Origin: an uncultured Anaerolineae bacterium | Lineage (GTDB): Bacteria; Chloroflexota; Anaerolineae; JACIWP01 | Length of the DNA: 41,458 nt | Assembly: GCA_938049385.1 (NCBI GenBank) | Contig: CALIBQ010000045.1 | Span: 1 to 41,458, forward strand | Direction: 5' to 3' | In this document: positions 1-41,458 of the stretch, piece by piece | Position numbering within the stretch: the stretch's first letter is position 1 | Layout: every line of letters starts with the position of its first letter | Program-made: the position numbers and the translations under genes | The notes under the pieces: model-generated | Database searches by the model: none | Seen by the model: the letters and a program-made list of their open reading frames with translations, nothing else | What the model was told of the DNA's origin: nothing

Positions 1-84
1 CGCAATGCGGCGCAGGCTACCGTCGAATGGCGCTTTACCACGACCGATGCTCGGCTTAAGTTCCATCGCCTATATCATCAATAA
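1..84 (+). CDS. IS630-family transposase, C-terminal fragment
   Basis: The open frame entering from the left edge encodes 27 residues and ends at a TAA at 82-84. The peptide ATVEWRFTTTDARLKFHRLY resembles the typical extreme C-terminus of IS630-family transposases (pattern T-x-W-x-F-T-T-x-D-A-R-x-K-x-x-x-L-Y). IS630 elements are cut-and-paste transposons that insert at TA dinucleotides. The rest of the gene, with its catalytic DDE domain, lies outside the window. Only 16 bp separate its stop from the stop of a broken heliorhodopsin frame on the other strand. The right end of the element therefore probably lies between about 85 and 112. Assignment rests on a short stretch, so confidence is moderate. 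Confidence 0.6.
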   Translation, partial: RNAAQATVEWRFTTTDARLKFHRLYHQ

Positions 85-100
85 TTATTGTGGTGAAGTA

Positions 101-451
101 CTAGTATAGCATAAGTTTCGATGTTTTTGAAATAGCTTCTACATAGCGCCCATAGCCGATGGTGGAAAGATAGAAGTGGGCTACGGCCGATATGAGCAGG
201 AAAAGCGCCACAGCCGGACCGAAGGGCAGTTCGTACAGCAGTTGGGGATTGGGCTTCAGTGTAAAGGTGGAGCGGTCAAAGGTAAGATAATTCGTGAAGA
301 TTGGATAGGTCTTGTCGTTGCTGACCACCCACATGAAGATGCCCTGAATCAGATGCAGGAAGCCCATGATCAGGTTGAAACGACGCAATCCTCTGAATGT
401 CTTCTGTTGTGCACTTGCTGCATCCAGTGGTACGCTTGATTCTGAAGCCAT
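101..451 (-). pseudogene. Heliorhodopsin, N-terminal fragment (helices A and B only)
   Basis: The frame encodes about 116 residues with two membrane helices: one beginning RFNLIMGFLHLIQGIF (helix A), the other beginning ELPFGPAVALFLLISAVAHF (helix B). The R-x-N...LH-x-x-Q pattern, the long A-B loop and the LYELPF..A-x-A-x-FL...A-x-x-H stretch are typical of heliorhodopsins, retinal-binding seven-helix proteins of about 250 residues. The chain stops right after the A-B unit, so helices C-G and the retinal Schiff-base lysine are missing. The last residues (LMLY-stop) probably come from inserted IS630 DNA. The start is ATG at 451, not GTG at 460, because AAAGGAGG lies immediately upstream of the GTG and at proper spacing for the ATG. 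The product should not form a photoreceptor. Confidence 0.75.
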
Positions 452-559
452 TTTGCTCACCTCCTTTAAGTGTTTGTTTTGCCCCTTAGGGCTAGATAAC
501 GGCCGGCGGCTCTCCTACGCCGCGCAGCACAGCAGAGCGGCGTCGGGTGGAAGTGCTTA

Positions 560-1171
560 TTAGTCTGCCGTTCCCTGCCCGGCTGCCCTGCGTACTGCAT
601 CGCGTAATTCATCGTAAGAAACTGCCTGTCCTGCAAGGTTCGCAAGACTGCGCAGAGTTATTGAATGCTGACTGCGAGTACGAGCATCAAGAACCGTGGT
701 AGGCAAAACAAAGAACTGCCACTGATCCACATTCAGAGGATCAATGGATGCCTTGTCTTGGTGAGCCAGAAGCGCAAAGACGTATACTTGGGCTTGGCGC
801 CGGGGTTCTCCTTCCAGAACATTGGTGTCAGCATTCCACGCCCTTGTCTTCGGGACGCGGAACGTAATAGGCGATAGATCGCGCTGGCTCCAGCTTTGGA
901 TGTAAGCAGCCGATTTGACTTCGACCGAGATCCCTTCGGGTGTGATTAAGTCAAAAGCCCCCCATTCATCTCGGACGCCATCCAGTTTGATGCCAAGCGC
1001 GCTGGCAACGATGAATTCTGCCAAAATTCCACGTGTAGCGTTGCTTACCAGATCAGATGCACTCCAGCGCCAAAGATCGAGCACAGTAACTCCAAGGGGA
1101 CAACCGTTTGAGTGAAGCGGTTCAGCACCACCTTTACGGACAGGGTAAATGCGTGAGAGTTGTTGTATCAT
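560..1171 (-). CDS. PD-(D/E)XK nuclease-like protein of unknown role
   Basis: A 203-residue soluble protein. Its central region has a restriction-endonuclease-fold core: a helix (RGILAEFIVASALG), then WGAFDLITPEG and ISVEVKSAAYIQSW. This gives the D...E-x-K signature (D in FDL, E and K in VEVKS) seen in PD-(D/E)XK enzymes, followed by a QSW motif. The N-terminal 40 residues and the C-terminal half have no motif I recognise. Small proteins with this core occur as stand-alone hypotheticals in several phyla, and substrates are unknown to me. It has its own perfect consensus promoter at 1212-1240 and a short leader, so it is probably monocistronic. A neighbouring methylase or other restriction partner is not visible. 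The ATG at 1171 is preceded by an AGAGGT-like site. Confidence 0.7.
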   Translation of the reverse strand: MIQQLSRIYPVRKGGAEPLHSNGCPLGVTVLDLWRWSASDLVSNATRGILAEFIVASALGIKLDGVRDEWGAFDLITPEGISVEVKSAAYIQSWSQRDLSPITFRVPKTRAWNADTNVLEGEPRRQAQVYVFALLAHQDKASIDPLNVDQWQFFVLPTTVLDARTRSQHSITLRSLANLAGQAVSYDELRDAVRRAAGQGTAD

Positions 1172-1211
1172 CGAGTACCTCTTGTCGGTTGTGGGTTTTC
1201 AACTCACGTAT

Positions 1212-1240
1212 ATTATAGGGGGTGAAATATGGCTTGTCAA
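1212..1240 (-). promoter_or_regulatory. Consensus sigma-70 promoter for the PD-(D/E)XK gene
   Basis: On the minus strand TTGACA (1240-1235) is followed by a 17-bp spacer and TATAAT (1217-1212), a perfect match to the housekeeping consensus. It lies about 40 bp upstream of the ATG at 1171. It is back to back with the patatin-gene promoter at 1264-1292. Confidence 0.8.
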
Positions 1241-1263
1241 TCGGTCAGCGCGCTGGGCGGGGC

Positions 1264-1292
1264 TTATCAATGCTCCCCCATTGTGGTACAAT
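1264..1292 (+). promoter_or_regulatory. Promoter for the patatin-like gene, with a palindromic -10 region
   Basis: TTATCA (1264-1269), a 17-bp spacer and TACAAT (1287-1292). The spacer end and -10 box form ATTGT-GGT-ACAAT (1280-1292), a perfect inverted repeat with a 3-nt centre. Fifteen bases (1276-1290) are identical to the promoter before the glycine riboswitch (14766-14780), at the same place relative to the two boxes. Confidence 0.65.
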
Positions 1293-1387
1293 ACGGGTCG
1301 AGTATTCCCGATGGCCGGCGAGCGGCCGCCGCTCGCCCGGCCCCAGCCTTGTCTGGCCCAATATTTATGGAGAACGAGGAGCCCAAT

Positions 1388-2275
1388 ATGCGACTGCGAT
1401 GGGATATGGATTTCGAGGACCTGGGGGAAGCACTGCAGTCCCTGATCGGTCAGCCCAGGCAGGTGCTGGAGCAGATACGCCGGCGGCTCCCGTTCCGCCG
1501 GCGCATCGGGCTGGTGCTCAGCGGCGGCGCGGAGCGGGGATTCGCCCATATCGGGGTGCTCTCCGTGCTGGAGCGGGAGGGCATCATCCCCGATGTGGTG
1601 GCCGGCACCAGCGCCGGCGCGGTGGTCGGCGCGGTCTACTGCGCCGGCTGGTCGACGCGTCAGATGCTTCAGCTTGCCGCCGGCCTCAACTGGACCCGGC
1701 TGGGCAAGCCGCAGTGGAACCTGCTCCGCTCGATGGGGATTCTCGACGGCGCCCGGTTCGAGGCATACTTCCGCGAGCTGGTAGGGGACATTACATTCGA
1801 GGACTTGGCCATTCCTTTGACGGTGATGGCGGCCGACCTGCTGACGGGCGAAGAAGTGCCTATCCGCAGTGGTCCGCTGGCGCCGGCGGTGCGCGCCAGC
1901 AGTGCCCTGCCGGTCATCTTTAACCCGGTGCCCTACAACGGTCGCCTGCTGGTGGACGGCGGCCTGGTCAACAACCTGCCCATCACTGCGGCGCTGGCGA
2001 TGGGCGCCGATTATGTGATCGCGGTGAACGTCAGCCAGGCCGCAGAGCCGACGGAGCCACCGGCGAACATCCTGGATGTCCTGCAGTTGGCCTTTGTGAC
2101 CATGCGGCGCAATGCCATGCGGGATGAGCCGGCGGCGGACTGCCTCATCGTGCCGCGCATCGGCGATACGGACAAACTGCGCATCACCAGCGGTCTGGGC
2201 CGCATCTATCAGGCCGGCGTCCTGGCCGCGGAGGCGGCTCTCCCTCAACTGCGCAGGGACCTCGGGCTTTCGTGA
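1388..2275 (+). CDS. Patatin-like phospholipase (RssA/YchK type)
   Basis: A 295-residue single-domain protein. It carries all patatin hallmarks: the oxyanion-hole loop SGGAERG (residues 45-51), the nucleophile elbow GTSAG with Ser75, and the catalytic aspartate in VDGGLVNN (Asp190). Family members hydrolyse acyl esters of phospholipids with a Ser-Asp dyad. This short bacterial type (RssA, YchK) is usually cytoplasmic or membrane-associated and its substrate is rarely known. ATG 1388 is chosen because GAGGAG lies 6 nt upstream. An upstream in-frame ATG at 1367 has no such site. The gene is convergent with the pilin-like gene, with only 18 bp between the two stops. Confidence 0.9.
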   Translation: MRLRWDMDFEDLGEALQSLIGQPRQVLEQIRRRLPFRRRIGLVLSGGAERGFAHIGVLSVLEREGIIPDVVAGTSAGAVVGAVYCAGWSTRQMLQLAAGLNWTRLGKPQWNLLRSMGILDGARFEAYFRELVGDITFEDLAIPLTVMAADLLTGEEVPIRSGPLAPAVRASSALPVIFNPVPYNGRLLVDGGLVNNLPITAALAMGADYVIAVNVSQAAEPTEPPANILDVLQLAFVTMRRNAMRDEPAADCLIVPRIGDTDKLRITSGLGRIYQAGVLAAEAALPQLRRDLGLS

Positions 2276-2293
2276 GCTGGATCGTGCGCGGGA

Positions 2294-3025
2294 TCACGGG
2301 CAGGGGACGTTCAGCGGGACCTTCATCCATCCCCACGCTGTTGTCCGTTCTTGCGTGGATTCCTGCCGTGCAAATGGGATCTCCTGGGTGCGCCAGGAAA
2401 GGTGCAGACGTATGGATATCGGAGCGCCGGCCAGCGCCGCGGCGATGGTCGAACGCTCATTCTCTCCTGCGGACTGCCAGCCGGCCATCTCCCCCTCCAG
2501 CTCAAGACGCTGAACGGTGATTTCGAGCCGCTGGATGACCAGCCGGCCGGTCATGAGGGCCGGCTTGCCTGGTCCCAGGAGGATTCCCGCAGGAATGTCC
2601 CAGGGTCCGGCACCGCTCAGGTCCAGGGGTGCCGCTTGCAGACAGCGCAGGCGCGGCGGGTCAGCGGTCAGGTCGCTGAGCAGGGGGTCTGCAGAGGGGG
2701 TCTGCGCCGGCAGAAGCAGGAGACAGCGCTGCGGCCCGCCGAAACGCAGGCGATCCGGCGCGTCGTCGCCGTTGATGTCCAACGCTTCGACGGCGCCGAC
2801 GATCCAGCCGGCGGTGCATGCGCGTATGCGGGGGGTAGGAGATGGTTTCGGTGCGGCGGTCACCGCCGCCGGCGGGGATGCAAGCGCGCCGATCAGGGAA
2901 TAGTACACCTGGTCCAGCCCGGGGCCCAACAGGATGTACAGGCAGATGGCCGTCAGGCTGAGGAAAATGACCAGGAGCGCGTATTCCGCCCAGCTCTGGC
3001 CTGACTCGCGGCATTTTCCCACCAT
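2294..3025 (-). CDS. Class IVb (Flp) pilin-like protein with long C-terminal domain
   Basis: 243 residues. The N-terminus has a class IVb prepilin signature: a short leader ending in Gly9, then QSWAEYALL, so Glu and Tyr fall at mature positions +5 and +6 as in Flp pilins. A hydrophobic helix of about 20 residues follows. True Flp pilins are only about 50-80 residues long. Here a Pro-rich linker (around residues 55-65) leads to a ~170-residue domain with a DINGDDAPD segment, similar to Ca-binding or dockerin-type loops, and no other motif I recognise. It may be a pseudopilin or a surface protein exported by a Tad-type system, but no tad genes are in the window. It lies 16 bp downstream of the TPR gene, so the two are probably cotranscribed. 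Confidence 0.65.
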   Translation of the reverse strand: MVGKCRESGQSWAEYALLVIFLSLTAICLYILLGPGLDQVYYSLIGALASPPAAVTAAPKPSPTPRIRACTAGWIVGAVEALDINGDDAPDRLRFGGPQRCLLLLPAQTPSADPLLSDLTADPPRLRCLQAAPLDLSGAGPWDIPAGILLGPGKPALMTGRLVIQRLEITVQRLELEGEMAGWQSAGENERSTIAAALAGAPISIRLHLSWRTQEIPFARQESTQERTTAWGWMKVPLNVPCP

Positions 3026-3041
3026 ATTCTGCTGTCCAGCC

Positions 3042-4484
3042 CTACTCCAGCCCCAGCCACTGCCGGCAGGCCTTGCGCCCTTCCTGCGCGCCCTGATGGG
3101 CCGGCATCAGCGCCAACGCCTGCTCGAACACCGGCAGGGCCTCCGCGCATTGCCCCATGCGGGCCAGCGCCCAGCCTTTGAGGTTCATGGCCTCCACATC
3201 CGCTGGATTGATGGCCAGCGCCCGATCCAGCGGCTTCAATGCCTCCTCATACTGCTCCAGGTGGGAGTAAATCACACCCATTTGGCGCAGCGAATCATCC
3301 AGCAGGCTCCGTAGTTCCTCCATCTGGATGACCTCCTGGAAGGTTTGCAGAGCTGATTCGAACTGGCCGGCGCCAAGCTGAGCCTGGCCGCGCAGGTAGC
3401 GCGGTTCGGGGTCGTCGGGGTGCAGGGATTCCAGCCGGCCGGCGGCCTCGAGCGCCTGGTCGTACTGTGCCACAGCCATGTAGCTCTCGTAGAGCGCCTG
3501 CAGGACATCATCATCGGCGGCCTCACTGCCGGCAAGGGGAGCGAGATACTGCACCGCTTCTTCGTAATTCCCTTCTGCGAACAGCGCCAGCCCCATCCAG
3601 CGGCGGGTCTCCGCATCATCCGGGGCTTTTTCCAGCGCGCGGCGCAGGTAATTCAATGCGGTGGAGGCACTGCCGCGCAGGAAATAGAACTGTCCGAGGG
3701 CACGCAGTATCTGCGGGGAATTGGGATCGCGGGAGTAGGCCTCGTTGAGCCATACCTCGGCATCCTCCCAGTTCTGGCGCGCCATGGAGGTCAGCCCGAT
3801 GCCGAGATACGGTTCGGGAGAATTGGGCGCCATGCCGGCCGCGGCGCCGAACATCGCCTCCGCTTCATCGTAATTTCCCACGCGGTAGGCGCTCCAGCCC
3901 ATCATCAACAGCGCCGGCGCCAGGTTCGGTTGGGGTTTGGATATCTCCGCCGCCACTGCCTGCCCGAAAACATATTGTGCGGCCTCGTAGCGGCCGGCAT
4001 CGTACAGCTCCTGACCGACTTTCAGCAGATCGGGGGTGGCGACCACCGGCTGGCGCGGCTGTGCCTGGAGCCGGCCGATGGACACACCCAGCGCCAGCAC
4101 GGCCAGGAAGGCGGCGGCGAGCACGAGCCACCACAGCCGGCCAAGCCGGCCCGATAGGACGATGGTTTTGGGAGGGGCCGCTTGTCGAGTGCCGCGCACA
4201 GGCCGGCGCGCGGCCGGCGCCGCTTCGGCGCCGGAAAGGGTCTTGACGGCCTCCTCGTCGCGGAAGAGGGGCACACGCCGGCGCTCAGGGCGCACACTCC
4301 GGCCAGGGGCAGGCTCTGCTTCTTCCGGAAGGCGGACCTCCACCGGGCGGAAGCGGGCTTTGGGCTGGCGCGGCGCCTCGGCGGCTTTGTCTTCCGCCGG
4401 CGCGGCGCTCAACCGGGCCAGACAGTGGGGGCACACGACCTCTTCGCCGCTCAATTCTCCACCGCACTGCGGACACTGCGGCAT
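3042..4484 (-). CDS. Zinc-ribbon, single-TM, TPR-repeat protein
   Basis: 480 residues. The N-terminus is a zinc ribbon with CPxC (Cys4, Cys7) and CPHC (Cys18, Cys21). A low-complexity, charged and Ala/Pro-rich stretch follows to about residue 110, then one membrane helix (about 113-137, starting WWLVLAAAFLAVLALG). The rest, from about 150 to 475, is a run of tetratricopeptide repeats (for example GNYDEAEAMFGAAAGMAPNS and EQYEEALKPLDRALAINPAD), which are protein-protein scaffolds. The topology suggests a cytoplasmic ribbon and an extracytoplasmic TPR domain. It is followed closely by the pilin-like gene, so a role in surface assembly is possible but unproven. GGAGGT sits 6 nt before the ATG. 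Confidence 0.8.
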   Translation of the reverse strand: MPQCPQCGGELSGEEVVCPHCLARLSAAPAEDKAAEAPRQPKARFRPVEVRLPEEAEPAPGRSVRPERRRVPLFRDEEAVKTLSGAEAAPAARRPVRGTRQAAPPKTIVLSGRLGRLWWLVLAAAFLAVLALGVSIGRLQAQPRQPVVATPDLLKVGQELYDAGRYEAAQYVFGQAVAAEISKPQPNLAPALLMMGWSAYRVGNYDEAEAMFGAAAGMAPNSPEPYLGIGLTSMARQNWEDAEVWLNEAYSRDPNSPQILRALGQFYFLRGSASTALNYLRRALEKAPDDAETRRWMGLALFAEGNYEEAVQYLAPLAGSEAADDDVLQALYESYMAVAQYDQALEAAGRLESLHPDDPEPRYLRGQAQLGAGQFESALQTFQEVIQMEELRSLLDDSLRQMGVIYSHLEQYEEALKPLDRALAINPADVEAMNLKGWALARMGQCAEALPVFEQALALMPAHQGAQEGRKACRQWLGLE

Positions 4485-4581
4485 GTGAAACCTCCCTCAT
4501 CAGGCACAGGGGCACGGTACAAGCTGTTGATATTGTAACATATTTGGGCGCCGGCCGCGCCCACCGCCCCAATTCTTTATG

Positions 4582-6957
4582 TTAAACCTTGGGGTGCGGT
4601 GATGAGTTTATCTGTCGAAAGCCGGCCGGCAGTATCTGCTCCAAACGCGCCTGCAGTTGAAACCGCCGGTAGGCCGCGGTTTCATCCAGCAGACGGCGCA
4701 GGGAGCTGGAAATGGGTGAGGTGATGACGTCGGCCCAGTGGACGGTCTGTGGACGGTAGCGGAGGAAGAAGAGACCGTCCTCGCCGACGCGTTCGAACAT
4801 GCAGACATCCAAATCGCTCAGCAGTTCCAGCCCCAGCAGGACCGTTTCCGGCCGCTGGGCGATGGCGCCGGCCAGGGTGGTGAGACGGGCCTCCCCGCGC
4901 TTCGTGCGCAGGGTGTGCTTGACCAGGCCCATCAGGTCCATTAGCAAGGTGCGCAGGTCGGCCGGCGGGCAGTCGCCGTACAGCAGAACCAGCCGGCGCG
5001 CCGCGGTTTTTGCCAGTGCCGCGGAGAACTCATCGGGGCCGGGCGGCACGCTCCAGATGACCAGCGTCTCCGCCGGCTGGAGCTGATCGCGCCGCTGTAG
5101 GAAGGGGAACGCGCCGGCGCCCCGGCCCTCTCCCCATAAGGCGATGGGCTCACCGGCCGCGGCGCGCTCCGCCCAATGCCCGAGCACGCCGGCGGCATCG
5201 GGGGAGGCCCGCAGGTCCAGGACTTCGACGGTGTGCTCAGGCACGGGGACCACGATAGGGGCGGCCGGCGTGCGGCGGACTGCTACCAGCTCAATCTGCA
5301 TGCGGCGCGTCCCGCCGTACAGGTTCTGCCGCAGGGTAAAGGCTAGGTCCAGCGAACCCTGGGGGAGCAAGTCGCGGTCCCCGTTGAACCAGACCACCTC
5401 ATGCGTGACGCCGGCTTCATCGGTCAGGCGCAGGCGGTAGTGCTCGCGGCGCTCTCCCACTGTCTCGATGGATGCCAGGGTTAGTCCGCGCGCGGCTAGG
5501 ATCGGTGCGGGGTTGCCTTCTCCAAAAGGCGCCAGGCGCGCCAGGTCATCGTACAACGCCAGGCTCAGCTCATCCCAGCGCACCCAGGCGTCAATCAGCA
5601 GGGTGTGCTCCAGCACCTGCTGAGTGGTCATATGGCGCACCGTCTGGATGAGCCGATGGGTGAACTCGTCCAGGTCCATCTCGCGCAGGGAGAAGCCGGC
5701 GGCCATGGGGTGTCCCCCTTCGGCGACCAGCAGGTCTTTCTGCTGAAGGATGGCCTGATGGATGTCAATGCCGGGGACAGAGCGGGCGGAGCCGCGCGCC
5801 ATGCCATCCGGGCCGATGCTGATGACCACAGCCGGCCGGTGGTACATGTCGGCCAGCCGGCCGGCGACGATGCCGACTACGCCAGGGTGCCACTGTCGGT
5901 TGGCCAGGACGATGGCCGGCGGCAGGGGGCGCGGCATGGCCTCCAGCCGCTCCATGGCCATGCTCATGGCCAGGTTGGTCTGATAGCGCCGCTCCTCGTT
6001 CAGGCCGAGGATTTCCACCGCCCATTCCTCTGCCTGGCGCTTGTCCTCGGTCAGGAGCAGGCGCACGGCCAGTTCGGCGTGGGCCAGCCGGCCGACCGCG
6101 TTGAGGGCCGGCGCCAGCTCATACATGACCGGGGTCGTGTCAATGTCGGACAGCTCGATACTGCCGGCGTTCAGCAAGGCACGCAGGCCGACGCGCCGGC
6201 CGCTGGCCAGGCGCGGCAGTCCAATCTGCACGAGGTAGCGGTTGTCCTGCAGGAGCGGCACCACATCGGCGATGGTGCCCAGGGCCACCAGGTCCGCCAA
6301 CTGCTCGACCATGCGGCCGCGGCCGAAATGTTCGAACAGGCCCTCAGCCAGCTTGTACGCCACGCCGGCACCGGCCAGGGAGTAGCAGGGATGCGCAGGC
6401 GGGAGCCGCTTGGGGTTCACCACTGCTAGTGCCGGCACCGGCGCCGAGGGCATATCGTGATGGTCGGTGATGATGACGTCCACACCCTGACCCCGCAAGA
6501 ACTGAAGCTCCGCCAGGTCGCCCACTCCGCAGTCGCAGGTGACCAGCACCTGCAGGCCGGCTTCCAGCAGTTCTTTGAGCGCCGGCTGGTTCAGCCCGCG
6601 CGGTTCTTCCTGCCGGTGGGGGATATAGAAGCGCACCAACGCGCCCAGGGTCTGCAAGGCGGAGAACATGATGGCCGTGGCGGTCTGCCCGTCCACGTCG
6701 AAATCGCCCCAGACGACTATCGGCTGGTGCTTCTGAACGGCACGGGCGAGCCGTTCCACAGCCGCGCCGGCATCAGGCAGTTCCAAGGGCGAGGCCGGCC
6801 GATAATAGCGCGGGTTGAGGAAAGCCAGCGCGGCCTCCGGGGTCATGATTCCCTTGCGCGCCAGCAGTTCCGCCACTAGGGGGTGTCCCCCGATGGCCAG
6901 GGAGAGCTCTGGTGGGACCTGTGTCGCCGGCGGGTCAATCCATGTCGCTTGCGGCAT
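4582..6957 (-). CDS. recJ: Single-stranded-DNA-specific exonuclease RecJ
   Basis: 791 residues, a 5'-3' single-strand exonuclease of the DHH family used in recombinational repair and mismatch repair. Visible motifs are DFDVDGQTATA (motif I, usually DYDVDG), VITDHHDMP (the DHH motif), TIADVVPL, and the DHHA1 motif GGHPMAAGFSL; an OB-fold region follows. The last ~220 residues form a C-terminal extension comparable in total length to Bacillus-type RecJ (~786 residues). The start is ATG 6957 (MPQATW) with GAGGG upstream. The open frame continues upstream, but that part overlaps the nuclease gene and is out of family. It lies 10 bp after the nuclease stop, suggesting that the resection genes and RecJ are one operon. 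Confidence 0.92.
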   Translation of the reverse strand: MPQATWIDPPATQVPPELSLAIGGHPLVAELLARKGIMTPEAALAFLNPRYYRPASPLELPDAGAAVERLARAVQKHQPIVVWGDFDVDGQTATAIMFSALQTLGALVRFYIPHRQEEPRGLNQPALKELLEAGLQVLVTCDCGVGDLAELQFLRGQGVDVIITDHHDMPSAPVPALAVVNPKRLPPAHPCYSLAGAGVAYKLAEGLFEHFGRGRMVEQLADLVALGTIADVVPLLQDNRYLVQIGLPRLASGRRVGLRALLNAGSIELSDIDTTPVMYELAPALNAVGRLAHAELAVRLLLTEDKRQAEEWAVEILGLNEERRYQTNLAMSMAMERLEAMPRPLPPAIVLANRQWHPGVVGIVAGRLADMYHRPAVVISIGPDGMARGSARSVPGIDIHQAILQQKDLLVAEGGHPMAAGFSLREMDLDEFTHRLIQTVRHMTTQQVLEHTLLIDAWVRWDELSLALYDDLARLAPFGEGNPAPILAARGLTLASIETVGERREHYRLRLTDEAGVTHEVVWFNGDRDLLPQGSLDLAFTLRQNLYGGTRRMQIELVAVRRTPAAPIVVPVPEHTVEVLDLRASPDAAGVLGHWAERAAAGEPIALWGEGRGAGAFPFLQRRDQLQPAETLVIWSVPPGPDEFSAALAKTAARRLVLLYGDCPPADLRTLLMDLMGLVKHTLRTKRGEARLTTLAGAIAQRPETVLLGLELLSDLDVCMFERVGEDGLFFLRYRPQTVHWADVITSPISSSLRRLLDETAAYRRFQLQARLEQILPAGFRQINSSPHPKV

Positions 6958-6967
6958 ATGCCCTCGA

Positions 6968-7810
6968 TCAATATTCAAATTCTGGGATGTCCGACCAATC
7001 CCATTCGTCGGCCTGGCCGGCGGTAATGTCGGCACCGGCCAGCACCTCCTCCGATTTCGACCGGCCGCAGTATCCCCAGTACGGGCAGAGGACACAGGTC
7101 CGCTCGTCCTCGCAGGGTGTGAAGCCGTCGGCCGGCAGGGAGGCGATATGCGCAATCCGCTCCCGCAGGCGCTCCTTCGCCGAAGCATGCTCCTCGGCGG
7201 AGTAGGGCAGGATGAGTGGTGTCGCCGGGTATTCGGAAAACCAGTAAATCATTTCGACGGCATCGGCGGGTACTGCTGGCTCGCCGAAGTAGGGGGCGCC
7301 GGCCTCTACCGCCAGATAGCGGTAAACCACCGTCTGCCAGCTTTCCCTCAACTGGTCAAGCTGAGGATAAAAGAGGCCGGTTTTCCAGTCGAAGATGGTC
7401 AGCCGCCGGCGGGGCTCCACCGCCAGCAGGTCCATGCGTGCCAGGAGCACATGTTCCCCCATCGGTGCGGCCAGTTCGACCTCTGGGAAGCGTGGGCCGG
7501 CCGGCAGAGAAGGGGGATGGTCCAGGAAGGCCTGCCACCATAACCGTAGGGGCGAGTCGGCCGGCTCCGATTCTATGATATGGCTGACGCTGATGTTCAA
7601 CAGCCACTGCTGGACCAGCCGGTGGAAGCGGGAGCGATGGAGCAGGTCCATTTCATGGTCTCGGGAAAGGGCGGTCTGCGGCCACTCGATGCGGGCGATC
7701 CAGCGCAGGTAAAAGCGGCGCGGACAGCGGTCGAAGTCCTGCAGGTTCGACTGGGTAAAGACGAAGGGTGCCTGAACAGCCGCCAGGCCGGCAAACGCTT
7801 CCCGCATCAT
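6968..7810 (-). CDS. RecB-type PD-(D/E)XK nuclease with AddB-like Fe-S cysteines
   Basis: 280 residues, a stand-alone PDDEXK_1 (Cas4/RecB/AddB) nuclease. Motifs in order: Cys29 (CPRRFYLRW), His63 (FHRLVQQW), Asp127 (RMDLL), Asp141 and Lys143 (FDWKTG), Gln159/Tyr163 (QTVVY). The C-terminus has Cys239-x2-Cys242-x5-Cys248. Cys29 with the last three reproduces the C...C-x2-C-x5-C pattern that holds the [4Fe-4S] cluster of AddB and Cas4. Its ATG overlaps the stop of the upstream helicase (ATGA, with ATGATG at 7810). I infer that it supplies the nuclease activity of a complex with the two upstream helicases. A Cas4 role is unlikely because no CRISPR genes are present. Confidence 0.85.
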   Translation of the reverse strand: MMREAFAGLAAVQAPFVFTQSNLQDFDRCPRRFYLRWIARIEWPQTALSRDHEMDLLHRSRFHRLVQQWLLNISVSHIIESEPADSPLRLWWQAFLDHPPSLPAGPRFPEVELAAPMGEHVLLARMDLLAVEPRRRLTIFDWKTGLFYPQLDQLRESWQTVVYRYLAVEAGAPYFGEPAVPADAVEMIYWFSEYPATPLILPYSAEEHASAKERLRERIAHIASLPADGFTPCEDERTCVLCPYWGYCGRSKSEEVLAGADITAGQADEWDWSDIPEFEY

Positions 7811-10152
7811 AGTTCTACCTCGCTGATGGGCGCCTCTTGGGCGGCGCGTGCATGGAATTTGCGCAGGTGTTCCAGGGCCGGCGCGATCTCGGTCTCCATA
7901 TCCCGCAGGTTGCCGAAAGGCCCGCTGACCAGCCGGCGCTTGCTCCAACTGATACACAGCCGGCAGCGCGCCCGCGTGATGCCCACATACAGCAGGCGCA
8001 GACGCTCGGCGATGTGCTCCAACTGCGCCTCCCGTGTGGGCGAATGAGCGCCGCGCGGCAGGCCCGCCTCGTCCGACAGGGCACGGATCAATTCCGTGAC
8101 CTCCTCCCGTTCGCTCCCTTCCAGGATGCCCCAGCTTTCCATCCAGACCTGATCCGGCTGTTCGGGGAACCAGGCCCTGTCCGCCCCCAGGATGTACACC
8201 AGGTCCCACTCCAGCCCTTTGGCGCCGTGCAGGGTGGCGACGTTGACCACACCGGGCTGGGGCGTGTAGCCCAGCTCGCGGAAGCCCATCTGCGGCAGGC
8301 CGCGCGGGTCACTGCTCAAATCGGCCAGCTCGCGCGCCAGGTCCGGCAGACGCCAGGAGGGGTTCATGTCGGCGGCACGGCGCATGGTGGCGGCGACCTG
8401 CTGGACCAGCGCGAGCTGGTACGGGCTGTGGAACAGCTCGGTGCCAATGGTGAGCACGAATTCATCAATGGGGAGCAGTGAGGCGCGCAGCCAGCCGGCG
8501 GCGTGCTCGGCGAAGTCCTCGATGACCGCGTACACCTCCTCTGGGACGTCCTGTATGGGCGGGAATGCCTGCCGCCGGCTCCGGCCCGGTTCTGGGAAGA
8601 GCAGTCGCTCCGGCTGGACACTGCGCAGTACGGCCAGCAGGCGGGGCAGGTTCAGCTCCGCCGGCAGTTCCCATACATGCGCCTCGACCAGGGTGCGGAA
8701 CAGCTCCGCCAGATGCTCGCCTTTGCGGGGGGCGGCGGCGAAACTCACGATGCCGGCCAGCCCCCGCAGGACAGAGCGCGCCTGGGTCGGTTCCCGCAAG
8801 AGGTCCTCGTAATTGACCCCCAGCTCGCTCAACTGCTTGACCACTTGACTCCCCAGGATATTGGTGGGCACGAGGATGGCGACGGTGTCGTGCGGATGGG
8901 TCTGCACGTACCGCTTCGCCCGCTGGCATATCTCGCGCACCTCCATTTCCCAAGTGGGGAATTCGCGCGTCAGATGGACGGCGCTTTCCTCGGCCGGCGG
9001 GTTGGGCTGGGGGTCTCCCTTGGGGACGGGGCGGATCATCTGCAGGGCAAAGGCGCGCCGGCGGATTTCCGGCTCGGGATGCTTCTCGCAGGTCCATTTG
9101 ACCAGGTGATTGGCTAGGTGGATGATGGGCAGGGCACTGCGGCCGGCCTCATCCAGTCTCACCAGGCGCACATCCGCGCGCTCGCAGAAGCGGCGGAAAT
9201 AGCGCGGGTCGGCTGAGGTAAATGTCGCATTGATGGCCTGATTGGGGTCACCGACGCGCACCCAGTTGTGATGTGCCGCGCTCAGCAGGGCGAGGATTTT
9301 CTCCTGCAGAGGGGAGCTGTCCTGGGCCTCATCCTCCAGGATATAGGGCCAGCGGCGCTGAAGCCGGCGCAGAAGCCCAGGGTTTTTCTGGAGCAGGTCA
9401 TACGCCAGCCAAACCAGATCATCAAAGTCGAGGGAGGCCCGCTGTCGAAGGTAATCCTGGTACACGGCGTACATTTCTGCGCCCAACATGGCCAGCCGCA
9501 CCACCGGCCCGTCGGCGATGCCGGCCAGCCGGCGCATCAGCTCATCGGGACGCAGGCGCATCATCTTGGCCGTGCGGATGGTCGTGATCGCCAGCTCGCG
9601 CAGGAGCTTGCGCAGATCCACGTCCGACACGGATTCAGGAGCCCCCAATGTCTCAAGGACTGCCTGCCGGCGCATGTTCAGGTAATACTGGACGGCGGCG
9701 AGCACGTCGCGGTGAAACTCGATCTCCCCCAGGATATCGTATTCCTGGTCCAGGCCCACGTCCGCCGGCGCCTGCTGGACGATCCAATGGGCTAAGCTGT
9801 GGAGGGTGCGCACGTCGTAGCCGGCATGCTGAGGGAGGCCGCGCTCGCGCAGGAAGCCGGCGATCTTGCTCTTGAAGTTGGCCACCGCGGCGTTGGAGAA
9901 GGTGACGATGAGCACCTGGGGCAGTTCCGGCTCTGCCTCGGCCGCCGGCTTGCCAGTTCTCTGAGCGCGTTCCTGGAGCAGGCGCCGGCGCAGGCTCTGG
10001 TCATCCAGCCGGCCGAACCCATGGCGCTCGATCAGCTCCACGGCGAGCAGGGAAAGAGTGGTGGTTTTGCCGCTACCGGGCACAGCGGAAATCGCCATGT
10101 ATCCGCCAGTGTATGCCAGAACCTCCTGCTGGGAGCGCCGCAGTTGCATCAT
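7807..10152 (-). CDS. UvrD/Rep-type SF1 helicase (AddA/RecB-helicase-like, nuclease-less)
   Basis: 781 residues. All SF1A motifs are present: Walker A AVPGSGKTT (Lys29), motif Ia region, YILEDEAQDSSPLQ (DExQ box), VGDPNQAINATF (motif III), TLHGAKGLEWDLVYI (motif V) and LLYVGITRAR (motif VI). This is therefore an active ATP-dependent 3'-5' DNA translocase by family knowledge. It lacks the C-terminal nuclease domain found in AddA and RecB, but a separate nuclease gene follows with a 4-bp ATGA overlap. Its own start (ATGATG at 10152) overlaps the stop of the preceding helicase gene in the same way. A UvrD or PcrA role is the alternative, but the operon argues for an AddAB-like complex. Confidence 0.88.
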   Translation of the reverse strand: MMQLRRSQQEVLAYTGGYMAISAVPGSGKTTTLSLLAVELIERHGFGRLDDQSLRRRLLQERAQRTGKPAAEAEPELPQVLIVTFSNAAVANFKSKIAGFLRERGLPQHAGYDVRTLHSLAHWIVQQAPADVGLDQEYDILGEIEFHRDVLAAVQYYLNMRRQAVLETLGAPESVSDVDLRKLLRELAITTIRTAKMMRLRPDELMRRLAGIADGPVVRLAMLGAEMYAVYQDYLRQRASLDFDDLVWLAYDLLQKNPGLLRRLQRRWPYILEDEAQDSSPLQEKILALLSAAHHNWVRVGDPNQAINATFTSADPRYFRRFCERADVRLVRLDEAGRSALPIIHLANHLVKWTCEKHPEPEIRRRAFALQMIRPVPKGDPQPNPPAEESAVHLTREFPTWEMEVREICQRAKRYVQTHPHDTVAILVPTNILGSQVVKQLSELGVNYEDLLREPTQARSVLRGLAGIVSFAAAPRKGEHLAELFRTLVEAHVWELPAELNLPRLLAVLRSVQPERLLFPEPGRSRRQAFPPIQDVPEEVYAVIEDFAEHAAGWLRASLLPIDEFVLTIGTELFHSPYQLALVQQVAATMRRAADMNPSWRLPDLARELADLSSDPRGLPQMGFRELGYTPQPGVVNVATLHGAKGLEWDLVYILGADRAWFPEQPDQVWMESWGILEGSEREEVTELIRALSDEAGLPRGAHSPTREAQLEHIAERLRLLYVGITRARCRLCISWSKRRLVSGPFGNLRDMETEIAPALEHLRKFHARAAQEAPISEVEL

Positions 10153-12257
10153 GGCTGAACCTCCCCGGCCAGGACGCGCAGGGCAGTGGTGAGGAAGGGG
10201 CCGTCCTGCGCGTGCCCGATGGAGCTGATGTCGCTGGCGCAGAGATAGGCCCGCCGGCGACAGCGCCGGGCCAGGCCCTCGATCATGCGCACCATCAGCC
10301 GGTTGCGCAGGGCCAGGTCGTGGTCCATGTCCCATGTCTGGCCGGCCTGCCAGCGCCGCGACAGCACGATGGGGTTCGTAAGCGGCTGATGAGGAGGCCG
10401 CCACCACTCCGGGGCGCCCACGTCCACCCAGAAATGCACGTCGGAGCTGTGGTTTTCCAGCAGATAGGCGTAGGCCGGGGCGATCAGCACGGCCGGCGCG
10501 TCATTCTCCGCCGCTCGCTCGACATAACGCGCGGCAACGACGCCCTGGTCAATCATCGTCAGGTAATGCTGTCCAAGCTGTGGGGATTCGGGGTCCAGGC
10601 CGCCCAGGGCCGGCGCCGCCCGGCGGAACTTGCGCGCCGATTCGATGAGGCGGGAGCAGGCGCGGTGGGCGTCCAGGTTTTCGGGAGGCCAGAACCCCTT
10701 GCCGCAGAGCACCTCCTCGAAGAAGCGGCTGAGGAAGCGGTCGAAGGTCAGCGGCTGGCCGGCGGCGTACTCCTTCAGCCATTGGTACAGCTCCTGGTAG
10801 CGCTCGACGGCGGCGAAACCGATGCGTTCGCGCAAACGGGCATCCAGTTCGCCGGCATCCTTCAGGCCAGCGCGCGGCTCATACAGGACGGAGACCAGCA
10901 GGGCGGCGCGCACCAGGTCGAGGTCGGGGATCAGCAGTGCCAGCGCCTCGGCCGCTTCCTGCGGCTGGGGAAAGCGCTCCCACTCGGGATGGGCGAGGGA
11001 GGAGAGCGTCAGCAGGGCGCGCACGACGGCATCATCGCGAAAGCTCATCCAACGGCGCAGGATGCGGAAAGGAATGCCGTGCGCACGCAGGGCCTCTTGC
11101 AGGCCGAAGCGCAGGACGCCGTCCACGTAGGGGGCGATGATGGCGATTTCCGCTGGCGGCACGCCGCTCTGCACCAGCGCGGCGGCCTGCTCGCCGACCC
11201 AGCGGATCATGTCGGAGCGGTAGGTGGTTTGATACAGGTAGATGTGATCGCGCAGGGCTTCCGCGGACGGTCCTGGCTCGGCCCTGCCCTCCATAAGGAT
11301 GCCGGCGAGCCGGCCGGCGAAGCCGGCGATCTGCGGGTTGGGCACGAACACATCGTCCAGGTCCACGACATGCCGGCAGGCCTGGCGCAGGTCCCAGGCC
11401 CCTTCTGGGTCTACGCCCAACAGGATGCGGTACCCGCTGCCGATGTCATAGGCCAGCGCGGCCGAATCGCAGACTGCCAGCATGCGTCGGATGAGGTCCT
11501 GTTCCACCGGTACGGTTTCCTCGACGTTATCCACGATCAGGTGGCGGAAATGGCGCGAGAAAAAGGCCCAAAAGACCGGGTGGGGGAGCAGGTAGCGATG
11601 GAAGACCTCGATGACCAGGGACACGTCAAGCGCGTTGCGCTCCAGGCACAATTGACGGAAGCGCGTCAGGCATTCCTGCACCTGCCAGTAAAGGGCTTCG
11701 CCGGCGCCGGGGATGGCCTGGGCCAGACGATCGCGGATTTCGGTATATGGGAAGTCGCTGATGGCGGCTTTGTTCAGGTTGTCCAGCAGTTGGGAAGTGA
11801 GCCGGCGGGGCCGCACCCGCACGTCATGGAAATAGGCGTGCTCATCCATGAGCGGCTGGATGACCTGATACATGAGGAACTGAGCGGTCTCATAGGTCAG
11901 GAAGACCGGGTCGCGCTCCGGGTGGGCGAAGCCGGCCTGGGCGGCGACCGCCGGCCAGAAGAGGTCCACCATGTGCCGGGCAAGGCCGTAATACGTGGTG
12001 ATGGTGGGCCGGCCGTGCGGCACCAGCGCCTGGCGGATCAGCATGGATTCGATATGGTCGCGCAGGCCGCGATCGGGCACCAGAAAGAGGATGGATTCCC
12101 CGCGCACGGGGAGCTGGAGCAGATGGAGCAGGCGGTGCCAGAGCGCGGTGCTTTTGCCGGCGCCGATGGTGCCGGCGATGAAAATGGTGTCATTGTCTTG
12201 GGCCGGTCTCTGCACGATTTCCTTTTGCTGGGGCGTTAATTCTGCCAAGTCGCGCAT
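10149..12257 (-). CDS. Divergent UvrD-like helicase (AddB/RecC-like subunit)
   Basis: 702 residues. Walker A is intact (AGTIGAGKSTAL, Lys35). The Walker B/DExQ region near residue 255 reads LIVDNVEETVP, so the DE pair is replaced by DN followed by EE, and the usual Gln is missing. The later region (SDMIRWVGEQAAALVQSGVPPAEIAII and VLRFGLQEALRAHGIPF) follows the AddB/UvrD 2A pattern. It looks like the less canonical helicase partner of the next gene, as AddB is to AddA or RecC to RecB. Unlike AddB it carries no nuclease domain; that function is encoded two genes downstream. The start has GAGAGGT upstream, and the gene follows the second ABC permease after 11 bp. Confidence 0.75.
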   Translation of the reverse strand: MRDLAELTPQQKEIVQRPAQDNDTIFIAGTIGAGKSTALWHRLLHLLQLPVRGESILFLVPDRGLRDHIESMLIRQALVPHGRPTITTYYGLARHMVDLFWPAVAAQAGFAHPERDPVFLTYETAQFLMYQVIQPLMDEHAYFHDVRVRPRRLTSQLLDNLNKAAISDFPYTEIRDRLAQAIPGAGEALYWQVQECLTRFRQLCLERNALDVSLVIEVFHRYLLPHPVFWAFFSRHFRHLIVDNVEETVPVEQDLIRRMLAVCDSAALAYDIGSGYRILLGVDPEGAWDLRQACRHVVDLDDVFVPNPQIAGFAGRLAGILMEGRAEPGPSAEALRDHIYLYQTTYRSDMIRWVGEQAAALVQSGVPPAEIAIIAPYVDGVLRFGLQEALRAHGIPFRILRRWMSFRDDAVVRALLTLSSLAHPEWERFPQPQEAAEALALLIPDLDLVRAALLVSVLYEPRAGLKDAGELDARLRERIGFAAVERYQELYQWLKEYAAGQPLTFDRFLSRFFEEVLCGKGFWPPENLDAHRACSRLIESARKFRRAAPALGGLDPESPQLGQHYLTMIDQGVVAARYVERAAENDAPAVLIAPAYAYLLENHSSDVHFWVDVGAPEWWRPPHQPLTNPIVLSRRWQAGQTWDMDHDLALRNRLMVRMIEGLARRCRRRAYLCASDISSIGHAQDGPFLTTALRVLAGEVQP

Positions 12258-12268
12258 AGCTTGACCTC

Positions 12269-13390
12269 TCAGTCCAGCCGCCGCTGTACGACGGAATAGG
12301 CGACACCGGCGATGACTGTCCCCAGCAGGAAGATGGCCGCCGTATCCGGCAGGACATCCGCCAGGGCCGCCCCCTTCAGCATCACCTGCCGCAGTATCGT
12401 CATATAATGCTGGAGAGGAAACAAGTAGGAGAGCCGGTTCAACAGCAAGGGCATGTTCTCCGTCGGCACCAGGTATCCCGAGAAGGCCACGTTCAGGACG
12501 CCAATGAGGAAGACCAGCAGGAGGGACTGCTGTTGACTGCGCGCCATGCTGGAGATAATCAGCCCCATACCCATCTCGGCACCGATGTAAAGGGTGGTCA
12601 GCCCCAGCAGGAGGGCCAGCGAGCCGCGCATGGGCACCTGATAGACGCGGGTAACGACCAACAGCATGAGCATGAAATCGGTCAGGGCGATAATGAGGAC
12701 AGGAACAGCCTTGCCGGCCAGCAGTTCGGTGCGCCGGATGGGGGTCACAGCAAGCTGTTCCATGGTGCCGCGCTCCCGCTCACGGGTGATGCCGAGGGAG
12801 GCGACCAGCATGGTGACCATATAGACGATGAGGCCCAACTGCGCCGGCAGTGTCGAGTAGCGCATGTTCAGCGTCTGGTTGAAGCGCGCCGTGGCCCGCA
12901 GGTCAATGGCGGCCGATGAAAGCGCCGGCAGTCCCAACTCCTTGGCCTGCTGGCGCTGGAACTGTGCTAGGATGCCCTGGGCGATGCGTTCCAGCGTTTT
13001 GGCCACCAGCGCGTTGGAACCGTCGAGGATAAGCTGGACAGCCGGCCGGCGGTGCAGGGAGAGGATATCGCCGGCGAAGCCCTGGGGGATCACCACCACC
13101 ATGTCGAGCTGATCGTCATCGATCAGATAGGCCGCCTGTTCGATGGACTGCAGGTCCGCCCGCACGCGCAACTGCGAGGCGTTGGAGAAGGCCTGTACGA
13201 CGGCGCGGCTCATGGCACTGTGATCCAGGTCCAGAATGCCGACGGGCAGGTTGCGTAGCTCGGAGCCGGTGGCGGATGCCAGCATGAACAACTGGAACAC
13301 CGGGCCAAAGATGATGAACGGCGTCAGCAGGCGGTCGCGTCGGAAATGGATCAGCTCTTTATAGACCAGGGTCAGAATGCGGTAGAACAT
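12269..13390 (-). CDS. ABC-2 type transporter permease (YhhJ/YbhR-like), second of a pair
   Basis: 373 residues. The N-terminal helix (FIIFGPVFQLFMLASATG) is followed by a ~150-residue extracytoplasmic domain (NLPVGILDLDHSAMSRAVVQAF... MVVVIPQGF... QLILDGSNA) and then five to six C-terminal helices with TRERERGTMEQLAVTPI, the ABC-2 permease motif between the first helices of the bundle. This is the architecture of YbhS/YbhR/YhhJ drug or polymer exporters. It starts 1 bp after the stop of the other permease and has almost the same length, so the two likely form a heterodimer. The ATPase that should energise them is absent next door. Confidence 0.88.
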   Translation of the reverse strand: MFYRILTLVYKELIHFRRDRLLTPFIIFGPVFQLFMLASATGSELRNLPVGILDLDHSAMSRAVVQAFSNASQLRVRADLQSIEQAAYLIDDDQLDMVVVIPQGFAGDILSLHRRPAVQLILDGSNALVAKTLERIAQGILAQFQRQQAKELGLPALSSAAIDLRATARFNQTLNMRYSTLPAQLGLIVYMVTMLVASLGITRERERGTMEQLAVTPIRRTELLAGKAVPVLIIALTDFMLMLLVVTRVYQVPMRGSLALLLGLTTLYIGAEMGMGLIISSMARSQQQSLLLVFLIGVLNVAFSGYLVPTENMPLLLNRLSYLFPLQHYMTILRQVMLKGAALADVLPDTAAIFLLGTVIAGVAYSVVQRRLD

Positions 13391-13391
13391 A

Positions 13392-14513
13392 TTATGCCAG
13401 CCGGTTCTTGAAGCTCAAGATGGCCAGGGCCAACGCGCCGGCGCCCAGTGCCAGCAGGCCCAGGGCGTATTTCCACAGATGTTCCATTCCGATGCCCTTC
13501 AGGAAGAGGCCGCGCGAGATAGCGACGAAGTAGGTCGCCGGCAGGACGGTGCTTTCGATGCGGGCTCCCAGGCCGGCGGTCTCCACCGGGTGAATCAGGC
13601 CGGACAGGAAAAAGCTCGGCAGGAAGAAGATGATGAACATGGCGATCATGACGGCCTGCTGGCTGTCGGTGAAGTTGGCCAGCATGAGGCCCAGGAAGTT
13701 GCTGGCAAAGAGGAAATCCAGGCCGAGCAGGAGGAACAGGGCGAAACTGCCGCGGAAGGGTACCCGGAACCAGAGCACTGCCACCGCCGCCGTCAGCAGT
13801 ACTCCGATGAGGCCGGTGAAGAGGTACGGCAGGCCTTTGCCGATGATCAGCTCCGCCCGCCGCACGGGGGTGGAGAGGAGCGTCTCAAGGGTGCCCAGCT
13901 CCTTTTCTTTGGCCAGGGCCTGGGCGGCGCTGAACGCCGGCATGATGAGCACCACCGCCAGCAGTCCCGGCACCATGCTGAAGAGCGATCTCAAGGTGCG
14001 GTTGTACCAGGCGATGTCGCGCACCTCGAAGAGGCCGCCGGCGGTGGGACTGTGGGACAACTGCAGGGCGATCTGCTGGGAGTATGCGGCGGTGCGGGCG
14101 GAGATATCTGCCAGCACCTGGCCGGCGGTGGTGGGATCACTGCCGTCCACCAGCATTTGGACCGCCGGCGCCTGACCGCTCTGGAGAAGCTCGCCAAAGC
14201 GCGGCGGGATGATCATCACGGCGTCGGGGCGCTCGCGCACCAGGACGGTGTTGATCTCATCCCAGTTTTGCAGGGTGCGCGTCAGGTGGACGACTCCGTC
14301 GGATGTCAGGGCGCGGATGTACTGGCGGGAGGCCGGCGAGTTGTCCTGGTCCCAAAGGTAGAGGTCGAAGCGGTCCACGTCGAAGGCAAAGAGGTAGGCG
14401 AACATGACCAGGAGGATGGCCGGCGTAAACACCACCAGCACCCAGGTCTGTCCATCTCTCCAGATGTGAAGCAGTTCCTTACGCAGGATCGCCCATGTGA
14501 TGCGCCAGGACAT
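13392..14513 (-). CDS. ABC-2 type transporter permease (YbhS-like), first of a pair
   Basis: 373 residues. It has the same layout as the next gene: a first helix (TWVLVVFTPAILLVMFAYLF), a large outside domain (DLYLWDQDNSPASRQYI... AVMIIPPRFGELL... MLVDGSDPTTA), then a helix bundle containing AKEKELGTLETLLSTPVRRAE, the ABC-2 permease motif. The start is ATG 14513 (MSWRITWA) with GAGGGG upstream; the open frame upstream of it is non-coding-like. A TTGCCA-17-TATAAT promoter lies 30-60 bp upstream, so this is the first gene of the long minus-strand operon. Substrate unknown. No membrane-fusion protein or ATPase gene is adjacent. Confidence 0.88.
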   Translation of the reverse strand: MSWRITWAILRKELLHIWRDGQTWVLVVFTPAILLVMFAYLFAFDVDRFDLYLWDQDNSPASRQYIRALTSDGVVHLTRTLQNWDEINTVLVRERPDAVMIIPPRFGELLQSGQAPAVQMLVDGSDPTTAGQVLADISARTAAYSQQIALQLSHSPTAGGLFEVRDIAWYNRTLRSLFSMVPGLLAVVLIMPAFSAAQALAKEKELGTLETLLSTPVRRAELIIGKGLPYLFTGLIGVLLTAAVAVLWFRVPFRGSFALFLLLGLDFLFASNFLGLMLANFTDSQQAVMIAMFIIFFLPSFFLSGLIHPVETAGLGARIESTVLPATYFVAISRGLFLKGIGMEHLWKYALGLLALGAGALALAILSFKNRLA

Positions 14514-14544
14514 GCACCCCTCAGGTTGATATTGGATCGGTTTC

Positions 14545-14573
14545 ATTATAGCCCCGTGCCCTGCAGGTGGCAA
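14545..14573 (-). promoter_or_regulatory. Promoter of the permease-helicase-nuclease-recJ operon
   Basis: On the minus strand TTGCCA (14573-14568), a 17-bp spacer and a perfect TATAAT (14550-14545) precede the first permease start at 14513. No other good promoter was noticed between 14513 and 4582 on this strand, which supports one long transcript. Confidence 0.65.
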
Positions 14574-14667
14574 GTGAGGGGTTGGGGTTTCAGCATCCTC
14601 TTGGCCGCCCCCGACTTGGCCTGGGGGTCGGTCGCGTGGCCTGGCGGATAAAGCCGCGGCAGTAACT

Positions 14668-14693
14668 GCGAAGCCTGCGCAGGCAGGCTTCGC
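14668..14693. repeat. Perfect 11-bp inverted repeat (intergenic palindrome)
   Basis: GCGAAGCCTGC (14668-14678), a 4-nt loop and GCAGGCTTCGC (14683-14693), immediately followed by another GCGAAGCG copy of the arm end. It has no T-tract. It lies between the divergent permease and riboswitch promoters. It may be a dispersed palindromic repeat or a factor-dependent terminator. Confidence 0.6.
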
Positions 14694-14753
14694 GAAGCGA
14701 TGAGCCAATACCCGCAAATCGAATGGCCTTTTCAACACCTTTGCCTGGAAGCG

Positions 14754-14782
14754 TTGACAATCTGGCCCCATTGTGGTACACT
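14754..14782 (+). promoter_or_regulatory. Promoter of the glycine riboswitch transcript
   Basis: TTGACA (14754-14759), a 17-bp spacer and TACACT (14777-14782), about 40 bp before the first aptamer. The spacer contains CCCCATTGTGGTACA (14766-14780), also found in the patatin-gene promoter at 1276-1290. Confidence 0.75.
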
Positions 14783-14822
14783 ATCAACCGCATATAGCAA
14801 GCGCATATACTGCTGGATGAAC

Positions 14823-15020
14823 GGCATGAGAGAGAGCCGCGCTGCTTTTTCAGCCGGCCGCCGAAGGGGTACCACGCACCTGGGCAAACTCTCAGGCAAA
14901 AGGATCATGCCGGGACAGCACTCTGGAGAGCCGGCCCATTCCGGGGCCGCACCGAAGGGGCAACCGCATTCCGCAGGCGAATGCGGCAATCTCTCAGGTC
15001 AGCAGACAGAGGGGAACAGG
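14823..15020 (+). promoter_or_regulatory. Tandem glycine riboswitch (two aptamers)
   Basis: Two consecutive glycine aptamers can be read. The first runs from about 14823 to 14934: GCATGAGAGAG, then GCCGAAGGGG, CAAACTCTCAGGCAAAAGGA and GGGACAGCACTCTGGAGAG. The second runs from about 14936 to 15020: GCCGCACCGAAGGGGCAA, then CAATCTCTCAGGTCAGCAGACAGAGGGG. These match the conserved gcvT-motif core (CCGAAGGGG, CTCTCAGG, GACAG-AGGGG). By family knowledge glycine binding raises expression of glycine-degrading genes. Here the next coding frame is an uncharacterised gene, not gcvT. The expression platform is the adjacent terminator. Confidence 0.92.
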
Positions 15021-15044
15021 TGAACGTTTATCCTGTTCCTTTTT
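15013..15044 (+). terminator. Intrinsic terminator, expression platform of the glycine riboswitch
   Basis: GGAACAGG (15013-15020) pairs with CCTGTTCC (15032-15039), followed by five T residues. The 5' arm directly abuts or overlaps the last conserved bases of aptamer 2, so ligand-stabilised folding could compete with the terminator stem. This fits a transcriptional ON switch. Confidence 0.8.
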
Positions 15045-15072
15045 CTATTGTCCAGGAGCGGCGCGGACTCCT

Positions 15073-16023
15073 ATGCATGCTGAGAGAGAGGGAAAGACCC
15101 GAGTGGATACCCGGCCCTGCATCCTCACTGCCATGCCGGCGGGAATCGAGGGTATGCCGACCGTTCTGCGTCAGGCGCAGGAATTGGTGCGCCGGCATGT
15201 GGAAGCCCTGGTGCAAGAGACGGTCCTCTTTGAATGGGAGTCGGCCGATTCCCCTCTCCGTCCGACGGATGCTCCGCTTCTGCTTCTCAGGCCGGGCGCC
15301 GGCGCGCTCCTGAACGCCCAACGCCTTCTGGAGCTTGCTGAGCTGTTGCGCCGGCACCCAGACGCTCAGCTCACGCTTCCACTGACAGACTTCACCACAC
15401 TCGGCGAGGAGAGCGTGCCGCGCAGTGCTAGCACCTGTTTTGCCGTCGAGAGCGGCGCTGACTTGGTGGTGGCTGGACTGCATGCTGACTGTCCCATCGA
15501 ACTGCGCCGTCTGGCCGGATCCCTGCAAGCACATACAGCGAATTTCACGGCAGTTGTGCGCGCCTTCACCGACCGCGATGCCGAGGTAGCAGTTATCGGA
15601 CCGATTGCGCCCCATACCTGGCGCTATCTGGAGGATGAGGTGGCCTGCCGCGTGCGGGTGTACGCTGACGGGCACGGCCGGCACGCCGGCCTGGCCGCCG
15701 AGCTGTACCGCCAGGTGGGCGCGGCCCGCTGGCGGGAGTGGCTGAGCGGCATGGCGGATGTCATTATTATGGACACGCGCCAGTTTTTCGCCGGCCTGTC
15801 CCCGTACCCCTCGCCGGAGGATTTCCTGGCCTCTGACCTGGGCCGGCCGGCGGAGGTAGCCCATCCGCTCCTGCGCGAGCTGACCGAGGCGGCCCTTGAG
15901 GGGAAACCCCCGCTGATATTGGGCGGCCCGATGCTGTTGAACGGTGGGCTGTACGCCCTGGTCGAGACTGCCTGGCGCATCGGGCCGGATGTGGACAGGG
16001 GCTATCACATTCGCTGGAAATAA
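15073..16023 (+). CDS. Uncharacterised protein controlled by the glycine riboswitch
   Basis: Up to 316 residues, soluble, with no signal peptide or membrane helix. I do not recognise the family. Visible features: a proline/glycine-rich start (CILTAMPAGIEGM), an alternating beta/alpha pattern with segments such as ADLVVAGLHADCPIEL, EVAVIGPIAPHTWRYLEDEV, ADVIIMDTRQFFAGLSPYPS and PPLILGGPMLLNGGLYALVE, and no known nucleotide- or PLP-binding motif. It is the first gene after the riboswitch terminator and is followed, after 131 bp with a fresh promoter, by the glycine/serine one-carbon operon. A role in glycine use or sensing is therefore likely by position only. The start is uncertain: ATG 15073 has a distant GGAG, and GTG 15103 or ATG 15154 (GAGGGT upstream) are alternatives. 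Confidence 0.7.
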   Translation: MHAEREGKTRVDTRPCILTAMPAGIEGMPTVLRQAQELVRRHVEALVQETVLFEWESADSPLRPTDAPLLLLRPGAGALLNAQRLLELAELLRRHPDAQLTLPLTDFTTLGEESVPRSASTCFAVESGADLVVAGLHADCPIELRRLAGSLQAHTANFTAVVRAFTDRDAEVAVIGPIAPHTWRYLEDEVACRVRVYADGHGRHAGLAAELYRQVGAARWREWLSGMADVIIMDTRQFFAGLSPYPSPEDFLASDLGRPAEVAHPLLRELTEAALEGKPPLILGGPMLLNGGLYALVETAWRIGPDVDRGYHIRWK

Positions 16024-16096
16024 GATTTCTGAGCTTTCGCGATATATTTCGAGCGGACAGATAGTATACCGTTGGTATGACTCGCGCGCAGATGAC

Positions 16097-16125
16097 TTGA
16101 CGCCGGCGCGCGGCTCAGATACAAT
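16097..16125 (+). promoter_or_regulatory. Second promoter, for the glyA-gcvT/gcvH/gcvP operon
   Basis: TTGACG (16097-16102), a 17-bp spacer and TACAAT (16120-16125), about 30 bp before the ATG at 16155. It would allow transcription of the main glycine operon independently of the riboswitch. Just downstream, the Shine-Dalgarno GGAGG sits in the loop of a 5-bp hairpin (16139-16154). Confidence 0.75.
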
Positions 16126-16154
16126 ACATTTCAGTACAGGGAAGGAGGTTTCCC

Positions 16155-19100
16155 ATGCCGGATAAGGATTATGCCAGCCTGTATTTCGGCGCGGATTTAT
16201 CCAGCGTTGACCCGGACATCCACCGCCTCATTGAGCTGGAGGAAGAGCGTCAGAAACGCCGTATTATCCTCATCCCCTCGGAGAGCATCGCTCCGAAACC
16301 GGTGCGAACGGCCCTCGGCTCCGTGTTCAATAACATTTACGCTGAGGGATATCCTCCCACGCGCATGAGCAAGGATGATGAGGATGTCCTGCTCGACTTT
16401 GACTGGGAGCTGGCCAATTACCGCCGCTATGCGGACCGCCGTTTCTATAAGGGTGCCGATTACGTGAACTTTATCGAGTGCCTGGCACAGCGGCGGGCGG
16501 CGCACCTGTTCGCCACCGATGCCGTGCCGGCGGACCAGATTCACGTCAATGTCCAGGCCCTCTCGGGCGCGGCCGCCAACCTGGCGGTGCTGGAGACGCT
16601 CATGCGGCCGGGCGAGGTGCTGATGGGTATGGACCTGTTCCAGGGCGGCCACCTGACCCACGGCTCGGAGTTCAATTTCTCCGGCAAGCGCTATCGGGTG
16701 GTCTCGTACGGGGTCAGCAAGCGCACCGAGAAGCTGGATTACGATGAAATTATGGAGCTGGCCAAGGCGCATCGCCCGAAGGTTATCATCGCCGGCTACA
16801 CGTCCTACCCCTGGGCGCCCGATTGGAAGAAGTTCCGGGAGATTGCCGACGCAGTGGGCGCCTATCTCATGGCGGATATCTCGCATCCCGCCGGCCTGTG
16901 CGCCGCCGGCTATTACCCCAACCCCATTGAATACGCGCATGTCATCACCTTCACTACCCATAAGACCATCTGCGGCCCGCGCGGCGCCGTGATCATGACC
17001 GCAGACAAAGACCTGGGCGCGGCCATTGATATGTCGGTCTTCCCGGGCGCGCAGGGCGGTCCCCACACCAATAAGTTTGCCGCCATGGCGGTCGCCTTCA
17101 AGATTGCCACCACCCCGGAGTTCAAAGACTTGATGCGGCGCATCGTGGAGAACGCCCAGGCGTTGGGCGAATCCCTGAAAAGGCGCGGCCTGAATCTGGT
17201 GTACGGCGGCACCGACACGCACCTGCTGATGGTGGACCTGCGGCCCATCAAGGGCAAGCTCGGCTATCCGCTCTACGGTGAGATCGTGGTGCGCATCATG
17301 GAGCTGGCCGGCCTGATCGCCAATAAGAACACCGTGCCGGGCGATGAGCAGACCGCCCTGGGGCGCGGCGTGCGCCTGGGCACCCCTTGGGTGTCTCAGC
17401 GGGGCATGGGGCCGGCGGAGATGGACATCATCGCCGACGCTATCCACAAGATCATCACCAACATCGAGCCGTTCACCTACGAGGGCCTCATCGGCACCCT
17501 GCCGCGCGGCAAGATTTCCCTGGATGTGCTGGAAGAGGTCAAGGAGCAGGTGGCGAAGCTGGCAGAGTCCATGCCGGCGGATACCGAATCGCGCGGCACG
17601 ACCTATCCGCACTACTTCTTCATGAACGAGCCGCGGGTGCGGCGCAACGGCCGCGAGGTGCTTGGCATCTGGGGCGAGCGGGCGGAGCCATTCATCCAGC
17701 AGGTGTGCACGGCAAACCTGGCCGGCATGAAGGTCGGCGAGGTGCGCAGGGGCTTCCTGCTGGATAAAGACGGCCGGGTGATGGATGACGTCTTCGTGCA
17801 GTACAACGGCGAGGACGCCCGCCGGCAGGTGCGCTACCTGATGGCGGTGCACGCCGAGCGTGCCGGCCGCATCACCGCCTGGCTGCGCGGCCTGGCCGAT
17901 GGCTATATCCTCTTCGACAATGACGACATCTTCCGCAAGGTTGAGGGACCGGTAGTCGTGGCGGATTGGGTCTCTCATCCGGAGCTGGAGAAAGACGCCG
18001 ACGCCTTCCTGAGCGCCATCGCCGGCCAGGATAATCCCGTCCAGCTCGGCAACCCGGCGGCGGCCAAAGAGGCGTTCGAGAAATATCCCGCCATGTTTGA
18101 CCTGCGCAAATCGTACTTCATCGGCCAGGCGGCTCTGCTGGCTGCCGGCGCCCATGCTTCCGGCAACAACAAGGTCGAATGGAGCTGGCAGGAGCCGCAG
18201 GATGCGCCGCTCAAGCGCACCTGCCTGTATGAAGAGCACCTCAAGCTCACGAAGCGCATCATCCCCTTCGCCGGCTGGGAGATGCCGGTCTGGTACACGG
18301 GCGTCAGCGATGAGCATCGGGCCACGCGCGAGACGGCGGCGCTGTACGACGTCTCCCATATGGGCGTGTTGGGCATCACTGGCCGCGACGCCGAGGCCTT
18401 CCTCGATCTGGTGACCACCAACTACGTCCGCTGGTTGGAGGACGGCCAGTCGCAGTATTCCTACCTGCTGACCCCTGACGGCGAGCCTATTGATGACATC
18501 ATGATTTATCGGCGCGGGCCGCACAACTTCCTGATGGTGGTCAACGCGGCCAACGCCGATAAGGACTGGGATTGGCTGAACGCTGTCCTGCAGGGCAAGG
18601 TCATCATTGACCGGGATAATCCGGCTATGACCTTTGAGGGGAATGTTACGCTGAAGAACCTGAAGGACCCGGTCAACGGCGCGGAGCAGAAGGTGGACAT
18701 CGCCCTGCAGGGGCCGGCCTCCCGCGAAATCCTGATGCGGCTGGCGGATGATGATACGACGCGGCGCGGTCTGGCGCGTCTGCCGCGCACGGAACTGATG
18801 GATGCCCGCTGTGCCGGCCTGGACCTGGTCATCGCCCGCACCGGCTACACCGGCGAGGATGTGGGGTACGAGATTTTCGTGCATCCCGATGAGGCGCCCA
18901 AGCTGTGGAACGCCATCCTGGATGCCGGCAAAGACCTGGGCGTGAAGCCGGCTGGCCTGGCGGCGCGCGACTCCACTCGCACCGAAGCCGGCCTGCCGCT
19001 CTACGGCCATGAGATCGCCGGCCCCTATCATATCATCCCGCATGAGGCCGGCTTTGGCTCCTACGTCAAGTTCCACAAGCCCTTCTTCATCGGGCGCAAG

Positions 19101-19475
19101 ACCATCATCGCCAAGGCGAAGGACAGCACCATGCAGATCATCCGCTTCCGCATGACTCAGAAGGGCGTCAAGGTCCCCAAGCTCGGTGATCCGGTGGTCA
19201 ATGCGCGCGGGCGCTGTATCGGCCATGTGACCTCGTGCGCCATTGACTATGAAGGCTTCCTCGTCGGGCTGGCATATGTGGAGCGCAAAGCGGCCAAAGA
19301 GGGCAGTCAGATCGGCATTTTCGTCCTGCCGGAGAAGCCGGAGCCGGAGAAGCAGAAGCCGGAGTTTGTCCCAGGCGATTCCACCCTTCTGCCCTTCACG
19401 GCCACCATCCTGCCGCGTTTCCCGAAAAAGGAAGACCTGAGGAAGGTGGTTCCTGAGACCGGCGTCAGCGCCTGA
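16155..19475 (+). CDS. glyA/gcvT: Serine hydroxymethyltransferase - degenerate GcvT-like segment - aminomethyltransferase GcvT fusion
   Basis: 1106 residues in one uninterrupted frame. Residues 1-~485 are a serine hydroxymethyltransferase, a PLP enzyme that exchanges serine and glycine with tetrahydrofolate: [25 protein letters not shown] lysine Lys270 in [11 protein letters not shown], and [13 protein letters not shown]. Compared with standard GlyA it reads SES instead of SEN and has an insert after [10 protein letters not shown]. Residues ~495-670 repeat a GcvT-like pattern ([42 protein letters not shown]) in degenerate, shortened form. Residues ~684-1075 are a complete GcvT, the T-protein that releases ammonia and methylene-THF: [62 protein letters not shown]. 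Physical fusion would couple methylene-THF production to its use. gcvH follows after 61 bp. Confidence 0.93.
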
Positions 19476-19536
19476 TGTCGGGCGCGATGATATTACCCAA
19501 ATTTCACCAACATACTCAAGAAAAGGAGAGCGTGCG

Positions 19537-19944
19537 ATGGCTATCAAAATTGATCCCAACTGCTACTACACCAAGTCCCATGAGTGGGTGCGCGTGGAGG
19601 GCGATGAGGCCTGGGCCGGCCTGACCGATTACGCCCAGGACCTGCTCAGCGACATCGTCTACGTCGAGCTCCCCGGAGAGGGCGATTCTTTCAAACAGGG
19701 CGAGGTCTTCGCCACGGTGGAATCGGTCAAAGCCGCTTCCGATATCTACATGCCCCTCAGCGGCGAAGTCCTGGAGGTTAATGAGCAGTTGGCCAACGCG
19801 CCGGAGCTGATCAATAAGGACCCGTACGGCGAGGGCTGGCTCATTAAGTTTACCCCATCGGACCTGTCCGAGCTGGGCAACCTGATGGGCCCCGATGCGT
19901 ATGAGAAGTTTATCAAGGAGGAAGAGGAGAAAGGGGGACACTAA
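19537..19944 (+). CDS. gcvH: Glycine cleavage system H protein
   Basis: 135 residues, the lipoyl carrier that shuttles the aminomethyl intermediate between P, T and L proteins. The lipoylation site is Lys65 in TVESVKAASDIY. The N-terminal HEWVRVEGDEAWAGLTDYAQDLLSDIVYVELP and C-terminal YGEGWLIK segments match the family, and the length is normal apart from a short acidic tail (KEEEEKGGH). The start has AGGAGA upstream. Its TAA overlaps the gcvPA ATG by one base (TAATG), indicating translational coupling. Confidence 0.97.
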   Translation: MAIKIDPNCYYTKSHEWVRVEGDEAWAGLTDYAQDLLSDIVYVELPGEGDSFKQGEVFATVESVKAASDIYMPLSGEVLEVNEQLANAPELINKDPYGEGWLIKFTPSDLSELGNLMGPDAYEKFIKEEEEKGGH

Positions 19945-21302
19945 TGGTATACGTTCCCAATACCGATAAAGACCGGGCCAAGATGCTGGCTGTCATCGGT
20001 GTGGAGAGCGTAGATGACCTGTTCTACGACGTTCCGAAGGAACTGCGCTATCCGCAGATCGAACTGCCGGAGCCGGTCTCGGAGATGGAGGTACTGCGCG
20101 AACTGCAGGAGATGAGTGAGGCCAATGTGGATCTCCTGCACACGCCGAGCTTCCTGGGCGCCGGCGCGTACTACCACTTCATCCCGAGCGTCGTGGACAC
20201 AATCATCAGCCGTTCAGAGTTTTACACGGCCTATACGCCCTACCAGCCGGAGGTCAGCCAAGGGACCCTGCAGGCCATCTTCGAATATCAGACCATGATC
20301 TGCATGCTCACCGGCATGGATGTTGCCAACGCCTCGCACTATGACGGCGGCACCGCTACGGCAGAGGCGGTCATCATGGCGGTGGCGGCCGGCAAGGGCA
20401 AGCGCCGGCGCATCGTCGTCTCTCCCCGTCTGCACCCCGAATACATCCAGGTGGCGCGCACCTATGTGCAGGGCATGGACATTCAGGTGGTGGGGGATGA
20501 GAATCCCCATGCGGCGCTGGAGAATATCGCCGGCCTGATTGACAGCAACACCGCCGGCGTCATCGTCCAGGTGCCCGACTTCTTCGGCACCATCGAGGAT
20601 TACGGCTCCCTCCAGGCCCTGGCGGATAAGGCGCATCAGGCCGGCGCGCTCTTCATCGTCGCCGTGTATCCGATTTCCCTGGGCCTGCTCAAGCCGCCGG
20701 CGGAATACGGCGCGGACATTGTCCTGGGCGAGGGACAGCCTTTGGGCAACCCGCTCAGCTTCGGCGGGCCGTACCTGGGCTTCTTCGCCTGCAAAGAGGA
20801 ATATGTGCGCCGTATGGCCGGCCGGCTGGTGGGGCAGACGGTGGATACCCAGGGCCGGCGCGGCTTTGTGCTGACCCTTTCCACCCGCGAACAGCATATC
20901 CGCCGCGAGAAGGCCACCTCCAATATCTGCACCAACCAGGGACTGAATGCGCTCGCCGCCGCGGTGTACATGTCGGCGCTGGGCAAACAGGGCCTGCGCA
21001 AGGTGGCCGAGCTGTGCTACCACAAGGCGCACTACGCCGCCAGCAAAATCGCCGAAATCCCCGGCTATCGCCTGCTCTCGGACAAGCCTTTCTTCAATGA
21101 GTTTGTGGTGCGCTGTCCGAAGCCGGCGGAAGACATCAACCGCTACCTGTTCGAGGAATGGGGCATCATCGGCGGCTTCGAGGTGGCAAAGGTCTGCCCT
21201 GGGCTGGAGGACAGCCTGATGTTTGCGGTGACGGAGATGAACACGCGCGACGAGATCGACGCGCTGGTAGAAGCTTTGCGGGAGGCGGCGAGCCATGACT
21301 AA
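19944..21302 (+). CDS. gcvPA: Glycine dehydrogenase (decarboxylating) subunit 1
   Basis: 452 residues, the alpha half of a heterotetrameric P-protein. With subunit 2 it decarboxylates glycine with PLP and passes the aminomethyl group to lipoyl-H protein. Typical stretches include FLGAGAYYHFIP, FYTAYTPYQPEVSQGTLQAIFEYQTMICMLTGMDVANASHYDGGTATAEA, SFGGPYLGFFA and ATSNICTNQGL. The PLP lysine is in subunit 2, as expected for the split form. It overlaps gcvH by 1 bp and gcvPB by 8 bp. The split form is common in Firmicutes, Chloroflexota, Thermus and archaea. Confidence 0.97.
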   Translation: MVYVPNTDKDRAKMLAVIGVESVDDLFYDVPKELRYPQIELPEPVSEMEVLRELQEMSEANVDLLHTPSFLGAGAYYHFIPSVVDTIISRSEFYTAYTPYQPEVSQGTLQAIFEYQTMICMLTGMDVANASHYDGGTATAEAVIMAVAAGKGKRRRIVVSPRLHPEYIQVARTYVQGMDIQVVGDENPHAALENIAGLIDSNTAGVIVQVPDFFGTIEDYGSLQALADKAHQAGALFIVAVYPISLGLLKPPAEYGADIVLGEGQPLGNPLSFGGPYLGFFACKEEYVRRMAGRLVGQTVDTQGRRGFVLTLSTREQHIRREKATSNICTNQGLNALAAAVYMSALGKQGLRKVAELCYHKAHYAASKIAEIPGYRLLSDKPFFNEFVVRCPKPAEDINRYLFEEWGIIGGFEVAKVCPGLEDSLMFAVTEMNTRDEIDALVEALREAASHD

Positions 21303-22797
21303 AATTGTGGAACCCTTGATCTTTGAACTGAGCTCGCCAGGCCGCGTGGGAGCTGTTCTGCCGGAGCTGGATGTCCCGCCGGCGGACATCCCGGCGGAGC
21401 TGTGCCGCGCGGACCTGCCCCTGCCGGAAGTCTCAGAAGTAGACGTGGTGCGGCACTTCGTACGCCTGTCGCGCATGAACTACGGGGTGGACCTGGGGAT
21501 GTATCCCCTGGGCTCCTGCACCATGAAGTACAATCCCAAGGTCAATGAGGTGGCGGCGCGCCTGCCTGGCTTTGTCTACACCCATCCGTATCAGCCGGAG
21601 GACCAGGTGCAGGGCAACCTGCAGTTGATGTGGGAACTGCAGGAGATGCTGAAAGCAATCAGCGGGTTTGCCGGCGTGTCCCTTCAGCCGGCGGCCGGCG
21701 CCCACGGCGAACTGACCGGCATCCTCATCATGCGGGCGTACCTCTGCGACCAGGGAGAGACCCAGAGGGATACCATCCTCATCCCGGACTCGGCGCACGG
21801 CACCAACCCGGCTTCCACGTCTATGGCCGGCTTCAAGGTGGTGGAGATCAAATCCGATGAGCGCGGCAACGTGGACCTGGAGCATCTGAAGGCCAACCTT
21901 AATGACCGCGTCGTCGGCCTGATGCTCACGAACCCCAACACGCTGGGGCTGTTCGATGAGCATGTTTGCGAGGTCAGCCGGCTGGTGCATGAGGCGGGCG
22001 GCCTGATGTACGGCGACGGCGCCAACATGAACGCCATGTTGGGGATTGTCAAGCCGGCGGACCTGGGTATTGACGTCATGCACTTCAACCTGCACAAGAC
22101 CTTCTCCACGCCCCACGGCGGCGGCGGACCGGGGAGCGGCCCGGTCGGCGTGGTGGAGAAGCTGGTGCCCTATTTGCCCGGCCCCATCGTGGACATCCAG
22201 GTGGTGGGCGAGGAGGAGCATGCCGGCCATGCCCACGAAGGCGAAGAGGAGATGGTCGAGGTGTTCTTCCGCCTGGTCATGCCGGCGAAAAGCATCGGGC
22301 GCGTCAAGACCTTCTACGGCCACTTCGGCGTGATGATCCGGGCCTATACCTATATCCGCATGCTGGGTGCCGAGGGTATGCGCCGCGTGGCGGAGGACGC
22401 GGTCATCAACGCCAATTATCTCATGGCCAAGATCAAGAAGGTCTATCCCCTGCCCTACGACCGCCTGTGCAAGCACGAGTTCGTGGTGGAGGGCAAGCTC
22501 AAAGATGCCCCAAACGTGCGCGCGCTCGATATCTCCAAGCGCTTGATTGACTACGGCGTGCATCCGCCCACCAACTACTTCCCGCTCATCGTCCCTGAGG
22601 CGCTGATGATCGAGCCGACGGAGACGGAAAGCCTGGAGAGCCTGGATCACTTCGCCGATGCCATGCTCCGCATCGCGGAGGAGGCGAAGACCAATCCGGA
22701 GCTCCTGCACGAGGCGCCGCACAACACGCCGGTCAGTCGGCTTGATGAGGTCGGGGCGGCACGCAATCCGATCCTGCGCTGGAAGCCGGCGGAATAA
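21295..22797 (+). CDS. gcvPB: Glycine dehydrogenase (decarboxylating) subunit 2
   Basis: 500 residues, the PLP-binding half of the P-protein. The cofactor lysine is Lys268 in NLHKTFSTPHGGGGPGSGP. Other family stretches: MNYGVDLGMYPLGSCTMKYNPK, LQPAAGAHGELTG, PDSAHGTNPAS, and YFPLIVPEALMIEPTETES near the C-terminus. It starts 8 bp before the gcvPA stop, so the two subunits are probably made in equal amounts by translational coupling. It is the last glycine-cleavage gene here; the dihydrolipoamide dehydrogenase (L-protein) must be elsewhere. A strong hairpin follows 23 bp after the stop. Confidence 0.97.
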   Translation: MTKIVEPLIFELSSPGRVGAVLPELDVPPADIPAELCRADLPLPEVSEVDVVRHFVRLSRMNYGVDLGMYPLGSCTMKYNPKVNEVAARLPGFVYTHPYQPEDQVQGNLQLMWELQEMLKAISGFAGVSLQPAAGAHGELTGILIMRAYLCDQGETQRDTILIPDSAHGTNPASTSMAGFKVVEIKSDERGNVDLEHLKANLNDRVVGLMLTNPNTLGLFDEHVCEVSRLVHEAGGLMYGDGANMNAMLGIVKPADLGIDVMHFNLHKTFSTPHGGGGPGSGPVGVVEKLVPYLPGPIVDIQVVGEEEHAGHAHEGEEEMVEVFFRLVMPAKSIGRVKTFYGHFGVMIRAYTYIRMLGAEGMRRVAEDAVINANYLMAKIKKVYPLPYDRLCKHEFVVEGKLKDAPNVRALDISKRLIDYGVHPPTNYFPLIVPEALMIEPTETESLESLDHFADAMLRIAEEAKTNPELLHEAPHNTPVSRLDEVGAARNPILRWKPAE

Positions 22798-22819
22798 ACG
22801 TCAAGCACATATCCCATCG

Positions 22820-22852
22820 GGTGAGGGCACTGGAACAGACAGTGCCCTCACC
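22820..22852 (+). terminator. Strong hairpin after gcvPB
   Basis: A perfect 13-bp stem, GGTGAGGGCACTG (22820-22832) with CAGTGCCCTCACC (22840-22852), and a 7-nt loop. There is no T-tract, so it may be a weak terminator or an mRNA-stabilising 3' end between gcvPB and the esterase gene. Confidence 0.5.
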
Positions 22853-22896
22853 TATCGCTGTGGGTATTGGCTCGTTGCTTCCCGAGGAGGTGAAGC

Positions 22897-23682
22897 ATGG
22901 CGCGGCATCCCTGGCTAGACCCCTCGCCGTTTTTCTTCGCCGGCGGACCGGTGGGCTGTCTGCTGATTCATGGTTTCACGGGCGCGCCGGCGGAGATGCG
23001 GCCTATGGGCGAGTTCCTGGCGGCGCACGGCCTGACGGTTTCGGGCATTCTCCTGCCGGGGCATGGGACCCAGGTGGAGGATATGGAGCGCACGACCTGG
23101 CGGGATTGGGCCGGCGCGGTGGAAAAAGGACTGCAAGAACTGCAGAAGCAGTGCCCGGTCGTCTTTGTGGGCGGGCTGTCCATGGGCGGCCTGCTGACCC
23201 TGTACCTGGGCGAGCGCTATCCCGTGCAGGGCCTCATTGCCATGGCCGCGGCGGTGCGCGTCAGCAGTCGGTTGTTCCCCTTGGTGCCAATTGCTAAACA
23301 TTTCCTGCGCTATATCGAGAAGGAACCACCGGAAAAAGCCGACTATGTGGACCCGGAGACCTTTCACCGCCTCTGGAGCTACGAGGTGTATCCCACGCGC
23401 TCGGCGCATGAGATGATGAAACTGATGCGGCAGGTGCGGCCGCGCTTGCGCGATATCCGCTCTCCCATCCTGATCGTGCAGGGGGATCAGGACAGCCTGG
23501 TGCCGCCGGCCTCCGCCCAGGAGCTGTACGCCGCCGTCGGTTCCGAAAGCAAGGAACTGCTGATGGTGCACTCCGGTCACTGTGTGACGGTGGATGCAGA
23601 GCGCGAGCGGGTCTGGCAAGCGGCGCTGGATTTCATCCAGAAGCATACGCCGGCGGAATATCGCCGTCATACTGCGGACTGA
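22897..23682 (+). CDS. Alpha/beta-hydrolase, Est30-like carboxylesterase / monoacylglycerol lipase
   Basis: 261 residues, a compact alpha/beta hydrolase. The catalytic triad can be read: Ser95 in GGLSMGG, Asp199 in GDQDSLVP and His228 in HSGHCVTVD. The oxyanion loop is IHGFTGAP (residues 24-31), and LLPGHGTQVEDM is typical of the Est30/monoglyceride lipase group. Family enzymes hydrolyse short- to medium-chain esters or monoacylglycerols in the cytoplasm. GGAGGTGAAGC directly precedes the ATG. It may be read through from the gcv operon past the hairpin, but a metabolic link is not evident. Confidence 0.9.
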   Translation: MARHPWLDPSPFFFAGGPVGCLLIHGFTGAPAEMRPMGEFLAAHGLTVSGILLPGHGTQVEDMERTTWRDWAGAVEKGLQELQKQCPVVFVGGLSMGGLLTLYLGERYPVQGLIAMAAAVRVSSRLFPLVPIAKHFLRYIEKEPPEKADYVDPETFHRLWSYEVYPTRSAHEMMKLMRQVRPRLRDIRSPILIVQGDQDSLVPPASAQELYAAVGSESKELLMVHSGHCVTVDAERERVWQAALDFIQKHTPAEYRRHTAD

Positions 23683-23694
23683 TGGTAGGACAAG

Positions 23695-23723
23695 TTGACA
23701 AGCGAAGCATTTGGGAGTAATAT
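23695..23723 (+). promoter_or_regulatory. Promoter of the DSD1-family gene
   Basis: TTGACA (23695-23700), a 17-bp spacer and TAATAT (23718-23723), about 44 bp before the ATG at 23767. The TTG that could be mistaken for a start codon at 23695 is the -35 box. Confidence 0.75.
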
Positions 23724-23766
23724 GCCCTCGACATCGGGCGTTGGACTGCGATGGAGAGGGCATATT

Positions 23767-24867
23767 ATGTACCAAGCATGCAGTCAGGTCGGCATCCCCA
23801 AAGAAGCGCTGGATACCCCCGCCCTGTGGGTGGACCTGGACATCATGGAGCACAACATCCAGACGCTGGCGAATTTTTTCCGTCGGGCTGGGGTAGGGTG
23901 GCGGCCCCACATGAAGGGGATCAAGGTGCCGGCCATTGCCCATAAACTCCTGCAGGCCGGCGCGCACGGGGTTACCTGCGCCAAGCTGGGTGAGGCGGAG
24001 GTACTGGCGGCCGCCGGCATCCGCGATATCCTTGTCGCCAACCAGGTGGTAGGTGCGCAGAAAGTGCGCCGGCTGGTGTACTTGCAGAAGGTGGCGGATG
24101 TCATGGCGGCGGTGGACAGCCTGGAGAATGCCCAGGAAATTTCCACGGCCGCACAAGCGGCCGGCGTACAGGTGCGCGTCCTGGTGGAGGTGAATACCGG
24201 CATGAACCGCTGCGGCGTGGAGCCGGGGGAGCACGGCGTGCGCTTTGCCCAGCAGGTGGCGGAACTGCCGGGACTGCGCTTCGCCGGCTTCATGTCCTGG
24301 GAAGGCCATGTTGTGGCAATCCCTGACCCGGAGGAAAAGCGCAGGATATGCACCGAATCTGTCGGCAAGCTGGTGCACACAGCCGAAATGGCGCGGCAGG
24401 CCGGCCTTCCAGTAGAGATCGTCTCCTGCGGAGGGAGCGGGAGCTACTGGATCACCGCCGGCATACCGGGCGTGACGGAGATTCAGGCCGGCGGGGCGGT
24501 CTTCACCGATGTGACGTACCGGCGCTGGGGGGTGCCGCTGGTGCCGTCGCTCTTCCTGCTGGCGACGGTCATCAGCCGACCGACAGCGACGCGCGCCGTG
24601 TGCGATGCCGGCCGCAAAGCGCTGGACAACGTCGTCTCCACATCGGAGGTGGTGGGGGTGAACGGCGTGCGCGTGAGCGTGCTCTCGGCGGAGCACGGCA
24701 TCCTGGAGCTGGCCGGCCCGGAAGTGCCCCTGCGGGTGGGCGATAAGATTGACATCATGGTTGGGTACGGCGATTTGACCGTCTATAAGCACGATTTTTT
24801 GTACGGCGTGCGGAACGGCATCGTGGAGGTACAGTGGGAGGTAATGCCGCGCAGTGCACTGCGCTAG
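23767..24867 (+). CDS. DSD1-family PLP enzyme (D-threonine aldolase / D-serine dehydratase-like)
   Basis: 366 residues, fold-type III. The N-terminal alanine-racemase-like barrel holds the PLP lysine in the family motif RPHMK (Lys50). Next come VTCAKLGEAEVLAAAGI, LVEVNTGMNRCGV and SCGGSGSYW (phosphate-binding region). The C-terminal beta domain reads EIQAGGAVFTDVTY and LSAEHGILEL, where the EHG pattern is typical of the metal-binding C-terminal part of this group. Family reactions are cleavage of D-threonine to glycine and acetaldehyde, or deamination of D-serine. Sequence alone does not decide which. Position beside the glycine cleavage genes favours a glycine-yielding aldolase. Start ATG 23767 has GAGAGGG upstream. 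It has its own promoter. Confidence 0.85.
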   Translation: MYQACSQVGIPKEALDTPALWVDLDIMEHNIQTLANFFRRAGVGWRPHMKGIKVPAIAHKLLQAGAHGVTCAKLGEAEVLAAAGIRDILVANQVVGAQKVRRLVYLQKVADVMAAVDSLENAQEISTAAQAAGVQVRVLVEVNTGMNRCGVEPGEHGVRFAQQVAELPGLRFAGFMSWEGHVVAIPDPEEKRRICTESVGKLVHTAEMARQAGLPVEIVSCGGSGSYWITAGIPGVTEIQAGGAVFTDVTYRRWGVPLVPSLFLLATVISRPTATRAVCDAGRKALDNVVSTSEVVGVNGVRVSVLSAEHGILELAGPEVPLRVGDKIDIMVGYGDLTVYKHDFLYGVRNGIVEVQWEVMPRSALR

Positions 24868-24898
24868 GGGAAGCGCGACGCTCTCTGGCCGGCAGGGT

Positions 24899-24927
24899 TT
24901 GACAGTGCGAATCTTTTCCAGTAAGAT
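24899..24927 (+). promoter_or_regulatory. Promoter of the phosphatidyltransferase-ABC operon
   Basis: TTGACA (24899-24904), a 17-bp spacer and TAAGAT (24922-24927), about 45 bp before the ATG at 24971, in the gap after the DSD1-family gene. Confidence 0.65.
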
Positions 24928-24970
24928 TGCCGGCGAACAGAGAAACTCGATTGGGAGCATCGTCATCACC

Positions 24971-25564
24971 ATGTTGACCGATTGGGCTCGCAAGAGCTTC
25001 CGTTGGGCAGTGGAACCCGTGGCCAGGGCGCTGGCGGCGTTGGGATTGACCCCCAATGGTCTGACCTTTCTGGGGCTACTGCTGAATATCGGTGCGGCCT
25101 ATCTACTGTACCTGGGAGAGTTTTTCTGGGGCGGCCTGGCGGTGGCCTTTGCCAATGCCTTTGATGCGCTGGATGGCGCGCTGGCCCGACAGACCGGCAA
25201 GGTCAGCACCTTCGGTGCCTTCTGGGATTCCACCATTGACCGCTATTCTGAAGCCTGTCTCTATTTCGGCCTGACGGCATATTATCTCCGCACAGCTCAA
25301 CCCCATCTGGTACTGCTGGCCTTCGCGGCAGTCGTCGGTTCTCTGCTGGTCAGCTACGCGCGGGCGCGCGCTGAGGGCGTGGGGGTGGAATGCAAGGAAG
25401 GCCTGCTGACCCGCGTTGAGCGCACCCTGTTGTTGATCCTTTTCCTCCTGGTGCAGAGGATGGACATTGGGTTGTGGGTGCTGGCTGTCCTGGCCCATCT
25501 GACCGCTTGGCAGAGGATATATGCGGTCTGGCGGAAGACGGACAACGGCCGGCAGTCCCTGTGA
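24971..25564 (+). CDS. CDP-alcohol phosphatidyltransferase
   Basis: 197 residues, an integral membrane enzyme of phospholipid synthesis. The family signature D-x2-DG-x2-AR-x8-G-x3-D-x3-D is complete (Asp65, Asp68, Gly69, Arg73, Gly82, Asp86, Asp90). These residues bind the metal ions and CDP-diacylglycerol and supply the catalytic base. Several hydrophobic helices surround the site, for example LTFLGLLLNIGAAYLLYLG, LLAFAAVVGSLLVSYARA and TLLLILFLLVQ. The acceptor alcohol (glycerol-3-phosphate, inositol-phosphate or other) cannot be told from sequence. The VSYARARAEG stretch is seen in phosphatidylglycerophosphate and inositol-phosphate synthase types. ATG 24971 is the start that fits the family; the Shine-Dalgarno (GGGAG) is distant. 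Confidence 0.88.
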   Translation: MLTDWARKSFRWAVEPVARALAALGLTPNGLTFLGLLLNIGAAYLLYLGEFFWGGLAVAFANAFDALDGALARQTGKVSTFGAFWDSTIDRYSEACLYFGLTAYYLRTAQPHLVLLAFAAVVGSLLVSYARARAEGVGVECKEGLLTRVERTLLLILFLLVQRMDIGLWVLAVLAHLTAWQRIYAVWRKTDNGRQSL

Positions 25565-25665
25565 GCGAGGATATGCAGAGTATATCGCCTGGCTCATCCC
25601 ATGGTTCGCATATTCCCCTCGCGGCATCTTCCCCCCATCCAGCGAACCATGCAACTGGACCCTGC

Positions 25666-26628
25666 ATGAACTATCCCCTGGTTTGGGCGCGCAACCTGCA
25701 GAAGCGCTTCGGCGAATTGCACGCGGTTCGTCGGGTGGACCTCGACGTGTGGGCTGGGGAAGTTGTGGTGCTGTTAGGGCCGAACGGTGCCGGCAAGACC
25801 ACGACGGTGCGCATGCTCTCGGCCATCCTGGCCCCCACCGAGGGCGAAGCCAGGGTGGCCGGCCTCGACGTGGTACGGGACGCCGTGCAGGTGCGGCGGA
25901 AGGTTGGTTTGCTGACCGAATATCCTGGCCTGTACGCGCGCATGCGCGCCCCGGAATACCTGTCCTTTTTCGCGGAGCTGTACGGAGTGCCCGAACCACG
26001 CCGGCGGGAACGCATCCCTGCCCTGCTGGAGCAGTTCGGGCTGTGGGATGTGTGCCACCAGCCGCTGGCCCAATATTCCAAGGGTATGGCGCAGAAACTG
26101 GCCTTCATTCGGGCGATCTTGCACGACCCTCAAGTGCTTTTCCTGGATGAACCCACCGCGGCGCTGGACCCGCTCAGCGCCAAGCTGGTGCGCGATACCA
26201 TCCGCGAGCTGAAGGGTCAGGGGAAAGCCGTGCTGGTGTGCACCCACAATCTGCTGGAGGCGCAGGAGCTGGCGGACCGCATCCTGGTGCTGGGCAGAGG
26301 GGAGGTGCTGGCAGAGGGCCGGCCGGCCGAGCTGTTCCAGCGCTACATCCGGCAGGCCGTATGTGAAATCCGCTTCGCCGGCCCCTGGGATGAAGCGTGG
26401 CGGGAGATTATCACCTCACTGGCGGCGATAGAAGCTATCGGAGACGGGTTTGTGCGCTACCGCACGGAGAATGTGACGCTGGTCAATCCGCCCCTGATCG
26501 CGCGTTTGAGCGCCGCCGGCATGCCTGTGGTCTCGGTGCAGATACTGTCTGATAATATGGAAGGGGTATACCTGGCGATCGTGGCGGAGAAAGGACTGCC
26601 GGCCGAGGAGGGCGGGGATGCACGGTGA
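25666..26628 (+). CDS. ABC transporter ATP-binding protein
   Basis: 320 residues, a single nucleotide-binding domain of the ABC-2 exporter class. Walker A GPNGAGKTT (Lys44), signature YSKGMAQKL (a divergent LSGGQ), Walker B VLFLDEPTAALDP and H-loop CTHN are present, followed by a ~90-residue C-terminal domain. It will energise the adjacent permease, whose gene overlaps its last 11 bp. The substrate is unknown. The start at ATG 25666 (MNYPLVWARNLQKRFG) matches the usual family N-terminus but has a weak Shine-Dalgarno. ATG 25573, just after the phosphatidyltransferase stop, would add 31 non-conserved residues and is an alternative. Confidence 0.9.
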   Translation: MNYPLVWARNLQKRFGELHAVRRVDLDVWAGEVVVLLGPNGAGKTTTVRMLSAILAPTEGEARVAGLDVVRDAVQVRRKVGLLTEYPGLYARMRAPEYLSFFAELYGVPEPRRRERIPALLEQFGLWDVCHQPLAQYSKGMAQKLAFIRAILHDPQVLFLDEPTAALDPLSAKLVRDTIRELKGQGKAVLVCTHNLLEAQELADRILVLGRGEVLAEGRPAELFQRYIRQAVCEIRFAGPWDEAWREIITSLAAIEAIGDGFVRYRTENVTLVNPPLIARLSAAGMPVVSVQILSDNMEGVYLAIVAEKGLPAEEGGDAR

Positions 26629-28072
26629 AGGGGCCGGCGAGGAAATCCGACTCATGCGCGTCATCATCCGCAGGGAACTGCGCGATACCCTGCGGGACTG
26701 GCGTATTGCCATGCCCATCGGCATCCTGACCGTGGTCTTCCCTGTGCTGATGGCCGGGGTCGCCCAGCTTGCGGTATATATCGTCAACCGGTACGGGGCC
26801 TCTCTGCTGGCAGAGCGGGTGACCCCGTTCCTCACGCTGGTGGTGGGATTCTTCCCCTTGTCCTTTTCGCTGGTGATCGCTCTGGAGACATTCGTCGGCG
26901 AGAAGGAGCGCAACTGCCTGGAGCCACTGCTGGCGGCGCCTATCAGCGACAGGGCACTGTACATGGGCAAACTGCTGGCGGCGGTGATACCGCCTCTGCT
27001 TGCGGGCTATGCCAGCATCGGGCTGTATGCGCTGACCCTGCGCCTCGTCCTGGGTGGGCTGAAGCTTCCGCCATCGCTGTATGCCCAGGCCCTCGTCCTC
27101 ACCACGTTGGAAGCGTTCGTGATGGTCGCCGGCGCGGTGGTGGTTTCCGCACACACCACATCCGTGCGCGCTGCGAACCTGCTGGCCAGTTTCATTATTG
27201 TGCCCATGGCGCTCGTCCTTCAGGTGGAGAGCATCGCGCTTTTCTGGGGTCGCGAAGGGGCACTTTGGTGGTTCGCGCTGGCGCTGGGGGTGCTGGCGAT
27301 CATCCTGGTGCGCGCCGGCCTGCGGCTGTTCCAGCGCGAGCATCTGCTTTCTCGCGGCCGGCAGGGCCTGCCTCCGAGGCGCCTCTGGCAGATGTTGAAA
27401 GAATACTGGAGCGCGCCGGCGTATGCCGGCGGTGAACCTTTCTCGCTCCGGCGGGTGTATTTGCGCGATGTGCCGGCGGTATTGAAGGAGAGCCGGCGGG
27501 CACTGGTGTGCGTGGGCGCGTCGGTGGTGATGGCCGCGCTGTTAGGCCGCTACCTGGCTCAGCAGTATCCCCTGCCGGCGGATTTGCTGGATTTCCCGGC
27601 GCTCTCGGCCAGCACATTTCGTGGGCTGTCCATGCCGGAGGGATTACCGCAGTTCACCGTTCCGGGGATTTTCTGGAACAACGTGCGCGCCCTGCTGGTG
27701 GAAGCCTGTGTCGGCGCGCTCTCACTGGGCATGGGGGCTTTGCTGTTGTTGATGGTTCCCATGATGCTGATCGGATATTTCGCCGGCGCGGTGGAGCAGG
27801 TCGGCGGCGGGGTATCCCGCTTCCTGGTGGCATTTATCCTTCCGCACGGCGTGGTGGAACTGCCGGCGGCATTTGTCGCCACGGCGCTGGCCCTGCGCGT
27901 CGGCCTGGCACTGATCACGCCTCATCGCGACGGCTCGGTCAGCCGGCAACTGCTGGAAACTTCCGTGGATTTCGTCAAGGTCTTCGTCTTTCTGGTCGTG
28001 CCGCTGTTGCTGATCGCGGCGGCGGTGGAGACACAGATCACCCCACGGGTGATCATGATGCTGTACCGCTGA
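26618..28072 (+). CDS. ABC-2 type permease fused to a SpoIIM-like membrane domain
   Basis: 484 residues, polytopic. The first ~240 residues are an ABC-2 permease: a first helix (IAMPIGILTVVFPVLMAG), a helix-pair region with ALETFVGEKERNCLEPLLAAPISDRALY (the ABC-2 motif) and several helices. The last ~150 residues (from about 345: FWNNVRALLVEACVGALSLG, then FILPHGVVELPAAFVATALALRVGLAL, ending in a C-terminal helix) follow the SpoIIM/DUF95 pattern: NN at the start, a central HGxxELPA motif and repeated small-residue helices. SpoIIM proteins act in sporulation membrane events in Bacillus, but the domain is widespread elsewhere with unknown function and often sits beside ABC-2 genes. It is coupled to the ATPase by an 11-bp overlap. 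Confidence 0.78.
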   Translation: MHGEGAGEEIRLMRVIIRRELRDTLRDWRIAMPIGILTVVFPVLMAGVAQLAVYIVNRYGASLLAERVTPFLTLVVGFFPLSFSLVIALETFVGEKERNCLEPLLAAPISDRALYMGKLLAAVIPPLLAGYASIGLYALTLRLVLGGLKLPPSLYAQALVLTTLEAFVMVAGAVVVSAHTTSVRAANLLASFIIVPMALVLQVESIALFWGREGALWWFALALGVLAIILVRAGLRLFQREHLLSRGRQGLPPRRLWQMLKEYWSAPAYAGGEPFSLRRVYLRDVPAVLKESRRALVCVGASVVMAALLGRYLAQQYPLPADLLDFPALSASTFRGLSMPEGLPQFTVPGIFWNNVRALLVEACVGALSLGMGALLLLMVPMMLIGYFAGAVEQVGGGVSRFLVAFILPHGVVELPAAFVATALALRVGLALITPHRDGSVSRQLLETSVDFVKVFVFLVVPLLLIAAAVETQITPRVIMMLYR

Positions 28073-28101
28073 CCCTGTGGGACAGGGAAGGGTGGCCTTC
28101 G

Positions 28102-28854
28102 ATGCCGCAGGTGCTGGTATTGGGGTCTGGTGGGGCACTGCCGAGCGCGAAGCGAGATAATACGTACCTGGCCGTGCGGGGCGAGCATTCCACGCTGTTG
28201 ATCGACTGCGCCGGCAGTCCGATTCAGCGACTGCGGCAGATGGGAGTGGACCCCACGTCTCTGCGCGCGCTCATCGTGACGCATCATCACCCTGACCATA
28301 TTTACGGGGTGCCGATATTGATTTTGGGCATGTGGTTGCTCGGCCGCCAGGAGGACTTGGAGATTTACGGACCGTTGAAAGCGGTGGCCTCGGTCGCTTC
28401 ACTGCTGGAAGTGCTGGATGCCAGCGACTGGCCGGCGCTGTTCGGCAATGTGTTTCACGCCATCCCGCTCATTGAACACACCTTGGTGCTGGAGACGGGG
28501 GATTTCCGCGTCTATTCCAGCCCGGTGGCACATATGGTGGCTTGTGTGGCCTTGCGCATCGAACATAAGGCCAGCGGAGCGGTGATGGTCTATTCCAGCG
28601 ACACGGAGCCGTGCGAATCGCTGGTGCGCCTGGGGGCGGGGGCGGACCTGCTCCTGCATGAGGCGACGGGGAACTTTCAGGGGCACTCTTCCCCGCGCCA
28701 GGCCGGCGAGATGGCCCAGGCGATGGGGGCAAAGCGCCTGGTGCTGGTGCATCTATCGGGCAATGGGGATGAAGAGGAATGGGAGCGGGAGGCGCGCGAG
28801 GCCTTTGCCGGCCCGGTCTTTGTCGCCCACGACCTAGAGTGCTTCGAATTCTAG
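28102..28854 (+). CDS. MBL-fold metallo-hydrolase (RNase Z-like)
   Basis: 250 residues. The zinc-binding motif HxHxDH is present as His61, His63, Asp65 and His66 in VTHHHPDHIYG. Further ligands lie in the HMVACVALRI region, in YSSDTEP (the bridging Asp) and at a late His (LVHLSG). LVLGSGGALPSAKRDN at the N-terminus is the GTGxxxPxxxRxx pattern of RNase Z and related enzymes. The lack of the long exosite and the short length suggest a general phosphodiesterase or lactonase-type hydrolase rather than a true tRNA-processing RNase Z. It starts 29 bp after the permease stop and may be the last gene of that operon. Confidence 0.85.
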   Translation: MPQVLVLGSGGALPSAKRDNTYLAVRGEHSTLLIDCAGSPIQRLRQMGVDPTSLRALIVTHHHPDHIYGVPILILGMWLLGRQEDLEIYGPLKAVASVASLLEVLDASDWPALFGNVFHAIPLIEHTLVLETGDFRVYSSPVAHMVACVALRIEHKASGAVMVYSSDTEPCESLVRLGAGADLLLHEATGNFQGHSSPRQAGEMAQAMGAKRLVLVHLSGNGDEEEWEREAREAFAGPVFVAHDLECFEF

Positions 28855-28860
28855 GGACAA

Positions 28861-28896
28861 ACAAAGGCGGTTGAAGCGCACCTCAACCGCCTTTGT
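28861..28896. terminator. Bidirectional intrinsic terminator between the MBL and ferredoxin genes
   Basis: A perfect 14-bp stem, ACAAAGGCGGTTGA (28861-28874) with TCAACCGCCTTTGT (28883-28896), and an 8-nt loop. T-rich runs lie at the 3' side when read in either direction. It sits between two convergent genes. Confidence 0.8.
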
Positions 28897-28920
28897 GTTC
28901 GTAGCAAGCCTCAGCGCCCG

Positions 28921-29202
<282 letters not shown>

Positions 29203-29249
29203 ACCAAGGGCAAGCATGCCGGCGAAAAGAGATTTTGACAAGTGAAAAT

Positions 29250-29277
29250 TTGACAACCTTATTATCCATGCTATAAT
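29250..29277 (+). promoter_or_regulatory. rpoBC promoter
   Basis: TTGACA (29250-29255), a 16-bp spacer and TATAAT (29272-29277), both boxes perfect. A second TTGACA lies 15 bp upstream (29235-29240). Transcription would begin near 29284, leaving a leader of almost 290 nt before rpoB. Confidence 0.8.
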
Positions 29278-29283
29278 GATTAT

Positions 29284-29570
29284 TTGCTGAAAAAATCCCT
29301 AGCTCGAACACGCGGCGCCCTGGACGGCATTCGTTCCTAGTGCTGGTCAGAGAAAACGTACGACAATCGGATACGCAGTGCCCCTTCGAACTGCCAGAGA
29401 ACCCTGGTAGAGTTATGCCGCGCCTGGGATTTGATAGGTTTCACACGTAGCTGTCCTCGAATACATCCGTTCCGCTGGTGTAGCGTGCCGGGAATCAGGG
29501 AATCATCCCTCAATTTCGGACAAGAAGAGGGCAAAGGGCTTTTTACATCTCAGGAGGAGCCAGACAGCCT
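29284..29570 (+). promoter_or_regulatory. Long 5' leader of rpoB, function unknown
   Basis: About 290 nt with no gene of normal size. I see only short possible stems (CCAG...CTGG near 29390, AGGGA...TCCCT near 29500) and an 11-codon open frame at 29415-29450 without a clear ribosome binding site. No match to a riboswitch known to me. The rpoB Shine-Dalgarno AGGAGG is near its 3' end. Confidence 0.4.
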
Positions 29571-32500
29571 ATGACGATAACTCGAAAATCATACGGTAGA
29601 ATTCCGGATGTGCTCGAACTGCCCCGACTGATCGAGGTGCAGACCGATTCGTTCCGCTGGTTCTGCGAAGAGGGGCTGCGCGAGCTGTTCGATGAGATCA
29701 ATCCTATCGAGAGCTTCAACAAAAACTTTGAGCTCTATTTTGACGAATATGAGTTTCGTGAGCCGACCGACTCCGAGGAATACTGCCGCGAGCGCGACGC
29801 GACCTTCTCGCGCCCGCTGTATGTCAAGGTCCGGCTGATCAATCGGGAAACGGGCGAGATTCAGGAGCAGTGGGTCTTCATGGGAGATTTCCCATGGATG
29901 ACCGACAAGGGCACCTTCATCATCAACGGTGCGGAGCGCGTGGTGGTCTCCCAGCTCATCCGCTCGCCCGGCGTCTATTTCACCGTGGAAGAGGACCATA
30001 TCACCGGCCGGAAGCTGTGCATGGCCAAACTGATCCCCAGTCGAGGTGCCTGGCTGGAGTTTGAGACCAGCAAGCGCGACGTGCTTTCGGTCAAGGTGGA
30101 TCGCAAGCGCAAACTGCCGGTGACCGTGCTCCTGCGGGCGATGGGGTTTGAGACGGACGAGGAGATTCTGGAACTGTTCCAGCAGGTGGACACGGTCGCG
30201 GAGCACCAGTACATCAAGAGCACCCTGGAGCGCGACCCGACCAAGAACCAGAATGAGGCGCTCATCGAGATTTACAAGAAACTGCGGCCGGGCGATCCCC
30301 CGACGCTGGACAACGCGCGGAGCTTTTTCGAGTCGCTGTTCTACATGCCGCGGCGTTATGATTTGGGCAAGGTCGGCCGGCATAAGCTGAACCGCCGGCT
30401 GGGCCTCACCATTGATAAGTCCCAGCGTACCCTCACCAAAGAGGACCTCGTCAAGGTCATCGAGCACATGATCCTTGTCAACAACGGCGTCGAGACCGGG
30501 GATGACATTGACCACCTGGGCAACCGCCGCGTGAAGACCGTGGGCGAGCTGATCCAGAACCAGATGCGCATCGGCCTCCTGCGCATGGAGCGGGTGGTGC
30601 GCGAGCGCATGAGCATCCGCGAGCCGGACCAGATGACCCCTATGAGCCTCATCAACACGCGTCCGGTGACGGCGGCCATCCGCGAGTTCTTCGGCGGGAG
30701 CCAGCTTTCTCAGTTCATGGACCAGACCAACCCGCTGGCGGAGCTGACGCACAAGCGCCGGCTCTCCGCCCTGGGTCCGGGCGGTCTGCGCCGCGAGCGT
30801 GCCGGCTTCGATGTGCGCGACGTGCACCATTCACACTACGGCCGCATCTGCCCCATCGAGACGCCCGAAGGCCCGAACATCGGCCTCATCGGTTCGCTCT
30901 CCACATACGCGCGCGTGAACGAGTACGGCTTCATCGAGACGCCGTACCGCAAGGTGCGCAATACCCTGCCCAAGGATTCACCGGACCTGATCGGCCGGCG
31001 AGTGCGCGAGGACATCATTGACCCCGAGACCAATGAGCCTGTTGCGACGCGCGGGCAGGTCATTAATGAGCAGTTGGCCGCACGCCTGGCCGCGCTCCCT
31101 CTGCCCAACGATGAGGTGCCGGTCTGGCCCTTTGCTACCAACGAGATCGAATACCTGGCGGCCGACATGGAGGACCGCTACACCATCGCACAGGCGAGCG
31201 CCAAGCTCAACGAGAGGATGGAATTCGTTGACGAAAGGGTCTCGGTGCGGCGCAGTCAGCAGTTCTTCCGCGATTCGGTCATGCGCGTGGAATACATGGA
31301 TGTGTCGCCTAAGCAAATTGTGAGCGTCTCGGCGGCACTCATCCCCTTCTTGGAGCATGACGATGCCAACCGCGCCCTGATGGGTTCCAACATGCAGCGT
31401 CAGGCGGTGCCGCTCATCCGGCCCGAGGCGCCGCTGGTGGGCACCGGTATGGAATATCATGCCGCAGTGGACTCCGGCCAGGTCATCGTGAGCGACGTGG
31501 ATGGGGAAGTGGTGAGCGCCACGGGGGACGCGGTGGAGGTCATGAGCGACGCCGGCGAGCGCCGGGTGTATAAGCTCCGCAAGTATGAGCGCTCCAACCA
31601 GAGCACCTGCATTGACCAGCGGCCGGTGGTGGTCAAGGGCCAGCGCGTCCGCAAAGGAACGGTGCTGGCGGATTCCAGCTCTACAGAACAGGGCGAAATG
31701 GCCCTGGGCCAGAACGTGCTGGTGGCCTTCATGTCCTGGGAAGGCGGCAACTACGAGGATGCCATCCTCATCAGCGAAGAGCTGGTGCGCGAGGACAAGT
31801 TTACCTCTATCCATATTGAGAAGCATGAGGTAGAGGCTCGGGAGACCAAGCTCGGCCCGGAGGAAATCACGCGCGACGTGCCTAATGTGGGCGAGGACGC
31901 CCTGCGCAACCTGGATGAGGACGGCATCATCCGCATCGGCGCGGTGGTCAAGCCAGGGGATATCCTGGTGGGGAAGGTGACGCCGCGCGGTGAGAAGGAA
32001 AAATCCCCGGAGGAGAAACTGCTCCATGCGATCTTCGGCGAGAAGTCGCGCGATGTGAAGGATTCCTGTCTGCGCCTGCCGCACGGTGAGTTCGGCAAGG
32101 TCATTGATGTCAAGGTCTTCACGCGCGACAACCATCGCGACCTGCCCGCCGGCGTGGACGAGATGGTGCGCGTCAGCGTGGCCCAGCGGCGCAAGATTAC
32201 TGAGGGCGACAAGATGGCCGGCCGGCACGGCAATAAGGGCGTCATCTCCAAGGTGGTGCCTATCGAGGATATGCCCTTCCTGGAGGACGGCACGCCGGTG
32301 CAGATCATCCTGAACCCGTTGGGCGTGCCCGGCCGCATGAACCTGGGCCAGATTCTGGAGACGCATTTGGGCTGGGCGGCCGACCGCCTGGGGTTCCGCG
32401 CCATGTCGCCGGTCTTTGACGGCGCGGATGAGGAGGAAATCTCGGCCGAGCTGGCGCGTGCCTGGCTCATGGATTGGCGCTGGCGGGTGATCACCGAGGA

Positions 32501-33383
32501 AGCTTGGCAGTGGGTGAAGTCCTCGGGGATTGATGAGAACAGCCTGCAGGACGATGAGGAAGTGCGCCGGCTGTACCTGGCGCATTACCTGGGCCGGCGG
32601 GGATATGACCAGGAGCGCCTGGTGCGCGACCGCCGCTATGCTCGGCGCGCTGTCCTGGATGAGTGGCTCCTGGAACAAGGCTACGACCCCGAGTTTGTCA
32701 TGGGGCCGGATGACCGGGTCGCCTCTCCTGAGTCCAACCGCCTCGCCGTGCGCATCTGCCTCACCGAGTGGCTCAAGATGCGCGGCGAAGAGGTGAACCC
32801 GGCGATGAGCGATGAGGAACTGCAGGCCTTTGCCCGCTCGGTCAGCGAGCGCACCAACCTGCCTCTGCCCACATCCGGCAAGATGGTGCTCTACGACGGG
32901 AAAACCGGGGAGCCGTACGATCAGCCGGTCACGGTGGGCATTATCACCATGATGAAGCTGGCCCACCTGGTGCAGGACAAGGTACATGCCCGCTCCATTG
33001 GCCCGTACTCGCTGGTGACCCAACAGCCGCTGGGCGGCAAGGCACAGTTCGGCGGCCAGCGCTTTGGTGAGATGGAGGTGTGGGCGCTGGAGGCCTACGG
33101 TGCGGCATACGCCTTGCAGGAGATGCTGACCATCAAGTCGGACGATGTCTCCGGCCGGCTGCGCACCTACGAGGCTATTGTCAAGGGCGAGGAGATTCGT
33201 CCGCCTGGAGTGCCGGAGTCCTTCCGCGTGCTCGTGAAAGAACTGCAGTCCCTGGCCCTCTCGGTGGAAGTGCTCAACGAAAAAGAAGAGGTCATTGAGA
33301 TCGGGCAGGAAGGACAGGGCGAGAAACTGCCGCGGCTGGGCTTTGGCCTTGATCTCCCCAGGGGCATGGATATGGGGGTCTAA
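29571..33383 (+). CDS. rpoB: DNA-directed RNA polymerase subunit beta
   Basis: 1270 residues, the beta subunit forming one pincer and part of the catalytic centre. The rifampicin-binding region is standard: [26 protein letters not shown] contains Asp384, His394 and Ser399, equivalent to E. coli 516, 526 and 531, so it looks rifampicin-sensitive. Conserved blocks [19 protein letters not shown]-like, [16 protein letters not shown] and [23 protein letters not shown] are intact. Between [10 protein letters not shown] (~950) and [12 protein letters not shown] (~1100) there is a charged helical insertion of about 140 residues that E. coli lacks; Thermus has a shorter one. rpoC follows after 58 bp. 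The rplKAJL genes that usually precede rpoB are not here. Confidence 0.98.
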
Positions 33384-33441
33384 CGAACCTGGCTGAGAGA
33401 AAAATCTATCAGGTGTAGCGATACAGCGCAGGAGATGACGG

Positions 33442-37916
<4,475 letters not shown>

Positions 37917-37920
<4 letters not shown>

Positions 37921-37946
37921 CGCCTTCTTTACCCATATGTTATAAT
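37917..37946 (+). promoter_or_regulatory. rpsL (str operon) promoter, -35 overlapping the rpoC stop
   Basis: TTGACG (37917-37922), an 18-bp spacer and TATAAT (37941-37946). The TGA in the -35 box is the rpoC stop codon. It would produce a ~140-nt leader before rpsL. Confidence 0.7.
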
Positions 37947-38003
37947 GGCGTTTTGTTGACTCCGATACACACTGCACACTGGCTCAGTGCGGAGCGATTC
38001 GTG

Positions 38004-38037
38004 CAAGGCCCTCAGAAAGATGTTCTTGAGGGCCTTG
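38004..38037 (+). promoter_or_regulatory. Stable hairpin in the rpsL leader
   Basis: A perfect 11-bp stem, CAAGGCCCTCA (38004-38014) with TGAGGGCCTTG (38027-38037), and a 12-nt loop. No T-tract follows, so it is not an ordinary intrinsic terminator. It lies between promoter and rpsL and could be a ribosomal-protein binding site, a factor-dependent terminator or an RNase processing site. Confidence 0.5.
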
Positions 38038-38091
38038 CCGATGCAATACGGATGAAAGCAGTAGTTCAACACCTAGAAAAGGAGTAGGACC

Positions 38092-38508
38092 TTGCCGACC
38101 ATCAATCAACTCGTGCGGAAGGGGCGGAAGCCGTTGCGCAAGAAAGAGAAGGCGCCGGCACTGCAGTTTTCGTACAACGCCTTGAAGGGCAAACTGATGC
38201 GCCTGCCGAAGGGCAATCCACAGAAGCGCGGCGTGTGCACCCAGGTGCGCACCATGACGCCCAAGAAGCCCAACTCGGCATTGCGCAAGATTGCCCGCGT
38301 GCGGTTGACGAACGGCATTGAAGTGACGGCGTACATCCCGGGCATCGGTCACAACCTGCAGGAGCACTCGGTAGTGCTGGTGCGCGGCGGCCGCGTCAAG
38401 GACCTGCCCGGTGTGCGCTATCATATCGTGCGCGGCGCCCTGGATGCCGCCGGCGTCGAGAACCGCCGGCGTGGCCGCTCCAAGTACGGCGCCAAACGCC
38501 CCAAGTAA
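38092..38508 (+). CDS. rpsL: 30S ribosomal protein S12
   Basis: 138 residues; the decoding-centre protein of the small subunit. Family stretches: [11 protein letters not shown] at the start, [20 protein letters not shown] (streptomycin-related lysine present), [26 protein letters not shown] with the Asp that is usually methylthiolated, and [10 protein letters not shown] at the end. The start codon is TTG at 38092: the conserved N-terminus PTINQL begins right after it, and AGGAG lies 9 nt upstream. No in-frame ATG fits. It opens the rpsL-rpsG-fusA cluster. Confidence 0.97.
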
Positions 38509-38568
38509 TCATCGTCGAAGCCTGACGAACCAGCATTGTACTTCGGATGGAACGGTTAGGAGTGGGAA

Positions 38569-39039
38569 ATGCCAAGACGCAATCGTCCTGAGCGACGTGA
38601 GATTCCGCCTGACGTCAAATACAACAGCGTCATGGTCGCCAAGTTCATCAACAAAATCATGCAACGCGGTAAGAAGAGTCTGGCGGAACGCATTGTCTAC
38701 CAGGCCATGGACATTGTCGCCCAACGCACCGGCAAGCCGGCGCTGGAGGTGTTCGAGCGCGCCGTGCGCGAGGTGATGCCCGTGGTCGAGGTGCGGCCCC
38801 GGCGCGTCGGCGGCGCCACCTACCAGGTACCGGTCGAAGTGGAACCGCACCGCAGTATGGCTTTGGCCATGCGCTGGATCATTCAGTCTGCACGAAAGCG
38901 GCCGGGCAAGACGATGGCCGAGAAGCTTGCCAACGAGTTACTCGATGCCTACAACGGCACGGGTGCGTCCATTAAAAAGAAAGAAGATACGCACAAGATG
39001 GCAGAGGCCAACCGCGCCTTTGCCCACTACCGCTGGTAG
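38569..39039 (+). CDS. rpsG: 30S ribosomal protein S7
   Basis: 156 residues, the normal length. It nucleates assembly of the 30S head by binding 16S rRNA. Signature segments are [50 protein letters not shown] and [47 protein letters not shown]. It is 60 bp after rpsL and 70 bp before fusA, in the standard order. The start is preceded by a GTTAGGAGTGGGAA site. Confidence 0.98.
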
Positions 39040-39109
39040 CTCGTAGCTGGCTCTTCGGTTGTCGTGTCGGCCGCGTCGTCATTGAGGATTTTGTCGGTGG
39101 GAGCTGATT

Positions 39110-41185
39110 ATGCCGCGCGACATACCTCTGGATCGGGTGCGCAATATCGGCATCATTGCGCACATCGATGCAGGCAAGACCACGACAACCGAATTGATGC
39201 TCTATTACACCGGGCGGACCCATCGCATCGGCTACGTCGACGAGGGGACAACCGTCACGGACTGGATGGAGCAGGAACGCGAGCGGGGCATCACCATCAC
39301 CGCCGCGACCATCACCTGCTTCTGGCGTGGGCATCAGATTAACATCATTGATACCCCTGGCCATATTGATTTCACCGCCGAAGTACAGCGCTGTCTTCGG
39401 GTGCTGGACGGGGGTGTGGTGATTTTTGATGCTGTCAACGGCGTCGAACCGCAGTCGGAAACGGTTTGGCGCCAGGCAGACCGGTATTCGGTACCGCGCA
39501 TCTGCTTCGTTAACAAAATGGACCGGGTGGGGGCCAACTATCGGCGCACGATCGAAATGATCAAAGATCGGCTCGGCGCTCGACCTGTTGCGCTGCAGGT
39601 TCCCATCGGCGTAGAAGATAGTTTCTCGGGGGTTGTCGACCTCATCACGAACAAGGCGCTGGTCTATCGTGATGAGCTGGGCACGGAGTACGACGTCCTC
39701 GATGTGCCGGCCGACCTGGAAGAGGAGGTCGCTCAGGCACGCGAGGAACTGCTGGAAGCCGTGGCTGAGTTCGACGATGAGCTGATGGAGAAGTATCTTG
39801 AGGGTCAGCCCATCGCCCCCGAGGAAGTCCGCCGAGCGTTGCGAAAGGCCACGCTGTCGTATGCCCTGGTGCCGGTGCTGTGCGGCGCGGCCCTTCGCAA
39901 TAAGGGCGTTCAGCCTCTGCTGGACGCTATCGTGGATTACCTGCCTTCGCCTCTCGATATCCCCCCAATTCAAGGTATCAACCCACAGACCAATCAGGTC
40001 GAGACCCGAACACCCGATGAGAATGGCCCCGTTGCCGGCCTGGCCTTCAAGATCGTCAGCGATCCCTATGTGGGCCGGCTGTGCTACGTGCGGCTCTATT
40101 CGGGCACCCTGCGGCCCGGCATGGCCGTCCAGAACTCCACCCGTCAGCGCAAAGAGCGCATCGGCCGCATCGTGCGCATGTTCGCCAACCGGCGCGAGGA
40201 CCTGGACGAGTTGTTGGCCGGCGATATCGCCGGCATCGTCGGGTTCAAGGAAACCTTCACCGGTGATACTGTTTGCTCGGCAGACGCGCCCATCGTCCTG
40301 GAATCCATCCGTTTCCCGGAACCGGTCATCTCGGTCGCCATCGAGCCCAAGACCCAAGCGGACCAGGACAAGCTGGCGGAAGCCCTGCAGAGGCTGGCCG
40401 AAGAGGACCCGACCTTCCAGGTGCGCGTGGACGACAGCACTGGCCAGACGCTCATCTCCGGCATGGGGGAGCTTCATCTGGAAGTGCTCATTGACCGCAT
40501 GATGCGGGAGTTCCATGTGGGTGTGCATGTGGGCCGCCGGCAGGTGGCGTACCGGGAGACCCTTACCCGCACCGTGACCCAGGAGGGCGTTTTCCAGCGG
40601 CACATGGGTACTAAAGAGCAGTACGCCCGGGTGGTGCTGGAGGTAGGGCCGGCGGAGCGCGGTCAGGGCAACGTCTTCGAGAGCCGGCTGAAACCCGAGC
40701 AGTTGCCGCCGCAGTATGTGGAAGCGGTCAAGGCCGGCGCAATGGAATCGCTGGAGAGCGGCGCGCTAGCCGGCTATCCCATAGTAGACGTGAAGGTCGT
40801 GCTGGTGGACGCGACGTTCATCCCGGAGTCCGCCACGGAGCCAGCGTTCAAGGTTGCGGCCAGCAACGCCATGCGCGAGGCGCTCGAGCATGCCGGCCCG
40901 GTGCTCCTGGAACCCATCATGAAGGTCGAGGTGGTGGTCCCGGAAAGCTTCACCGGTGATGTCATCGGCGACTTGGCCGCCCGACGTGGGGACATTCAGG
41001 CCATGGCCCCAAGGGCCGGCGACGCACAGGCCATTGACGCCTTCGTCCCGCTGGCAGAGATGTTTGGCTATGCGACCGACCTGCGATCGCTGACCCAGGG
41101 GCGGGGCAATTTCACCATGGAGTTTGACCATTACGCCCCAGTGCCCCAGGATATCCTGGAGCGACTGCTGTTGGGAGGGATATAA
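39110..41185 (+). CDS. fusA: Elongation factor G
   Basis: 691 residues, the translocation GTPase. G1 is AHIDAGKTT (Lys23), the switch regions are in [12 protein letters not shown] and [12 protein letters not shown], and G4 is NKMD. Domains II to V follow with normal spacing, including [26 protein letters not shown] and the C-terminal [24 protein letters not shown]. Length and motifs match canonical ribosomal EF-G rather than a tetracycline-resistance paralogue. It is followed by a separate promoter for tuf. Confidence 0.98.
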
Positions 41186-41206
41186 GGGAAAGCGAGGGGC
41201 GAAAAT

Positions 41207-41234
41207 TTGCGATTCCGCCCCAGCGCGCTATAAT
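41207..41234 (+). promoter_or_regulatory. tuf promoter
   Basis: TTGCGA (41207-41212), a 16-bp spacer and TATAAT (41229-41234), 20-50 bp after the fusA stop. A small CCCC...GGGG stem (near 41250-41265) lies in the ~80-nt leader. Confidence 0.65.
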
Positions 41235-41317
41235 GGTAGAGTTTGTGCCCCGCGGTCGGGGGTTATCTCATTAATCGCCGAGTGATTCATTCTTACACGA
41301 GAGAAGGAGTACATACT

Positions 41318-41458
41318 ATGGCCAAGCCGAAATTTGAGCGGACCAAGCCGCATGTGAATGTGGGGACGATTGGTCATATTGATCATGGCAAGACGACGCT
41401 GACGGCGGCGATCACCAAGGTCTTATCGTTGAAGGGCATGGCGCAGTATCGGCCCTTT
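41318..41458 (+). CDS. tuf: Elongation factor Tu, 5' end (runs off the window)
   Basis: The first 47 codons of EF-Tu: [33 protein letters not shown], with the G1 loop GHIDHGKT. This GTPase delivers aminoacyl-tRNA to the ribosome. AAGGAG lies 8 nt before the ATG. The gene continues beyond 41458. Confidence 0.97.

Follow-up and report, generated by a model that had tools for sequence, protein, structure and literature searches.

The window, that is the whole 41,458-nucleotide stretch of Anaerolineae DNA analysed here, carries one open reading frame (16155-19475, + strand; ATG start, 1106 amino acids, no internal stop) that encodes, in this order, a full serine hydroxymethyltransferase (SHMT), a degenerate middle segment derived from GcvT (hereafter MID) and a full GcvT. 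With a probability of roughly 70%, we read the product as a bifunctional serine/glycine one-carbon enzyme with a pseudo-GcvT docking domain in its middle. It apparently joins known enzymes in a conserved and so far undescribed fusion with a repurposed pseudo-domain: we found no published description or biochemistry of it in the open-licence literature, an earlier mention being possible, and Pfam and NCBIfam have no model for the SHMT-GcvT combination or for MID. The original prediction of a single-chain SHMT-GcvT fusion was confirmed, as the frame is uninterrupted and both domains are matched by Pfam. Pfam returned SHMT for the first part and GCV_T for the last, and MID searched on its own also matched GCV_T (Table 1).

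Table 1. Coordinates of the fusion gene, its parts and the glycine cleavage genes that follow it.
Feature	Residues	Position	Strand	Basis
SHMT domain	1-478	16155..17588	+	PF00464 E=2.7e-119; PRK00011 425.4 bits (cut-off 335)
Stretch with 26-residue SHMT insert, flanked by Y62/E64 and Y98 of the active site		16356..16445	+	spacing comparison
Codon of the PLP lysine	K270	16962..16964	+	
MID, truncated degenerate GcvT folate domain	479-684	17589..18206	+	PF01571 E=1.1e-9 alone
MID loop WLRxLSDGYxxFDxxDxxxKxxGPVxV	575-602	17877..17960	+	conservation
MID tail with YFIGQ, counterpart of the GcvT folate-domain end (FFIGR)		18105..18140	+	alignments
Complete GcvT (T-protein)	685-1106	18207..19472	+	PF01571 E=1.8e-84 (residues 691-968)
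gcvH (lipoyl H-protein)		19537..19944	+	PF01597 E=1.3e-44
gcvPA (P-protein subunit 1)		19944..21302	+	PF02347 E=1.3e-139
gcvPB (P-protein subunit 2)		21295..22797	+	PF21478 E=2.1e-26; PF02347 E=6.1e-11

Two enzyme domains at a glycine cleavage locus

The first domain scored above the curated cut-offs of both Pfam (398.8 bits against 27, the match falling in two stretches) and NCBIfam. We then looked at the equivalents of B. stearothermophilus Y51, E53, Y61, H122, D197, H200, K226 and R357. These residues, which are Y62, E64, Y98, H166, D241, H244, K270 and R407 in the window, were kept in 84/84 fusions; the claim of a full SHMT is confirmed. In a fold search with the full-length model, the matches listed were all SHMTs, with a TM-score of ~0.95 for the B. 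stearothermophilus SHMT target. Compared with stand-alone SHMT (GlyA; PF00464/PRK00011), the fused domain has the same fold and catalytic residues, and it is 45% identical to the T. thermophilus enzyme (2dkj) in the structural-search alignment, but it differs by a 26-residue insert near the active site and by the C-terminal MID-GcvT extension. The stretch from Y62/E64 to Y98 measured 30 residues in 84/84 fused SHMTs against 4 residues in 27 stand-alone SHMTs, the comparison being made of those with the canonical 4-residue spacing once unrelated frames in the set had been put aside. The insert is absent from both NCBIfam SHMT models, and we rejected the idea that it is shared with the PRK13580 subfamily, whose model has no insert at that place. 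A stand-alone SHMT of 467 residues in another genome (G036) carries the insert that we otherwise saw in fused or split SHMTs. Finally, fluorothreonine transaldolase (TIGR04506), in which an SHMT-type domain is likewise accompanied by a further one, gave a weak match (83 bits against a cut-off of 650), but its extra domain and its chemistry are different.

The terminal domain also passed the family cut-offs, with 308.5 bits for PRK00389 (cut-off 300) and 279.5 bits for TIGR00528 (cut-off 235.85). By alignment, its catalytic aspartate is D781 and its pterin-site residues are E906 and R938. In the numbering of the T. maritima T-protein (1woo), Y83, D95, D96, Y100, N112, N115, Y188, G190, E195 and R227 were kept in 84/84 fusions. 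On these scores and folate-site residues, the GcvT appears complete, as had been claimed, and similar to stand-alone GcvTs (PF01571, TIGR00528). It differs from them in sitting behind SHMT and MID, in branching separately from the stand-alone GcvTs of the same class, and in the weak score of its C-terminal barrel (PF08669, GCV_T_C; 20.8 bits against a cut-off of 25.9), where the full-chain model has strands. Searches with the terminal GcvT also matched dimethylglycine dehydrogenase/oxidase, the sarcosine oxidase alpha subunit and TMAO demethylase. These proteins likewise belong to one-carbon pathways and have a GcvT-type folate domain fused to a second catalytic domain, but their partners are oxidases or demethylases and not SHMT, and none of these matches contained an SHMT or a duplicated pseudo-GcvT.

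Directly downstream of the fusion, gcvH, gcvPA and gcvPB follow head to tail. The source genome is a 3.37-Mb draft of 85 contigs, 98% complete, with the fusion on contig 45. The gene directly 5' of the fusion (15073-16023, +) is uncharacterised, and homologues of it precede the fusion in ~15 distinct loci, Acetothermia and Bipolaricaulota included. Longer homologues contain GGGSGALL and D-I/V-D-T-P-x-D-L motifs that resemble those of MobA/IspD-type nucleotidyltransferases, while Pfam and PDB profile searches gave no reliable match in support of this likeness. The copy in the window has apparently lost its N-terminal part.

A GcvT-derived middle segment and its conserved loop

Several lines of evidence indicate that MID comes from GcvT. 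First, the window's MID alone reached 38.3 bits with PF01571 (cut-off 25.6), over profile positions 53-126 only. Second, a profile built from 29 MID sequences matched solved GcvT and sarcosine oxidase structures, with a best E-value of 2.8e-15, and was closest to GcvT. Third, the AlphaFold2 model of MID (mean pLDDT 86.2, pTM 0.82) found IBA57, GcvT, YgfZ, sarcosine oxidase and DMGDH as its best Foldseek matches. The GcvT ancestry proposed for the middle segment is therefore supported, structure prediction having placed GcvT/YgfZ/IBA57/DMGDH-type folds on top, and by the model the window's MID has part of the GcvT folate-domain fold. The same profile matches, model and Foldseek results led us to reject any other fold.

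The segment had been described as a shortened GcvT, which holds for the window but not for its origin, as many relatives have a near-complete copy of ~290-370 residues. Among 84 distinct fusions, MID is short (169-234 residues) in 55, the window's with its 211 residues included, and long (257-373 residues) in 29. The long MIDs align with the GcvT folate domain over nearly its full length (in an Aerophobetes genome, for example, with GcvT positions 2-304, E=2e-49), and for this reason we take the window's MID, by alignment, to derive by truncation from a folate domain that was once complete. In the tree, a branch with 100/100 support separates the long MIDs from all GcvTs, whether fused, split or stand-alone; as this branch is long, any of these groups may be its sister. 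In a quick tree built from the SHMT and terminal GcvT portions, the long/short label changed 9 times, with at least 6 changes forced by well-supported branches: the shortening of MID took place in parallel, several times over.

What MID has lost is the folate site. Even in the long forms, the equivalents of Y83 and Y100 (T. maritima numbering) were kept in 0/29 sequences, Y188 in 7/29, and E195 and R227 in 12/29 each, with D96 kept in 26/29; the window's copy lacks the whole stretch in which Y188, E195 and R227 would fall. Because of these losses, MID appears to be a pseudo-GcvT that is unlikely to bind folate in the manner of GcvT. The original prediction had offered a folate-binding or structural relay: the residues speak against the folate-binding part, and a structural role is the part that we would retain. 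The same residues led us to reject the idea that MID is another active T-protein or an additional folate site. YgfZ and IBA57, proteins of the folate-binding fold that are not aminomethyltransferases, are among the best fold matches of MID, and the MID tail K-x-Y-F-I/V-G-Q resembles the conserved cysteine motif KGCYIGQE of YgfZ. MID differs from both in lacking the cysteine of this motif (RKSYFIGQ in the window, KPYFVGQ in relatives), in having lost much of the domain and in sitting between two enzymes.

One part of MID stands out by its conservation. Among 28 fusions retrieved without the loop pattern, the loop had a mean pairwise identity of 63.2%, against 34.5% for the part of MID before it and 22.8% for the part after it. 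It is as conserved as the catalytic domains of the same 28 fusions (61.2% for SHMT and 57.1% for GcvT), and its identity is still 57.3% when the nine residues that make up the loop pattern are left out. W576, D582, K595 and G598 are invariant in the fusion alignment, and the loop was spared in all MIDs through the repeated shortening. Between the window and same-genus relatives, the dN/dS of MID is 0.08-0.12 compared to 0.08-0.11 for GcvT; MID is under purifying selection.

The whole chain was modelled by AlphaFold2 with a pLDDT of 90.2 and a pTM of 0.88. As this pTM is high for 1106 residues, the three parts are predicted to sit in a defined arrangement. The loop (around residues 584-593) had a pLDDT of ~75 in the isolated MID and of ~93 in the full chain, in two runs with different alignments, and this higher confidence is suggestive of the loop packing on SHMT or GcvT.

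Distribution of fused, separate and split genes

By scanning one genome per species for 84,980 species with the MID alignment, we matched 353 relatives. In nearly all of the best 80 of these 353, which we mapped, SHMT, MID and GcvT lie in one ORF, and MID was present in every fusion mapped. The best 80 cover Chloroflexota (Anaerolineae, Thermoflexia and Ardenticatenia), Planctomycetota, Spirochaetota, Aerophobota, Acetothermia/Bipolaricaulota and Poribacteria, as well as Thermoplasmatota archaea; most are metagenome-assembled genomes (MAGs), for which individual taxon assignments may be wrong. The closest named relative of the window's MID is an Anaerolineae MAG, with 94% identity in the middle piece. 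A MID search of 60 related genomes placed the match inside open frames of ~1050-1310 amino acids in many of them, and of 121 genomes sampled from the phylum, ~26 had the fusion, counted as two matches in one frame of more than 1000 amino acids. Genes for gcvH or gcvP lie near the fusion in ~21 distinct loci. In trees, sequences of other phyla are interspersed among those of Chloroflexota, which suggests that the fusion spread horizontally.

We then asked which genes accompany the fusion in 60 genomes of the same class, the window's included. The P-protein family was present in 60/60. The fusion was found in 35 genomes, an SHMT-MID protein with a separate GcvT in 2 (G005 and G042), and neither in 23. 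Where the fusion is lacking, most genomes encode a canonical GcvT separately, usually on the same contig as gcvP. Of the 35 fusion genomes, 26 gave no other clear SHMT, including the single-contig G012 and G029; 8 keep a canonical SHMT as well, the window's genus among them, and the stand-alone SHMT of G036 is of the fused type. Since separate genes are absent from many fusion genomes, the fusion appears to take the place of both glyA and gcvT in these, and the 26 genomes lend indirect support to a putative serine-glycine interconversion by the fused SHMT. The window's own genome has a canonical 472-residue SHMT and a divergent 438-residue GcvT-like protein on two other contigs (C57 and C14), and this second GcvT-like protein groups away from the fused GcvTs.

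The SHMT-MID proteins of G005 and G042 end right after the MID loop, with the separate GcvT gene adjacent in G042 and on another contig in G005. That MID stays on the SHMT and ends just past the loop argues that the loop may serve the SHMT side or hold the separate GcvT. In the tree, these two GcvTs are sister to all fused GcvTs, so they may be ancestral or a product of fission.

Proposed function and competing readings

Both ends look catalytically competent, and by their residues they would be active. We propose that SHMT and T-protein work with the H-protein and the two P-protein subunits encoded beside them and with an L-protein from elsewhere. Glycine cleavage and SHMT would then be coupled, for a net conversion of 2 glycine into serine + CO2 + NH3 + NADH or in the opposite direction. 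Within the chain, MID would be a pseudo-enzyme copy that lost its folate site and now serves as a docking spacer, a role that we infer, with the conserved loop fixing the two catalytic modules relative to each other. Canonical SHMTs are dimeric, and by analogy the chain would probably form an SHMT-type dimer through its SHMT part. Least certain in this proposal is that proximity may speed methylene-THF transfer between the two folate sites. Some observations count against the bifunctional enzyme with a docking domain: the canonical SHMT also kept in 8 fusion genomes, the loop residues D588-K595, not all of which are kept in the two split proteins, and the high variability of MID outside the loop, from which parts of MID may be dispensable.

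A rival reading, possible but with the odds against it, is methylene-THF channelling, in which folate would remain bound or tethered while moving between the GcvT and SHMT sites, along a path shaped by MID and the insert. Methylene-THF is the shared product and substrate of the two sites, the domain arrangement is predicted to be fixed, and the clade-specific insert lies between SHMT active-site residues. Moreover, formiminotransferase-cyclodeaminase and DHFR-TS are bifunctional folate enzymes reported to channel; a direct hand-over is plausible. Against channelling, the folate site of MID is lost, and a fusion that is the only SHMT found must supply the rest of the cell with methylene-THF too. 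We are rather doubtful of the wider version, that the pseudo-GcvT gained a loop function that aligns the two folate sites and promotes direct transfer, making the fusion a widespread one-chain SHMT-T-protein metabolon.

It is improbable that the fusion does no more than keep SHMT and GcvT co-expressed at a 1:1 ratio, with MID as a passive spacer. Both enzymes do belong to one pathway and lie at glycine-cleavage loci, and MID varies outside the loop and was shortened many times, but a passive spacer does not agree with a loop as conserved as catalytic domains, with purifying selection, with the presence of MID in every fusion mapped or with the defined domain packing that is predicted. We give very little credence to MID as a decaying remnant of a tandem GcvT duplication without present role: folate-site residues are lost, and in many lineages about half of the domain is gone, but such neutral debris is disfavoured by the low dN/dS, by the invariant loop residues and the survival of the loop through shortening, and by a MID kept across phyla and still folded in the model. 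Last, a sequencing or assembly error joining separate genes, conceivable for a draft of 85 contigs, was ruled out by the taxonomic survey, in which we met this three-part ORF again in independent assemblies of many phyla, in same-genus genomes and in the single-contig G012 and G029.

In photorespiration, the reductive glycine pathway and one-carbon metabolism in general, SHMT works in direct succession with glycine cleavage, and direct passage of methylene-THF is hard to test with separate enzymes and a loose complex. With a conserved single-chain version, the hand-over question becomes testable with one gene, and reductive glycine pathway engineering gains a natural fused module. MID is also a clear example of how a catalytic domain can turn into a conserved non-catalytic one, which was shortened in parallel in several lineages but kept the same loop each time.

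Shortly after the gcv operon, the window encodes an Alanine-racemase-N + D-serine-dehydratase-like protein (23695-24867, +; D-threonine aldolase/D-serine dehydratase type), which possibly has a glycine/serine role too. Further on, a 484-residue frame (26618-28072, +) with an ABC-2 membrane region and a SpoIIM domain adjoins an ABC ATPase (25474-26628).
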